This document shows, piece by piece, positions 1 through 64,000 of a stretch of 64,000 bases of DNA (position 1 is its first letter; every line of letters starts with the position of its first letter). This DNA is from Pyruvatibacter mobilis (GTDB taxonomy: Bacteria > Pseudomonadota > Alphaproteobacteria > CGMCC-115125). The notes beneath the pieces were generated by a model. The model had not been told where the DNA came from and did not search any database. It saw only the letters and a list, made by a program, of their open reading frames with translations. Location of the stretch: the NCBI RefSeq assembly GCF_012848855.1, contig NZ_CP051630.1, forward strand, positions 1,343,501-1,407,500, read 5' to 3'. A program made the position numbers and the translations under genes.

Positions 1-1
1 G

Positions 2-1111
2 CTGGAGACCATCTTCCAGGCTGAGACCATCGAGCGGAGCCTGTTTTCGCCGTCGCTTCTCAACCGCGCCAATGTGGAAGAGGTGGTGGCCATTGTCCGT
101 GGGCTGAAGGGCACGCTGGGCGGGTTCCGCGGCGTGCAGAAGGAAGGGCCGAACACCTACACGGTGTTTCTCGAGCGCGGCCGCGTGCCGGCTGAGATCA
201 AGCTGGACGACAATGGTCTTGTTACCTTCCTGTTCTTCCGCCAGCCGACGGCAGCGGGCCTGACGCCGCAGGAAGCGCTGGGCGGCTTTGTGCGGCTGGA
301 ACGCAGCGGGGGCGGGCAGGTTGCCGTGCTGGTGACGCGGGATGGCCAGGACCAGGTGGCGCTGGCGCCGGATGCGGCACTGGATGCGGGGTCCGCGTTC
401 AAGATGGCCGTGCTGCGCGCCCTGAGCGACAGCGTCGACAAGGGTACGCGCAACTGGGCCGACGTTGTGGCTCTCAAGCCGTCCTGGCGGTCGCTGCCCA
501 GCGGGATCCTGCAGGAATGGCCGGAAGACACGCCGGTGACGCTCGGTACTCTGGCCACACTGATGATCTCGATTTCCGACAATACGGCGACAGACGCGCT
601 GATCGACATTCTGGGCCGTGAGGCCGTGGAAGCCTACCTGCCAAGCGCCCCGGTGCTGACCACGGCGGAGTTCTTCAAGCTCAAGGCGGATGTGAACAAT
701 ATGCGGGCGCGCTACCGTGCATCGGAACCTGCCGATCGGCGGGCGGTGCTGGCCGAACTCGCGGACGCCCCGCTGCCGCCGATTGATGCGCTGGATGACA
801 GCCCGTCGCCGGAAATCGGCTGGCATGTATCCGCGCGCGACCTCTGCGGGCTGATCGACAAAGTGGCGGCCCAGCCTGCCATGCAGGTCAATCCCGGTGT
901 CGCCAACCCGGATGACTGGGAACAGGTGGCCTATAAGGGCGGGTCCAATTTCGGGGCTTTCAACATGACGACCCACCTGGTGGACGAGACCGGGTCCGCA
1001 TGGTGCGTGACGGCGACCTGGAACACGGAGCACGCGGCTCTCGACCAGGCAGCCTTTACCACGGCCTATCTCGCCATGATCGGCAGCCTGGCCCAGGCAG
1101 ACCTTCCCTGA
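2..1111 (+). CDS. Serine hydrolase, class A beta-lactamase-like fold (5' end outside window)
   Basis: The frame is open from base 2, so the N-terminus lies outside the window; about 369 residues are visible. The three hallmarks of the penicillin-recognising serine hydrolase fold appear in order: SAFK (SxxK nucleophile motif, 392-403), SDN (575-583) and KGG (935-943) in place of the usual KTG/KSG. The first third, before SAFK, looks like the extra N-terminal domain found in exported class A-like serine hydrolases. The substrate cannot be told; a true beta-lactamase is less likely than a peptidoglycan- or ester-directed hydrolase because the third motif is KGG and I see no clear ExxxN omega loop. 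It ends 131 bases before ilvD. Confidence 0.75.
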
Positions 1112-1242
1112 TCCATTCCGTACGCCATCGGGGAGCGCAGGGCATTTGGCCGCAAGGCCGTGACCGGCTCCCGCGGTGGATAAGCCTTCCCCAAACGCCT
1201 ACACTCCGCGCCAAACGACATAACCCCTGGAGAGTTTTTCCA

Positions 1243-2967
1243 ATGAGCGCCAACACCTTTGACAAGTCGAAGCTTCCCAGCCGTCACGTGACGGTCGGCC
1301 CCCAGCGCGCGCCGCATCGCTCCTACTATTATGCGATGGGCCTCTCCCAGGAAGAGATTGACCAGCCGTTTGTGGGCGTAGCCACCTGCTGGAACGAGGC
1401 TGCACCGTGCAACATCGCGCTGCAACGCCAGGCACAGTCGGTGAAGCGGGGCGTGAAAGACGCCGCCGGGACACCGCGCGAGTTCTGCACCATCACGGTG
1501 ACGGACGGCATCGCCATGGGTCACCAGGGCATGAAGTCGTCGCTGGTGAGCCGTGACGTGATCGCGGACTCGGTCGAACTCACCATGCGCGGCCATTGCT
1601 ATGACGCGCTGGTGGGCCTTGCAGGCTGCGACAAGAGCCTGCCCGGCATGATGATGTCGATGCTGCGCCTCAATGTGCCGAGTGTCTTCATGTATGGCGG
1701 CTCGATCATGCCGGGTCAGTTCAAGGGCAAGGATGTAACGGTGCTGGACGTGTTTGAAGGCGTTGGCCAGCACTCCGCCGGCAACATGTCGGATGATGAC
1801 CTGCATGAGCTTGAGTGCGTGGCGTGCCCGAGCGCGGGCGCCTGTGGCGGACAGTTCACGGCCAACACCATGGCCTGCGTGTCCGAAGCCATCGGCCTTG
1901 CCCTGCCGAACTCCGCCGGTGCGCCTGCGCCCTATGAGAGCCGTGACGCCTATGCGGAGGCCTCAGGCCGCGCGGTGATGGAGCTGATCAAGACGGGTCT
2001 GCGCCCGCGCGACATCTGCACGCGCAAGGCGTTCGAGAATGCGGCAACCGTGGTTGCGGCTTCCGGCGGCTCGACTAACGCGGGGCTGCACCTGCCGGCC
2101 ATGGCTGCTGAGGCGGGCATCGACTTCGACCTGATGGAAGTGGCCGAGATCTTCAAGAAGACGCCCTATGTGGCGGACCTCAAGCCGGGCGGCAATTACG
2201 TGGCCAAGGACATGTATGAAGCCGGCGGCGTGCCGATGCTGCTGAAGACGCTTCTCGAAGGCGGCTTCCTGCACGGCGACTGCATCACCGCGACCGGGAA
2301 GACCCTTGCCGAGAACCTCGAGGAAATCGAGTGGAACCCGGAGCAGAAGGTGATCTACCCGGTGTCCAACCCGATCACGCCGACGGGCGGCGTTGTGGGC
2401 CTTCAGGGCTCGCTGGCACCGGACGGGGCCATCGTGAAGGTGGCGGGCCTTGAGAAGCTCCAGTTCTCCGGCCCGGCCCGCTGCTTTGACTGCGAGGAAG
2501 ACGCCTTCGAGGCGGTGGAGAACCGTCAGTACGAAGAAGGTGAAGTACTGGTGATCCGCTACGAGGGCCCGAAGGGCGGCCCGGGCATGCGCGAGATGCT
2601 GTCCACCACCTCGGCGCTGTATGGCCAGGGGATGGGCGACAAGGTGGCGCTGATCACCGACGGGCGCTTCTCCGGCGCGACGCGCGGCTTCTGCATCGGC
2701 CATGTGGGCCCGGAAGCAGCTGAAGGCGGGCCGATCGGCCTGATCGAGGATGGCGACATCATCACCATCGATGCCGAGAAGGGCACGCTGGAACTTGATG
2801 TCTCCGCAGATGTTCTGGAACAGCGGCGTGCCAAATGGCAGCCGCGCAAGACAGATTATAATTCCGGCACATTGTGGAAATACACTCAGCTCGTCGGTCC
2901 GGCCCGCTATGGCGCGCTGACCCATCCGGGCGCAAAGGAAGAAACGCATGTTTATGCGGACATCTAA
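1243..2967 (+). CDS. ilvD: Dihydroxy-acid dehydratase
   Basis: Converts 2,3-dihydroxy-isovalerate and 2,3-dihydroxy-3-methylvalerate to the 2-oxo acids in valine and isoleucine synthesis; cytosolic Fe-S enzyme. 574 residues, the usual length. The family signatures [10 protein letters not shown] (Cys129) and [12 protein letters not shown] (Cys201) are intact, and Cys49 in [10 protein letters not shown] is the probable third cluster ligand. The ATG at 1243 is preceded by GGAGAG about 8 bases upstream and gives the normal family N-terminus; a longer open frame upstream overlaps the previous gene and is not used. The last 20 bases overlap the start of the next gene. Confidence 0.96.
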
Positions 2968-3682
2968 GACCGTTTTGACGCTTCTGGCGGGACTGGCCCT
3001 TGCGGGCCTCCCGGCAGCAGCGTTTGCCGCACCGCTGCAGGACGGTATTGAGCTCTACAGCTCCGGCGACGTTGCAGGCGCAACCGCTGCCTGGGTGAAG
3101 GGCGCGGAAGAGGGCGATGCGACGGCTGCCTATCTCGCCGCCAAGATGTATGAGGGCGGCAAGGGCGTGGCCCGCAATCCGGGCAACATCGTCTACTACA
3201 TGCAGAAGGCGGCCGAGGGTAACCACATCCAGGCGCAGGTGGAGCTTGCGGATTTCTACCGCGCGGGCTTTCCCGATGCGGACCTTGAGAAGGACGCCAA
3301 CCTGGCGCTGGCCTGGTATGAGAAGGCCGCGCTGAAGCAACATGCTGAAGCCCAGATGAAGATCGGCGAAATGCACTATCACGGTGTCGGCGCGGAGCGG
3401 AACCGGTTTGAAGGCATCCGCTGGTATGAGCTCGCCGCTGAGAAGTATTACACGCCGGCGCTCATTCACCTGGCCGGGCTTTACTGGGATGGTGATCCGC
3501 TGCCGCAGGACAAGGCGAAGGCCTATGGCTTCCTGCTACTGGCGCGGCAGGCGGCGACGGACGAGACGCGTCCCGGCGTCGACAAGCTTCTGGAGCTGCG
3601 CGAGCAGCAGATCTCACCGGCACAGCGGGACGCCGGTGTGCGGATCGCCGAGGCTTTCCGGTTCGAACACCCGAAGAAGTAG
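2948..3682 (+). CDS. Exported Sel1-repeat (TPR-like) protein
   Basis: 244 residues. The N-terminus is a signal peptide (basic start, hydrophobic core, AFA-A cleavage site near residue 27), so the protein is probably periplasmic. The rest consists of four to five Sel1-like helical repeats, with hallmarks such as [30 protein letters not shown] and [14 protein letters not shown], forming a scaffold for protein contacts. The start at 2948 has AAGGAA seven bases upstream inside ilvD and overlaps that gene by 20 bases, suggesting translational coupling; a second in-frame ATG lies at 2954. The partner is unknown. Confidence 0.85.
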
Positions 3683-3758
3683 CGCGCAAAAAACGCGCCT
3701 GATCCGGCGCAAGGCGTGGTAGAGAGGGACCAGATCAAATCCCTCCGTGAGCAGCCCC

Positions 3759-4277
3759 ATGGCCTCCACCAAGCGGCCCAGCACTGCATTGCCCAAATCC
3801 GTGTCCCGCAAGCCCCTTATCGGCTGGCGGGAATGGGTCGGGCTGCCGCAGCTTGGCGTTGATCAGATCAAGGCCAAGATTGACACCGGCGCGCGCACCA
3901 GTGCGATCCATGCTTTCAAGATAAGGGCGCTAACCGATGGCGGGGTGCCGTATGTGTCGTTCAGGCTCCACCCCGTGCAGCGGCGGAAGACGCCCGAAAT
4001 CGAATGCGTGGCACCGGTGCATGACCGCCGCCGGGTGCGCAGCTCGAACGGCGAGCAGCAGATGCGCTATGTCATCCGCACACCGATTATTCTGGGCGCC
4101 CACGAAGTGCTGGCAGAAGTCACGCTGGCAGACAGGGATCAGCTTGGTTTCCGCATGCTGCTGGGGCGCGAATTGCTTCGCACACACTTCCTGATTGATC
4201 CGGGACGGTCCTTCCTTGCCGGATCACCCCAAACCGACAGCACGGCCGAACAGATGGCCGCCTTACCCTCCGAGTGA
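3759..4277 (+). CDS. Retropepsin-like protease of the RimK-associated 'ATP-dependent zinc protease' family (RimB-like)
   Basis: 172 residues. The motif [12 protein letters not shown] (Asp42-Thr43-Gly44) is the single-copy D-T-G catalytic motif of this family (PF05618/COG4067), which adopts a dimeric aspartyl-protease fold despite its zinc-protease name. The second hallmark [12 protein letters not shown] follows near the C-terminus. It lies 13 bases before rimK, and family members are very often paired with RimK-type ligases, where they are thought to process or counteract the added amino acids. The start is uncertain: ATG 3759 gives a normal length, and GTG 3747 is also in frame; neither has a strong ribosome site. 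Confidence 0.85.
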
Positions 4278-4290
4278 AAGTCTCAATCGC

Positions 4291-5220
4291 ATGAAGATCG
4301 CTCTTCTGTGCCGGAACGCCGACCTCTATTCCCATCAGCGCCTGGTGGGGGCCGCCCAGGAACGGGGGCACGAGATCGACGTCATCAATCATCTGCGCTG
4401 CTATATCGACATCGCGTCGAGCGACCCAGAAATCCACTATGACGGGATATCTCTGAAGGGCTATGACGCGGTCATTCCGCGTATCGGCGCGTCGGTGACG
4501 TTTTTCGGGACCGCCGTGCTGCGCCAGTTCGAGATGATGGGCGTCTATCCGCTGAACGAGAGCGTGGCCATTACCCGCGCACGGGACAAGCTGCGCAGCC
4601 TTCAGCTGCTGCAGCGCGACGGGGTGGGGTTGCCCAACACCGTCTTTGCGCACCGGACGTCGGAAGCAACCGAGATCCTGAAACTCGCCGGCGGCGCACC
4701 GGTGGTGATCAAGCTGCTGGAGGGTACGCAGGGGATCGGGGTGGTGCTGGGCGAAACCACCAAGGCGGCGGAAAGCATCATCCAGGCATTCGGTGGCGTG
4801 CGGACCAATATCCTGGTTCAGCAATTCGTCAAGGAAGCCAATGGCGAGGATCTGCGGTGCTTCGTGGTCGGCAACAAGGTGGTGGCCGCCATGCTGCGCA
4901 AGGGCAAGGAGGGCGACTTCCGCTCCAACCTCCATCGGGGCGGCACCGCCAGCGTGGTGAAGATCTCACCGAAGGAGCGGGCCACAGCGATCAAGGCGGC
5001 GAAGGCCATGGGCCTCAATGTGTGCGGCGTGGACATGCTGCGGTCCAATGAGGGGCCGGTGGTGATGGAGGTCAACTCCTCGCCGGGTCTTCAGGGAATT
5101 GAAACAGCTACCGGCGTAGACGTTGCCGGTCAGATCATTCAGTTTATCGAAAAAAATGCCCAGCCAGGCAAAACGCACACCAAGACACCAAAGAAGCGGA
5201 GCGTCCCGAAGCGTGACTAG
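4291..5220 (+). CDS. rimK: RimK-type ATP-grasp amino-acid ligase
   Basis: 309 residues, matching the RimK family, whose E. coli member adds glutamates to the C-terminus of ribosomal protein S6 and can make poly-glutamate. The ATP-grasp core is clear: [15 protein letters not shown] (nucleotide-binding loop), [19 protein letters not shown], and the metal-binding [13 protein letters not shown] near the C-terminus. The N-terminal part ([12 protein letters not shown]) is the preATP-grasp domain. The last 20 or so residues are Lys/Thr-rich and extend past the core. It lies between a RimB-like protease and an M14 deacylase, in a predicted amidoligase operon. Whether the target is S6, another protein or a free metabolite is not shown by the sequence. 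Confidence 0.9.
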
Positions 5221-6280
5221 GAAGCAACCGGCGCGCGCCCCGCTGGATATCGGCGGCAAACTCATCGCGCCGGGAACGCGGCAGGTGGTGGATCTGCCGC
5301 TCAGCATGATGTCAGATCACACACCGGCCAGCCTGTCGCTGCAGGTGATCCATGGCCGCCGAGAGGGCCCGACAGTCTTCGTGTCGGCAGCGATCCATGG
5401 CGACGAGATTATCGGCGTGGAGATCGTCCGGCGGCTGATCCGCGCACCAGCGCTGCGGCGGATGGCCGGTACACTGTTGCTGATCCCGATCGTCAATACG
5501 TTTGGCTTCATCAATCACAGCCGCTACCTGCCGGACCGGCGCGACCTCAACCGGTCGTTTCCCGGCAGTGCTGGCGGATCGCTGGCCGCCCGGCTTGCGC
5601 ATCTGTTCACCAATGAAGTTCTGGCCCGCAGCGACGTGGGGATCGATTTGCATTCAGCGGCAGTCAACCGGATCAACCTGCCGCAAATCCGGGTGGATAC
5701 GAGCAACAAGCGCGCGCTGGCGCTGGCTCGCGCTTTTGCGCCGCCGGTGATCGTCAATTCCAATCTGCGCGACGGCTCACTGCGCGAGGCTGCGTCAGAG
5801 CGTAATATCCCGGTCATGGTGTTCGAGGCAGGCGAGGGCCTGCGCTTTGACGAGACGGCGATCCGGATCGGCGTCAAGGGCGTGCTCAATGTGCTGCGGG
5901 AATTGGGCATGATCACCGCCCGCAAGAGCAGTGCCGCGGCACACAAGCCCGCGCCGCAGGCTGCTGTCGCCACGCGGACATTCTGGGTGCGTGCCGCCGA
6001 GGGCGGTGTCGTGCGGACGCATTGCACCATCGGCCAGTTCGTGAAGAAGGGGGCGCTGCTGGGTGTTGTGTCCGACCCGTTCGGGGAGCGGGACACCGAC
6101 ATTCTCTCACCGCATACGGGGCTGATCATCGGGCGCAGCAACCTGCCGATCGTCAACGAGGGCGACGCGCTGGTGCATATCGCCTCCGTGCCCCGCGCCG
6201 CGGCAGCCCGCGCGGATCTCGACACGCTCGAGGAATCCTTCGAGGGTGACCCACTGTTTGACGAGGACGAGATCCTCTAG
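5213..6280 (+). CDS. M14 succinylglutamate desuccinylase/aspartoacylase-family deacylase
   Basis: 355 residues. Zinc-peptidase motifs are present: HGDE (His62, Glu65), [11 protein letters not shown], and DLHS (His147), followed by a probable catalytic Glu in VFEAGEG near residue 205. The C-terminal 70 residues ([13 protein letters not shown] to VIIGRSN-like region) resemble the small beta-barrel 'lid' of AstE/AspA proteins. This family removes acyl groups from amino acids. GTG 5213 is chosen because it overlaps rimK by 8 bases and removes an unrelated N-terminal extension that is only rimK read out of frame. Its coupling to rimK suggests it hydrolyses a product of the ligase. Confidence 0.85.
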
Positions 6281-6306
6281 GGCTGCCCTGCCCGGCAGCT
6301 GTGCCG

Positions 6307-6675
6307 TCATTCCACCACCGGGCGTTCCCGCACAAAGGTGAGGGAGGATCGCTTGAGGTCGATGAACTTGCGTTCATCTTCCAACAGGGCCTTGCCAGCT
6401 GCCAGCGCGTCCGGTTCGCTCATGGCGGCCCGCAGATCGTCCTCGCTGGCCCACCACAGCTCTGCAAATCCGTCATAGCGCGGCTGGGCGGCGCGCGAGG
6501 CCTGCATGGCGGCGTCGAACTCATGCTCCAGACCGTGGGACTGGACATAGCGCGCGATGCGCAGGGCGGGGGCGTGCTGCTTCACCAGCGGCGCGTGGCT
6601 GGTCCACCAATAGTCACGGAAAGCCTCGGTGCTGAGATGGGGCAGCCGGTGGAGGCAGAAGACGAGCTTGATCAA
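6307..6675 (-). CDS. EthD-domain protein
   Basis: 122 residues from a TTG start at 6675, chosen because it has AAGGAA/AGGA purines just upstream and yields the normal EthD start (IKLVFCLHRLP). The Pro-rich sequence further upstream in the same frame looks non-coding. Conserved features are FRDYWWTSHAPLV and YDGFAELWWAS, typical of the dimeric alpha/beta-barrel EthD family, which occurs near ether-degradation, polyketide and stress genes. The fold is recognisable; the substrate is unknown. It is convergent with the deacylase gene and stands alone. Confidence 0.78.
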   Translation of the reverse strand: MIKLVFCLHRLPHLSTEAFRDYWWTSHAPLVKQHAPALRIARYVQSHGLEHEFDAAMQASRAAQPRYDGFAELWWASEDDLRAAMSEPDALAAGKALLEDERKFIDLKRSSLTFVRERPVVE

Positions 6676-6917
6676 TTTTCCTGTTTCCTTCTCGGTACTT
6701 ATAGCCGGGTGTTTTTGGCCCGCTGGTTCGGCACGCTGGCGGGGATGACCAACAGTCACCGCCGGGCGGGGTGCAGGCAAGGTATCGGGCAGGGCGGCGG
6801 GTCATGTGTGCTGCCCATCTTTTACCTTGTTTGTCTGTAGCCATGGGAGGGGTCACGGTCCTAAGCTAGCTTCGACGGCGGGGCACTGGCTCCTGTCGGC
6901 AGTTGGGGACAAACAGA

Positions 6918-8495
6918 ATGCGCGTCGCGGTCGGAGGCTTCCAGCACGAGACGAACACCTTCGCTTCCCAGAAGGCGGATCTGGACGCGTTTCTGCAGCC
7001 GGACGCCTGGCCGGCGCTGCAGGGCGGTGACGGCCTGCTGACGACTTTCGCGCCGTCGGATGACGGCAGCGCCTCGATGAACATCCCCATTGCCGGGTTT
7101 CTTGCCCAGGCCCGCAAATCGGGCATGACGCCGGTGCCGCTCGTCTGGGCATCGGCCACCCCGTCGGCCCATGTCACGAGCAGCGCGTTCGGCCATATCG
7201 GCGGCATGCTGATCGAGGAACTGGAGCGCGCGCTGCGCGACGGGCCACTGGACGCCATCTATCTCGACCTGCACGGCGCCATGGTGACCGAAGACCAGGA
7301 GGACGGAGAAGGCGACCTGCTGGAATGGGTGCGGAACGTGGTGCGCGGCCAGGTGCCGATCATCGCGTCGCTTGACCTGCATGCCAACGTGACCGCGAAG
7401 ATGATGCGCAATGCCGACATCCTCGTGGCCTACCGCACCTATCCGCATGTGGACATGGCGGACACAGGCGCGCGCGCGGCCCGCATCACGGATCAGATCA
7501 TCCGGTCATCGGCGCGGCCGGCCAAGGCCTTCCGCAAGCTGAATTTCCTGGTGCCGCTTACGGCGCAGTGCACGATGCTGGACCCGGCGGGGCTTATTTA
7601 CGCTGATGTGGCGGCGCTTGAAGCTTTGAAGCAGGCGCCGGACGACGCGCAGGAAACCCCTATCCTGTCAGCTTCCGCCACCATGGGTTTTCCGCCCGCG
7701 GACATCGCGGAATGCGGCCCGGCTGTTTTTGCCTATGCGGATACGCAGGAAGCCGCCGACGAAGCCGTGACGCGGCTGGCGGAAACGTTCCGCGAGTTCG
7801 AGCGCGGGTTCCGGCAGAAGCTGTGGGCACCGGAAGAGGCCGTGGCCTATGGCGAGGCCGCGAGTGCCGGAGACCGGCGGCAGGGCCCGCTGATCCTTGC
7901 GGACACGCAGGACAATCCCGGCGCGGGCGGCAACGGCGACACGGTCGGTTTGCTCCGCTCACTGATTACCGGAGCTGAAAGCGCTATATGCGGGGTCATG
8001 TTTGATCCTGCGTCCGTGGCTGCGGCCTGGGAGGCCGGGGAGGGCGGCCATGTGGCATTGACCCTCGGCGCGTGGACCGGCGGGGCGTCTGAAAGCCCGG
8101 TCAAGGGCGTGTTCGAAGTACTCAGGCTGCATGACGGCGAGATCGATGCACCGGGCGCATTCTATCGCGGCGCGCGGCTGTCTCTTGGCCGCTCGGTCCT
8201 GCTGCGCATCAATGACGTGCGCATCGTGGTGGCGAGCCAGAAAGTCCAGACGGCTGACCGGGCAATGTTCCGCGCCTTCGGCATCGCGCCGGAGAAAGAG
8301 AACATCGTAGCGCTCAAGAGCTCCGTGCATTTCAGGGCGGACTTCCAGGCAATTGCGCGCGACGTGCTGGTTGTCGCGAGCCCGGGGCCGAACCCGGCCA
8401 ACCATGAAGAGCTGCCCTATAAGCGCCTGCGCAGCGGCGTGCGGCTCATGCCCATGGGACCTGCGTTTCAGCGCTCCCGCAAGCCATTGAAATAG
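6918..8495 (+). CDS. M81-family metallopeptidase, MlrC-like
   Basis: 525 residues, slightly over the family norm. The MlrC-type domain is clear: an N-terminal GGFQHETNTF, then LDLHGAMVTE and SLDLHANVT with candidate zinc residues, and a C-terminal domain ending in RRLRSGVRLMPMG-like sequence. MlrC of sphingomonads hydrolyses linearised microcystin and is the founder; most homologues have no known substrate and probably act on small peptides or amides. The ATG at 6918 is preferred to a TTG 15 bases earlier. The 3' end overlaps the convergent GFA gene by 28 bases. Confidence 0.85.
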   Translation: MRVAVGGFQHETNTFASQKADLDAFLQPDAWPALQGGDGLLTTFAPSDDGSASMNIPIAGFLAQARKSGMTPVPLVWASATPSAHVTSSAFGHIGGMLIEELERALRDGPLDAIYLDLHGAMVTEDQEDGEGDLLEWVRNVVRGQVPIIASLDLHANVTAKMMRNADILVAYRTYPHVDMADTGARAARITDQIIRSSARPAKAFRKLNFLVPLTAQCTMLDPAGLIYADVAALEALKQAPDDAQETPILSASATMGFPPADIAECGPAVFAYADTQEAADEAVTRLAETFREFERGFRQKLWAPEEAVAYGEAASAGDRRQGPLILADTQDNPGAGGNGDTVGLLRSLITGAESAICGVMFDPASVAAAWEAGEGGHVALTLGAWTGGASESPVKGVFEVLRLHDGEIDAPGAFYRGARLSLGRSVLLRINDVRIVVASQKVQTADRAMFRAFGIAPEKENIVALKSSVHFRADFQAIARDVLVVASPGPNPANHEELPYKRLRSGVRLMPMGPAFQRSRKPLK

Positions 8496-8893
8496 GCTTC
8501 CACGTCCTTCACCGGCAAATGGTCGTCAAAGCCGTTCATAAAGGCCGGGCGGTCTTTCGGAAAAATCTGGAATGCGGGCGGGGCGACATCCGGCGTATCG
8601 AGGGATCCGCCTGCGATGTTGATCTCGGTCTCATCGTCAGCAAGCCGGTAGGTCAGCGTGCTGCCGCAGGCCGCGCAAAAGCCACGCCGGGCCCATTTGG
8701 ACGAAGCGAACTCGGTGATGGTGCCCTGAAGGAGTGTGAAGCGGGACGGTTCGATACCCACCCAGACCACGAAGGGGGCGCCTGAACTGCGCTGGCAGTC
8801 ACTGCAATGACAGATGCCGCTGTTCAGCTTGCCCGTGGCGATGCTGTAGCGCACCGCGCCGCAGGAACAGCCGCCGGTGATGTCCCCGGTCAT
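8468..8893 (-). CDS. GFA-family zinc protein (glutathione-dependent formaldehyde-activating enzyme-like, CENP-V fold)
   Basis: About 141 residues. The zinc-binding cysteines of the GFA fold are in place: GGCSCGAVRY, ICHCSDCQRSSG and FCAACGSTL. The founder, Gfa of Paracoccus, was proposed to speed the condensation of glutathione with formaldehyde, but most family members are uncharacterised. Two adjacent ATGs are available (8896 and 8893); GGAGG lies three bases before the first and six before the second, so the second is favoured. The glutathione-dependent dehydrogenase for formaldehyde (55694) is 47 kb away, so the two are not co-transcribed. Confidence 0.85.
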   Translation of the reverse strand: MTGDITGGCSCGAVRYSIATGKLNSGICHCSDCQRSSGAPFVVWVGIEPSRFTLLQGTITEFASSKWARRGFCAACGSTLTYRLADDETEINIAGGSLDTPDVAPPAFQIFPKDRPAFMNGFDDHLPVKDVEAYFNGLRER

Positions 8894-8908
8894 CATGCGC
8901 CTCCCGTT

Positions 8909-9700
8909 TCAGTTCGCGCTGAAATCCAGTTCCGCCCAGACGGGCACGTGATCGGACGGCTTTTCCCACTCGCGCACATGTTTGTCGATGTCGCAGCCGG
9001 ACAGGCGGTCGGTGGCCTGGGCGCTCAGCATCAGGTGATCGATGCGGATGCCGTGATCCTTCTGCCAGGCGCCGCCCTGATAATCCCAGAAGGAGTATCG
9101 GTGCGGGGTGGTGTGACAGGCGCGGAATGCGTCGGTCAGGCCGAGATTGCCGATCGACTGGAATGCCAGGCGCGTCTCCGGCAGGAACAGGGCATCGTCC
9201 GCCCAGGCGTTGGCATCGTGCACATCCTCCGCCTTCGGAATGACATTGTAGTCGCCGGCGAGCACCAGCGGCTCCTCATGGGCCAGCAGCGCCTGTGCAT
9301 GGGCGTGCAGCTTCGCCATGAAGTCGAGCTTGTAATCGTATTTGGGACCGGGGGCCGGATTGCCGTTGGGCAGATAGATGGAGGCCACTCGCAGCATGGT
9401 GTCGCCGGCGGGCACCAGCGCCTCAATGTAGCGGGCCTGCTCGTCGTCTTCCATGCCGGGCAGGCCACGGCTTACGTCTTCCATCGGCGACCTGGAGAGC
9501 AGGGCGACGCCGTTATAGGTCTTCTGCCCGTGGGTCTCGACATTGTAGCCGGCGTCTTCAATGGCTGAGCGGGGGAAGGCGTCGTCCACGCATTTGAGTT
9601 CCTGCAGGCAGACCACGTCCGGTTCGGCCTCTTTCAGCCAGGCCAGCAGGTTGGGCAGGCGGACCTTGATGGAATTGACGTTCCAGGTGGCGATCTTCAT
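8909..9700 (-). CDS. xthA: Exodeoxyribonuclease III (AP endonuclease)
   Basis: 263 residues, typical for Xth. Motifs of the endonuclease/exonuclease/phosphatase fold: MKIATWNVNSIKVRLP, CLQELK (metal-binding Glu), YLPNGNP, LAGDYNVIPKAEDV (catalytic Asp-Asn), RIDHLMLS and PSDHVPVW (catalytic His near the C-terminus). It cleaves DNA at abasic sites and removes 3' blocks during base excision repair. It is followed by the GFA gene on the same strand after only 15 bases and preceded by erpA on the same strand; xthA next to erpA is usual in Alphaproteobacteria. Confidence 0.95.
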   Translation of the reverse strand: MKIATWNVNSIKVRLPNLLAWLKEAEPDVVCLQELKCVDDAFPRSAIEDAGYNVETHGQKTYNGVALLSRSPMEDVSRGLPGMEDDEQARYIEALVPAGDTMLRVASIYLPNGNPAPGPKYDYKLDFMAKLHAHAQALLAHEEPLVLAGDYNVIPKAEDVHDANAWADDALFLPETRLAFQSIGNLGLTDAFRACHTTPHRYSFWDYQGGAWQKDHGIRIDHLMLSAQATDRLSGCDIDKHVREWEKPSDHVPVWAELDFSAN

Positions 9701-9776
9701 GGACGACTCCGCAATTCAGGGAAGCGGAGGGTAGGCGAGAGGCCGCCTTATGGCCAGCGCGCTTGGCGGCCTTGGC

Positions 9777-10148
9777 CTAGATCGAGAAGGAGGTACCGCA
9801 GCCGCAGGATGCGGTGGCGTTGGGGTTCTTCACCTGGAAGGACTGGCCGATCAGGTCGTCCACGAAATCCAGCTCGGAGCCGCCCATATACATGAGCGAC
9901 ATGGTGTCTACGAGCACGGTGGCACCGTCGCGCTCGATCACCAGGTCGTCATCGGTCCGGGTGTCGTCGAGGGTGAAATTGTACTGGAAGCCCGAGCAGC
10001 CGCCGCCTTCGACACTCACGCGCAGCATGGTGCCGTCCGGCTCCGCCGACAGGATCTTGGCAATCTGCCGTGCCGCGCTCTCGGTGACGGCAAAGCTGCC
10101 GCCGGAAGCTGCGTCCGTCTGGTTGGTCTCGACTTGCAGATCACTCAT
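9777..10148 (-). CDS. erpA: Iron-sulfur cluster carrier protein, A-type
   Basis: 123 residues. The three conserved cysteines of the IscA/ErpA/SufA family are present: GGGCSGFQY (Cys51) and CGCG (Cys115, Cys117). A-type carriers take clusters from the scaffold and hand them to apo-proteins such as the isoprenoid enzymes IspG/IspH. The position between xthA and dgt matches the ErpA-like member of the family in Alphaproteobacteria. The N-terminal 18 residues are a non-conserved extension. Confidence 0.9.
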   Translation of the reverse strand: MSDLQVETNQTDAASGGSFAVTESAARQIAKILSAEPDGTMLRVSVEGGGCSGFQYNFTLDDTRTDDDLVIERDGATVLVDTMSLMYMGGSELDFVDDLIGQSFQVKNPNATASCGCGTSFSI

Positions 10149-10317
10149 GGGTACACCCTCACACCAAAGCAGCTTCCGGATGCGCCCTGGCGGTGCTCCT
10201 GCCGGGCTTCCTTGCGCTGCATGTTGTAATCATTAGGTAATCGCAGAAAAACGGTTGTCAATAAAGGGTCTTAGCATCGTTGCTGACGGCCCGGCCTGTT
10301 GAAAGGAACTCCCCCCG

Positions 10318-10773
10318 ATGAGCAAGACGTGGCGTGTCTATCTGTCCGGCGAAATCCACACCGACTGGCGGGAACAGATCGAGACCGGAACCAAGGCTGC
10401 GGGATTGCCGGTGAGCTTTGCCGCGCCGGTGACGGATCATGCTTCATCGGACGCCTGCGGGGCTGAAATCCTCGGGCCTGAGGAGAACGAGTTCTGGTTC
10501 GACAACAAGGGCGCCAAGGTGAACGCCATCCGCACCTCGACGCTGATCAAGGATGCGGACATCGTGGTCGTGCGCTTTGGCGACAAGTACAAGCAGTGGA
10601 ACGCAGCGTTTGACGCGGGCTATGCCGCAGCTTTGGGCAAGCCGATCATCACGCTGCACGACGCGGAGCTGCGCCACCCGCTGAAGGAAGTGGATGGGGC
10701 CGCGCTGGCCTGGGCCCAGGAGCCGTCGCAGGTGGTGCGGCTGCTGAAATACGTGATCGAAGGCACGCTCTGA
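10318..10773 (+). CDS. YtoQ family protein
   Basis: 151 residues. Recognisable as YtoQ family from WRVYLSGEIHTDWR at the N-terminus, the ATP/nucleoside-like pocket segment VVVRFGDKYKQWNAAFDAGYAAALGKPI, and a conserved C-terminus. The fold is related to nucleoside 2-deoxyribosyltransferases, but no activity is established for the family. AAGGA lies 10 bases before the ATG. It ends three bases before dgt and is probably co-transcribed with it, which makes a role in nucleotide metabolism an appealing but untested inference. Confidence 0.85.
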   Translation: MSKTWRVYLSGEIHTDWREQIETGTKAAGLPVSFAAPVTDHASSDACGAEILGPEENEFWFDNKGAKVNAIRTSTLIKDADIVVVRFGDKYKQWNAAFDAGYAAALGKPIITLHDAELRHPLKEVDGAALAWAQEPSQVVRLLKYVIEGTL

Positions 10774-10776
10774 CCC

Positions 10777-11997
10777 GTGACATCCCCCCTGACAGAGACC
10801 CCGTCACTGATCCCCTCTGCACGTGGCAGCCGGGCCAGCTATGCCACGGAGCCGGGCGCCTCACGCGGGCGGCTGGTGCGCGAGGATGAAAGCCGCACGC
10901 GCTCGCCATACCAGCGGGACCGCGACCGGATCATCCATTCAGGCGCGTTCCGGCGGCTGAAGCACAAGACCCAAGTCTTCGTCTATCACGAGGGGGATTA
11001 TTACCGAACGCGGCTGACCCACTCGCTGGAAGTGGCCCAGATCGCCCGGTCGCTGAGCCGGTTCCTCGGGCTTGATGAAGACATCGCCGAGGCGCTGGCG
11101 CTGGCCCATGATCTTGGCCACACACCGTTTGGCCATGCGGGTGAGGACGCGCTGTCCGAATGCATGGAGGGCTATGGCGGCTTCGACCACAACGCGCAGA
11201 CCCTGCGCATCGTGACGCGGCTGGAGCAGCGCTACGCGGATTTCGACGGCCTCAACCTGACCTGGGAAACCCTTGAGGGCGTGGTGAAGCATAACGGCCC
11301 GGTGCTGGCAAAAGGCGAAAACATCGACAGCCTGCCGCGCGCCTTCCGTGAGTATCCCGGGCTCGAGGGGCTCGAGATCGATACGTATGCCGGGCTGGAG
11401 GCGCAGCTTGCCGCGCTGTCGGACGACATCGCCTATAACAACCATGACATCGATGACGGGCTGCGCGCCGGGCTGTTCACCGTTGATGACCTGATGGCGC
11501 TGCCGCTTGTGGGCGACATGTTCCGCAGCGTGTTCGATGCCTATCCGGGGCTTGAGCCGCGCCGGTTGCGCCATGAAGCGATCCGCAGGCTGATTTCCCA
11601 CATGGTGGAGGACGTGCTGGCGGAGACCTCGCGGCGGCTGGCGGAGGTCAGGCCCGAGACGGCTGATGACGTGCGGCGCGCCGGGCGGACCATGGCCAGT
11701 TTCTCGGAGGAGATGCAGGCCCATGACCGGGCGCTGAAAGCCTTCCTGTTCGAGCGGATGTACCGGCATTTCCAGGTCAACCGGATGATGAGCAAGGCCA
11801 AGCGGGTTATGCGGGAATTGTTCGAGCTGTTTGTCTCCGAACCGGACCTGCTGCCGGACGAATGGCAGCGGCAGACGGACGGGCCGCGCAGCCAGCGGAC
11901 GGCTGAGACCGTCTGCGACTATGTGGCGGGCATGACGGACCGCTTTGCCATCGAAGAGCACCGGCGGCTGTTCCAGACCGACCCGATTTTCCGCTAA
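10777..11997 (+). CDS. dgt: Deoxyguanosinetriphosphate triphosphohydrolase-like protein
   Basis: 406 residues, HD-domain dNTPase of the shorter alphaproteobacterial type. Metal ligands are visible: RLTHSLEVAQ (His82), HDLGHTPFGH (His111-Asp112) and the later SDDIAYNNHD (Asp near 217). It hydrolyses dNTPs to nucleoside and triphosphate, adjusting the dNTP pool. The start is a GTG at 10777, three bases after ytoQ. Followed by argS in the conserved order. Confidence 0.93.
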   Translation: MTSPLTETPSLIPSARGSRASYATEPGASRGRLVREDESRTRSPYQRDRDRIIHSGAFRRLKHKTQVFVYHEGDYYRTRLTHSLEVAQIARSLSRFLGLDEDIAEALALAHDLGHTPFGHAGEDALSECMEGYGGFDHNAQTLRIVTRLEQRYADFDGLNLTWETLEGVVKHNGPVLAKGENIDSLPRAFREYPGLEGLEIDTYAGLEAQLAALSDDIAYNNHDIDDGLRAGLFTVDDLMALPLVGDMFRSVFDAYPGLEPRRLRHEAIRRLISHMVEDVLAETSRRLAEVRPETADDVRRAGRTMASFSEEMQAHDRALKAFLFERMYRHFQVNRMMSKAKRVMRELFELFVSEPDLLPDEWQRQTDGPRSQRTAETVCDYVAGMTDRFAIEEHRRLFQTDPIFR

Positions 11998-12108
11998 TGC
12001 GGCCGCTCTGCGCCGTTCTGCCGGGCCTGCTGTCCACAACATGACAAATGGCGCTCAAAGGTGTATCGAGCGCTTCCTTCCCCCCGTATCTGACGACCGA
12101 AACTGCTC

Positions 12109-13875
12109 ATGAATCTCTTCAGCGATATCCGCGCCGTGCTTACGGCCACCATCGACAGCCTGGCGGATGCCGGCACGCTTCCCGGCGGGCTCGACCTCGG
12201 CAATGTCACCGTGGAGCCGCCGCGTGATCCGTCGCACGGAGATATCGCCACCAATGCGGCGCTGGTACTGTCGAAGCAGGCGAAGATGAAGCCGCGGGAG
12301 ATTGCCGACGCCATTGCCGGGGCCATTACGGCTGACGCGGCAATTGAAAGCGCGGATGTGGCGGGGCCGGGCTTCATCAATCTGCGGCTGTCGGCAGATC
12401 TGATGCGGGCACAGGTGTCCGGTGTGCTCGCAGCCGGGGACACATTCGGTGACGCGGATATCGGCGCGGGCCGGAAGGTGAATGTGGAATATGTGTCGGC
12501 CAACCCGACAGGCCCGATGCATGTGGGCCATTGCCGCGGGTCCGTGTTCGGCGATGCGCTGGCCAATCTGCTGGTGAAGACCGGCCATGACGTGACACGC
12601 GAGTACTACATCAATGATGCGGGCGGACAGATCGGCGTGCTGGCCCGATCCGCCTTCCTGCGCTATCGCGAAGCGCTGGGCGAGGATATCGGCGAGATAC
12701 CCGAGGGCCTTTACCCGGGTGACTATCTGGTGCCGCTGGGAAAGGACCTTGCCGCCCGCCATGGCGACACGCTTCTGGCGATGTCGGAGGACGAGTGGCT
12801 GCCGATCGTCAAGACTGCCTCGATCGACGCGATGATGGCGATGATCAAGGACGACCTTGCCGCCCTCAACATCCATCACGAGGTGTTCTTTTCCGAGCGC
12901 GACCTGGGCGAGCCGGAGCAGCAGGGGTCCAAGCTAGCGGAGGCCTTCGACCTGCTGGAGAGCAAGGGGCTTCTTTATACCGGCGTGCTCGAGCCGCCGA
13001 AGGGCAAGACGCCGGACGACTGGGAGCCGCGTCCGCAGCTTCTGTTCAAGGCGACCGAGTTTGGCGACGACGTTGACCGGCCGATGAAGAAGTCCGACGG
13101 CTCGCACACCTATTTTGCCGCCGATATCGCCTATCACCTCGACAAGTACCGGCGCGGCTTCGGCGAGATGATCGACGTCTGGGGTGCGGACCATGCGGGC
13201 TATATCAAGCGCATGCAGGCCGCCGTCAAAGCGCTGTCCGACGGGGGCGGGTCGCTGGACGTGAAGATCTGCCAGATGGTGAAGCTCTATCGCGGCGGCG
13301 AACCGGTGAAGATGTCAAAGCGGGCGGGCGAGTTCGTGACCCTGCGCGATGTCGTGGACGAGGTGGGGCGCGACGTGGTGCGCTTCATCATGCTGACCCG
13401 CAAGAACGATGCGCCGCTTGATTTCGATTTCAAGGCGGTGATGGAGCAGTCGAAGGACAACCCGGTCTTCTATGTCCAGTATGCGCATGCCCGCATCTGC
13501 TCGGTGCTGCGGCTGGCGGCGGACGACTTCCCGGATGCCGATCTGTCGAATGCGGCGCTGGCGGGCGTCGACCTTGCGTCGCTCGAGGACGAAGCGGAAC
13601 TGGCGCTGATCAAGCAGATGGCCGCCTTCCCGCGACTGGTGGAACAGGCAGCCGTCGCCCATGAGCCGCACCGCATTGCGTTCTACCTGCAGGAGCTGGC
13701 GGCGGGCTTCCATGCGCTGTGGAACAAGGGCAAGGATGACGCACGCCTGCGCTTTATCCATACCGATCAACCGGGTGTTACCATGGCGCGGCTGGCCTTG
13801 ATTCGCGCGGTGGCGATCACGCTGGCGGCGGGCCTGCATGTTCTTGGCGTTACGCCGGTCGAGGAAATGCGGTAG
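12109..13875 (+). CDS. argS: Arginyl-tRNA synthetase
   Basis: 588 residues, class I synthetase. The N-terminal Add1 domain starts at residue 1, the HIGH-type motif is HVGH (138-141, in [13 protein letters not shown]), the KMSK motif is intact near residue 401 ([11 protein letters not shown]), and the C-terminal helical DALR anticodon domain ends in the typical ...GVTPVEEM. It is 111 bases from dgt, so it may have its own promoter. Essential; member of the conserved dgt-argS-SPOR-nagZ series. Confidence 0.97.
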
Positions 13876-13938
13876 GGCCTGCCATTCCGGCGGCGTCGGG
13901 ACCACACAAGACACGTTTCAAAGAGGGGGCTTTCGCCC

Positions 13939-14787
13939 ATGTCCAACATGGATCGAGACGACGACCGGTACGCCAACAGTGCGTTTGACCCGGTGATGGT
14001 CGACGAGATGGACACCTATGACGCCACCGATGAAGATGACGAGCCCGCCGGCCGCGGCTGGCTGATGCTGATCGTGGTCGTTGCCGTTCTGGCGGCGCTG
14101 GCGGGCGTGGTCTATTTCGCCTACCAGCAGGGCCGGGAAGAGGGCATCCGGACCGCGCCGCCGATCGTGCGCGCGGATGAGGGGCCTGAGAAGGTCGCCC
14201 CGCAGGATCCGGGCGGGATGGATATCCCGCACCAGGACAAGGAAATTTTCGAGCGCATCACCGGCGACGCGTCCGGCAGCGACGCCGATGGCGGTGTTGA
14301 GCGCCTGTTGCCGCCGCCGGAAGAGCCCGCGCAATTGCCGGCGACATCCGCCGGGGACACGGGCGCTACCCAGCCCACAGGCAATGGCGGCACGGAAAAC
14401 CTGCTGGCCGGCACGCCACCCAAGACCGAAGCGCCTGCCGCCGCTCCCGTGCAAGTCACACCGGCACCTGCCGCACCGGCCCCCGTGGCACCGAGGCCTG
14501 CTCCGGCAGCGCCGGCCACGGCAGCCCCGGCGGCATCGGGCGATTGGGTGGTTCAGATCGGCGCCTTCCGGGATACGGCGCGGGCCAATACGGAATGGGC
14601 GGGGCTGCAGCGCAAGCATCCGTCGATCCTGGGCAGCCAGCCTGCGGACATTCAGCGGGCTGACCTCGGCAGCAAGGGCATCTGGTATCGCCTGCGGGCT
14701 GCGGGCTATGGCAGCAAGGATGCCGCGAACGCGGCCTGTGGCCAGTTGAAGGCCGCAGGGACCGACTGCCTGGTGCGCAAGCGCTGA
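13939..14787 (+). CDS. Inner-membrane SPOR-domain protein
   Basis: 282 residues. Acidic cytoplasmic N-terminus (1-40), a single transmembrane helix (about 41-62), a Pro/Ala-rich periplasmic linker (about 120-200) and a C-terminal SPOR domain (about 201-280, from GDWVVQIGAF). SPOR domains bind glycan strands stripped of stem peptides at the division septum, so this resembles FtsN/DedD-type division proteins. The start has AGAGGGGGC upstream. Its stop overlaps the nagZ start (ATGA), coupling it to wall recycling. Confidence 0.9.
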   Translation: MSNMDRDDDRYANSAFDPVMVDEMDTYDATDEDDEPAGRGWLMLIVVVAVLAALAGVVYFAYQQGREEGIRTAPPIVRADEGPEKVAPQDPGGMDIPHQDKEIFERITGDASGSDADGGVERLLPPPEEPAQLPATSAGDTGATQPTGNGGTENLLAGTPPKTEAPAAAPVQVTPAPAAPAPVAPRPAPAAPATAAPAASGDWVVQIGAFRDTARANTEWAGLQRKHPSILGSQPADIQRADLGSKGIWYRLRAAGYGSKDAANAACGQLKAAGTDCLVRKR

Positions 14788-15794
14788 TGGTGCAGGCGGC
14801 CATCTATGGCTGTGAGGGCCTGACACTTGCGGATGCCGAGAAGCGGTTTTTCGCCGCGGCCGATCCGTGGGGGTTCATCCTCTTTGCCCGCAATATCGAC
14901 ACGCCCGCGCAGGTGTCGGCCCTTTGCTCCGACCTTCGGATGACGGTTGGACGGGACGCGCCCATTCTAGTGGATCAGGAGGGGGGCCGCGTTGCGCGGT
15001 TCCGGCCGCCGCACTGGCGGGCCTATCCGCCCGCACGGCGCTACGGCGAGTTGTTTGCCAAGGACAAGGCGGCCGGTCTGGAAGCCTGCCGCCTGGGTGC
15101 ATTCCTCATCGGCGCTGAATTGCGGGACATGGGCCTTGATGTGGACTGCATTCCGCTGGCCGATGTGCCGGTGCCGGGTGCCCATGACGTGATCGGTGAC
15201 CGGGCCTATGGCGAGGAGCCTGACGTGGTGACGGCACTGGCGCGTGCGGCTGCCACGGGCGTGGAAGACGCTGGTGTGCTGCCGGTGCTCAAGCATATCC
15301 CGGGTCACGGCCGCGCCGGGGTGGACAGCCACGAGGACCTGCCGGTGGTGGATGCGCCGCTGGATGAGCTGCGCGCCACTGATTTCAAACCCTTTGTGTC
15401 ACTGGCTGACCTGCCGCTGGGGATGACGGCACATGTTGTCTATACGGCCATTGATGGCGACAGGCCGGCGACAACGAGCCCCGATGCCATTCGGCTGATC
15501 CGCGATGAGCTGGGGTTTGACGGGCTTTTGATGACCGATGACCTGTCAATGAAGGCCCTTGGCGGCTCGATGGAGGGGCGGGTCCGCGAATCGATTGATG
15601 CAGGCTGCGACCTCGTCCTTCACTGCAATGGGCACATGGACGAGATGGAAGCGGTGGCCGGTGTGACATCGGCCCTGTCAGCTGCCGCCGGGCTGCGCTC
15701 AGAATCCGCACTTTCCCGCCGAAAAACACCGAGCGACGAATCAATCCAGGCTGTTCTTGAGAGATGGGTTGAGCTTGTCGGCGCAAGTGCTTGA
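14787..15794 (+). CDS. nagZ: Beta-N-acetylhexosaminidase, cytosolic
   Basis: 335 residues, glycoside hydrolase family 3 (NagZ). Motifs: ILVDQEGGRVARF, the acid/base loop KHIPGHGRAGVDSHEDLP and the nucleophile in LLMTDDLSMKAL. It removes GlcNAc from muropeptides taken up during peptidoglycan recycling. There is no signal peptide, consistent with the cytosol. It starts by ATGA overlap with the SPOR gene, and is 64 bases before scpA. Confidence 0.94.
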   Translation: MVQAAIYGCEGLTLADAEKRFFAAADPWGFILFARNIDTPAQVSALCSDLRMTVGRDAPILVDQEGGRVARFRPPHWRAYPPARRYGELFAKDKAAGLEACRLGAFLIGAELRDMGLDVDCIPLADVPVPGAHDVIGDRAYGEEPDVVTALARAAATGVEDAGVLPVLKHIPGHGRAGVDSHEDLPVVDAPLDELRATDFKPFVSLADLPLGMTAHVVYTAIDGDRPATTSPDAIRLIRDELGFDGLLMTDDLSMKALGGSMEGRVRESIDAGCDLVLHCNGHMDEMEAVAGVTSALSAAAGLRSESALSRRKTPSDESIQAVLERWVELVGASA

Positions 15795-15858
15795 CGCACG
15801 CCCCCGGCACCGCTGACGGTGCACGTTCCCGTCATTTCCCAGCCCCGGAACCGATCCG

Positions 15859-16746
15859 TTGAGCCCAGGCGAAGTATACGATTTTGAGAGCGGCGCCCCG
15901 CGCGCCCCGGAGGCCGAGGCCGCCGACCGGGAAGACCGCCCCGCTGGCCGGTCGCTGGTGGTGGATGTGGACGGCTTCGAGGGGCCGCTCGACCTGCTGC
16001 TGACACTGGCTCGCGCGCAGAAGGTGGATCTGGCCAAGATCTCCATTCTCGAACTGGCCGAGCAATATCTGGCCTTCGTGGAGGAGGCCAAGCGGCTGGA
16101 GCTGGAACTGGCCGCCGATTACCTGGTGATGGCGTCCTGGCTGGCGTTCCTGAAGAGCCGCCTGCTGCTGCCGCCGCCAGAAGAGGAAGACGAGCCGACC
16201 GCCGAAGAGATGGCGGCGCGGCTGGCGTTCCGCCTGCAGCGGCTTGAAGCGATGCGCGAGGCGGCCGCCAAGCTGATGTCGCGGCACCGCATGGGGCGCG
16301 ACATTTTCCCGCGCGGCATGCCTGAGGGCGTGACCGTCATCAAGAAGAGCCAGTACAAGGCTGACCTCGTTGACCTGCTGAAGGCCTATTCCAACCAGCG
16401 CGCGATCCAGAAGATCGAGCGGCTGAAGATGCCCAAGCAGCCGGTGATGACCATCGAGGCCGCCAGGGCGCGGCTGGAGAGCATGCTGGGCGTGCTGATC
16501 GACTGGGACCGCATTGACGCGCTGGTGCCGGACGATTTCAGGGATGCCAAGCATTATCGCTCGGGCATCGCCAGCACCTTCTCGGCTAGTCTTGAGTTCG
16601 CCAAGCACGGCAAGGTGGAACTCAGGCAGGCCGGCCCGTTCGAACCGCTTTATGTGCGCCGCAGGGGGGACGGCAATGGCCGTGGCGGCAGCACGACACC
16701 ACAGGGACCCCGGCCCGTTGACGCAGCAAACGGAAACGCCTCATGA
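15859..16746 (+). CDS. scpA: Segregation and condensation protein A
   Basis: 295 residues, kleisin subunit of the SMC-ScpAB condensin. The N-terminal signature VDGFEGPLDLLLTLARAQKVDLAKISI is the SMC-neck-binding helix region, the middle binds the ScpB dimer, and the C-terminal winged helix binds the SMC head (ASTFSASLEFAKHGKVELRQ). The TTG at 15859 is the most upstream start in the frame and has only a weak GGA upstream, so the start is uncertain. It couples to scpB by ATGA. Confidence 0.93.
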   Translation: MSPGEVYDFESGAPRAPEAEAADREDRPAGRSLVVDVDGFEGPLDLLLTLARAQKVDLAKISILELAEQYLAFVEEAKRLELELAADYLVMASWLAFLKSRLLLPPPEEEDEPTAEEMAARLAFRLQRLEAMREAAAKLMSRHRMGRDIFPRGMPEGVTVIKKSQYKADLVDLLKAYSNQRAIQKIERLKMPKQPVMTIEAARARLESMLGVLIDWDRIDALVPDDFRDAKHYRSGIASTFSASLEFAKHGKVELRQAGPFEPLYVRRRGDGNGRGGSTTPQGPRPVDAANGNAS

Positions 16747-17780
16747 CCAACGCACCGCGCAGGGTTGACCACCACGACATGCACGACGAAGACGACATCA
16801 CCGACGCCGTGACGGACACGGGCACGGACACGGAGGCGGAGGCATCCACCGAGGGGGAAGGCGTGGCCGAAGGGCGGCCGGAGAGCCAGGCGGACGCAGG
16901 CCTGACCGCCGAGGCGGACGGTGAGGAGACTGCCGACGAGGAAGGCACAGCCCAGTTGGAGGAATCCAACGTGGCCAGCATTTCCGATGAGAACCGCACC
17001 AAGACGCTGCGGATGATCGAAGCGCTTCTGTTTGCCGCCTCCGAGCCGCTGGACGTGAAGAGCCTGGAGCAGCGCCTGCCGGAAGGCACGGATGTGAAAA
17101 CCATGCTGGGCGAGCTCAAGGCCTTCTATGCGCCGCGCGGGGTGAACCTCGTGACTGTGGGCGGCAAGTGGCTGATGCGCACGGCGGAGGATCTGTCCTT
17201 CCTGCTGCAGCGCGAGGCTGTGCAGATGAAGAAGCTGTCGCGGCCCGCGATGGAGACGCTGGCGATCATCGCCTATCACCAGCCGGTGACGCGTGCGGAG
17301 ATCGAGGAAATCCGAGGCGTGTCTGTCTCTACCGGCACGCTGGACGTGCTGCTGGAGACCGGCTGGGTGAAGATGCGCGGCCGCCGCAAGGTGCCGGGCC
17401 GTCCGCTGACCTATGGCACGTCCGAAGACTTCCTGGTGCATTTCGGCCTTGAGACCCTGCGCGATCTGCCGGGGGTGGACGACCTCAAGGCCGCCGGCCT
17501 GCTGGACGCGCGCCTGCCGCCGGACTTCTCCGTGCCGCAGCCCAAGGACGACGCGCTGGCGGACGACGAGGAAGAACTGGCCGAGGATGACAGCGGCGAA
17601 GAGCTGCTGATCGGCGAGGCTTCGGAAGAGGAAGTGCCGCAGCCGACGGGTAACCTCGATGATGAGGAAGCTGCCGAGGGCGACGCCGCCGCCGAGATGT
17701 CCGCGGTTGCCGGTGACATTGAAGAGGATGCGTCGGCAGACGGCGACGAAGCCGGTGAGGGTGAGAGCGACCGGGTCTGA
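16743..17780 (+). CDS. scpB: Segregation and condensation protein B with acidic tails
   Basis: 345 residues, against roughly 190-240 for many ScpB proteins. The core, about residues 80-260, has the two winged-helix domains: RMIEALLFAASEPLDVKSL and RPAMETLAIIAYHQPVTRAEIEEIRG. It dimerises and bridges ScpA. The N-terminal 75 residues and the C-terminal 85 or so residues are extremely rich in Asp, Glu, Ala and Gly and look disordered. The start overlaps the scpA stop (ATGA). Confidence 0.93.
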   Translation: MTNAPRRVDHHDMHDEDDITDAVTDTGTDTEAEASTEGEGVAEGRPESQADAGLTAEADGEETADEEGTAQLEESNVASISDENRTKTLRMIEALLFAASEPLDVKSLEQRLPEGTDVKTMLGELKAFYAPRGVNLVTVGGKWLMRTAEDLSFLLQREAVQMKKLSRPAMETLAIIAYHQPVTRAEIEEIRGVSVSTGTLDVLLETGWVKMRGRRKVPGRPLTYGTSEDFLVHFGLETLRDLPGVDDLKAAGLLDARLPPDFSVPQPKDDALADDEEELAEDDSGEELLIGEASEEEVPQPTGNLDDEEAAEGDAAAEMSAVAGDIEEDASADGDEAGEGESDRV

Positions 17781-17856
17781 CGGCTCACGATCCCGTCATG
17801 CCTGCGCGCTCAAATCGCATTTGTGCTGCGGCGCAATCTGACTATGGTGCGCCGTC

Positions 17857-18906
17857 ATGAGTGCTCGCCTCTCTTTCCAGGGCATTGCCCACCAATATGA
17901 TGCGCTGCTCGCCCTGCGGGATTTCTCGCTGGATGTGGGGGCGGGCGAGGTCGTGTGCCTGCTGGGGCCCTCCGGCTGCGGCAAGACGACAACCTTGCGC
18001 ATTGCGGCAGGAGTCGAGCGGCCGAGCTACGGCACGGTGGCCATCGACAGCCGCCCTGTAGCAGGCCCGGGTGTCTTCGTGCCGCCCGAGAAGCGCGGCG
18101 TGGGGCTGATGTTCCAGGACTACGCGCTGTTTCCGCATCTCACGGTTCTCGACAATGTGAAGTTCGGCCTGCACCAATTGCCCAAGGATGAGCGTGAGCC
18201 CATTGCCATGCGGGCGCTGGAGGGCGTGAACATGGCACGCTATGCCAGGGTGCACCCGCATATGCTGTCCGGCGGCGAGCAGCAGCGCGTGGCGCTGGCG
18301 CGCGCCATGGCGCCCAATCCACGCATCATGCTGATGGACGAGCCGTTTTCCGGTCTCGACAACCGGCTGCGTGACAGCGTGCGGGACGAGGCTTTGTCGC
18401 TGATCGACCAGTCCGGCGCCAGCGCGCTGCTGGTGACCCATGATCCTCAGGAAGCCATGCGCATGGCTGACCGCATCGCACTGATGCGCAAGGGGCAGCT
18501 TGTGCAGCTGGGAACGCCGCAGGAGCTCTATTACCGCCCGGTGGATGTGCAGGCGGCGGCCTTTTTCAGCGATGTGAATATCTGCGGCGGCACAGTGAGC
18601 GGCGGGCTTGTGACCTGCGCCCTCGGCAGTTTCCCGGCAGCCGACTTTGAGGACGGGACCAGGGTGGATGTGGTGCTGCGCCCCTCGGCCATCGACCTTC
18701 ACAGTGCCGGCATCGGGGTTGATGCGACGGTGCGCCGGGCACGGCTCCTGGGTGAGGAAAGCCTGATCGAGGTGGAAGTCGGCGGGCATGACGCGCTGCT
18801 GCAAGTGCGGATTCGCGGCACGTGGCTGCCGGCGGAAGGCACCCATGTGAAGGCAAGTGCCGATCCGGAGCGCGCTTTGCTGTTTGAAAAGGCAACGGAT
18901 GCCTAA
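17857..18906 (+). CDS. Lone ABC transporter ATPase, Fe3+/sulfate/spermidine (FbpC/PotA) type
   Basis: 349 residues. ATPase domain with Walker A GPSGCGKTTT, Q-loop MFQDYALFPHLT, signature LSGGEQQRVALARAM, Walker B IMLMDEPFSGLD and the switch His in LLVTHDPQEA. The C-terminal 110 residues form a TOBE-type regulatory domain, as in importers of iron, sulfate or polyamines. No permease or binding-protein gene adjoins it: scpB precedes and tatA follows, so its partners must be elsewhere or it serves several systems. It interrupts the otherwise conserved scpB-tatA junction. Confidence 0.88.
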   Translation: MSARLSFQGIAHQYDALLALRDFSLDVGAGEVVCLLGPSGCGKTTTLRIAAGVERPSYGTVAIDSRPVAGPGVFVPPEKRGVGLMFQDYALFPHLTVLDNVKFGLHQLPKDEREPIAMRALEGVNMARYARVHPHMLSGGEQQRVALARAMAPNPRIMLMDEPFSGLDNRLRDSVRDEALSLIDQSGASALLVTHDPQEAMRMADRIALMRKGQLVQLGTPQELYYRPVDVQAAAFFSDVNICGGTVSGGLVTCALGSFPAADFEDGTRVDVVLRPSAIDLHSAGIGVDATVRRARLLGEESLIEVEVGGHDALLQVRIRGTWLPAEGTHVKASADPERALLFEKATDA

Positions 18907-19049
18907 GGGCGGGGCAGAATTACGTCAGCAATGCTGACTTGCGGCTTGTTGCTTGCTGCAACCAGACCCATCTGAAACAATAATCGCCTGTTTTCGCGGC
19001 CTGATGCATGTCTGATGTGCCTTTGGCCGAAGGTTAGGAGTTATTCCGC

Positions 19050-19286
19050 ATGGGCCTGAGCATCTGGCAAATTCTGATCGTCGTCGTTCTGGTCATCCTG
19101 CTGTTTGGCCGCGGCAAGATTTCCGACCTGATGGGTGACGTCGCCCAGGGCATCAAGAGCTTCCGCAAGGGGCTGTCCGAAGAGGAGGCCTCCGCCGACA
19201 AGGCCAAGACGATCGAAGGTCAGAGCGCTGCTTCGGGATCGTCGGCCAACAGCACGAGCGACACCCGCGAGACGCTGAAGCAGTAG
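19050..19286 (+). CDS. tatA: Sec-independent translocase subunit TatA
   Basis: 78 residues. Short N-terminal transmembrane helix ([17 protein letters not shown]), the FGRGKI hinge and the amphipathic helix ([14 protein letters not shown]), followed by an unstructured polar tail. It forms the pore-like part of the twin-arginine system that exports folded, often cofactor-bearing proteins. TAGGAG precedes the ATG by 8 bases. First gene of tatABC, and it has a 143-base upstream gap that could hold the promoter. Confidence 0.95.
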
Positions 19287-19331
19287 TCCCGCGCCACTTC
19301 ACGCGCAGCCAGGCGAACGGGGCAGACGAAC

Positions 19332-19700
19332 GTGTTGGATATCGGTTGGTGGGAGCTTCTGCTGCTTGCCGTCCTGGCGGTTATTGTCGTCGGGCCGAAA
19401 GACCTGCCGCGCATGATGGTGACCGTCGGGCGCTATGTGGCGCGGCTGCGGGCTATGGCGGCGGAGTTCCAACGCGGCTTTGAAGACATCGCCCGGCAGA
19501 CGGAACTCGAAGACCTGAAGAAGGAAATCGACCGGGCCGGGCAGGGCGACATCCTGTCGTCGCCGCCGCCGATCCGCCCCGATGACACGGATGACGACAC
19601 TGGCCGCTCCGCGACCTCGTCCGTATCCGGATCACCCGCATCAACTGGCGCACCCTCCATCGACCCGGCTCCGGCTCCGAAGACCGGTGACGCATCATGA
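19332..19700 (+). CDS. tatB: Sec-independent translocase subunit TatB
   Basis: 122 residues from a GTG start. MLDIGWWELLLLAVLAVIVVGPKDLPRM is the N-terminal helix and hinge typical of TatB (with the conserved Glu in the first helix and the GPKDLP hinge), then an amphipathic helix with VGRYVARLRAMAAEFQRGF. With TatC it recognises twin-arginine signal peptides. The tail is Ser/Pro-rich. The stop overlaps the tatC start by four bases. Confidence 0.95.
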   Translation: MLDIGWWELLLLAVLAVIVVGPKDLPRMMVTVGRYVARLRAMAAEFQRGFEDIARQTELEDLKKEIDRAGQGDILSSPPPIRPDDTDDDTGRSATSSVSGSPASTGAPSIDPAPAPKTGDAS

Positions 19701-20506
19701 GCGACCGGCCGGGCAGTGATGACATTGAAGCCAGCCGTGCGCCGCTGGTCGAACACCTGATCGAGCTGCGGTCGCGGCTGATCCGGTCGATGATCGCTTT
19801 CGTGCTGGCCTTCTGCGTCACCTATTATTTCTCCGAAGAGATCTACCAGTTCCTGACCCAGCCGCTGGCGGAGGCGCTGGGGGATGATCCGTCGCGCCGG
19901 CTGATCTACACGGCGCTGCAGGAGACGTTCTTCACCTATATCAAGGTGGCCATGTTCGGCGCCCTGTGCCTGGCCTTCCCGATCATTGCCGGGCAGCTGT
20001 GGATGTTCATTGCGCCGGGCCTGTACCGGGATGAGCGGATGGCGTTTCTGCCGTTCCTGCTGGCAACGCCGCTGCTGTTCCTGCTGGGCGCATCCCTTGT
20101 GTTCTTCTTCATCATGCCGATGGCGACGGAGTTCTTCCTGTCGTTTGAATCCGCCGGCGGGGACGGCGCACTGCCGATCCAGCTTGAAACGCGGGTTAGC
20201 GAATATCTGTCGCTGGTGATGACCCTAATCTTCGCCTTCGGGCTGGCGTTCCAGCTGCCGGTGCTGCTGATGCTGATGGGCCGGGCGGGGCTCGTGTCGT
20301 CGGCAGCCCTGGTCAAGCAGCGCAAATATGCCATTGTCGGCGCCTTTGCGGCGGCGGCCATTCTTACGCCGCCGGACCCGATCAGCCAGGTGGGGCTGGG
20401 GGTGCCGATCATCCTGCTCTATGAAATCTCGATCATCGGCGTGCGGCTGATCGAGCGCAAACGGGCGGAAAAGCGGGCAGCGGAAACGGGCGAAAGCGCG
20501 GCCTGA
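19697..20506 (+). CDS. tatC: Sec-independent translocase subunit TatC
   Basis: 269 residues with six predicted membrane helices. The N-terminal APLVEHLIELRSRLIRSM carries the conserved Glu used in signal recognition, and ILTPPDPISQVGLGVPII is the fifth-helix signature. It starts with an ATGA overlap after tatB. It is the receptor component of the Tat translocase in the inner membrane. Confidence 0.96.
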   Translation: MSDRPGSDDIEASRAPLVEHLIELRSRLIRSMIAFVLAFCVTYYFSEEIYQFLTQPLAEALGDDPSRRLIYTALQETFFTYIKVAMFGALCLAFPIIAGQLWMFIAPGLYRDERMAFLPFLLATPLLFLLGASLVFFFIMPMATEFFLSFESAGGDGALPIQLETRVSEYLSLVMTLIFAFGLAFQLPVLLMLMGRAGLVSSAALVKQRKYAIVGAFAAAAILTPPDPISQVGLGVPIILLYEISIIGVRLIERKRAEKRAAETGESAA

Positions 20507-20610
20507 GGGCCGGGCAGATCAACTCTCCCAGAGGCCGCTGGACCGGTGGCAACCCCCATCGTATAGAGGGGCCCGCGCCCTGATTTCCCCCCGCAGAAGA
20601 TTCGCTTCCC

Positions 20611-21909
20611 ATGCATGACGTCAAATGGATCCGCGACAACGCCGAGGCATTCGATGCCGGGCTGGCCAAGCGCGGTGTCGAGCCCCATTCCGCGCAAATC
20701 CTCGCCATTGACGAGGAACGCCGCACGCTCATCCAGGACCTGCAGGAGGCGCAGTCCCGCCGCAATGATGCGTCGAAGGCGATCGGCAAGGCGAAGGCGA
20801 CCGGCGACGAGGCCGGTGCGCAGGCGCTGATCGACGAGGTTGCGGCCCTCAAGACGCGGATCCAGGACGGCGAAGACCGGCAGCGGCAGATCGACGAGAA
20901 GCTCGAGACTCTGCTGGCATCGCTCCCCAATCTGCCGCTGGACGATGTGCCGGTGGGCGAGGACGAAGACGGCAATGTCGAAGTGCGCCGCCACCTGGAG
21001 CCGCGGCAGCTGAACTTCAAAGCCCTGGAGCATTTCGACCTGGGCGAGGCCGGCGGCTTGATGGATTTCGAGCTCGCCGCCAAGCTGTCCGGTGCCCGCT
21101 TCGTGGTGCTGAAGGGGCAGCTGGCGCGGCTTGAACGGGCGCTGGCCAATTTCATGCTCGACCTGCACACGCAGGACTTCGGATATACCGAAGTGGTGCC
21201 GCCGATGCTGGTGCGCGACCCGGCGATGTTCGGCACCGCGCAATTGCCGAAATTCGCCGACGACCAGTTCAAGACGGGCGCGCCGGATGACGAGGACGCG
21301 CACTGGCTGATCCCGACCGCCGAAGTGCCGCTGACGAACCTGGCACGCGAGGCCATCCACGCGGAAGAAGAGCTGCCGCTGCGCTTCACGGCCTTCACGC
21401 CGTGCTTCCGCAAGGAAGCCGGGTCGGCGGGCCGGGATACGCGCGGAATGATCCGCATGCACCAGTTCTCCAAGGTGGAGCTTGTGAGCATCACCACGCC
21501 GGAAGCCTCGATTGACGAGCATGAGCGCATGACCCAGTGCGCGGAAGAGGTGCTGAAGCGGCTGGAGCTGCCGTTCCGCACCATGGTGCTGTGCACGGGT
21601 GACATGGGCTTTGGGGCGCGCAAGACCTATGACCTGGAAGTGTGGCTGCCGGGGCAGGATGCCTACCGCGAGATTTCGTCGTGCTCGGTGTGCGGCGATT
21701 TTCAGGCGCGGCGGATGAATGCCCGCTGCCGGCCGGCAGGCGAGAAGGCGACACGCTTCGTCCACACGCTGAACGGCTCGGGTCTTGCTGTTGGCCGTGC
21801 CATGGTGGCGGTTCTTGAAAATTATCAGCAGGCGGACGGGTCGGTGGCTGTGCCGGACGTGCTCAAGCCCTATATGGGCGGGCTCGAGACCCTGGCGCTG
21901 GGCGGCTGA
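20611..21909 (+). CDS. serS: Seryl-tRNA synthetase
   Basis: 432 residues, class II synthetase. The N-terminal coiled-coil arm that grips the tRNA long variable arm spans about residues 30-100, motif 2 is [18 protein letters not shown], and motif 3 is [18 protein letters not shown]. The ATG at 20611 gives the conserved [10 protein letters not shown] start. Follows tatC by 104 bases and precedes surE, the normal alphaproteobacterial order. Confidence 0.97.
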
Positions 21910-21936
21910 CCTGACACTTCATTCTGGGAGCCATTC

Positions 21937-22806
21937 ATGGCTGACAAGTTGCGTATCGAGACCCCGGATGGCGGCACGCGGCCCCTGCGCATCCTGTGCT
22001 CAAATGATGACGGCATTCACGCGCCGGGCCTGAAGACGCTCGAGAAGATCGCCAAGGCCCTGTCGGACGATGTGTGGGTGGTAGCGCCGGAGACCGAGCA
22101 GTCCGGGGCCGGCCACTCGCTCACGCTGGCGCACCCGCTGCGCCTGCGGAAGATCAACGCCCGTAAATTTGCTGTTTCAGGTACGCCGACGGACTGCGTG
22201 CTGATGGCGGTGAAGAAGATCCTGGCTGAGACACCGCCGGACCTCGTGCTGTCCGGCGTCAACCGGGGCCAGAACATTGCCGAGGATGTGACCTATTCCG
22301 GCACCATTGCCGCTGCCATGGAAGGCACGGTGCTGGGCATCCCCTCCATCGCTCTCAGTCAGGCCTATGGGTTTGAAGGCCGCGAGAAGGTGAAGTGGGG
22401 CACTGCGGAGCATCACGGGCCTGCGCTTGTTTCCAAGCTGGTGGAAATGGGCTGGCCGGCGGATGTGCTGATGAACGTCAACTTCCCGGACGTGGTGCAC
22501 ACTGCGGTGGAAGAAGTCGAAGTCACCATCCAGGGCAAGCGCGACCAGAGCAATGCGCTGATCGACGAGCGGGAGGATGCCCGCGAGACCCCGTATTACT
22601 GGCTCGGTTTCCAGCGCATCCTGTCCAACCCGCCCAAGGGGACCGATCTGCGGGCCATATATGATGGCCGGATTTCGGTGACGCCGCTGCATCTGGACCT
22701 GACCCACAAGGCCACCCACAAGGCGATGGCGCGGGAACTGGGCGGGACACCGCCGAAGCAGATCACCCCGGTGGTCCGGTCCGCCGGCACATCCGGCGGC
22801 AAGTGA
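21937..22806 (+). CDS. surE: 5'/3'-nucleotidase SurE
   Basis: 289 residues. The metal-binding start is [13 protein letters not shown] (Asp24-Asp25), with [26 protein letters not shown] following as the second signature. SurE dephosphorylates nucleoside monophosphates and short polyphosphate, and is important in stationary phase. The N-terminus has about 17 residues before the usual family start. The stop overlaps the pcm GTG start (GTGA). Confidence 0.95.
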
Positions 22807-23477
22807 GCCTGACGGTGACCGGCGATAACAGCGATCCGTCGCGGATCATCCAGCTCATCATGACTTTGCGGCGCCAGGGCATCACGGATGGCCGGGTGCT
22901 GGGCGCGATCGAACGCACGCCTCGCGACGTGTTCGTCGAGCGTGCCTTCGAGGCGCAGGCCTATGATAACAACGCGCTGCCCATCGAATGCGGCCAGACC
23001 ATCAGCCAGCCTTATGTGGTGGGGTTCATGACCACCAAGCTGGAGTTGACTGACCGGATGAAGGTGCTGGAGATCGGCACCGGCTCCGGCTACCAAGCCG
23101 CCGTGCTGGCGCGCCTGTGCCGGCGGCTATACACCATCGAGCGCTACCGGACCCTGCTGCGCGAGGCGGAAAGCCGCTTCCGCAAGCTCAACCTCACCAA
23201 TGTGACCGCCAAGGTGGGCGACGGGACGAAGGGCTGGCCAGAGCAGGCACCATTTGACCGCATCATCGTCACCGCGGCGGCGCCGGATGTGCCGCACGCG
23301 CTGATCGACCAGTTGAAGCCCGGCGGCATCGCCATTGTTCCAATCGACGTGCCGGTGGCAAAGGGCGGCGGCCAGGAACTGGTGAAATTCACCAAGACCG
23401 AAGACGGCTTTGAACGGGAAGACCTGATCCCCGTGCGCTTTGTGCCGCTGGTCGAGGGCGTGGCGCGGGAGCTGTAG
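22803..23477 (+). CDS. pcm: Protein-L-isoaspartate O-methyltransferase
   Basis: 224 residues. Motif [17 protein letters not shown] binds S-adenosylmethionine; the family-specific start region [23 protein letters not shown] and the GGIAIVPI segment are present. It repairs isoaspartyl residues in aged proteins. It begins by overlap with surE and precedes the NlpD-like gene, reproducing the surE-pcm-nlpD order of E. coli. Confidence 0.95.
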
Positions 23478-23636
23478 GCCCTGTGCATGCTGATTGTGTC
23501 CCGGCACAGTCCTTTTCTTCGACTTGTCCAGTCTTCATTAACCAAATGACCCGACACTTCGTCTGGAATGAGCGGGTGGTGCTTGTCTTGTGCATGGGAC
23601 AGCCATCCGGATCTGTGACGGAACGGACCTGGACTG

Positions 23637-24674
23637 ATGCGTTTCTTGAGAACCCTGACACGGCCTTTGCAGCGGGACGGCAACAGCCGGAATGCCTCGC
23701 GCGCCGTGTCGATTGCGGCTCTCTTGATGACGGGTCTGGCCATTCTTGGTGCCTGTGCGGCACCGTCCGCCCATCGCGGTGCCCCGGTTGCCACCTATGG
23801 CGGCAGCGGCGGTTCGGCCCCGGCGGAACCCTATGTCATCACGGTGAAATCCGGCGACAGCCTGTCGATCCTCGCTGACCGGCACAACGTGCCGATGAAG
23901 GCGCTGGCGCGGGCAAACGGCATTTCCAAGCCATACACCATCTACAAGGGCCAGAAGCTGACGGTCCCGGTACGCCGTGTTCACACGGTGCAGCGCGGCG
24001 ACACCCTTTCGGAGATTGCCCTCAAATACGATACGACCACCCGCGAGGTGGCCACACTGAACCGCAAGCGCGCGCCTTATCCGATCTATGTGGGGGAGCG
24101 CCTGAGCGTGGGGGGCTGGATGCCTGATGGCGGGACGGGGGATGCCCGCCGTCAGGCGCGTACCGCGCCCGTTCGCACCGCGTCCACGCGGGCGTCATCC
24201 GTCCCGAGCCCGTCGGCCCGGCCGGCGCGGGGCGTTGCCTCGCCCCGGGCCAAGCCGCGCATTCCCGAGCCGCCGGCCCGTGCCGGTCGGTTCCTGTGGC
24301 CCGCGGAAGGCCGCATCATTTCAAGCTACGGCCCCAAAAAGGGCGGGCTGCACAATGACGGCATCAATATCCGGGTGCCGCGCGGCACACCGGTGGTTGC
24401 CGCCGACAACGGTGTCGTCGCCTATGCGGGCAACGAGCTGCAGGGCTATGGCAACATGGTGCTGGTGCGCCACCAGGACGGCTATGTGACCGCTTACGCG
24501 CATAATTCGGACCTGCTGGTGAAACGCGGCGACATCGTCAATCGCGGCCAGAAGATCGCGTCATCCGGTGCGTCCGGCGGCGTGAGCGAACCGCAGATCC
24601 ATTTCGAGGTCCGCCGCGGCTCCAAGCCGGTGAACCCGATGTCCTATCTGGGAAACAACTTGGCCTCGCGCTGA
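23637..24674 (+). CDS. nlpD: NlpD-like lipoprotein: two LysM domains and a degenerate LytM/M23 domain
   Basis: 345 residues. A lipoprotein signal ends in the lipobox LGAC (Cys40). Two LysM domains (about 66-110 and 114-157) bind glycan strands, a Pro/Ala/Arg-rich linker follows, and the M23 fold spans about 217-337. The zinc and catalytic residues are largely lost: the HxGxD ligand pair reads NDGIN (240-244) and the HxH of the HxHFE motif reads QIH (320-322). Like E. coli NlpD, it should therefore be an activator of a cell-wall amidase and not an enzyme. The order surE-pcm-nlpD supports the name. Confidence 0.88.
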   Translation: MRFLRTLTRPLQRDGNSRNASRAVSIAALLMTGLAILGACAAPSAHRGAPVATYGGSGGSAPAEPYVITVKSGDSLSILADRHNVPMKALARANGISKPYTIYKGQKLTVPVRRVHTVQRGDTLSEIALKYDTTTREVATLNRKRAPYPIYVGERLSVGGWMPDGGTGDARRQARTAPVRTASTRASSVPSPSARPARGVASPRAKPRIPEPPARAGRFLWPAEGRIISSYGPKKGGLHNDGINIRVPRGTPVVAADNGVVAYAGNELQGYGNMVLVRHQDGYVTAYAHNSDLLVKRGDIVNRGQKIASSGASGGVSEPQIHFEVRRGSKPVNPMSYLGNNLASR

Positions 24675-24681
24675 CGCGCTG

Positions 24682-25593
24682 CTAGCCGAGCCGGATACCC
24701 AGACGTCCCGCCAGATCCTGAATGAACTGCCACGCCACGCGGCCTGACCGGCTGCCGCGCGTATTGGTCCATTCGATGGCCTGCGCCCGAATATCAGTCC
24801 ACGGAGCATCGATGCCGAAATGGGTGCAGTAGCGGCGCACCATCTCCAGATACTCATCCTGGCTGCAATTGTGGAAGCCGAGCCACAGGCCGAAGCGGTC
24901 TGACAGGGACACCATCTCCTCAATCGCTTCGGTGGGATTGATGGCGCGCTGGCGCTCATTGTCCACCATGTCGCGCGGCATCAGGTGGCGGCGGTTGGAG
25001 GTGGCATAGAAGAGCACATTCTTAGGCCGCCCCTCGATGCCGCCTTCAAGCACGGCCTTGAGGGACTTGTAGCTCGTATCCGCCTGATCGAAGGACAGGT
25101 CATCGCAATAGACAAGCACCTGGCGGTCCGCTGCGGTCCGCAGCACGGCCATGAGCCGGGGCAGGGTGGCGATGTCCTCACGGTGGATTTCAACAAGCAG
25201 CAGAGGCACGCCGCGCCCGGCATTGACCTCTGCATGAACGGCCTTCACCAGCGAGCTCTTGCCCATGCCGCGGGCACCCCACAACAAGGCATTGTTAGCG
25301 GGCAGGCCGTCAGCGAAGCGGCGGGTGTTCTCGAGCAGGATATCGCGCATGCGGTCGATGCCGTGCAGCAGGCTGAGCTCCATGCGCGCGACGTCCGGCA
25401 CCGGGTCAAGCACGCCCTGATCCCCGCACCACACGAAAGCCTGAGCAGCATCAAGGTCCGGCGCAGGCTGTGCGGGGGGATGGGCGCTTTCGAGCGCATC
25501 GGCGATGCGCTCAAGCGCGCGGCGGAGAGCGGCCTGATCGGTTTCAGGGGCTGCTGGCGCTGAGGTGGGCGAGGGGGTGTTGCTATCCGCCAT
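24682..25593 (-). CDS. AAA+-type ATPase, DUF815 family
   Basis: 303 residues. Walker A is WGARGMGKSSL (106-113), Walker B is VLVYCDDLSF, and FYATSNRRHLMPRDM is the conserved sensor segment of DUF815 proteins. The first 45 residues are a low-complexity Ser/Pro/Ala stretch. Family members are widespread and uncharacterised; the domain order suggests a protein-remodelling or loading role. It is convergent with nlpD (stop codons seven bases apart) and divergent from yajC; this position is common in Alphaproteobacteria. Confidence 0.85.
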   Translation of the reverse strand: MADSNTPSPTSAPAAPETDQAALRRALERIADALESAHPPAQPAPDLDAAQAFVWCGDQGVLDPVPDVARMELSLLHGIDRMRDILLENTRRFADGLPANNALLWGARGMGKSSLVKAVHAEVNAGRGVPLLLVEIHREDIATLPRLMAVLRTAADRQVLVYCDDLSFDQADTSYKSLKAVLEGGIEGRPKNVLFYATSNRRHLMPRDMVDNERQRAINPTEAIEEMVSLSDRFGLWLGFHNCSQDEYLEMVRRYCTHFGIDAPWTDIRAQAIEWTNTRGSRSGRVAWQFIQDLAGRLGIRLG

Positions 25594-25819
25594 GAAGCTT
25601 TGATTCTCCCGGGTGCGTGACTGCGGACCGCCCGCGGCCGGGCCGTGGCGTCATGTTGCCCAAAACCCCATCCATCTCAAGGGTTTGCGAAGAGGCCGCG
25701 GCTGGTTTTCAAAGCGGCGGGGCATGGGTATAGTCCGCCCGCTGTGCTGCGTCGATACCGCCATACGGGCAGGCCGCGCGGCACCCATTGTTCTGATTTC
25801 CCTCGCATCGGAGAATTTG

Positions 25820-26200
25820 ATGCTGATTACCCCGGCATATGCGCAGACGGCTGGCGGCGGCGGTGGCGACTTCCTCGTCACCCTTTTCCCCTTCCTGATC
25901 GTTTTCGCCATCATCTACCTGCTGATCCTGCGGCCGCAGCAGAAGCGGATCAAGGAACACAATGCCATGGTGTCCGGTGTGCGCCGGGGTGACACCGTGG
26001 TGACCGCCGGCGGCCTCATCGGCAAGGTCACCAAGGTGGCCGACGATAATGAAGTGGTGGTGGAAGTGGCCGAAGGAGTGCGCGTGCGCGTGGTGCGGAG
26101 CACCTTGTCGGATGTGCGCTCGAAGACGGAGCCTGCCGCCAACGAAGCTTCCAAGACCGCGCCGAAAGCGGCCAACGACCAGGACGGCCAGTCGAGCTAG
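25820..26200 (+). CDS. yajC: Preprotein translocase subunit YajC
   Basis: 126 residues. A single membrane helix (about 17-40, FLVTLFPFLIVFAIIYLLILRP split by the conserved RPQQKR just after) is followed by the cytoplasmic domain with VRRGDTVVTAGGLIGKV. It associates with SecDF. The ATG at 25820 has CGGAG seven bases upstream; the longer frame upstream has no family similarity. First gene of yajC-secD-secF. Confidence 0.95.
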   Translation: MLITPAYAQTAGGGGGDFLVTLFPFLIVFAIIYLLILRPQQKRIKEHNAMVSGVRRGDTVVTAGGLIGKVTKVADDNEVVVEVAEGVRVRVVRSTLSDVRSKTEPAANEASKTAPKAANDQDGQSS

Positions 26201-26236
26201 ACCGGCCGGAAGGTCCTCTCTCCGGAGACGCCTCGC

Positions 26237-27841
26237 ATGCTCTATTTCCCCCGCTGGAAATACACCCTCATCGCCTTTGTCTGCGCCCTCGGCTTTCTGC
26301 TGTCGGCCCCGAACCTGATCTCCAAGGATGATCTGGCCGGGCTGCCGGGCTGGGTGCCGTCCAACCAGGTCAATCTTGGCCTCGACCTGCAGGGCGGCTC
26401 GCACCTGCTGCTGCAGGTGGATGTGGACACCGTGCTGAATGACCGCCTTGAAGCGCTGGTGGACGATGTGCGCCAGACGCTGCGCGAGGCGCGCATCGGC
26501 TATACGGGTCTGGGCGAGAGCGACGGCCGGGTGACCGTGCGTATCCGCAAGCCGGAAGACGTGGCGCGCGCCGTCGAGGAACTGGAGGGGCTGTCGGCTC
26601 CGATCACGACCAATGTCTTCTCGGCGGTGCCGGAGCGGGATCTGGCGGTGACGGAAACCGGCGGGCGCGTGTCACTGGAAATGACGGATGCCGCGCGCGT
26701 GCAGCGGCTCAACAACGCGGTGCAGCAGTCCATCGAGATCATCCGCCGCCGTATCGACGAGCTGGGCACGACGGAGCCGACCATCCAGCGCCAAGGCACG
26801 GACCGCATCCTCGTGCAGGTGCCGGGTCTTGATGACCCGCAGCGTCTGAAGGACCTGCTGGGCCGCACGGCGCAGATGAATTTTCATCTGGTGGACACAT
26901 CCATCTCCGTGATTGAGGCGATCCAGAACAGGCCGCCGCCAGGGTCGGTCGTGCTGCCGCTGGTTGACGGGTCCGGCGGGCAGGTGCTGATCCGCCGCCG
27001 GGTGATGGTATCCGGCGAGAGCCTGGTTGATGCACAACCCGGGTTTGATCCGCAGACGAACGAACCGGTGGTGAATTTCCGCTTCGATGCGTCAGGCGGC
27101 AAGCGCTTCGCAGATGTGACCAAGGCCAATGTGGGCCGTCCGTTCGCCATCGTGCTCGACAACGAAGTGATTTCGGCACCGGTCATCCGGAGTCCAATCC
27201 TCGGCGGGCAAGGTCAGATCAGCGGTGGTTTCACGGTGACCGCGGCGAATGACCTGGCGATCCTGCTGCGGGCCGGTGCGCTGCCGGCACCGCTAACCAT
27301 TCTCGAAGAACGGACGGTGGGTCCGGGCCTTGGCGCGGACAGTGTGGCGGCCGGTGAGATCGCGGCGCTGATCGGCTTTGCGGCGGTGATCCTCTTCATG
27401 ATTGCCGTGTACGGACTGTTCGGTGTGTTCGCCAATATCGCGCTCATCATCAATGTGGCGCTGCTGTTCGGCGCGCTGTCGCTGCTACAAGCCACGCTGA
27501 CCCTGCCGGGCATCGCGGGCATTGTGCTGACCATCGGCATGGCGGTGGACGCCAACGTGCTGATCTTCGAGCGCATCAAGGAAGAGATGAAGGCGGGCAA
27601 GACGCCCATCAATGCCATCGACGTGGGCTATTCCCGCGCGCTGGGCACCATCCTTGACGCCAACATCACCACCTTCATTGCTGCAGCCATCCTGTTCCAG
27701 ATGGGCTCAGGCCCGGTGCGCGGCTTTGCCGTGACGCTGGCCATCGGCATCGTCACGTCGGTCTTCACGGCCTTCACCGTGACGCGGCTGTTCGTATCCA
27801 TCTGGCTCAAGCGCCGCCGCCCGGCGGAACTGCCGCTTTAG
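26237..27841 (+). CDS. secD: Protein translocase subunit SecD
   Basis: 534 residues. An N-terminal helix, then the periplasmic P1 domain beginning with LGLDLQGGSHLLL, followed by a five-helix membrane domain with the D-rich motifs (IGMAVDANVLIFERIKEE). SecDF uses the proton gradient to pull exported proteins out on the periplasmic side. Follows yajC by 36 bases and precedes secF by 26. Confidence 0.97.
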   Translation: MLYFPRWKYTLIAFVCALGFLLSAPNLISKDDLAGLPGWVPSNQVNLGLDLQGGSHLLLQVDVDTVLNDRLEALVDDVRQTLREARIGYTGLGESDGRVTVRIRKPEDVARAVEELEGLSAPITTNVFSAVPERDLAVTETGGRVSLEMTDAARVQRLNNAVQQSIEIIRRRIDELGTTEPTIQRQGTDRILVQVPGLDDPQRLKDLLGRTAQMNFHLVDTSISVIEAIQNRPPPGSVVLPLVDGSGGQVLIRRRVMVSGESLVDAQPGFDPQTNEPVVNFRFDASGGKRFADVTKANVGRPFAIVLDNEVISAPVIRSPILGGQGQISGGFTVTAANDLAILLRAGALPAPLTILEERTVGPGLGADSVAAGEIAALIGFAAVILFMIAVYGLFGVFANIALIINVALLFGALSLLQATLTLPGIAGIVLTIGMAVDANVLIFERIKEEMKAGKTPINAIDVGYSRALGTILDANITTFIAAAILFQMGSGPVRGFAVTLAIGIVTSVFTAFTVTRLFVSIWLKRRRPAELPL

Positions 27842-27867
27842 ACGCGCTCGCGGGAAAGCACACGACA

Positions 27868-28812
27868 ATGCGCAAGCTCAAGCTCCTTCCGGACGAGACC
27901 CATGTTCCTTTCATCCGGTTCCGGATGATCGCCTTCGTCGTATCGCTGCTGGCGGTGCTGGCGTCGATCACGCTGGTGGCAGTGATGGGCCTCAATTTCG
28001 GCATCGATTTCCGCGGCGGCACCATGATCGAAGTGGGCACCGAGGGGCCGGCCGACCTTGCAGACATGCGGGGCCGTCTTGGCAATCTCGGCCTCGGCGA
28101 CGTTCAGGTGCAGACCTTCGGGGCGCCGGATGACGTGCTCATCCGGGTGGCCACGCAGCCCGGCGGGGCGGAGGCCCAGCAGGAGGTGGTGACCAAGGTG
28201 CGGGCAGAGCTCGGCACCAATGTGGAGTACCGCCGCGTTGAAGTGGTGGGGCCGACGGTTTCGGGCGAGCTCATCGAAGCCGGTGTGCTGGCCATCGTGC
28301 TCGCTGTGGGCATGATGCTTGTCTATATCTGGTTCCGCTTCGAGTGGCAGTTCTCGGTCGGCGCGGTCATCGCGCTGGTGCATGACGTGGTGATTACGCT
28401 GGGGCTGTTTGCCGTGCTGCAGCTGGAGTTCAACCTGTCGATCATTGCAGCGTTGCTGACCATTGTCGGTTACTCGATGAACGATACAGTGGTGGTCTAT
28501 GACCGCGTGCGCGAGAAGCTGCGCAAGTACAAGCGGATGCCGCTGCCGGAGTTGCTGGACCTTGCCGTCAACAAGACCCTGTCGCGGACGGTTATGACCT
28601 CGGTAACGACACTGCTGGCCCTGCTTGCGCTCTTCATCTTCGGTGGTGAAGTCATCAGCGGCTTTACCTTCGCTATGATCTGGGGTGTCATCATCGGCAC
28701 CTATTCGTCGATTTTCGTGGCTGCACCACTGCTGCTGATGCTGGGCGTCAAGCGCGACTGGTCGGAAGCCAATGCGGGCGAGCCGGCGCAGAACGCCAAT
28801 TCTGCAAGCTGA
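27868..28812 (+). CDS. secF: Protein translocase subunit SecF
   Basis: 314 residues. FGIDFRGGTMIEVG marks the periplasmic domain after the first helix, and IVGYSMNDTVVVYDRVRE is the conserved membrane motif. Partner of SecD. It ends 170 bases before the PuuD-like gene; the gap shows a good ribosome site for that gene but no clear terminator. Confidence 0.97.
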   Translation: MRKLKLLPDETHVPFIRFRMIAFVVSLLAVLASITLVAVMGLNFGIDFRGGTMIEVGTEGPADLADMRGRLGNLGLGDVQVQTFGAPDDVLIRVATQPGGAEAQQEVVTKVRAELGTNVEYRRVEVVGPTVSGELIEAGVLAIVLAVGMMLVYIWFRFEWQFSVGAVIALVHDVVITLGLFAVLQLEFNLSIIAALLTIVGYSMNDTVVVYDRVREKLRKYKRMPLPELLDLAVNKTLSRTVMTSVTTLLALLALFIFGGEVISGFTFAMIWGVIIGTYSSIFVAAPLLLMLGVKRDWSEANAGEPAQNANSAS

Positions 28813-28982
28813 TTGGCGCATAATCCGACGAGATGACCCCATTCCCGGGATTTGCGCCGGCGAGTGAAGGGCGTAACCTGTAGCGCGACGAGTCGCCGCA
28901 GGGTGCGTCACATGCCGCCGGCATCAAACGACCGGTGGCTGAACCTGCGGTGAGTACTGCCACCAAAAGGAGGGACTTGGGG

Positions 28983-29603
28983 ATGGCTGGGATTCTGTCA
29001 AATCTGCGCAACACGGTGATCACGGGCTTCGTGCTCGCGCTCGCCCTGTTCGTTTTCTACATCTACGGGGCCTACAGCTCCGCCGGTCATGTCGGCGATG
29101 CGCTGGGCTCCACGGCCTTCTGGGCCTTCATCGTCCGCTGGGCGCATGTGCTGTGCGGCATCATGTGGATCGGTCTGCTCTACTATTTCAACTTCGTGCA
29201 GATCCCCAACATGCCCAACATCCCCGATGAGCAGAAGCCGGCAGTGGGCAAGGTAATCGCGCCTGCCGCCCTGTGGTGGTTCCGCTGGGGCGCCATGGGC
29301 ACCATCGCCTTCGGCATCATCCTGGCCGCGCTGAACGGTTATCTGGTGGATGCCTATCTGCTGGGCTTCACCGACAATGGCGCCAGCACGATCATCGGCA
29401 TCGGCATGTGGCTTGGGACCATCATGTGGTTCAATGTGTGGTTTGTGATCTGGCCGAACCAGAAGGTGGCACTGGGGATCGTGGATGCTCCGGCTGACGA
29501 CAAGCCGAAGGCTGCGCGCACGGCCATGCTGTTCTCGCGCACCAACACCATGCTGTCGGTGCCGATGCTGTTCGCCATGGTGATCAACCAGAACGCCTTC
29601 TAG
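28983..29603 (+). CDS. PuuD-like (DUF989) membrane protein lacking the cytochrome c domain
   Basis: 206 residues with about five to six membrane helices. RWAHVLCGIMWIGLLYYFNFVQ is split over the second helix and, together with WWFRWGAMGT, marks the urate hydroxylase PuuD/DUF989 membrane domain. Full PuuD of Agrobacterium carries a C-terminal cytochrome c; this protein stops at the membrane domain, with no CxxCH, so urate hydroxylase activity should not be assumed. AGGAGGG lies 8 bases before the ATG at 28983. A strong terminator follows directly. Confidence 0.8.
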   Translation: MAGILSNLRNTVITGFVLALALFVFYIYGAYSSAGHVGDALGSTAFWAFIVRWAHVLCGIMWIGLLYYFNFVQIPNMPNIPDEQKPAVGKVIAPAALWWFRWGAMGTIAFGIILAALNGYLVDAYLLGFTDNGASTIIGIGMWLGTIMWFNVWFVIWPNQKVALGIVDAPADDKPKAARTAMLFSRTNTMLSVPMLFAMVINQNAF

Positions 29604-29625
29604 CCGCTTACGGCTGTTCAAACAG

Positions 29626-29663
29626 AAACGGCGCTGCCCCGGTTTCGAGGCAGCGCCGTTTTT
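29626..29663. terminator. Bidirectional rho-independent terminator between the PuuD-like gene and sodB
   Basis: A perfect 13-bp stem (AAACGGCGCTGCC with its complement) encloses a ten-base loop; the right arm runs into five T residues and the left arm is preceded by A residues. It can therefore stop transcripts from both convergent genes. It lies 23 bases after the PuuD-like stop and 28 bases before the sodB stop. Confidence 0.9.
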
Positions 29664-29690
29664 GTGTGCGGTGTCTGGTGTGCGGATGGC

Positions 29691-30275
29691 TTACGCGGCG
29701 AGGTTCTCGTTCGCGAAATCCCAGTTCACCAGCTTGTCGAGGAAGGTCTTGATATAGTCCGGACGCTTGTTCTGGTAATCCAGATAATAAGCGTGCTCCC
29801 AGACATCGAGGGTGATGATGGCCTTCTTGCCGTGGGCAAGCGGGGTGTCCGCATCATGGGTGCTGATGACCGACAGCTTGCCCGCGTCATCGGCAACGAG
29901 CCATGCCCAGCCGGAGCCGAACTCGCCGGCGGCAACGCTGGAGAACTCCTCGGCGAACTTGTCGTAGGAGCCAAAGTCGCGGTCGATGGCTTCTGCCACG
30001 GCACCGGTCGGCTTGCCGCCGCCATTCGGCGTCATGGAGTTCCAGAAGAAGGTGTGGTTCCAGACCTGGGCGGCCTGGTTGAACAGCTTGCCCTCGGAGC
30101 TCTTGATGATGTCCTCAAGGCTCTTGCCTTCGTTGTCGGTGCCTTTGATCAGGTCGTTCAGCGTGTCCACATATTTCTGGTGATGCTTGTCGTGGTGGAA
30201 CTCGAAGGTGGACTTGGACATGTGCGGTTCCAGCGCATCATGAGCATACGGAAGGTCGGGGAGGGCAAAACTCAT
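29691..30275 (-). CDS. sodB: Superoxide dismutase, iron type
   Basis: 194 residues, collinear with E. coli SodB. Metal ligands are His27 (FEFHHDKHH), His74 (VWNHTFFW), Asp157 and His161 (LDVWEHAYYLDY). Gln70, before VWNH, is the residue typical of Fe enzymes. There is no signal peptide, so it is cytosolic. The ATG at 30275 gives MSFALPDLPY and has AGGAG seven to eight bases upstream; the 43-codon extension further upstream lacks similarity. Divergent from the following gene. Confidence 0.95.
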   Translation of the reverse strand: MSFALPDLPYAHDALEPHMSKSTFEFHHDKHHQKYVDTLNDLIKGTDNEGKSLEDIIKSSEGKLFNQAAQVWNHTFFWNSMTPNGGGKPTGAVAEAIDRDFGSYDKFAEEFSSVAAGEFGSGWAWLVADDAGKLSVISTHDADTPLAHGKKAIITLDVWEHAYYLDYQNKRPDYIKTFLDKLVNWDFANENLAA

Positions 30276-30389
30276 AGGGGAGCTCCTGAACTCTGCTACA
30301 TAAGGGTACGGCGCACAGGGATGGCCCTGGCAAGGTTCTGTCACAGCACTACCTTGTGCGCGTGACGTATTTATCAAGGATTTCTTCGC

Positions 30390-31235
30390 GTGTCCGATCC
30401 GCAAACAAATCTTTTGCCGCCGCAGATCATCGAGCAGCTTCGCCGCGAGGACTCCGACAGGTTCCTGTCGTCACTGTTCGCTCCGGCGGAGACGCGCGGC
30501 CATCTGTGGGCGCTGTATGCGCTGGACCGCGACCTCAAACAGATCCCGCACAAGGTGAGCGAGCCGATGCTTGGGGCGATCCGCTTCCAGTGGTGGCGCG
30601 ATACCATCGGCGGCATCTATCAGGGGCAACAGCAGGGCCATGAACTTGTTCCCGCGCTTGCTGCTGCGATCGAGGCCGGGAGCCTGCCGCCGGAGCGGTT
30701 TCATGCCTGGCTGGATGCGCGGGAAGACGAAATGGCGGAAGACCCTTTTGCCGACATGGAGATGATGCGCAGCCACGCGCGCCGGGCCGAGGGCACCATC
30801 ATGGAGATGGGGGCAATGCTGCTGGGCCGGGGCGAGACATCTTCCGCCAGCGGAGCATTCGGCGAAGCCTATGGGCTGATCGACCTGCTGAAACGGTGCG
30901 GCGCTGCCGCCGGGCGGCGGTCGGCCTTCCTGCCGATGGACGGTCTTGCGGGCAAGCAAGAGGCTGTGTTCAGCGGCCGCCTGGCGCCGGAAGCCAAGGC
31001 GGTTTTTCAGGCGGTGGCGCGGGAGGCCGCGGCCCGGCTGAAAGAGGCTTCGCGCGATACATCCCTGCGGCCTGATGCGGCGGCGCTGCCGGCCATGCTG
31101 CATGCGGGGCTGGTGCCCGCCTATGCGCGGCTGTTTGCGCGGGAAGACTTCGATTTCCTGCGCAGTGCGCCGGAGATCCCGGCCTTCCGCCGGCAGATTG
31201 CGCTGATGGCGCGCGCCATGCGGCGGCGCATCTGA
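30390..31235 (+). CDS. Squalene/phytoene synthase-family protein (NDUFAF6-like)
   Basis: 281 residues from a GTG start. The region LWALYALDRDLKQIPHKVSEPMLG with IRFQWWRDTI is the hallmark of the family branch shared by Alphaproteobacteria and the mitochondrial complex I assembly factor NDUFAF6. The DxxxD prenyl-diphosphate motifs of true synthases are not intact, so it is probably not a terpene synthase. The position after secDF is conserved in the class. A role in respiratory complex I assembly is an inference from the mitochondrial relative. Confidence 0.82.
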   Translation: MSDPQTNLLPPQIIEQLRREDSDRFLSSLFAPAETRGHLWALYALDRDLKQIPHKVSEPMLGAIRFQWWRDTIGGIYQGQQQGHELVPALAAAIEAGSLPPERFHAWLDAREDEMAEDPFADMEMMRSHARRAEGTIMEMGAMLLGRGETSSASGAFGEAYGLIDLLKRCGAAAGRRSAFLPMDGLAGKQEAVFSGRLAPEAKAVFQAVAREAAARLKEASRDTSLRPDAAALPAMLHAGLVPAYARLFAREDFDFLRSAPEIPAFRRQIALMARAMRRRI

Positions 31236-31242
31236 CCTCTGC

Positions 31243-32643
31243 CTATTCGGCGGCAAGCGGCGGGGTGCCGAACCAGCCTTCGATATCCGCCTTGGCCCGG
31301 GTCGTATAGGCCTGCTTGCGGGCGGGCTTCTTGGCCTTGCCGCGCAGGCGCTTGCCATCCGGCGCTTTCGGCATTTCAACAGGCGGAAACAGGCCGAAAT
31401 TGACGTTCATCGGCTGGAAGGAGCCCTTGCCGGCATCCAGATGACCGCCGGTAATATGGCCCAGCAGCGCCCCAAGGGCGGTTGTCTCCGGCAGGGGCGG
31501 CAGGGTTTCGCCCTTTGCTTCGGCGGCGGCGAAGCGCCCGGCCAGCATGCCGATGGCAGCGCTCTCCATGTAGCCTTCCACCCCGGTGACCTGACCGGCG
31601 AAGCGCAGGCGCGGCATGGCCTTGAGACGCAGCTGGCCATCGAGCAGCTTCGGGCTGTTGAGGAAGGTATTGCGGTGCAGGCCGCCAAGACGGGCGAAGA
31701 CCGCCTTTTCAAGGCCCGGGATGGTGCGGAAGACACGCGACTGCTCGCCATGGCGCAGCTTGGTCTGGAAGCCGACCATGTTGTAGAGCGTGCCAAGCGC
31801 ATTGTCCTGGCGCAGCTGCACGACGGCGTAGGGCTTTTCGTCCGGCTTGTGGGGGTTGGTGAGCCCGACCGGTTTGAGCGGGCCGTGACGCAGGGTCTCG
31901 CGGCCGCGCTCCGCCATCACCTCGATGGGCAGGCAGCCGTCAAAATAGGGGGTGTTCTCTTCCCACTCCTTGAAGTCGGTCTTGTCGCCTTCGAGCAGCT
32001 CGTCGATGAAGGCGTTGTATTCTTCTTCCGTGAGCGGACAATTTATGTAATCCGCGCCGGTGCCGCCCGGTCCCGGCTTGTCGTAGCGAGACTGGAACCA
32101 GGCCTTGTCCATGTCAATCGAGTCGAAATTGACGATAGGCGCAATGGCGTCGAAGAAGGCCAGTTCATCCTCACCAGTGAGGGACAGCACTGCATCCGCC
32201 AGCGCGGGCGAGGTGAGGGGGCCGGTGGCGATGATGACGCTGCCCCAGTCCTCCGGGGGCAGGCCCGCGACCTCGCCGCGCTCTATGGTGATCAGCGGCT
32301 CGGCCTCAAGGGCCTGTTCCACGGTCTGCGAGAAGCCGTCCCGGTCCACGGCCAAGGCGCCACCCGCCGGAACCTGGCTCGCGTCGCCGCTGCGCATGAT
32401 GATCGATCCGCCCTTGCGCAATTCGTAGTGCAGCAGGCCGATGGCCGTCGTCTCGTCATCATCAGAGCGGAAGGAATTGGAACAGACCAGTTCGGCGAGG
32501 CCGCCGGTCTTGTGGGCGTCGGTGCCACGGACCGGGCGCATCTCGTGCAGCACGACAGGCACGCCGGCACGGGCGATCTGCCAAGCGGCTTCAGACCCGG
32601 CGAGGCCGCCGCCAATGACGTGGATGGGATCAATCTTGCTCAT
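31243..32643 (-). CDS. trmFO: Methylenetetrahydrofolate-tRNA-(uracil-5-)-methyltransferase
   Basis: 466 residues. The FAD-binding start is [15 protein letters not shown], then [13 protein letters not shown] (with the catalytic Cys) and [13 protein letters not shown], all diagnostic. It methylates U54 of tRNA using folate. The ATG at 32643 gives the standard N-terminus; 54 additional codons upstream lack similarity. Convergent with the previous gene, with only seven bases between stops. Confidence 0.95.
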
Positions 32644-32828
32644 GGGCGGAGACTTAAGGCAGGGCCTACTTCGCCGCAAGTCCCTGAAATCATGCAAGGA
32701 GTGCAAATCACAGCGTGGCGTGCCGGGGCGCGGCTGGAAACTGCAACCGGATGCGACTATACGTGAGGTGCGCTGCGGTCCTGTGCGGGCACGGCGGAGG
32801 CACACACTTCAACCAGGGAGGCTTGCGG

Positions 32829-33143
32829 ATGACACGGCTGATCGCCCTTGCGGGCTTCACCTTCCTGATGGCCGGTGCGGCACCGGCACACGCGCTTCCG
32901 ACCTGCGAATTTCAGGGCATACCGCTTTTCGGCGAAGTCTCCGTCGTTGAGAGCGACCCGGATGTGCGCGTGGAAGTGGTGGCATCTGGCGCTGACCTCC
33001 GCGTGCAGTGGGTGAACCGGCATGCGGATGAATGCGGCGAATGGCGCCGCGTGGGGCTGGGCGCGGATTTCACGATCCAGATCGTGCCGACGGGCGGGGA
33101 CATCCGCATCCAGGAAGTCAGCGGCAATCCCGGGCTGAACTGA
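32829..33143 (+). CDS. Small exported repeat protein, possibly 7(1) septoil knot family
   Basis: 104 residues. A clean signal peptide (cleavage near AHA-LP, residue 22) leaves about 80 residues built of short beta-strand repeats: VRVEVVASGADLRVQWV, then FTIQIVPTGGDIRIQEV, ending in NPGLN. Two cysteines remain in the mature part and could pair. The repeat pattern resembles small secreted proteins of the '7(1) septoil knot' family, but I recall this only by pattern. AGGGAGG lies 7 to 12 bases before the ATG. Function unknown. Confidence 0.7.
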   Translation: MTRLIALAGFTFLMAGAAPAHALPTCEFQGIPLFGEVSVVESDPDVRVEVVASGADLRVQWVNRHADECGEWRRVGLGADFTIQIVPTGGDIRIQEVSGNPGLN

Positions 33144-33148
33144 GCCAG

Positions 33149-34525
33149 CTATTGCGCCCCGGCGTCGGCAAGTTCGCCATCCGCTCCCAGATAGCCGTTC
33201 CAGGCAAACCAATAGGCAATGTGGCCGGGGAGCCGGTGAAAGCGCGTGCCATCCGGGCCTGCCAGTGCTGCTTCGGTGATCTGCCACTCCGACACGCCGT
33301 CGCTGACATGATCTGCGTCGGCTGCTCTGGAAAAGGTGCGGCCGTCTGTGCGGTAGGCACGGACGGTGCGGGTGGCGGCGGTGCCAATCAGCGTGACGGG
33401 AACGACGCCTGCCATGTCATTGATGACACGGCCGCCCTCGAAGGCGGAAAGGCGCCAGGCCTTGTCCACGCCTGATCCGCGCAGGGCGAAGATATAATCC
33501 TTGGGCAAAAGACCAGCCTCATCGACGGGTGCCGGGAAGATGAGATCCGGGCTGTTGAAATAATCCGCATAGGGAGCACCGGGCGTGTAGTCACGGGTGT
33601 GGCCGGTGTCGAGGGACAAGACTCTTGTCTCCGGGTGGCGGCTGCGCCAGTCGCCCCATGTGGTGATGGCGACCGGCCGGGTCTTCAGCTCGATGGCGCT
33701 ACCGGTCAGACTGCCGATCACCGGCCGCCCGGTGAACTGGTTCCACAGGCTCCCGGTTGCGGTGTCGTACATCAGCTTGTTTGACCGGTAGAGGAGCCCT
33801 GACGAACCGAAGACGAAGGGCGCGTCCCGTCCGTCAAGCTGCGTTTCGAACAGGATGCCGGAGCCACACAGGGTGCAGTAGGCGAGGCTGACAGGCACGC
33901 CGCCGATAACGTCATTGGCCATTTCGTGCCAGTCGAGGATGCGCAGGGGGTAGGCGCGGACATCCCCATTGATCTCCACCCCGAAGACCAGCTCATCGTC
34001 GGTGAGATAATTCGCTGTCCTTGCAGTCACAAAGTGCGGGTTGGTGAGAGCCGGGATGCCATCCTTGAGGACACCGCCCCAGACCGCTTCCCACAGGGGA
34101 ATGTCGTGGGCAACGCCTGAATGGATGAAGGTTGCGAAGGCCGGGTCGATTTCAGCGAGGACGCGGCTGCGGGCCTCATCGAAGCCATCGAAGGGCGTGA
34201 GCCCGTCCTGTGATTGAAGCCAGGTCATCCAGTCAAACCAGCTGTCCCCGTGGTCGACACCGGTGAGGCTCAACAGCGCGATGCCGAGCGCCGGGCGGAG
34301 GTCGCGGTGAAAGCGCATGGCCTGGACGAGGGCGAATGCGCCGTCGGGCTGCCTGCGCTTGATGAAGTAATCAATGGCATCGATGACCTGCCGGTCGCTG
34401 CCCGCAACAAGATGCACGGCCCGTTCGACGGTCTCCGGATCCGCGGATGCTGATTGCGCAGGCTGGGCGACGACACCCGCAGGCAGGAGCAGCAGGACAA
34501 GGGTCAGGATGAGGCGCGGGGCCAT
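33149..34525 (-). CDS. Exported DUF3179-domain protein
   Basis: 458 residues. Signal peptide (LILTLVLLLLPAGVVAQ), a helical region to about residue 140, then the DUF3179 domain with VFGVEINGDVRAYP, LAYCTLCGSGILFE (CxxC) and TGSLWNQFTGRP. The family is extracytoplasmic and uncharacterised; the CxxC might bind metal or act in redox. The ATG at 34525 has GGAGAG seven to eight bases upstream; the frame continues upstream without a signal peptide and is not used. Convergent with the small repeat protein (five bases between stops). Confidence 0.85.
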   Translation of the reverse strand: MAPRLILTLVLLLLPAGVVAQPAQSASADPETVERAVHLVAGSDRQVIDAIDYFIKRRQPDGAFALVQAMRFHRDLRPALGIALLSLTGVDHGDSWFDWMTWLQSQDGLTPFDGFDEARSRVLAEIDPAFATFIHSGVAHDIPLWEAVWGGVLKDGIPALTNPHFVTARTANYLTDDELVFGVEINGDVRAYPLRILDWHEMANDVIGGVPVSLAYCTLCGSGILFETQLDGRDAPFVFGSSGLLYRSNKLMYDTATGSLWNQFTGRPVIGSLTGSAIELKTRPVAITTWGDWRSRHPETRVLSLDTGHTRDYTPGAPYADYFNSPDLIFPAPVDEAGLLPKDYIFALRGSGVDKAWRLSAFEGGRVINDMAGVVPVTLIGTAATRTVRAYRTDGRTFSRAADADHVSDGVSEWQITEAALAGPDGTRFHRLPGHIAYWFAWNGYLGADGELADAGAQ

Positions 34526-34619
34526 GACGTCACTCTCCGGCAGATCGGTTATCCGAAGAGTGACGCCATGCTGATCGTCCCGCAGCACACGCCGCGACAC
34601 TTTTGTGTGAGATCGCGGG

Positions 34620-36050
34620 CTAGTTCCAGACCGGCGGCTTGCGGCCGATCCAGGGCCGAGCCTCTTCAAGCTGGGCGGCCAGGCGCAGCAGCGTGGCCTC
34701 GTCGCCGAAGCGACCGGTGAACATCATGCCGAGCGGCAGATCGTCCGCACTCCACCACAAGGGCAGGGACAGGGACGGCTGGCCGGTGAAGTTGAAGGGC
34801 GGCGTGAAGGGGAAGACCTCCGCCTGCCGCTTGTCCACTTCCTTGGGGTCGAGGTTCACCGGATCGATATGGCCGATCTTCGGCGGCGGCGTGCCCATGA
34901 CGGGGCATAGATAGGCGTCATAGGGCAGCAGGTTGTGGATGATCTGCCGCGACAGGCGGCGCAGAGTACGCCAGCCCCAGAAGGCCTGGGCGCCGGTGAT
35001 CTTGCGGCCCGCATTGAGGGCACGCCAGGTGAGCGGCTCCAGCTCATGCTCTTCCGGCGGGCGGCCAAGCATCTCCTCCCGCTCCAGCATGCCGGCGGCG
35101 AAGTTGGAGGCGGAGACAGCACCCTGCGCGCGGTAGAGGGTGCGGTAGTCGACACCCAGACCCTGTTCCACGACCTCGTGGCCGAGCTCCCTGAGAAGGG
35201 TCACCGTCTTTTCGAGAGCTGCCTGGTTTTCCGGATGGATGTCGGCACCGCGGGGCGTCTCGGCGGAATAGGCGATCTTCAGCTTGCCGGGGGATCGGGT
35301 AACTTCCTCCGCGAAGGGACGCTCATAGGGGAGCGGCGGGTAGGGGCTGTCGGGCTCCGGCGCGCAGGTGGCGTCGAGCATGGCGGCACTGTCACGCACG
35401 GTGCGGGTGACGACGTGATCCACCGAGAAGCCCATGGCGCGCTCACCGTCTTCGCCTGAATCCGGGTTGCGGGCGCGGGTAGTCTTGAGACCGACGAGAC
35501 CGCAGCAGGCGGCCGGGATGCGGATCGAGCCGAGACCGTCAGATGCATGCGCCATAGGGACGATGCCGGCGGCGACGGTCGCTGCGGCCCCGCCCGACGA
35601 GCCGCCGGAAATATGCTCCGTGTTCCACGGATTGCGGCAGGGGCCGAGGCGGGCGGATTCTGTCGTGCCGGTGATGCCGTATTCCGGCGTGTTGGTGCGG
35701 CCGACAAAGACCACGCCGGCCTGCCGGTAGCGGGTGGCAAGGATGCTGTCCTCTTCCGCCACATAGTCGCGCAGGTAATGCGACCCGGCAGTGGCAGGCC
35801 AGCCTTTGACCTTGACGCCGAGATCCTTCACCAGGAACGGGACACCCCTGAACGGGCCATCCGGCAGATCGCCCTTGGCCCATGCGCGGGCATCCTCATA
35901 GCCCTTGTGCACGACCGCGTTGAGGGCGGGGTTGTGCTTTTCGATCCGCTCGATCGCGGCATCGACGAGTTCGAGCGGGGTGACTTCCTTGCGGGCGACG
36001 AGGTCTGCGAGGGCGACGCCGTCATAGTCGGCATAATTGTCGATTGTCAT
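34620..36050 (-). CDS. Amidase (amidase-signature family), second of a tandem pair
   Basis: 476 residues. Ser-cisSer-Lys triad: FLVKDLG (Lys), SGGSSGGAAATVA (cis-Ser) and GSIRIPA (nucleophile Ser). The sequence resembles the branch that includes 6-aminohexanoate-cyclic-dimer hydrolase and many amidases of unknown substrate. The signature reads DGLGSIR where most members have DGGGSIR. The ATG at 36050 has GGGAGC about 8 bases upstream and is 13 bases after the neighbouring amidase, so the two are co-transcribed. Substrate unknown. Confidence 0.9.
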   Translation of the reverse strand: MTIDNYADYDGVALADLVARKEVTPLELVDAAIERIEKHNPALNAVVHKGYEDARAWAKGDLPDGPFRGVPFLVKDLGVKVKGWPATAGSHYLRDYVAEEDSILATRYRQAGVVFVGRTNTPEYGITGTTESARLGPCRNPWNTEHISGGSSGGAAATVAAGIVPMAHASDGLGSIRIPAACCGLVGLKTTRARNPDSGEDGERAMGFSVDHVVTRTVRDSAAMLDATCAPEPDSPYPPLPYERPFAEEVTRSPGKLKIAYSAETPRGADIHPENQAALEKTVTLLRELGHEVVEQGLGVDYRTLYRAQGAVSASNFAAGMLEREEMLGRPPEEHELEPLTWRALNAGRKITGAQAFWGWRTLRRLSRQIIHNLLPYDAYLCPVMGTPPPKIGHIDPVNLDPKEVDKRQAEVFPFTPPFNFTGQPSLSLPLWWSADDLPLGMMFTGRFGDEATLLRLAAQLEEARPWIGRKPPVWN

Positions 36051-36063
36051 GATGCGTGCTCCC

Positions 36064-37503
36064 TTAGTCCCAGATCGGCGGATGGCGGTTGATCCAGGGC
36101 TGGGCTTCCTCAAGCTGCGAGGCAAGGCGGATGAGCGTTGCTTCATCGCCCTGGCGGGCTGCGAAATGCACCCCGACGGGCAGGCCGTCCGGCGTCCAGT
36201 GCAGGGGCAGGGAGATGGCCGGCTGGCCGGTGGCGTTCTGTACCGGGGTGAAGGCTACATAGTTGAGCACCGGGGCGAACGCCTTTTCCGGGTCGCTCTC
36301 ATTCACGTCGATGGTGCCGACCCGCAGCGGCGGCTCGCCCAGGGTGGGGGTGAGCCAGAGATCATATTCGTCGTGCCACTGGGCAACGGTGCGCGCCATG
36401 ACCTGCAGCATGGCGACGGCGTTGAGGTAATCGGCGCCCGTGACCTGGCGACCGCGCTCGGCAAGCCCCAGTGTCAGTGGCTCCAGATCGCCCTGGTTGG
36501 GCGTCTTGCCGAACAGCAGTTCCTGCAGGCTGATCTGCTGCGCCACGCCGGTGGCCCAGATCGCCATGAAGGCCTGCTGCATGGTGTCGTTGTCGATGGT
36601 GGGCGAGGCTTCTTCCACGTGGTGGCCGAGGCTCTCCAGCAGTTTGGCGGTGTTCTCGACAGCGGCCACGCATTCAGGATCGACGGGCTCGCCGCCGATG
36701 GTGCGGGTGGTGAAGCCGATGCGCAGGCTGCCGGGCGCAACGCCCACATCATCCGACCAGATGCCTTCATGGTGGGGGGCGAAATAGGGATCGCCGGGTT
36801 CAGGCCCTGCGGCAATGTCGAGGGCGACCGCCGTGTCGCGCACGGTGCGGCTGACGACGAGGTCGGCTGTGAGGCCGGACATGGCATCACCGATGACCGG
36901 GCCTTGCGGAATGCGGGCGCGGCTGGGCTTGAGGCCGACAAGGCCGGACGAGGAGGCGGGAATGCGGATAGAGCCGCCGCCATCATTGGCATGGGCGAGC
37001 GGCACGATGCCTGCTGCGACCGCCGCCGCCGAGCCGCCGGAGGAGCCGCCGGGCGTATGATCCGGGTTCCACGGATTGCGGGCGGGTCCATAGAGATTGC
37101 TTTCGGACACAGGCAGAAGGCCGAACTCGGGCACGTTGGTCTTGCCGAGGGGCACGAGGCCGGACGCGAGGAAGCGCTGGGTTAGGGTGGAGTGCTGGGC
37201 TGCGGGATTTCCGGCCGCAAGGCGGCTGCCATACTGGGTGGCGACGCCCTCGAAATCGCCCATGATGTCCTTCAGCAAAAAGGGGACGCCTGCGAAGGGC
37301 GCGGCCTTGTCGCCTGCGTCGATATCCCTGGCAATCCGGCGGCCCTGATCGGCCATATCCGTCACAACGGCATTGAGGGTGGGATTGTGTTTCTCAATCC
37401 GCTTCAGCGCTTCTTCCGCCAATTCGGCGGCACTGACCTCGCCCTTACGCACGAGTTCGGCAAGCGCGACCCCGTCATGGGCGACGTAATCCTTGATCGG
37501 CAT
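36064..37503 (-). CDS. Amidase (amidase-signature family), first of a tandem pair
   Basis: 479 residues. Triad motifs: FLLKDIMG (Lys), [13 protein letters not shown] (cis-Ser) and [11 protein letters not shown] (nucleophile Ser). The C-terminus ([16 protein letters not shown]) matches that of the downstream copy (LEEARPWIGRKPPVWN), showing duplication of one ancestor. The ATG at 37503 is preceded by AGGGAC. Divergent from the DJ-1-family gene, with about 190 bases between starts that must hold both promoters. Substrate unknown. Confidence 0.9.
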
Positions 37504-37691
37504 GATGTCCCTAATCCTCCCGGACAGTCTTATTGGTTCTTGGTGTTGCCAATACGCTAGCGGACGACGGGAGGAACCGGAAGGGCGGCGGTGTGGGTCA
37601 TTTGACGGGAATTGCCGGGTGAATGTCATTTCCGACAGGTCCGCGCGCGGTCATTCTGGACGCAGAGATTTGTTGCATGATGGAGCCCCCC

Positions 37692-38408
37692 ATGACCGAC
37701 GCAGCCCCGCAGGACATCCACATCGGCTTTCTGATCTATCCCGGCGTGACGGCGCTGGACGCGCTGGGCCCGGCACAACTGCTGTCGCTCGTGCCCGGGG
37801 CGGTGATGCATTATGTGTGGAAGGATATGGAGCCTGTGGCGGCGGATGCGGGCTACACGATCAACCCGACGGACGACTTTGCATCCTGTCCGCAGCTTGA
37901 CGTGATCTGCGTGCCCGGCGGGTTCGGCCAGGTTGATCTGATGACGGATGATGTGGTGGTCGATTTCGTCCGCAAGCAGGGCCAGGGCGCACGCTATGTG
38001 ACGGCCGTGTGCACAGGTTCATTGCTGCTGGGGGCCGCGGGCCTCCTGGACGGTTATGAGGCCAGCTGCCACTGGGCGTGGCATCATCAGCTCGAGCTGG
38101 TGGGCGCGACGCCGAAAAAGGCGCGGGTGGTGCGCGACCGGAACCGGATTACCGGCGGCGGCGTGACGGCGGGCATTGATTTCGGGCTGACCATGGTGGC
38201 GGAGCTGGCGGGCGAGGAAGCTGCCAAGCTGGTGCAGCTGTCCTTCGAATATGATCCGCAACCGCCATTTGACAGCGGCACGCCGGACAAGGCCTCGGCA
38301 GAGACGCTGGCCACCAGCCAGGCCATGGTGGGCCCGGTGGTGGAGCGCATGGCCGACGCCGCGCGGGCGGCGCAGGCGAAAAAAGATGCACGCCACGCAG
38401 CCGAATAG
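37692..38408 (+). CDS. DJ-1/PfpI-family protein, isonitrile hydratase-like
   Basis: 238 residues. It is collinear with isonitrile hydratase (InhA) of Pseudomonas: IHIGFLIYPGVTALD at the start, LDVICVPGG, the nucleophile elbow AVCTGSLLLGAAGLL (active-site Cys) and TGGGVTAGIDFGL. The enzyme converts isonitriles to N-substituted formamides. The next gene on the other side of the shared promoter region encodes amidases, which could in principle act on such products. Start: ATG 37692 has GGAG six bases upstream; ATGs at 37677 and 37680 are also in frame. Confidence 0.78.
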   Translation: MTDAAPQDIHIGFLIYPGVTALDALGPAQLLSLVPGAVMHYVWKDMEPVAADAGYTINPTDDFASCPQLDVICVPGGFGQVDLMTDDVVVDFVRKQGQGARYVTAVCTGSLLLGAAGLLDGYEASCHWAWHHQLELVGATPKKARVVRDRNRITGGGVTAGIDFGLTMVAELAGEEAAKLVQLSFEYDPQPPFDSGTPDKASAETLATSQAMVGPVVERMADAARAAQAKKDARHAAE

Positions 38409-38439
38409 GGTCACCTGTCCCGTCGAGCGGGACTGCCGG

Positions 38440-41559
<3,120 letters not shown>

Positions 41560-41680
41560 GAATGAATTTCCACTGGTTGGGGCCTTTGGGGGCGGGCGGG
41601 CGGCAGAACGGGCAGCGCCGCGATAGATAGGGGCTTGGGTGCCGGTTGGCGAGGGCTAGTTGCCCCGGGCCCGACTCATC

Positions 41681-41717
41681 TTGACAACTGACCGCAGCAC
41701 AGGAACATAACAGGAAC
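41681..41717. promoter_or_regulatory. LexA (SOS) box between uvrA and ssb, with a TTGACA promoter element
   Basis: GAAC-N7-GAAC at 41703-41717 is the exact reverse complement of GTTC-N7-GTTC, the LexA operator of Alphaproteobacteria. A TTGACA hexamer at 41681-41686 faces ssb, and the SOS box sits where its -10 region would be, although the -10 match is poor. Two TTGCGCAA palindromes (41720-41727 and 41743-41750, 23 bases apart) lie alongside; their role is unknown. The 290-base gap between uvrA and ssb holds no gene. Confidence 0.85.
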
Positions 41718-41849
41718 TATTGCGCAATTATCTGTGGATGAGTTGCGCAAGGGCGCGCGGGCCCGGCAATAATCCGTTAGGGTCCGTGCCAAAGTAGAGA
41801 CCCGCGCCGCAGAAGGCGCGCGAGACAGACGTAAGAAAGGCGGCTTCGA

Positions 41850-42347
41850 ATGGCAGGCAGCGTGAACAAGGTGATCCTCGTCGGCAATCTGGGTGCGGAC
41901 CCGGAAGTGCGCCACACGCAGGACGGCCGCCCGATTGTCAATCTGCGCATTGCGACGTCTGAAAGCTGGCGCGACCGCAGCACCGGGGAACGCCGCGAGC
42001 GCACCGAGTGGCACCGCGTGGTGATCTTCTCCGAAGGCCTCGCCAAGATTGCCGAGCAATATCTGCGCAAGGGCTCGAAGGTCTATCTGGAGGGCCAGCT
42101 GCAGACCCGCAAATGGCAGGACCAGTCCGGCCAGGACCGCTACTCCACCGAAGTGGTGCTGCAGGGCTTCAACTCAACGCTGACCATGCTGGACGGTCGC
42201 AGCGGCGGCGAAGGCGGCGGCTCCATGGGCGGTGGCGGTGGTGCCATGGGTGGTGGTGGCTCCATGGGTGGCGGCGGCGGTGGCCGCCCGTCCCAGCCGG
42301 CCGATGATTTCGGCGGCGGCGACTTCGACGACGAAGTGCCGTTCTAG
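41850..42347 (+). CDS. ssb: Single-stranded DNA-binding protein
   Basis: 165 residues. OB fold in residues 1-110 ([39 protein letters not shown]), a flexible Gly/Met-rich linker of [15 protein letters not shown] type, and the acidic tip DDEVPF that recruits partner proteins. It binds and protects single-stranded DNA in replication, repair and recombination. Its stop codon overlaps the stop of the convergent membrane-protein gene. Confidence 0.96.
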
Positions 42348-42727
42348 GCCAGACGGCGACGCGCAAAGATGAGGGCTGAGAGCATGGCGCAGCCGACGCC
42401 CCAGAGGAGCTGGGCGCCGGTGTGGGCGAGGTGCGGGCCCTGGCCGGCGTAGAAGGCGGGGAACCAGGTCAGCGCGATGCCGTCGAGCAGGGTGGCGGCG
42501 ACGATGGCGATGCCTGTCGGGGCGACCATGGCGTCGAGCGGCGTTGCGGTGGCTTTCGCCATGCCCCAGACGAAGAGCGGGGCGGTGAATGTGGCGAGTG
42601 CGAAAGCTGTGAGGTGGCCCGCGCCGAGATCGTAGAAGGCAGGGGCCCAGTCCCGCAGCCAGATGGCTGCGACAAACCAAAGAAATACGCCGATCAGGGC
42701 GAACAGCATGATCTTGCGGCGGGTCAT
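42344..42727 (-). CDS. Small membrane protein, DUF5367-like
   Basis: 127 residues with four predicted helices ([52 protein letters not shown] and the C-terminal [15 protein letters not shown]). The layout resembles DUF5367, a family of unknown function. GGAGG lies seven bases before the ATG at 42727. The stop codons of this gene and ssb overlap by three bases on opposite strands, with no room for a terminator. Confidence 0.72.
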
Positions 42728-42903
42728 CTTGATCCTCCCATGACGGTCTTCACATGACGGTCTCGCATGTGTGTGCGCGGAGCAATGCGTCTCGTGCCGG
42801 TGCCATAAAACTAGCAATATCGGGACATAGGCTCACTTACCTGCCTGTTCGGCGCCCGGATGACGGGGCCGATAAGCTTTCACTCCCTGCATGAGGCCGC
42901 CGC

Positions 42904-43770
42904 ATGACCATTGACGTGCTCGACACCATCCACGACCCCGGCAAGCCGGGCGGGCCTAATGACGATGATCTGGGGCACGCGGGAAACTGCGCCTGGGTGT
43001 TTGACGGGGCAACGGGACTTGGGGACACGCAGCTCACGGGCACTGCGAGTGATGCCGCATGGCTGGCGCAGGCGGGCAGTGCGGCGCTCAAGGCGCGGGC
43101 GCCGAGCCATCGCGGGCCGCTGACGGCCCTGGCCGAAGAAGTGCTGAGCGATGTGGCGCGCCGGTTTGACGCGGAGGCTGACCGTCAGCCTGCGGAGCGC
43201 TTTGAGCGGCCAACGGCGTCGCTGATCCTGATACGGCATACGGGCGGCGTGGTGGACTGCCTCAATTTCGGCGACTGCAAGGTGCTGTTGCGGGACGGGA
43301 CGGGCGCGTTTCACAGTTTCGGCAGCAACGAGGAAAGCGAGAGCTACGAGAACAATCTCGCCTCGCGCTTTTCGGAACAGCGCAAGACCGAGGGAGAGGG
43401 CGGTGCACCGGACCAGCATCGCAGCAGCTTCCTCGACCGCCTGCGCAAGGTGCGCAACCGGCACAATGTCTCCGGCGGGTACTGGGTGTTCGGGCTCGAC
43501 CCGGAGGCGGCGGAACATGCGCGGACGCGGAGCTTCCCCATCACGGCCCCGGCGATTGCGCTGATGATGACAGACGGCTTCGAGGCGCTGGCGGGCGACT
43601 ATGGCCGCTATACCGAGGAAGCGCTGCTCGACGCAGCGCTTGACCGCGGGCTTGCGTCGCTGAAGGACGAATTGCGGCATATCGAGCGCGAGCTGGACCC
43701 GGAAGCGCATCAGTTTCCGCGCTTCAAACAGTCGGATGACGCGACCGCGATGCTGGTGAAACTGGGCTGA
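42904..43770 (+). CDS. PP2C-type serine/threonine phosphatase-like protein
   Basis: 288 residues. Degenerate but recognisable PP2C motifs: CAWVFDGATGLGD (metal Asp), CLNFGDCKVLL, ALMMTDGFEAL and QSDDATAMLV (metal Asp). There is no signal peptide or membrane helix. No kinase gene is adjacent, so the substrate is unknown. The insertion around residues 140-185 (ESESYENN, RKTEGEGG) is charged and family-unlike. A large hairpin lies downstream, before gyrA. Confidence 0.78.
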   Translation: MTIDVLDTIHDPGKPGGPNDDDLGHAGNCAWVFDGATGLGDTQLTGTASDAAWLAQAGSAALKARAPSHRGPLTALAEEVLSDVARRFDAEADRQPAERFERPTASLILIRHTGGVVDCLNFGDCKVLLRDGTGAFHSFGSNEESESYENNLASRFSEQRKTEGEGGAPDQHRSSFLDRLRKVRNRHNVSGGYWVFGLDPEAAEHARTRSFPITAPAIALMMTDGFEALAGDYGRYTEEALLDAALDRGLASLKDELRHIERELDPEAHQFPRFKQSDDATAMLVKLG

Positions 43771-43829
43771 GCCGGACGGGTGATTTGCCCCTCCGGGACA
43801 GATTTTCAGGTGCCGCCGCAGGGGCTGTG

Positions 43830-43879
43830 GAAAACACGCGGCAAGGCGTAAAAATCGCCTGATTTTCTGCCGTGTTTTC
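43830..43879 (+). terminator. Large hairpin between the PP2C-like gene and gyrA, possible terminator
   Basis: Outer arms 43830-43843 and 43868-43879 (GAAAACACGCGGCA with TGCCGTGTTTTC, one bulge) enclose a second stem, AGGCG at 43844-43848 with CGCCT at 43856-43860. The right outer arm ends in TGTTTTC. It could end the PP2C transcript or shape the gyrA leader. The rest of the 306-base gap shows no gene. Confidence 0.55.
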
Positions 43880-44076
43880 AAAGGGTTAGAGAGCGCTTCC
43901 GGCCCGGCTTTCCGGGGGCGGGCAGGTTTGCGGTCAGGGGCACCCAGTGCTAGTTTTCGGGGTGCGTTTTCCGCGCGATTCCGCACATGAGATGAGACCC
44001 GATTGCGCTGCCATTTCGAGCCTGCGCAGGGCCCGGCTTTTGTCCGGTGCCAGAAAGAACAGAAACCAAAAGCCCC

Positions 44077-46938
<2,862 letters not shown>

Positions 46939-47045
46939 TCAGCTTCCGGCGTCTAAAACGGCGGCAAATTGCGGGACGGATGGTCGGCACACGGCCCAAC
47001 GGCCCGCTCCAGGAGTGACGACGCAGGAATGAGGAGCCGGCCGGC

Positions 47046-47570
47046 ATGATGAAACGGACAGGGCTTTACCCGGGCACCTTCGACCCGATTACCAATGGCC
47101 ATCTCGATATTATCGGCCGTGCCATGAAGATGGTGGACCACCTGGTGATCGGTGTTGCCATCAACCGCGACAAGGGCCCGCTGTTCGCGCTCGAGGAGCG
47201 GGTGTCGATGGTCGAGGAGGAGGTCCGCAAGCTGCAGGACCGCACCCAGTCCGAGTGCACCGTCGAGGTGAAGCCGTTTGAAAGCCTGCTGATGCATTTC
47301 GCCGAGGAGATCGGCGCGCAGATGATCATCCGCGGCCTGCGGGCAGTGTCGGACTTTGAGTATGAGTTCCAGATGGCGGGCATGAACGAGCGCCTCAATC
47401 CGGACATTGAAACCGTGTTCCTTATGGCGGAAGCGCAGCATCAGGCCGTGGCCTCGCGGCTGGTGAAGGAGATCGCCCGGCTTGGCGGAGACATTTCCCA
47501 TTTCACCACACCGATGGTGCGCGAGCGGCTTATCACGCGCTTCAACGAGCTGAAGCAGGCCGCGTCCTGA
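47046..47570 (+). CDS. coaD: Phosphopantetheine adenylyltransferase
   Basis: 174 residues. The nucleotidyltransferase start GLYPGTFDPITNGHLDII holds the TxGH motif, and IIRGLRAVSDFEYEFQMAGMN is the second family signature. It adenylates 4'-phosphopantetheine, the penultimate step of coenzyme A synthesis. ATGs at 47046 and 47049 are both possible. Follows gyrA by 107 bases and precedes the cyclophilin pair, the usual alphaproteobacterial order. Confidence 0.96.
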   Translation: MMKRTGLYPGTFDPITNGHLDIIGRAMKMVDHLVIGVAINRDKGPLFALEERVSMVEEEVRKLQDRTQSECTVEVKPFESLLMHFAEEIGAQMIIRGLRAVSDFEYEFQMAGMNERLNPDIETVFLMAEAQHQAVASRLVKEIARLGGDISHFTTPMVRERLITRFNELKQAAS

Positions 47571-47623
47571 CGATTTGACTGGCGGCCCGATGATCCCGCC
47601 GATGAAGGAGTGACGATCCCGAC

Positions 47624-48199
47624 ATGCGTATTTTCCGTACGATCCTGCCCGTTCTCGCCCTGGCATTCGCCGCGTTGATGCTCGCCCGTCCGGCGGCCGC
47701 GCAGGTGCCCTTCGCTGACGATGAAGAAAACATCCTGGTGCTGGAGCTTTCTACCGGCACGACCGAAATCCTGATGCGGCCGGACCTGGCACCGCTGCAT
47801 GTGGAGCGCATCAAGAAGCTGACGCGCGAGAAATTCTATGACGGCATCGTGTTTCACCGGGTGATCGACGGCTTCATGGCGCAGACCGGCGACCCGACGG
47901 GCACGGGGCAGGGCGGTTCGACCTATCCCGACCTGCAGGCGGAATTCACCGAGACGAAGTTCCGCCGCGGCACCATCGGCATGGCCCGCACCAATGATCC
48001 CAATTCGGCCAACAGCCAGTTCTTCATCATGTTCAACCTGGCCCGGCACATGAACAACCCGCGCAACCCGCAGGGTTTCTATACCGTGTGGGGCGAAGTG
48101 ATTTCCGGCATGGACGCGGTGGACGCGCTGCCCAAGGGCGAGCCGCCGGCAGAGCCGGGCAAGATTGTGTCCGCGCGTATCAAGGCCGACCTGCCGTAA
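47624..48199 (+). CDS. Exported cyclophilin-type peptidyl-prolyl isomerase
   Basis: 191 residues. A signal peptide (RTILPVLALAFAALMLARPAAA-type, cleaved near AAAQ) directs it to the periplasm. The cyclophilin fold is shown by [17 protein letters not shown] (catalytic Arg), SQFFIMFN and YTVWGEV. It speeds proline isomerisation during folding of exported proteins. It is the first of two adjacent cyclophilins; AAGGAG precedes the start region. Confidence 0.93.
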   Translation: MRIFRTILPVLALAFAALMLARPAAAQVPFADDEENILVLELSTGTTEILMRPDLAPLHVERIKKLTREKFYDGIVFHRVIDGFMAQTGDPTGTGQGGSTYPDLQAEFTETKFRRGTIGMARTNDPNSANSQFFIMFNLARHMNNPRNPQGFYTVWGEVISGMDAVDALPKGEPPAEPGKIVSARIKADLP

Positions 48200-48236
48200 G
48201 GCGGGGCCCATTTTCCCCCTGAAGAAAGCGAGAGCG

Positions 48237-48704
48237 ATGACCGATACTTCGCCTGACAACACCCTGATCCTCACCCTCAAGGGAGGCGATGTGACCATTG
48301 CGCTCCGCCCGGACCTGGCGCCCAACCATGTGGCGCGCATCAAGGAACTGGTCCGCGAGGGGTTTTATGACGGCATCGTGTTCCACCGGGTGATCGACGG
48401 CTTCATGGCGCAGACGGGTGACCCGACGGGCACCGGCATGGGCGGCTCAGGCAAGAAGCTGTCGGCGGAATTCTCGTCCGAGCCGCATACACGCGGCACC
48501 TGCTCCATGGCGCGCGCGGCGGACCCCGACAGCGCGGACAGCCAGTTTTTCATCTGCTTCCAGGAATCGTCCTGGCTGGACGGCCAGTACACGGTGTGGG
48601 GCCAGGTGACCGACGGCATGGACCATGTGGACGCCATCACCCGCGGCGAGCCGCCGGCAAACCCGGATAAGATCGAGAAGGCCGTCATTGCCGCAGACGC
48701 CTAG
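48237..48704 (+). CDS. Cytosolic cyclophilin-type peptidyl-prolyl isomerase
   Basis: 155 residues without signal peptide. [25 protein letters not shown] and YTVWGQV show an active cyclophilin. The ATG at 48237 has GAAGAAAGCGAGAG just upstream; the longer frame is non-coding sequence from the previous gene. The core shares almost identical DNA with the exported neighbour (see findings). The 3' end overlaps queA by 17 bases if queA starts at 48688. Confidence 0.93.
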
Positions 48705-49875
48705 GCGCCCATCGCCGGATCAGGCTTCAGACACCCGGGACGGGGTTTCTGCAACGGCAGATGCGCCGTCCCCGGACAGTCTGGATGCCTATGACTTCCA
48801 CCTCCCCGAAGAGCTGATCGCCCTGCGGCCCGTGCGGCCGCGGGATTCCGCGCGCCTGCTGGTCGTCAATCACGCGCGCCCGGGCAGTCTTTCGGACCGG
48901 ATCGTGCGCGAGCTGCCCGACCTGCTGCGCCCCGGCGACGTGCTGGTGGCCAATGACACACGGGTCATCCATGCGCGCCTGCGCGGCACGCGGCGGCGGG
49001 GTGAAGCGTGCGCGAATATTGAATTGCTGCTGCACAAGCCGCTGCCGGACGCCGGCTGCTGGCGGGCTTTCGCCCGGCCCGCCAAACGGCTCAAGCCCGG
49101 GGACGTGATCGAGGTGCACGAGGCGCTGACGGCGGATGTGCTGGACCGCGACGGCGGCGAAGTCGTCGTGCGGCTGACCCCCCATGGGGTGAGCCTGGAC
49201 GACGCGATCGCGCGGGCCGGCGAGATGCCGCTGCCGCCCTATATCGAGGGCAAGCGCAAGGCGGATGACAGCGACGAAGCGGACTACCAGACCGTCTTCG
49301 CCCGCCATGAGGGCTCCGTCGCCGCGCCGACGGCGGGCCTGCATTTTACCGACGACTTGCTGGCAGCGCTGGATGCGCGCGGTGTCGCGCGGGAGATGGT
49401 GACGCTGCATGTGGGGGCGGGGACGTTCCTGCCGGTGAAGTCCGACACGCTGTCGGGCCACAGGATGCATGCGGAATGGGGCGAGGTGACCCGCGAGGTG
49501 GCAGACCGCCTCAATGCCGCGCGGGCCGCAGGCGGGCGCATCATCGCCGTGGGCACCACCTCCATGCGGCTGCTGGAAAGCGCCGTTGATGCGCAGGGTG
49601 TCTTCCATCCCTTCGCGGCGGAGACCGACATCTTCATCACGCCGGGGCATGTCTTCCACGGGGTGGACGTGCTGATGACCAATTTTCATCTGCCGCGCTC
49701 CACGCTCATGGTATTGGTCTCGGCCTTCGCGGGGCTTGAGACCATGCGCGCAGCCTATGCGCATGCCATCGGCACGGGCTACCGCTTCTATTCCTACGGG
49801 GACTCGAGCCTCCTGTTTCCGCAGGACGGCGCGTCGCCACGACCAATCGACCGACAGGACACATCCCAGGCATGA
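48688..49875 (+). CDS. queA: S-adenosylmethionine:tRNA ribosyltransferase-isomerase
   Basis: About 395 residues from a TTG at 48688. [15 protein letters not shown] starts the conserved domain, followed by [40 protein letters not shown] and [18 protein letters not shown]. It transfers the ribosyl part of S-adenosylmethionine to make epoxyqueuosine in tRNA. GAGAAGG lies six bases before the TTG, supporting this start, which leaves a poorly conserved 35-residue leader. The stop overlaps tgt by ATGA. Confidence 0.93.
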
Positions 49876-51011
49876 GCGCCTTCACCTTCCATCTCGACAA
49901 GACTGACGGCAAGGCCCGGACAGGCCGGATCGACACGCCGCGCGGCACCATCCGCACGCCGGCCTTCATGCCCGTGGGCACGGCCGGCACAGTCAAGGCG
50001 ATGACCACCGACACGGTGAAATCGACCGGCGCGGATATCGTGCTGGGCAACACCTACCATCTGATGCTTCGTCCGGGGGCGGAGGAAGTGGCGGCGCTGG
50101 GCGGATTGCACCGTTTCATGAACTGGGACAGGCCGATCCTGACGGATTCAGGCGGGTTCCAGGTCTGGTCGCTGGCCAAGCTGCGCAAGATGACCGAGGA
50201 GGGGGTGACCTTCCAGAGCCATATTGACGGCTCCACCCATTCACTATCGCCGGAGCGGTCGATCGAGATCCAGTGCCTGCTGGGCTCCGACATCCAGATG
50301 ATCCTGGACGAGTGCACCGATTATCCGGCCACGCGCGCGCAGGCGGAAAACAGCATGAACCTCACCACGCGGTGGGCGAAGCGCTCGAAGGCTGCGTTCG
50401 ACACTCAGCCGCACCGCAAGGACGGGCAGGCGCTGTTCGGCATCGTGCAGGGCTCGACCTTTCCTGATCTGCGCCGGGCACATGCGGAAGCGCTGGTGGA
50501 TATCGGCTTTCACGGCTATGCGCTGGGCGGGCTGTCGGTGGGCGAGGAACAGAACCTGATGCTCGACACCATCGAGGCTGCCGAGCCAGTGCTGCCCATG
50601 GATCAGCCGCGCTATCTGATGGGCGTGGGCACGCCGGAAGATCTGGTGGAAGCAGTGCGGCGGGGCATCGACATGTTCGACTGCGTGATGCCGACCCGCT
50701 CGGGCCGCCACGGCCAGGCCTTCACCAGCCGCGGGCGGGTGGCGATCAAGAATGCGCGCCATGCGGCCGATCCGCGGCCCCTGGATGCGGACAGCCCGTG
50801 CGAAGCGGCCAATCTCTATTCACGCGCCTATCTGCATCACCTGTACAAAAGCGGCGAGTATCTGGCAGCGATGCTGATCACCTGGGCCAACGTGGCCTAT
50901 TACCAGTGGCTGATGGCGCAGATGCGCGAGGCCATCGCCGAACAACGCTTCGAGGCCTTCGTTGCGGACTTCTATGCAAAGCGCGGAGAGGGCGATATTC
51001 CGCCGCTGTGA
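49872..51011 (+). CDS. tgt: tRNA-guanine transglycosylase with altered zinc site
   Basis: 379 residues, TIM barrel. Catalytic aspartates are in [13 protein letters not shown] and [13 protein letters not shown]; the base-binding loop GGLSVGEE is present. It swaps guanine for preQ1 at tRNA position 34. The zinc site, normally CxCxxC plus His, reads S308-P-C310-E-A-A313, so two of the three cysteines are missing, while the following YSRAYLHHL with the His is intact. It couples to queA by overlap, as usual for queuosine genes. Confidence 0.93.
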
Positions 51012-51038
51012 GGGCGGCTGAAAAACCCGCCTGCGCGC

Positions 51039-51067
51039 TTGACCCGCAGGCCACCGCCCCCTAGTTT
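51039..51067 (+). promoter_or_regulatory. Candidate promoter of the tRNA-Lys gene
   Basis: TTGACC at 51039-51044 and TAGTTT at 51062-51067 are separated by exactly 17 bases and lie 47 bases before the tRNA gene. The fit is moderate and unsupported by other evidence. Confidence 0.4.
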
Positions 51068-51114
51068 CCGGCCTCTCACGAAAAGCCGGACGCGACTCCC
51101 GCGACCCGCATTCA

Positions 51115-51190
51115 GGGCCCGTAGCTCAGCTGGTAGAGCAACTGACTTTTAATCAGTAGGTCACAGGTTCGAACCCTGTCGGGCTCACCA
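51115..51190 (+). tRNA. tRNA-Lys (UUU)
   Basis: 76 bases folding as a cloverleaf. The acceptor stem GGGCCCG pairs with CGGGCTC (one G-U), the anticodon stem ACTGA/TCAGT carries loop CTTTTAA with anticodon TTT, the T arm is GGTTCGAACCC-like with the conserved TTCGA, and CCA is encoded. Its last 50 bases are duplicated at 52063-52112, so it is the integration site of a small element. Confidence 0.97.
51141..51190 (+). repeat. Attachment-site repeat, tRNA-proximal copy (within tRNA-Lys)
   Basis: The 3' 50 bases of tRNA-Lys, from ACTGACTTTTAATCAG to the CCA end. They are identical to 52063-52112. Identity stops sharply at both ends of the copy. Confidence 0.92.
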
Positions 51191-52062
51191 TCTTTTTTCC
51201 TTTAAAACCAACATATTAAGCCGACCTCCTTAGAAACATCGGGTCGTACATCGTGCGGAAATATTCCGAAAAGCGTCCGACTTTTTTAAATTTCGAGCTC
51301 ACAATCAGCAATGAATCACTGCACGGTCTGAGCTTCTGACGACTCATTTTCCATCCGACTTTCGGCACCACTTCCAACCCGGTTATCAGTAACAGTTTGG
51401 CCGGTCAGGGCTACTTGCACACCGTACGCGCCGACAAAAAAAGAACCACCAGCTGCGATCACCGTTGCCAAGGTGGCTACACGCATTAATCCAGCGATCC
51501 ACAGCCAACGCTTCATTCGCTTTTCGGTCTTCTTCCGTACATCGCTCGAAAGCTCCGTCCGCGAAAGTGTCGCCTGGCCAGTCATCGAGACCTTCACTTC
51601 TTCGGCAAAACACAACTGTGCTGCGTAAGCTAGGACGGTTGCCGCTAGTGCAAGTATCAGACCCCAAACAAAGCAGGTTGCAGCAAAGCCAAGATCAATC
51701 TGGCTCTGCGCACCACTTCCAAAAACGTTTCCGTAAAACCCGAGGATGGCAGTCAAGGCAACGCCATTTGCTAGGACCATGCTGCGAAGTGCTAGATGCG
51801 CAAAGGAAAATGCAGCTTTCAAGTTCTCAAGAAGAAAGGTGTCATCGCTATTCAATTCGATAGCCTCCAAGCCCAGTCCGCTCCGATCAGGAAGCGCTTC
51901 CGTTGATAGTGGCAACGTTACGTCTTCAGAGCCAAAGGCACATTATCGTGCTCAAACTGCAGGTTGGAATTGTAGTGTGATGAAACGTCCGACTTTTCGG
52001 TCAAAATGGGGGTAGTTTTGGCATTGTCCGACACCTAACCCATTGACTTTATTGATCCTTGT
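51191..52062. mobile_element. Small genomic island integrated at tRNA-Lys, no integrase
   Basis: 872 bases between the tRNA gene and the downstream copy of its 3' end. Base composition is visibly richer in A and T than the flanks (for instance TTTTTTAAATTTCG near 51282), a sign of foreign origin. It holds one gene, for a membrane protein, and no integrase, excisionase or transposase reading frame. A 12-base direct repeat CGTCCGACTTTT occurs near each end (51274-51285 and 51986-51997), and GTCCGAC recurs at 52026-52032; these may be arm-type recombinase sites. Confidence 0.8.
51316..51915 (-). CDS. Hypothetical membrane protein, sole cargo of the tRNA-Lys island
   Basis: About 199 residues, no recognised family. 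Three hydrophobic stretches suggest three to four membrane helices (about residues 45-65, 78-105 and 145-180), separated by a charged loop with RTELSSDVRKKTEKRMKR. The C-terminal tail is polar (SGAESRMENESSEAQ). The TTG at 51915 is the upstream limit; other TTG starts follow, so the exact start is unsure. Codon choice is less GC-biased than in the neighbours, consistent with horizontal origin. Confidence 0.6.
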   Translation of the reverse strand: MPLSTEALPDRSGLGLEAIELNSDDTFLLENLKAAFSFAHLALRSMVLANGVALTAILGFYGNVFGSGAQSQIDLGFAATCFVWGLILALAATVLAYAAQLCFAEEVKVSMTGQATLSRTELSSDVRKKTEKRMKRWLWIAGLMRVATLATVIAAGGSFFVGAYGVQVALTGQTVTDNRVGSGAESRMENESSEAQTVQ

Positions 52063-52112
52063 ACTGACTTTTAATCAGTAGGTCACAGGTTCGAACCCTG
52101 TCGGGCTCACCA
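52063..52112 (+). repeat. Attachment-site repeat, distal copy of the tRNA-Lys 3' end
   Basis: Fifty bases identical to 51141-51190, including the anticodon arm 3' of the D arm, T arm and CCA. There is no 5' half, so it is not a tRNA gene. It is the end of the ancestral tRNA gene left after integration restored the tRNA with the element's own copy. The following 173 bases to the TPR gene show nothing else. Confidence 0.9.
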
Positions 52113-52285
52113 CTTTCCCGAAAATCACCGATTGAATACCGCCTGCACGGGCGAGCGCATGGACCTGCTGGTGCGGGGCGGGTAGGGTTTGGTGCAGCCG
52201 CTGGTTGCCGGGCCGGTGCATGCTGGGCGGGCTTGGGCGGATTGGAATTCATGCGCGGAGTGTGGCGTGTTCGGGGGAGCGCATC

Positions 52286-53164
52286 ATGTGGAAATTCCTG
52301 ATAACGGCCGTGTTGCTGGCGGTGGTGACGGCGGGCGCCATCCTGGCCGGACAGCAGATGCAGGCCGGGCCGCAGGCCACCCAGATGACCGAGATGTCCT
52401 GCAGCTATCGCTCGGGGCTGGCGCAGGTGGAAGCGTGCACGACGCTCATCGAGGGGTCGGCGGACCGCGAGGATCTCGATGACGAGACGCTGGCCACCTA
52501 TTATCTCAACCGCGCCAACGGGCACGCGAGCATCCGCGACTATGACAGCGCGCTGGCCGACTACGACGAGGCGATCCGCTATTACCCGGACGAGTTCCTG
52601 AACTACTACAACCGGGCGCGGGTGTTCCGGCTGATCGGCGATTATGACGCAGCGCTCGAGGATCATGCGCGCGCCATCGCGCAGGACGAAGAAGAACCCG
52701 CCGCCTATACGCAACGGGCGCAGACCCTGTATCTCGCCAAGCGCTATGAGGAGAGCCTGCCGGACATCGAAAAGGCGCTGGAGATGGAGCCGGACAATGC
52801 GGCGACGCTGAACTCCATGGCCTGGACACTGGTGACGCTCAAGCGGGCCGAGGACGCGCTGCCCTATGCGGAGCGGGCGCTTGAGAACGACAATGAGGAG
52901 GCTTCTGGTTCGCTTGACACCTATGCGCATATCCTCGCCGAGCTCGGCCGCAGCGATGAGGCGGTGGACTATTTCGAGAAGGCGGCGCGGGTGGGCGGCA
53001 ATGGCTATGTGCGGCAGATCCAGAACGCGCTCATCCATCACGGGCTGCTGGATGCCATTCCCACCGGCGTCTTCGACCTTGCCACGCGGGAGGCGGTGCG
53101 GGCCTGCGCGCAGAGCAATTGCCGACTGCTGATCGGCATTGATGTGGAGATGGCGGAGCAATAG
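52286..53164 (+). CDS. Membrane-anchored TPR protein
   Basis: 292 residues. One N-terminal hydrophobic helix (KFLITAVLLAVVTAGAILAG) acts as anchor or uncleaved signal, then five or so tetratricopeptide repeats (for example YYLNRANGHASIRDYDSAL split into A and B helices, and YNRARVFRLIGDYDAAL). The C-terminal 45 residues are non-repeat and contain two cysteines (ACAQSNC). GGGGAG lies seven bases before the ATG at 52286. No partner gene is evident; a strong terminator follows. Confidence 0.85.
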   Translation: MWKFLITAVLLAVVTAGAILAGQQMQAGPQATQMTEMSCSYRSGLAQVEACTTLIEGSADREDLDDETLATYYLNRANGHASIRDYDSALADYDEAIRYYPDEFLNYYNRARVFRLIGDYDAALEDHARAIAQDEEEPAAYTQRAQTLYLAKRYEESLPDIEKALEMEPDNAATLNSMAWTLVTLKRAEDALPYAERALENDNEEASGSLDTYAHILAELGRSDEAVDYFEKAARVGGNGYVRQIQNALIHHGLLDAIPTGVFDLATREAVRACAQSNCRLLIGIDVEMAEQ

Positions 53165-53188
53165 GGCGCGGCCAGCGCCGGAAAACAG

Positions 53189-53224
53189 AAAAGGCCGGAG
53201 CCTGTGAGACAGGTCCGGCCTTTT
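53189..53224. terminator. Bidirectional rho-independent terminator after the TPR gene
   Basis: An 11-bp stem AAAAGGCCGGA with its complement TCCGGCCTTTT, extended by an inner CCTGT/ACAGG pairing. T residues follow on the plus strand and A residues precede, so it can serve both the TPR gene and the convergent DUF4332 gene. Confidence 0.9.
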
Positions 53225-53246
53225 CAATTGGTGATGAGCAGGCAGC

Positions 53247-53654
53247 CTAGTGGCTGACGGCGGGCTCCATGCCCTTGGCCTGCTCGATCCACTTGGCGAC
53301 CGTGTCGGCGCTGGGCACGACGCGGGTGAGGTTCTTTTCCTCGTTGGTGGACTTCATGGTCTCGGCCAGGTTCCCGGCATTGCGGTGCTGGAGTTCCTTC
53401 ACCGTATCCACGCCCGCGGCTTCCAGGAGCTCGGCAAACTCGCCGCCGACACCGGAGATGCGCATCAGATCCGCGTGGTTCACCCATTTGAGGATGAGTT
53501 TCTCCGACAGGCCGCTCTGGGCGGCGATGTCCCCGCGGCCGTTGCGGGCGGCGCCAATGGCAAGCAGGTCTTCCGTCGTCTTGATGCCGGCCTTGGCCAG
53601 CGCCTCGGCATAGGCGGGGCCGACACCTTCAATGTCTTCAACAGGATAGCTCAC
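53247..53654 (-). CDS. DUF4332-domain helix-hairpin-helix protein
   Basis: 135 residues from GTG 53654, with AAAGGA upstream. Two helix-hairpin-helix-like units: VEDIEGVGPAYAEALAKAG and RISGVGGEFAELLEAAGV, each with the GVG turn, typical of DUF4332. Such units usually bind DNA backbone without sequence preference, but the family has no proven role. Convergent with the TPR gene and divergent from the DUF1007 gene. Confidence 0.82.
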   Translation of the reverse strand: MSYPVEDIEGVGPAYAEALAKAGIKTTEDLLAIGAARNGRGDIAAQSGLSEKLILKWVNHADLMRISGVGGEFAELLEAAGVDTVKELQHRNAGNLAETMKSTNEEKNLTRVVPSADTVAKWIEQAKGMEPAVSH

Positions 53655-53794
53655 GGGTGTTTGTCCTTTCCCTCGAACGTCACGTCCATAATCTTGCCCC
53701 ACGCAGGGGTCAGTTTAACCCGGTGGCCAGCATGTGCATGCTATTTTCACCGCCGCATGACAGTTGGCGCAGCCTTTGGGCTGGCACCATAAAA

Positions 53795-53809
53795 TGTAAT
53801 GTTGTAACA
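53795..53809. promoter_or_regulatory. Zur-box-like palindrome upstream of the DUF1007/NicO pair
   Basis: TGTAATGTTGTAACA matches the Zur operator core TGTTATANTATAACA at 12 of 15 positions (consensus recalled, not computed). It lies 16 bases before the DUF1007 start, immediately after an AT-rich TAAAAT that could be a -10 element. A better copy overlaps the znuA promoter in this window. Confidence 0.5.
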
Positions 53810-53824
53810 GTTATCGAGTTGACG

Positions 53825-54541
53825 ATGCGATTGATCTTCAAAGGCCGCCCGGTACGGATCTGGGCTCTTGCCGGGCTGATCGCTGCTGCCGTCATGGCAA
53901 GCGGGCAGACGCCGGTGCGGGCCCATCCGCATGTGTGGATCGACATGACGGTCACCTCGCAGTTCAACGAGGCGGGGGAGCTTACGGGCTTCACCCATGT
54001 TTGGACGTTTGACGAGTTCTATACGGTGTTCCAGCTCGAAGGCTTCAATCTCTCCGCCGGTGAATCTCCCGGCGTCGCACAGCTTGCGGATTACGCCGTG
54101 GAGATGACCGACAGCATTGCCCAGTTCGGTTATCTCATGCGCATCGAGGGCAGGGACGGGCGGCTGGAGGTCACAGCGCGCGACCAGTCGGCCCAGCTGC
54201 GTCCGGACCAGCGGCTGGAGCTGACCTTCACCGCGGAGTTGACCAAGCCCGTGGACGTGACCGACTGGCCGGTGCGCTATTCGGTGTTTGATCCGGACTA
54301 TTTCATCGAGATGCTGCATGTGCCGGAGACGGGGCTGCTGATGGCGGGGTCGCCACCGGACAGCTGCACGCTGGACCTCGAAAAGCCGTCGCCGAGCTTC
54401 GAGATGATCAGCCTCGCCGCCTCGCTGGACCGCATGGACCAGGGGCCGGACACGCTGGGGGCCGTCTTCGCCGAGAACGTGACCATCGACTGCCGCCCCG
54501 ACGCGGCGCGCTCGGAACCCGCCGCGCCTGCGGTCAACTGA
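53825..54541 (+). CDS. Exported DUF1007 protein
   Basis: 238 residues. A signal peptide (LAGLIAAAVMASGQTPVRA) is followed directly by HPHVWIDMTV, the conserved start of mature DUF1007 proteins, whose N-terminal His-x-His is a likely metal site. FDPDYFIEM is the second conserved segment. The family is almost always next to a NicO-type transporter, as here (18 bases), and probably delivers or accepts metal in the periplasm. The ATG at 53825 lacks a strong ribosome site. Confidence 0.85.
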   Translation: MRLIFKGRPVRIWALAGLIAAAVMASGQTPVRAHPHVWIDMTVTSQFNEAGELTGFTHVWTFDEFYTVFQLEGFNLSAGESPGVAQLADYAVEMTDSIAQFGYLMRIEGRDGRLEVTARDQSAQLRPDQRLELTFTAELTKPVDVTDWPVRYSVFDPDYFIEMLHVPETGLLMAGSPPDSCTLDLEKPSPSFEMISLAASLDRMDQGPDTLGAVFAENVTIDCRPDAARSEPAAPAVN

Positions 54542-54559
54542 TCGGGGACGGGACCGGGG

Positions 54560-55627
54560 ATGGGGCACCTTTTTGCACGACTGATGCTGGCACTCATGCT
54601 GCTGAGCAGCGTCCTGCCCGCCACGACACCCGCCCTGGCGCAACTGGGAACGGATCGCAGCACCACCCCGCAAGTCACTGAAACACCAGCGTCTGAGCCG
54701 TCGTTCCTCACGCAAACGATTCTTTATATCCAGGCCGAGCAACAGCGTCTGCACCGGGCGCTGGCCGGTGCCATCCGCACCTTGAAGGCGGAAGGCTCCG
54801 TCACGGCAGCCTGGGCGCTGATCAGCCTGTCCTTTCTTTATGGCGTGTTCCATGCCGCCGGGCCGGGACACGGCAAGGCGGTGCTGTCCACCTATCTGGT
54901 GACCCAGCCGACGGCGTTGAAGAAAAGCCTGGCGCTGGCAGCCGCATCCTCCTTCATGCAGGGGGTGACGGCCATCGTTGTCGTAATGGGCGTGCTGACC
55001 GTGCTGGGGGTGGCGCTGCGCTCGTCCGGCATGATCGTGCAGTGGCTGGAAGCGGCGAGTTTCGCGCTGGTGGCCTGCGTCGGGGTGTGGCTCATCTGGC
55101 GCTCGCTGCGGGTGCTGTTCCCGCAGCTTGCGCCCGCCGGCGGGGGGCATCACCACCATGATCACGGGCACGGGCATACTCACGAGCATGACCACGACCA
55201 TGCCCACCACCACGACCATGACTGCGGCACCCATGGCTGCGGGCACACCCATATGCCGACACCGCAGCAGGCCAGCGCGGCCGGGTCGCTGCGGGAAATG
55301 GCGGGCGTGGTCTTTTCCATCGGCGTTAGGCCGTGTTCCGGGGCCATTCTGGTGCTCGTCTTTGCCCAGGTCGCGGGCATGACGCTGGCGGGCATTGCCG
55401 CCGTCATCGCCATGTCGGCGGGCACGGCGCTTGCCGTAGCCCTCATCGCCCTTGCCGCCGTGGGGCTGCGCGACGGGGCCTGGGCGGTGACACGGCTCGA
55501 TGATGCGCGCGTTGAGAAGGCGGTGCACTGGCTGGCGATTGCCGGCGGCGTGGTGCTGGTGCTGATGGGGTCGCTGTTCGCCTATGCGAGCGCCACCCAG
55601 GTAACGGCCAGCAACATTCTCATGTAG
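54560..55627 (+). CDS. NicO/RcnA-like nickel-cobalt (or zinc) transporter with His-rich loop
   Basis: 355 residues. Signal-like N-terminus, about six membrane helices and the family motifs HAAGPGHGKAVLSTYL and GVRPCSGAILVLVFAQ. Between them (about 195-235) lies a cytoplasm- or periplasm-facing loop packed with His and Asp, such as HHHHDHGHGHTHEHDHD. Proteins of this family export Ni/Co (RcnA) or import them, and the metal cannot be fixed from sequence. The Zur-like site upstream and the DUF1007 partner make zinc plausible. Confidence 0.85.
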   Translation: MGHLFARLMLALMLLSSVLPATTPALAQLGTDRSTTPQVTETPASEPSFLTQTILYIQAEQQRLHRALAGAIRTLKAEGSVTAAWALISLSFLYGVFHAAGPGHGKAVLSTYLVTQPTALKKSLALAAASSFMQGVTAIVVVMGVLTVLGVALRSSGMIVQWLEAASFALVACVGVWLIWRSLRVLFPQLAPAGGGHHHHDHGHGHTHEHDHDHAHHHDHDCGTHGCGHTHMPTPQQASAAGSLREMAGVVFSIGVRPCSGAILVLVFAQVAGMTLAGIAAVIAMSAGTALAVALIALAAVGLRDGAWAVTRLDDARVEKAVHWLAIAGGVVLVLMGSLFAYASATQVTASNILM

Positions 55628-55693
55628 CCCTTGCGGCCTCATGCCGTGCGGCGTAGGTCTCGGGTCCCCAGATACCGAGACCGGAGACGCCCC

Positions 55694-56803
55694 ATGAAGA
55701 CCCGCGCCGCCCTTGCCGTTGAAGCCGGACGCCCGCTTGAGATCGTCGACGCCGACCTTGAGGGCCCGCGCGAGGGGGAAGTGCTGGTGGAGATCATGGC
55801 CACCGGCATCTGCCACACCGACGAATTCACGCTCTCCGGCAAGGATCCGGAAGGCATCTTCCCGTCGATCCTTGGGCATGAAGGCGCGGGCATCGTGCGC
55901 GAGGTGGGGCCGGGCGTCTCGTCGCTTGCCGTGGATGATCACGTGATCCCGCTTTACACGCCCGAATGCCGGGAGTGCGAGTACTGCCACAACCCGAAGA
56001 CCAATCTGTGCCAGAGCATCCGCGCCACGCAGGGGCAGGGGCTGATGCCGGACGGCACCAGCCGGTTCTCGGTCAATGGCCAGACGGTGCATCACTATAT
56101 GGGCACCTCCACCTTCTCCAATTTCACCGTCGTGCCGGAGATCGCGCTGGCGAAGGTCCGCAAGGACGCGCCCTTCGACAAGATCTGCTACATCGGCTGC
56201 GGCGTCACCACGGGCATCGGGGCCGTGGTCAACACCGCAAAAGCCGAGGCGGGTTGCACCGCCATCGTATTCGGCCTCGGCGGCATCGGCCTCAATGTCA
56301 TCCAGGGCCTGCGCATGGTGGGCGCGAAGATGATCGTCGGCGTCGATCTCAATGACGACCGCGAGGCCTGGGGCCGAAAGTTCGGCATGACCCACTTCGT
56401 CAACCCGATGAAAGTCACCGGTGACCTGACCGCGCATCTGATCGACATCACCGGCGGCGGCGGGGATTACACCTTTGAATGCATCGGCAACACAGATGTG
56501 ATGCGGGTGGCGCTGGAAAGCGCGCATAAGGGCTGGGGCGAGAGCATTATCATCGGCGTCGCGCCCGCCGGGGCGGAGATTTCCACGCGCCCCTTCCAGC
56601 TCGTCACCGGCCGCTCCTGGCGCGGCACGGCCTTCGGCGGTGCGCGCGGGCGGACGGACGTGCCTCAGATCGTGGACTGGTACATGGACGGCAAGATCGA
56701 AATCGACCCCATGATCACCCACACGCTGCCGCTCGAAGACATCAACAAGGGCTTCGACCTCATGCATGCCGGCGAAAGCATCCGCAGCGTGGTGGTGTAT
56801 TAA
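55694..56803 (+). CDS. frmA: S-(hydroxymethyl)glutathione dehydrogenase / class III alcohol dehydrogenase
   Basis: 369 residues. Catalytic zinc region GICHTDEFTLSG and GHEGAGIV, structural zinc cysteines ECRECEYCHNPKTNLC, and the NAD-binding GLGGIGLNVIQG. It oxidises the glutathione adduct of formaldehyde and reduces S-nitrosoglutathione. No S-formylglutathione hydrolase gene lies next to it. A repeat-filled gap of 1.16 kb follows. Confidence 0.93.
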   Translation: MKTRAALAVEAGRPLEIVDADLEGPREGEVLVEIMATGICHTDEFTLSGKDPEGIFPSILGHEGAGIVREVGPGVSSLAVDDHVIPLYTPECRECEYCHNPKTNLCQSIRATQGQGLMPDGTSRFSVNGQTVHHYMGTSTFSNFTVVPEIALAKVRKDAPFDKICYIGCGVTTGIGAVVNTAKAEAGCTAIVFGLGGIGLNVIQGLRMVGAKMIVGVDLNDDREAWGRKFGMTHFVNPMKVTGDLTAHLIDITGGGGDYTFECIGNTDVMRVALESAHKGWGESIIIGVAPAGAEISTRPFQLVTGRSWRGTAFGGARGRTDVPQIVDWYMDGKIEIDPMITHTLPLEDINKGFDLMHAGESIRSVVVY

Positions 56804-56841
56804 GGGCGCTGGCCCGCTTGCGCCTCATCCGTTTCCCCCTT

Positions 56842-56981
56842 CCGTATCCCTCCGGCTTGACCGGAGGGTCTACTCTCGATGCGGCTTGCCGCTGTGACGG
56901 CGGGCGGGAGAGCGGAGGCTAAGAACGCCCTGCCCAACAGCGCATGCGAGTGGGCCCTCCGGTCAAGCCGGAGGGATACGG
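56842..56981. repeat. Composite inverted repeat, copy 1 (REP-pair type)
   Basis: Outer arms CCGTATCCCTCCGG (56842-56855) and CCGGAGGGATACGG (56968-56981) are perfect complements. Each arm holds a 21-base hairpin of CCCTCCGG-loop-CCGGAGGG (56848-56868 and 56955-56975), in opposite orientation, with about 85 bases between. The arrangement resembles bacterial interspersed REP-pair elements. Confidence 0.85.
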
Positions 56982-57008
56982 ATGAGGGGGGCAGCCAAAT
57001 GCCCCATC

Positions 57009-57100
57009 TGTCATTCCGCAACTTGATCGCGGAATCCAGCGCGGTCCGCTCAGGCCATGCCGTATTGCCCTGGACCCAGCGATCAAGTCGCGGGGTGACA
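57009..57100. repeat. Long imperfect palindrome (second repeat family)
   Basis: TGTCATTCCGCAACTTGATC at 57009 onward pairs imperfectly with GATCAAGTCGCGGGGTGACA ending at 57100; the shared core is ACTTGATCGC. Sequences like this recur in many alphaproteobacterial intergenic regions. Confidence 0.65.
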
Positions 57101-57141
57101 TGGAGGGGAGTGTTGGTCCCCACGCCCAAAAACAACGCCTT

Positions 57142-57162
57142 CCCTCCGGTCAAGCCGGAGGG
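57142..57162. repeat. Lone copy of the 21-base hairpin
   Basis: CCCTCCGG-TCAAG-CCGGAGGG, identical to the hairpins in the two composite repeats but without a partner. Confidence 0.85.
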
Positions 57163-57707
57163 CGAGCGGAATTTGGTTGGGACGGGCGATGCCCACACCG
57201 AACCGCCCGCACGCGACGGGGTCGCTGCGGTCATGCCCGGGTGCCGCCCGGAGAGCCGGGATGCGCCTGACGCCTGCGAAGGCGCCGGGGAGAAAGTGTG
57301 AGGGGTGTGCAGCCGTCAGGCGCATCCCCGCGCGGATGGTCGTCAGCGTCACCCGAACCAGGCGGGGCAGGCATTACCCTGCTGATCCGTCCCGCGTCCC
57401 CGTCTTCCACCTCGCGCACTTTGGAACGGGCACGATCGACGTGGGGCCAGCTTTTTCAGGGCGTGACCGGGGCCGGGGTGAGGCTGCCCATGGAACATGC
57501 ACCCGTTACTTGCATGTCGCGGCCCGGTGCGCGTGGCCCACGTTCCCAAGGACCCGCCTCTCACCCGACCTTCCGGGCATCCGCCCTCCCGCCCCAGATC
57601 CGGTCGGCCCGGCTGTCCGTGTGGCGGGAAGCCGTGGGGTGAGTATGCGGCAGGGACGGGAGGGTGGGGATAAGTTGCGGTCACACCCCACTCCCGAACC
57701 ACCAATC

Positions 57708-57850
57708 CCGTATCCCTCCGGCTTGACCGGAGGGTCTACTCTCGTTGCGGCTTGTTGCAGCGCGTGGGGATACGGCACGGCGGGAACCGCTCACCCTGTG
57801 CTCAACAGCGGACGCGAGTGGGCCCTCCGGTCAAGCCGGAGGGAAAGCGG
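57708..57850. repeat. Composite inverted repeat, copy 2 (REP-pair type)
   Basis: Same design as copy 1: hairpins at 57714-57734 and 57823-57843 in opposite orientation, left flank identical to copy 1 through GGTCTACTCTCG, right flank starting CGAGTGGGCCCTCCGG in both. The middle differs more, and the right outer arm has drifted (GGGAAAGCGG). Confidence 0.85.
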
Positions 57851-57915
57851 AAGGGAGGCGGGACGGAGACGCAGCCTTGCCACAGCCACCCGCACCGATT
57901 CACCCACATGAAGAC

Positions 57916-57939
57916 GGGCCGCTGATGCGTCAGCGGCCC
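57916..57939. terminator. GC-rich hairpin downstream of the aldehyde dehydrogenase gene
   Basis: A perfect 10-bp stem GGGCCGCTGA with TCAGCGGCCC around a four-base loop, 29 bases after the aldehyde dehydrogenase stop. There is no T run on the minus strand, so termination efficiency is doubtful. Confidence 0.5.
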
Positions 57940-57967
57940 GCTCTGTTGTCACAGTAATTTCAACGCC

Positions 57968-59377
57968 TTACCGCGCGATGTTGATGATCTTGAGCTGAGT
58001 GAATTCTTCAAGCCCATCAGCGCCAAGCTCGGTGCCGACGCCGGACATCTTGGAGCCGCCGAAGGGGATCATCGGGTCGAGTTCGGCGTGTTTGTTCACC
58101 CAGATGGTGCCGGCGTCCATCTTGTCGGCCAGCGCATAGGCGCGGTCGGTGTCCTTCGACCAGACGGAGCCGCCGAGGCCGTAGGGTGATGCATTTGCAC
58201 GGGCCACGGCGTCTTCCGGGTCGGAATATTTGATCACCGGCAGCACGGGGCCGAACTGTTCCTCGTCCACCAGGCGGGTGCCATCGGAGATGTCGCGCAC
58301 GATGGTCGGGCGGATGAAATAGCCCTTCTGGTCCGGCGTGGTGCCGCCGGCGATGATCTGGCCGTCCTTGCGGGCGTCCTCGATAAGGTCCTTCACCTTG
58401 TCATACTGCATCTTGTTCTGGAGCGGGCCGAGCTGCGTGCCCTGCTCAAGACCGTCGCCGATGATCGCGTCCTCGGCCAGCTTGGCGAGTTCGGCGCACA
58501 TCTCGTCATAGATGCTCTCATGGACGTAGAGCCGCTTCATGGCGATGCAGACCTGGCCGGAGTTCTGGAACGCCGACTGGAACAGCTGCGGCGCGGTCTC
58601 CTTCGGGTTCACGTCGTCGAGCACGATGCCCGCATCATTACCGCCAAGCTCAAGCGTGATGCGCTTGAGGAGGTTGGCGGCCCCGGCCATGACCTTGGCA
58701 CCGGTCGAGGTGGAACCGGTGAAGGAGACCTTGCGGATATCGGGATGGGCCGTCAGCGGCGCCCCGAGATCATTGGCGTCGGTGATCACATTGACCACGC
58801 CTGCAGGCACGATGTCCTTCATCAGCCCGGCGAGCTTGAGGGTGGTCAGCGGCGTGGTCGGGGCCGGCTTCAGCACCACCGTGTTGCCGGCCAGCAGCGC
58901 CGGCGGCAGCTTGAAGGCCATGAGGATCATCGGGAAGTTCCACGGCACGATGGCCCCGATGACGCCCAGCGGCTTGCGGTGCGCTTCCACGCGCCGGCCT
59001 TCGCTGTCGTCCAGCACCTTCACCGGCATGTCGAGGCCCGCGAAGTAGCGCATGAAGGCGACGGTGCCGAGCACTTCGCCGGTAGCGTCCTGCAGCGGCT
59101 TGCCCTGTTCCTGGGTCAGCAGGCGGGCGAAATCCTCGTAATTGGCTTCGACTGCATCCGCGATGGCGGTGATGACCTTGCGGCGCTCGTCGATGGGGGT
59201 GGCGGCCCAGGCGGGGAAGGCTGCCTTGGCAGCCGCCACGGCGTCGTTCAGCTGCGCTTCGGAGGCGCGGGGCGCCTGGGTGAACACGGCCTCGGTGGCC
59301 GGGTTGATCACGTCCATGGTGCTGTCGCCATCGACGAGGTTGCCGCCGATCAGCAGCTTGTAGGCTTGCTCTGCCAT
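57968..59377 (-). CDS. NAD(P)-dependent aldehyde dehydrogenase
   Basis: 469 residues. PWNFPMILMAFKLPPALLAGN and LKPAPTTPLTTLKL line the cofactor site, LELGGNDAGIV holds the general base Glu and NSGQVCIAMKRLYVH the catalytic Cys. The FTGSTSTGAKVM loop is typical of the superfamily. It oxidises an unidentified aldehyde to the acid. Upstream on the same strand, after a hairpin, is the AbgT transporter gene. Confidence 0.92.
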   Translation of the reverse strand: MAEQAYKLLIGGNLVDGDSTMDVINPATEAVFTQAPRASEAQLNDAVAAAKAAFPAWAATPIDERRKVITAIADAVEANYEDFARLLTQEQGKPLQDATGEVLGTVAFMRYFAGLDMPVKVLDDSEGRRVEAHRKPLGVIGAIVPWNFPMILMAFKLPPALLAGNTVVLKPAPTTPLTTLKLAGLMKDIVPAGVVNVITDANDLGAPLTAHPDIRKVSFTGSTSTGAKVMAGAANLLKRITLELGGNDAGIVLDDVNPKETAPQLFQSAFQNSGQVCIAMKRLYVHESIYDEMCAELAKLAEDAIIGDGLEQGTQLGPLQNKMQYDKVKDLIEDARKDGQIIAGGTTPDQKGYFIRPTIVRDISDGTRLVDEEQFGPVLPVIKYSDPEDAVARANASPYGLGGSVWSKDTDRAYALADKMDAGTIWVNKHAELDPMIPFGGSKMSGVGTELGADGLEEFTQLKIINIAR

Positions 59378-59450
59378 TGTCGTTTCTCCCTGTCGGCCCG
59401 CAGCACTGACAGCCGCAGGCTCTTTCGTTCCCGCAGACCATATCGCGTAT

Positions 59451-59476
59451 CAAAAATACGCAAAATGGTTTTTGCG
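59451..59476 (-). terminator. Probable rho-independent terminator after the AbgT-family gene
   Basis: On the minus strand, CGCAAAA-ACCA-TTTTGCG forms a 7-bp stem directly followed by TATTTTT, seven bases after the transporter stop. A second small hairpin, GCGTAT/ATACGC (59445-59461), overlaps the T run. Confidence 0.65.
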
Positions 59477-59482
59477 GCAGGG

Positions 59483-61003
59483 TCAGAAGACGCTGGGGAC
59501 ACCGGGGCCGAGCGGCAGCCCCATGGCCATCCAGATGACGAAGAGCAGGGTGGAACTGACACCGAAGGCAATCGCGAAGGGCAGCATGGTGGCGACCAGC
59601 GTGCCGATACCGAAATTGGCGTCATACCGTTTGCCGACCACGAGGATGAGCGGGAAATAGGGCAGCAGCGGCGTGATCATGTTGGTGGAGCTGTCGCCGA
59701 TGCGGTAGGCGGCCTGGGTGGCCTCTGGCGACAGGCCGAGCAGCATCAGCATGGGCACGAAGATAGGGGCGAGGAACGCCCATTTGGCCGAGGCGCTGCC
59801 CACGAGAATGTTGATGATGGCTGCCAGCAGGATGAGGCCGACGAGAAGCGGCGAGCCCTCGATGCCCAGCGACCGTAGGCCGTCTGCCCCCACCACGGCG
59901 GAGATCACGCCGAGGTTCGACCATTTGAACATGGCGATGAAATGGGCGGCGACGAAGGCCAGCACGATGTAGACGCCCATATCGGCCATCGAGTCCGACA
60001 TGTATCGCACCACATCCTTGTCGGACCGGATGACGCGGATGGCGACGCCATAGGCGATGCCTGCCAGCAGGAAGGCAATGAACATGATGGCGACGAGGCT
60101 GCGCATCAGCGGCAGGAAGCTGCCATCTGCCCCGCGCAGGGGATAGCCGGGGGCCCAGGCCAGCGCCGCTGTTGCGCCGATGACAGCGAGAATGGCCATG
60201 AGCGCTGCCTGAAGGCCGCGGCGCTCCATCCCGGCGATGTCGGCCTTGTCGGTTGCCTCCGGCGTGATGGTGGATCTCCAGGCCGGAAGGCGCGGCTCGA
60301 CGAGGCGCTCCGTCACCCATGTGCCGACCAGCACGAAGAGCGGCACCAGCGCGATCATCAGGTAATAATTGGCGGTGATGTCCACCACATAGCCGGGCGC
60401 GGTGAGCTGCGCGGCTTCCTGGGTCAGGCCTGCCAGCAGCGGGTCAAGCGGGGTAAGCACCAGATTGGCGGAGAAGCCGCCTGCGACGCCGGCAAACCCG
60501 GCGGCAAGCCCCGCCACCGGGTGACGGCCCGCCCCCATGAACAACGCCGCGCCGAGCGGGATCAGCACCACATAGCCCGCGTCAACCGCCAGCGATGACA
60601 TTATGCCGGCAAAGACGAGGGCGGCCGTGAGTAGGCGCGGGGAGACATTGGAAACAAGCCCGCGCAGGGCCGCGGTGAGGAAGCCTGTCTTCTCCGCGAC
60701 GCCGACACCGAGCATGACCAGCAGCACATAGCCCAGCGGCGCGAAGCTGGTGAAGGTCTTGGGCATCTCCACCAGCAGGCGCTGGATCATGTCACTGTCG
60801 AGGAGGCTTTTCGCCACCACCACGTCGCCGGTGCCCGGATGCGGGACAGAGACACCCGCGCCCGCGGCCAGAACCGAGGCGATGACCACCAGGACGATGA
60901 GGATCGCGAACAGGGTCACCGGGTCCGGCAGGGCATTGCCGGTCCGCTCCACCCAGTCGAGCGAGCGGGTGAGGGCGGTGCGGCGCGGCGGCTGGTCGGT
61001 CAT
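59483..61003 (-). CDS. AbgT-family transporter
   Basis: 506 residues with about 11-13 membrane helices and hairpins. LPDPVTLFAILIVLVV, GYVLLVMLGVGVAEKTGFL, and the C-terminal GSASAKWAFLAPIFVPML with GDSSTNMITPLLPYFPLI are the family hallmarks. E. coli AbgT takes up p-aminobenzoyl-glutamate; MtrF and YdaH of other bacteria export sulfonamides. The direction here is undecided. The ATG at 61003 has GGGGAC upstream. No abgAB hydrolase genes are next to it. Confidence 0.9.
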   Translation of the reverse strand: MTDQPPRRTALTRSLDWVERTGNALPDPVTLFAILIVLVVIASVLAAGAGVSVPHPGTGDVVVAKSLLDSDMIQRLLVEMPKTFTSFAPLGYVLLVMLGVGVAEKTGFLTAALRGLVSNVSPRLLTAALVFAGIMSSLAVDAGYVVLIPLGAALFMGAGRHPVAGLAAGFAGVAGGFSANLVLTPLDPLLAGLTQEAAQLTAPGYVVDITANYYLMIALVPLFVLVGTWVTERLVEPRLPAWRSTITPEATDKADIAGMERRGLQAALMAILAVIGATAALAWAPGYPLRGADGSFLPLMRSLVAIMFIAFLLAGIAYGVAIRVIRSDKDVVRYMSDSMADMGVYIVLAFVAAHFIAMFKWSNLGVISAVVGADGLRSLGIEGSPLLVGLILLAAIINILVGSASAKWAFLAPIFVPMLMLLGLSPEATQAAYRIGDSSTNMITPLLPYFPLILVVGKRYDANFGIGTLVATMLPFAIAFGVSSTLLFVIWMAMGLPLGPGVPSVF

Positions 61004-61060
61004 TGTGCTGGTCCCCTGTACCAAGGTGCGGCGCAGGCGGCGCCGATTCCCTTGTACAGT

Positions 61061-61855
61061 CTACCCCCGTCGCAGGGAGACCGGCAGCAGGCTTGCCACG
61101 AACAGGGCCGCGGCCACCACGACGATGGAGGGGCCAGACGGCGTATCCACGTAAAGCGACAGCATGAGCCCGCCGACAGCAGCGGTCGCGGCAATGACGG
61201 TTGCCAGCACGGCCATCTGCTCCGGTGAGCGGGCAAGGCCGCGCGCGGAAGCGGCAGGGATGATCAGCAGGGCTGTTACCAGCAGGACGCCGACGATCTT
61301 CATGGCAACGGCGATGACGACGGCCAGCAGCAGGACGAGCGCCAGCCTGTAGAGCGGGGCGGGGATGCCTTCGGCGGCGGCCAGTTCCTCATCCATGGTG
61401 ACCGCCACCATGCGGCGCCACAAGCTGACGAGGACCGCCAGCACAGCGGCTGCGAGACCGAAGATCAGGGCCAGGTCGCTGACGGAGACCGCAAGCACAT
61501 CGCCGAACAGATAGGCCGTCAGATCCACCCGCACGCCGGGTGTCAGCGCGATGACGATGACACCGAGGGCGAGGGTGGAGTGGGCAAGGATGCCGAGCAG
61601 GGCATCAAGCCCGATGCCGACACGCCGCTCCATGGCCAGCAGCAGAAGCGCCACGCTGACGGTGACCGCCGCGACGCCGATGGTGAGGTCGATGCCCAGC
61701 ACGATGCCGAGGCCGATGCCCAGCAGCGAGGAATGCGCTGTGGTGTCGCCGAAATAGGCCATGCGCCGCCACACGACGAAACAGCCGAGGGGTGCTGCCA
61801 TCACCGCCACCCCGAGGGCCGCAAGGATGGCCCGCACGAAGAAATCATCCAGCAT
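61061..61855 (-). CDS. znuB: Zinc ABC transporter permease
   Basis: 264 residues, about seven to eight membrane helices. MAAPLGCFVVWRRMAYFGDTTAHSSLLG is the conserved second-helix region of the ABC-3 permease family. The ATG at 61855 lies 11 bases inside znuC; the open frame upstream is only the His-rich znuC tail read out of frame. It carries zinc through the inner membrane with ZnuA and ZnuC. Confidence 0.93.
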   Translation of the reverse strand: MLDDFFVRAILAALGVAVMAAPLGCFVVWRRMAYFGDTTAHSSLLGIGLGIVLGIDLTIGVAAVTVSVALLLLAMERRVGIGLDALLGILAHSTLALGVIVIALTPGVRVDLTAYLFGDVLAVSVSDLALIFGLAAAVLAVLVSLWRRMVAVTMDEELAAAEGIPAPLYRLALVLLLAVVIAVAMKIVGVLLVTALLIIPAASARGLARSPEQMAVLATVIAATAAVGGLMLSLYVDTPSGPSIVVVAAALFVASLLPVSLRRG

Positions 61856-62642
61856 GGTGGTGGTCTTTTTGATGGCTGTGATCGTGGTCGTGATCGTGAC
61901 CGCATCCATGCGGCATCTCTTCGCCGGACAGATCGTGCTCGTGGTCGTGCTGGTGTTCGTAGAAGGCCAGCGCCTCTGAAGCACGCGGGCCGAACAGGCG
62001 CACATATTCCGTATGCTGAGAGACTTCATGCGGCTGGCCGGTGCAGCAGACATGGCCGTTGAGGCAGATGACCTTGTCGGTGGCGGCCATGACCACGTGC
62101 AGATCGTGGCTGACCATCAGGACGCCGCAGCCCCGCTGATCACGAATGGTCTTGATGAGTTCGTAGAGCGCCAGCTCGCCTGCGTGGTCCACACCGGCGA
62201 CGGGCTCGTCCAGCACCAGCAATTGCGGGTCGCGCAACAGGGCGCGGGCCAGCAGCACACGCCTGAACTCGCCGCCGGACAGGGTATGCACCGACTGGTC
62301 CACAAGGTGGGCGACGCCCGTTTCTTCCAGTGCCTCGATGATCAGGTGCCGGGGCCTGCGGGCCGCGCCAGTCATCAGGCGGGCGACGGTGACGGGCATC
62401 ATCGGGTTGAGCTCAAGGCGCTGGGGCACATAGCCGATGGTGAGGCCCTGCACCCGCTGCACACTGCCGGCCGAGATTGCGCGCGTGCCGAGCAGGGCGC
62501 GGACCAGGGTCGTCTTGCCGCCGCCATTGGGGCCGATGATGGTGACGATCTCACCTTCATCGACGCTCAGGCTGATGTCGTGCAGCAGGGTGCGGCCGCC
62601 TATCGTGACGGCGAGGCCGCTTGCTTCGATCAGATGGCTCAT
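61845..62642 (-). CDS. znuC: Zinc ABC transporter ATPase with His-rich C-terminal tail
   Basis: 265 residues. Walker A GPNGGGKTTL, Q-loop YVPQRLELN, signature LSGGEFRRVLLARAL, Walker B LLVLDEPVAGVD and HDLHVVMAATDKV. The last 35 or so residues alternate His, Asp and Glu (YEHQHDHEHDLSG, then HGCGHDHDHDHSHQ), longer than the short His run of E. coli ZnuC. The ATG at 62642 overlaps the zur stop (ATGA); a ten-residue upstream extension in frame is not used. Overlaps znuB by 11 bases. Confidence 0.93.
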   Translation of the reverse strand: MSHLIEASGLAVTIGGRTLLHDISLSVDEGEIVTIIGPNGGGKTTLVRALLGTRAISAGSVQRVQGLTIGYVPQRLELNPMMPVTVARLMTGAARRPRHLIIEALEETGVAHLVDQSVHTLSGGEFRRVLLARALLRDPQLLVLDEPVAGVDHAGELALYELIKTIRDQRGCGVLMVSHDLHVVMAATDKVICLNGHVCCTGQPHEVSQHTEYVRLFGPRASEALAFYEHQHDHEHDLSGEEMPHGCGHDHDHDHSHQKDHHHAG

Positions 62643-63130
62643 GCGGTGGCGCTTTCGCGGCAATGGCTGCACAGGCCGGTGACCTCGACGGTGGTTTCAC
62701 GCGGGGTGAAGCCGCTGTCCTTCGCTGCTTTCGCCACGGCCTTGTCGATGGTGGTGGAGGCGAATTCCGCCACCTGCGAGCAGTTGGTGCAGATCATGAT
62801 CATCGGCCGGTGCTCATGGCCCGCATGGGGGCAGGCCATGAAGGCATTGAGGCTCTCGATCTTGTGGGCGAGACCGTGGCTCACCAGAAAATCAAGCGCG
62901 CGGTAGATCACCGTCGGAGCCGGGCGGCGGCCGCGCCAGTCGATCCGCTCCATGATGTCGTAGGCACCCTGGGCCTGGTGGTCATCCAGCAGGACTTCCA
63001 GCACGGCCCGGCGATCCGGCGTCAGGCGCGCCTTCTTGCGAGCAAGCATGGCCTCGGCCTGGGCCAGCGCCTCGCTGCGGCACCGGGCATGGTCATGGGT
63101 CGTGCTGGGAAATGCGGAGGTTTCGGTCAT
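62639..63130 (-). CDS. zur: Zinc uptake regulator, Fur family
   Basis: 163 residues. Winged helix near residues 30-90 (RLTPDRRAVLEVLLDDH, PAPTVIYRALDFLVSHGLAHKIES), sensory metal region ACPHAGHEHRPMIMICTNCSQ and the structural zinc cysteines CTNC with CSHC near the C-terminus. The znu context makes Zur more likely than Fur or PerR. It is the first gene of zur-znuC-znuB, and is divergent from znuA with 114 bases between starts. Confidence 0.92.
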   Translation of the reverse strand: MTETSAFPSTTHDHARCRSEALAQAEAMLARKKARLTPDRRAVLEVLLDDHQAQGAYDIMERIDWRGRRPAPTVIYRALDFLVSHGLAHKIESLNAFMACPHAGHEHRPMIMICTNCSQVAEFASTTIDKAVAKAAKDSGFTPRETTVEVTGLCSHCRESATA

Positions 63131-63184
63131 CTTGATATCAGGCCGCGCCTGGCCGACAGCGGCGCGCTGCGCCGGGTGAATTTG

Positions 63185-63214
63185 TTGTCAGCGATCATCT
63201 GTTACACTATAACA
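63185..63214 (+). promoter_or_regulatory. znuA promoter overlapped by a Zur box
   Basis: TTGTCA (63185-63190), a 17-base spacer and TATAAC (63208-63213) form a good sigma-70 promoter toward znuA. TGTTACACTATAACA (63200-63214) overlaps the -10 and matches the recalled Zur core TGTTATANTATAACA at all but one defined position. Binding here would block znuA and possibly the divergent zur operon. Confidence 0.8.
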
Positions 63215-63244
63215 AAACAAATTTCTTGCCAGAAGGTACAGACA

Positions 63245-64000
63245 ATGCGCGTTCTCGTCCAATCCCTGATTGTTTCACTGGGCCTTGTGTCCGCGTCTGC
63301 GGCTGTTGCCGCGCCGAAGGTGACGGCGACGATACCTGCCGTCCATTCCATCGTCAGTGGCGTGATGGACGGTGTCGGCACGCCGAAGCTTCTGATTCCG
63401 GGCGGCGCGTCTCCCCATACATACAGCCTCAAGCCGTCTGACGCACAGGCATTGTCGGAAGCCGAGCTGGTGGTCTGGGTCGGCCCGCAGATCGAAACCT
63501 TTCTTGTCGAGGATCTCGACACGCTGGCACCGAAGGCAAAGCACCTGGCCATGACCGGTGTGGACGGCATCACGCTCCTTGATATCCGCGAAGGCGGCAT
63601 CTGGGACGCCCATGCTCATGACCACGGTGACGGGCATGATCACGACGCGCATGATCATGAGGAGCACGACCACGACCATTCCAAGCATGACGACCATGAT
63701 CACGAGGCGCATGCAAAGCATGAGGATGATCATGGTCACGATCATGACCACGCCAAGCATGACGACCACGATCATGAAAGCCATGCAAAGCACGACGATC
63801 ATCATGGCCATGGCGACGAAACCGACGGGCATGTCTGGCTCGACCCGGCCAATGTGGTGGTCCTCGGCAAGGCCGTGGCCGATGCGCTGAGCGCCATCGA
63901 CCCGGACAATGCCGCGACCTATGCGGCCAACCAGCAGGCGCAGGCTGCGCGGCTGGCAGAGCTCGACGCGGCAACCGCCACCCGTCTTGAAGCCGTGGCG
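63245..64000 (+). CDS. znuA: Zinc ABC transporter substrate-binding protein (3' end outside window)
   Basis: First 252 codons, open at the window edge. A signal peptide is cleaved near AVAA-PKV; VHSIVSGVMDGVG and GGASPHTYSLKPSDAQAL hold the first zinc His. The loop at about residues 122-195 is an extended His/Asp repeat (HDHDAHDHEEHDHDHSKHDD style) used to catch zinc in this family. GHVWLDPANVV after the loop carries the second zinc His. AAGG lies nine bases before the ATG. Confidence 0.95.
   Translation, partial: MRVLVQSLIVSLGLVSASAAVAAPKVTATIPAVHSIVSGVMDGVGTPKLLIPGGASPHTYSLKPSDAQALSEAELVVWVGPQIETFLVEDLDTLAPKAKHLAMTGVDGITLLDIREGGIWDAHAHDHGDGHDHDAHDHEEHDHDHSKHDDHDHEAHAKHEDDHGHDHDHAKHDDHDHESHAKHDDHHGHGDETDGHVWLDPANVVVLGKAVADALSAIDPDNAATYAANQQAQAARLAELDAATATRLEAVA

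Follow-up and report, generated by a model that had tools for sequence, protein, structure and literature searches.

Three intact co-directional genes on the plus strand at positions 3759-6280 of the window (the whole 64-kb stretch of DNA that we analysed) encode, in this order, a RimB-like retropepsin, a RimK glutamate ligase and an M14 zinc hydrolase of the AstE/AspA type. We see about an even chance that this triad is a cyanophycin-like cycle that makes, cuts and finishes poly-glutamate and that serves osmotic and Mg2+ balance. In such a cycle, RimK would use ATP to build poly-alpha-L-glutamate, either unattached or on an acceptor; chains of about five or more Glu would be cut by the RimB-like retropepsin; and the M14 hydrolase would complete the breakdown by releasing free glutamate from oligo-Glu remnants too short for RimB. 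Glutamate is a main intracellular anion: its polymerisation would leave fewer osmotically active anions and create a Mg2+-binding polyanion, while depolymerisation would restore free glutamate.

The protease gene (3759..4277, 172 aa, with a GTG at 3747 as an alternative start) is followed after a gap of 13 bases by rimK (4291..5220, 309 aa), and the ORF coordinates place the GTG start of the hydrolase gene (5213..6280, 355 aa) upstream of the rimK stop, giving an eight-base overlap (5213..5220, plus strand) that likely couples the translation of the two. In a scan of 2900-6900, the junctions of the triad were free of plus-strand terminator-like sites and nothing promoter-like turned up anywhere, which is compatible with a single transcript but short of proof of one. 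Of 80 hydrolase relatives, 66 have RimB-like and RimK genes upstream in the same gene order as in the window, and the arrangement is therefore well beyond chance. The first-pass annotation had described the close packing and the three enzyme types, both of which agree with the coordinates and the Pfam/NCBIfam matches. It had also treated the triad as one unit and named several results that would speak against this, the checkable one being a failure to recur in other genomes; the recurrence upholds the unit, and the lack of intervening terminator-like sites fits it. The other neighbours in the window include Sel1-, EthD- and MlrC-type genes identified by Pfam and an IlvD-like frame recognised by eye. 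A small ORF upstream of the triad returned no known family and no significant fold match in family and fold searches.

The phyletic pattern ties the hydrolase to RimK. In a class-level sample of 115 genomes, each listed with its own family label, the hydrolase clade (at least 418 bits, the next best match scoring 159) is present in nine, all of which are among the 14 with RimK (hypergeometric 3e-10). In a phylum-level sample of 249 genomes, RimK is present in 63/63 hydrolase genomes out of 89 RimK genomes in total, and a PF05618 protease in 61 of the 63 out of 84 PF05618 genomes in all. The hydrolase is adjacent to RimK in 42 of these 63 genomes and non-adjacent in 21. Likewise, at seven hydrolase loci without adjoining rimBK, RimK is encoded elsewhere in all seven genomes, six of which carry it as a RimB-RimK fusion. 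Thus, no sampled genome has the M14 enzyme without RimK, whether or not the two genes are linked. The converse is false: 26 of the 89 RimK genomes, including four of the six with a fused RimB-RimK, have no hydrolase, and excerpts of PMC10092738 describe Pseudomonas rim operons without it; hence, RimK works without this enzyme. The hydrolase-free genomes would fit a scenario in which the hydrolase is bound to rimBK by ancient operon inheritance and shares no function with it. However, we regard this as very improbable given its co-occurrence with non-adjacent RimK and the permutation of gene order, as in the RimK-AstE-RimB arrangement on two Vibrio plasmids.

The protease matches the Pfam family Zn_protease (PF05618; E=2.6e-33) and carries the retropepsin DTG motif (residues 42-44, codons at 3882..3890), whose D and G are invariant in 95/95 aligned sequences and whose T is retained in 83. 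Since its score against the RimB model NF052261 is 114.8 bits, under the NCBIfam equivalog cut-off of 200 bits, we name it RimB-like rather than RimB; it does show the adjacency to rimK by which RimB is also recognised, its gene lying immediately upstream. PF05618 takes in RloA-type proteases too; with the RloA model, our protease reaches 57 bits. Relatives with solved structures are 9g59, 9g58 and 2pma. The ligase matches PF08443 (E=6.9e-67) and passes the S6--L-glutamate ligase model PRK10446.1/NF007764 with 442 bits (cut-off 331), compared with 76 bits against the CphA model; its solved homologues are 7qyr and 7qys (both 'probable alpha-L-glutamate ligase'), 5zct and 4iwx. By sequence, the ligase is thus a RimK, while S6 as its substrate is unsupported.

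The activities of RimK and RimB have been shown, but in other organisms. Excerpts of PMC11957791 report that in P. fluorescens poly-alpha-L-glutamate, whether S6-bound or free, is synthesised by RimK and cleaved by RimB, that RimB stimulates RimK, and that the two together yield chains of up to 28-36 Glu, while wild-type cells contain little free poly-Glu. According to the same source, RimB requires about 5-6 contiguous Glu, and therefore short stubs remain. By analogy, the window protease is predicted to cut poly-Glu and may also stimulate its RimK. The first-pass annotation had spoken of an unknown product. This remains apt for the trio as a whole, which has no assigned substrate, but not for RimK and RimB with their poly-alpha-L-glutamate. 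The making and cutting of this polymer by RimB-RimK is already known, and what is added here is the third, M14 enzyme. The Pseudomonas RimABK/RimBK system (excerpts of PMC4741518, PMC11957791, PMC10092738 and PMC7343187) resembles the triad in having RimK and a RimB-type retropepsin in one operon; the triad differs in its M14 enzyme, in an S6 of its own strain without terminal Glu, and in the Mg2+/MscS neighbours of some relatives. The words 'desuccinylase' and 'aspartoacylase' are absent from the main text of PMC10092738 and PMC4741518, as are 'succinylglutamate' and 'aspartoacylase' from the text of PMC11957791 available to us.

The M14 enzyme, which has a C-terminal barrel, matches AstE_AspA_cat (PF24827; E=2.2e-42, 145 bits against a gathering cut-off of 25). 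Its residues H62, E65, H147 and E205, which by analogy with M14 enzymes we take to be the zinc-binding and catalytic positions, are invariant in 123/123 aligned sequences, our own copy included. It shares the fold and active-site motifs of the DoeB/AspA/AstE deacylases but falls far under their equivalog cut-offs: 87.7 bits versus 402.7 for the DoeB/EutE ectoine deacetylase (TIGR02994), 28 versus 180 for aspartoacylase (NF002601) and 20 versus 305.65 for succinylglutamate desuccinylase (AstE; TIGR03242). A role in ectoine, arginine or aspartate catabolism was rejected on this account. A further difference from these deacylases is a set of clade-specific arginines: Arg153, Arg160 and Arg191 are identical in all 123 sequences of the hydrolase clade, and the full set occurs in 0/9 other bacterial paralogues, a count that omits a Legionella lytica plasmid homologue and two haloarchaeal plasmid homologues. 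Such residues might be expected if the substrate is acidic. The Legionella homologue has lost the residues aligned with H62, N113, R114, H147 and E205; its surroundings, as far as examined, have no annotated rimK. The two haloarchaeal homologues retain the arginines, with no rimK annotated in the stretches examined, the second of which stops at the record end. Sequence comparison also delineates a conserved acidic C-terminal tail of 10 residues (6248..6277); 78 of 117 sequences, some of them not beside rimK, end in DPLF plus up to six residues.

An AlphaFold2 model of the hydrolase (pLDDT 84, with the active-site loop 96-111 below 50) was compared with known structures, the listing of fold families covering the best 1000 Foldseek matches. 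Z is highest for 3cdx, an unassigned AstE/AspA protein (Z 31.5), and for the deacylase DoeB (6twm, Z 30.9). The fold is further shared with the cyanophycin dipeptide hydrolase CphZ (8ein_A; Z 25.7 over 297 residues, rmsd 3.5, 19% identity) and the deglutamylase CCP5 (8v3p; Z 16.1). Our literature search found no enzyme assay of a triad-type M14 hydrolase. We infer that its substrate is oligo-Glu, on which it may act as an exo- or dipeptidase.

RIMKLA makes N-acetylaspartylglutamate. By this model, RimK could attach Glu to a small molecule, either an acyl compound or an amino acid, with the M14 enzyme as a true deacylase of that metabolite or coenzyme tail. This accords with the Pfam domain and best folds of the hydrolase, with the mention of RimK homologues in coenzyme biosynthesis in other organisms in the discussion of PMC11957791, and with the polyglutamate on the coenzyme methylofuran reported in an excerpt of PMC8141765. 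Nevertheless, we consider it quite unlikely in view of the low deacylase scores, the distinctive arginine set, the near-constant presence of the PF05618 protease in hydrolase genomes, and the neighbourhood, where no biosynthetic pathway is prominent among the 25 families listed per neighbour scan, although molybdopterin dehydrogenase domains recur (5/98 alphaproteobacterial neighbours).

Comparison with other systems gives the preferred poly-glutamate cycle a precedent. In the cyanophycin system, a polymerase with a RimK-like ATP-grasp part (CphA), an endopeptidase (cyanophycinase) and an M14/AstE-like dipeptide hydrolase (CphZ) together parallel the triad. The differences are that cyanophycin is an Asp-Arg polymer, while the triad gives no sign of Arg or isoaspartyl chemistry, and that the cyanophycin endopeptidase belongs to another family than the triad protease. 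The tubulin TTLL/CCP system offers a write-erase logic with an M14 eraser, though as an analogy only: its substrate is eukaryotic and TTLL ligases belong to a family other than RimK. M14/AstE-annotated proteins encoded beside CphA1-cyanophycinase genes are reported to be beta-Asp-Arg dipeptidases (excerpt of PMC10206079), and cleavage of a Glu test substrate by a bacterial CCP was slight (PMC3940198). The P. aeruginosa RloABC system, as described in excerpts of PMC12239564, likewise pairs a RimB-like retropepsin with an ATP-grasp protein, cleaves poly-Glu and has a hypo-osmotic phenotype; it differs in that RloA is secreted and is accompanied by RloB, an inactive transglutaminase-like membrane protein, and in that the described operon is without an M14 enzyme.

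The S6 protein is doubtful as a common substrate of the triad because our strain's own S6 ends in ...KKEGADA, with no terminal Glu acceptor, and only 7 of 30 hydrolase genomes have an S6 ending in Glu; many of the other 23 have very basic ends (RRERN, RRERR). Among RimK genomes, a terminal Glu is about as frequent with the hydrolase (6/18, with Asp in three more) as without it (3/11). These tails, compared within hydrolase and RimK genomes, weaken S6 as a general substrate. Moreover, rpsF is absent from the window, as the first-pass annotation had observed for the vicinity: the sole S6 match of the genome is at C1:1762730, 355 kb past the window end at 1407500. These data bear on a ribosomal explanation, in which RimK would add poly-Glu to S6 or some other protein of the ribosome, with RimB trimming the tail and the M14 enzyme serving as a further eraser comparable to the CCP deglutamylases of tubulin; the linkage to Mg2+ transporters would then reflect the need of the ribosome for Mg2+. 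The RimK score above the S6-ligase cut-off, the M14 fold common to CCP5 and the hydrolase, the minority of S6 proteins that do end in Glu and the demonstration of S6 as a RimK substrate in Pseudomonas (excerpts of PMC10092738, PMC11957791 and PMC4741518) speak for this explanation; the unsuitable tails, their indifference to the presence of the hydrolase and the distance of rpsF from the triad place it on the unlikely side.

The osmotic and Mg2+ aspect of the poly-glutamate cycle derives from gene neighbourhoods. As queries drawn from triad neighbourhoods bias an ion-gene search, Pfam scans with no preselected families were run before it, covering 236 of 292 neighbour ORFs (left out were some that overlap the triad, lie at a contig edge or are outermost, and 16 of the 166 in the first list). 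The ion-gene test used 100 loci, namely those of the 80 relatives (66 full triads) and 20 picked from the 42 RimK-adjacent phylum loci, without four plasmid loci that the other ion-gene counts include. As controls, we took 40 regions at round coordinates in hydrolase-bearing genomes, 20 from 13 other-class genomes and 20 from nine relatives' genomes. Genes for MgtE, CorA, CNNM or MscS number 44 in 1,088 kb around the hydrolase (29/100 loci) versus five in 800 kb of control (4/40), with a p-value of 9e-7 that is optimistic because related loci are included and the queries came from triad neighbourhoods. For the other-class set alone, the counts by locus are 8/20 versus 2/20 (p=0.03). The HMM counts contain some CBS-domain cross-hits, at triads and controls alike (for instance, the second 'MgtE' in loci L007, L010 and L012). 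At 13/108 loci the setting is operon-like, with a co-oriented ion gene no more than 250 bases away, the fullest case being rimK-astE-rimB-mgtE-corA-mscS in Vibrio europaeus. By tblastn, such genes were found at 0/7 unlinked hydrolase loci and 0/12 RimK loci that are unlinked or without hydrolase; an HMM search found one at one of these 19. None was detected in our own 64-kb window, and we infer both the physiological direction of the cycle and its validity for our strain, whose triad has no adjoining ion gene. In Photobacterium damselae at low salt, rimK rises 52-fold and mgtE 5.4-fold (excerpt of PMC10308900).

An extended form of this idea, which we hold only tentatively and consider unlikely, is that some bacteria, several of them marine, possess a dedicated osmotic and Mg2+ module that reversibly polymerises glutamate, its fullest form being the Vibrio gene set. 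Upon a drop in salinity, RimK would condense glutamate into osmotically quiet, Mg2+-binding poly-alpha-glutamate, while MscS would vent solutes and MgtE/CorA would import Mg2+; upon a rise, RimB and the M14 enzyme would convert the polymer to free glutamate. In that case, S6 glutamylation as found in E. coli and Pseudomonas would represent a specialised derivative of it.

Taken together, the poly-glutamate cycle is favoured by the co-occurrence of the hydrolase with RimK, the short stubs left by RimB, the CphZ and CCP5 folds and the clade arginines, and its osmotic and Mg2+ role by the ion-gene linkage in part of the relatives and the low-salt response of P. damselae. Against it stand the RimK genomes without hydrolase, the confinement of ion genes to a minority of loci, the scarcity of free poly-Glu in P. 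fluorescens, the AstE/AspA- and DoeB-type best folds, the poorly modelled loop, the weak Glu cleavage by a bacterial CCP and the failure of our literature search to find a hydrolase assay. The interpretation in the first-pass annotation is partly supported. Its make-trim-recycle logic, framed by a prediction for RimK/COG4067/AstE neighbourhoods that reportedly goes back to Iyer and colleagues in 2009, is plausible; the RimK-only occurrence, the S6 tails and the Mg2+/MscS neighbours escaped it because they needed comparison.

RimK has for decades been regarded as a ribosome-modifying enzyme of obscure purpose. Because the M14 enzyme is confined to RimK genomes in these samples, S6 tails often have no Glu acceptor, and genes for Mg2+ transporters and mechanosensitive channels repeatedly share operons with the trio, reversible glutamate polymerisation in salt and magnesium homeostasis is a concrete and testable alternative to the ribosome-only view. 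If true, it would constitute another bacterial amino-acid polymer cycle besides cyanophycin and would give a function to the 'succinylglutamate desuccinylase/aspartoacylase family' annotation at these loci.

The first-pass annotation had described three tightly packed genes at 3759-6280 of the window, coding for a protease, RimK and an M14 hydrolase, and this organization is confirmed. All three lie on the plus strand: a retropepsin-type protease of 172 residues (PF05618) is followed, after the claimed 13-base gap, by a 309-residue RimK ligase (PF08443 with Rimk_N) and, with the claimed 8-base overlap of the rimK end, by an M14 hydrolase of 355 residues (PF24827). RimK exceeds the cut-off of the NCBIfam S6--L-glutamate ligase model (442 vs 331 bits), the protease has RimB as its top NCBI model yet falls below the cut-off (115 vs 200 bits), and the hydrolase scores far below the cut-offs of the AstE, AspA and DoeB models. 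Across the single 3.33-Mb contig of the genome, S6, the AstE/AspA domain and the protease family are each matched once, and the RimK domain has two further, weaker matches in addition to the window RimK. Base composition is uniform throughout the unit, and a scan for plus-strand terminator-like sites between its genes saw none. Domain models identify the flanking genes as Sel1-repeat, EthD-type and MlrC-type M81 genes; the M81 metallopeptidase gene, 3' of the triad at window 6903-8495 (172.7 bits; NCBIfam exception cut-off 999), is probably unrelated to it.

The first-pass annotation had also proposed a neighbourhood search for recurrence of the triad, and recur it does. A hydrolase pattern scan of one genome per species (84,980 species) recovered 218 relatives; among the loci of the best 80 of these 218, 66 have the RimB-like and RimK genes upstream of the hydrolase in unchanged order, with spacings of -4 to 98 bases ahead of RimK and -26 to 104 bases ahead of the hydrolase match. 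Six loci have RimK alone upstream (three at contig edges) and eight have neither gene (one at an edge). In all seven rimBK-less loci away from edges the genome encodes RimK elsewhere, above the cut-off, in six as a single fused RimB-RimK frame, a hybrid already described (PMC11957791). At one locus, L084, the hydrolase is preceded by just a partial rimK (171-residue frame), and the L084 genome yielded no RimK above the cut-off. Genomes G125 and G148 (loci L141 and L142) each carry a second, lower-scoring rimK-like match; at L141 RimB and RimK matches are fused in one frame, and L142 has a partial one.

Co-occurrence extends beyond adjacency. Of 115 genomes sampled across the class, 14 have RimK and nine the hydrolase clade (scores of at least 418 bits, the next being 159), all nine among those 14 (p = 3e-10, with a different family label per listed genome), and in three of the nine the two genes lie on different contigs. 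Of 249 genomes sampled across the phylum, 63 have the hydrolase, 89 RimK and 84 the PF05618 protease; every hydrolase genome has RimK (Fisher's p = 2e-38, uncorrected for relatedness) and 61 of the 63 have the protease family, with the hydrolase adjoining RimK in 42 and unlinked in 21. The association is one-sided: the hydrolase comes with RimK, yet RimK can do without the hydrolase, which 26 of the 89 RimK genomes lack, including four of the six with fused RimB-RimK.

A conserved ORF of about 93 residues (core FGGK..GRYRI..KLVR..A..RRLYEDDI; e.g. L009:3280-3558, L020:3250-3528, L061:3181-3510) occurs at 29 of 105 triad-type loci examined: in 20 it immediately precedes rimB on the same strand, no more than 130 bases away; in eight it is on the opposite strand, 175-1512 bases off; and in L033 it lies 3.3 kb away. 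One copy (L009) had no Pfam match and four copies no credible NCBIfam match; its model (pLDDT 86.5) gave only insignificant fold matches, winged-helix proteins among them. No copy of the ORF turned up in the window's first 12 kb.

The Pseudomonas retropepsin RimB cleaves poly-Glu once roughly five or six Glu stand in a row, and it stimulates RimK by a factor of about four; in vitro the pair makes free poly-alpha-Glu with chain lengths reaching 28-36 residues, a polymer that is scarce in wild-type cells (PMC11957791). The window protease retains the DTG (residues 42-44), and its basic R103, R126 and R137 are invariant across 95 sequences; the poly-Glu channel of RloA is lined by basic residues (PMC12239564). 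Likewise, H62, E65, H147 and E205 of the hydrolase are invariant in 123/123 sequences, as are R153, R160 and R191, a trio present together in 0/9 other bacterial paralogues and 2/2 haloarchaeal homologues. The closest folds to the AlphaFold2 model of the hydrolase (pLDDT 84, pTM 0.87; under 50 for residues 96-111 in the active-site region) are 3cdx (Z 31.5) and DoeB 6twm (Z 30.9), ahead of the cyanophycin dipeptide hydrolase CphZ 8ein (Z 25.7) and the tubulin deglutamylase CCP5 (Z 16.1). Similarly annotated enzymes adjoining CphA1-cyanophycinase genes are reported to be beta-Asp-Arg dipeptidases (PMC10206079). On this analogy the M14 enzyme would take over where RimB can no longer cut, digesting the leftover oligo-Glu. 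A small-molecule product is one of the two main rivals to a poly-glutamate cycle, and we consider it improbable.

The strongly conserved acidic tail of the hydrolase (DPLFDEDEI plus one hydrophobic residue; codons at window 6248-6277; noted also for L063, L085, L171 and L183) is found in most of the best 80 of 218 hydrolases, some not adjoining rimK, and may serve to dock the enzyme onto RimK or RimB. A Legionella lytica plasmid homologue (L320:5986-7011, 34% identity, adjoining an MFS transporter) is likely a pseudo-enzyme, because its active-site residues are replaced (H62K, N113E, H147Q, E205Q).

Ribosome modification, the other main rival, appears somewhat likelier than a small-molecule product while still doubtful. 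The organism's own S6 ends in ...KKEGADA, and the last S6 residue in 30 genomes drawn from the 80 loci is R in 11, E in seven, N in five, S in three, A in three and F in one. In a second set of 30 RimK genomes, S6 was matched in 29 and ends in Glu in 6/18 with the hydrolase vs 3/11 without. These tails do not readily mark S6 as a shared substrate; they only weaken the case for it, because the comparison is confined to RimK genomes and some tails terminate in Asp.

Related loci revealed an unexpected context of magnesium and osmotic genes. In total, 236 proteins encoded next to the triad were scanned against Pfam, with families not preselected, in three sets: one of 76 headed by MscS (5), CorA (4), response regulators (4) and MgtE (3); one of 62 led by GGDEF and hydrolase folds (3 each; MscS 2); and an alpha set of 98 led by CBS (8), MgtE (6) and molybdopterin dehydrogenase domains (5; CNNM 2). 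With the same HMMs, ion genes (MgtE, CorA, CNNM, MscS) number 44 in 1,088 kb (29/100 loci; none in the stretch examined at the other 71) vs 5 in 800 kb of control regions, all from hydrolase-bearing genomes (4/40 regions; p=9e-7). The excess holds for the alpha subset alone (p=3e-4) and for other classes alone (p=1e-3; by locus 8/20 vs 2/20, p=0.03); all these values are optimistic because related loci are not independent. At least one ion gene is present at 34/108 loci, and at 13/108 one lies on the triad strand within 250 bases of the triad or the next ion gene. Arrangements include MgtE-RimB-RimK-AstE (L045, L072, L080), CorA-MscS-RimB-RimK-AstE (L257), MscS-RimB-RimK-AstE (L275), CorA-MgtE-RimK-AstE (L264), RimK-AstE-RimB-MscS-CorA (L272), RimK-AstE-RimB-MscS (Vibrio nigripulchritudo) and RimK-AstE-RimB-MgtE-CorA-MscS (V. 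europaeus, with an 8-base RimB/MgtE overlap). This variety argues that the linkage stems from selection rather than one inherited accident. Against the linkage, besides the 71 loci without ion genes, unlinked or hydrolase-lacking loci have ion genes in 0/19 cases by tblastn and 1/19 by HMM, and neither method detected any in the 64-kb window. On large Salinivibrio plasmids (L253, L319, L321) the triad, with MscS and MgtE, adjoins a VCBS-domain gene as long as about 17 kb and is followed by msrB and a gene for a GGDEF protein or diguanylate cyclase.

Published work offers independent hints. In Photobacterium damselae subsp. damselae at 1% vs 3% NaCl, rimK rises 52-fold and mgtE 5.35-fold and kanamycin tolerance is reduced; the main text names no rimK neighbours (PMC10308900). 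When RimK is overexpressed in P. fluorescens, antibiotic sensitivity rises, an effect that depends on RimB (PMC11957791). These two sensitivity reports are consistent, without amounting to proof. We take K05844 to be rimK. In brackish or lower-salinity relatives, higher frequencies are reported for glutamate-modifying genes, K05844 among them, and separately for an MscS-type channel and for Mg2+ uptake systems (PMC10219603). Titles and abstract openings of the first 5 to 15 matches listed per literature search, mostly outside the subscription literature, contain no description of a triad-ion linkage.

The RimB-RimK pair is already known; the new elements are a third enzyme that these samples show only where RimK is present and the triad's ion-channel setting. 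The triad is best read as a cycle in which poly-glutamate is made, cut and finished off in connection with osmotic and Mg2+ balance, a reading to which we give about an even chance.
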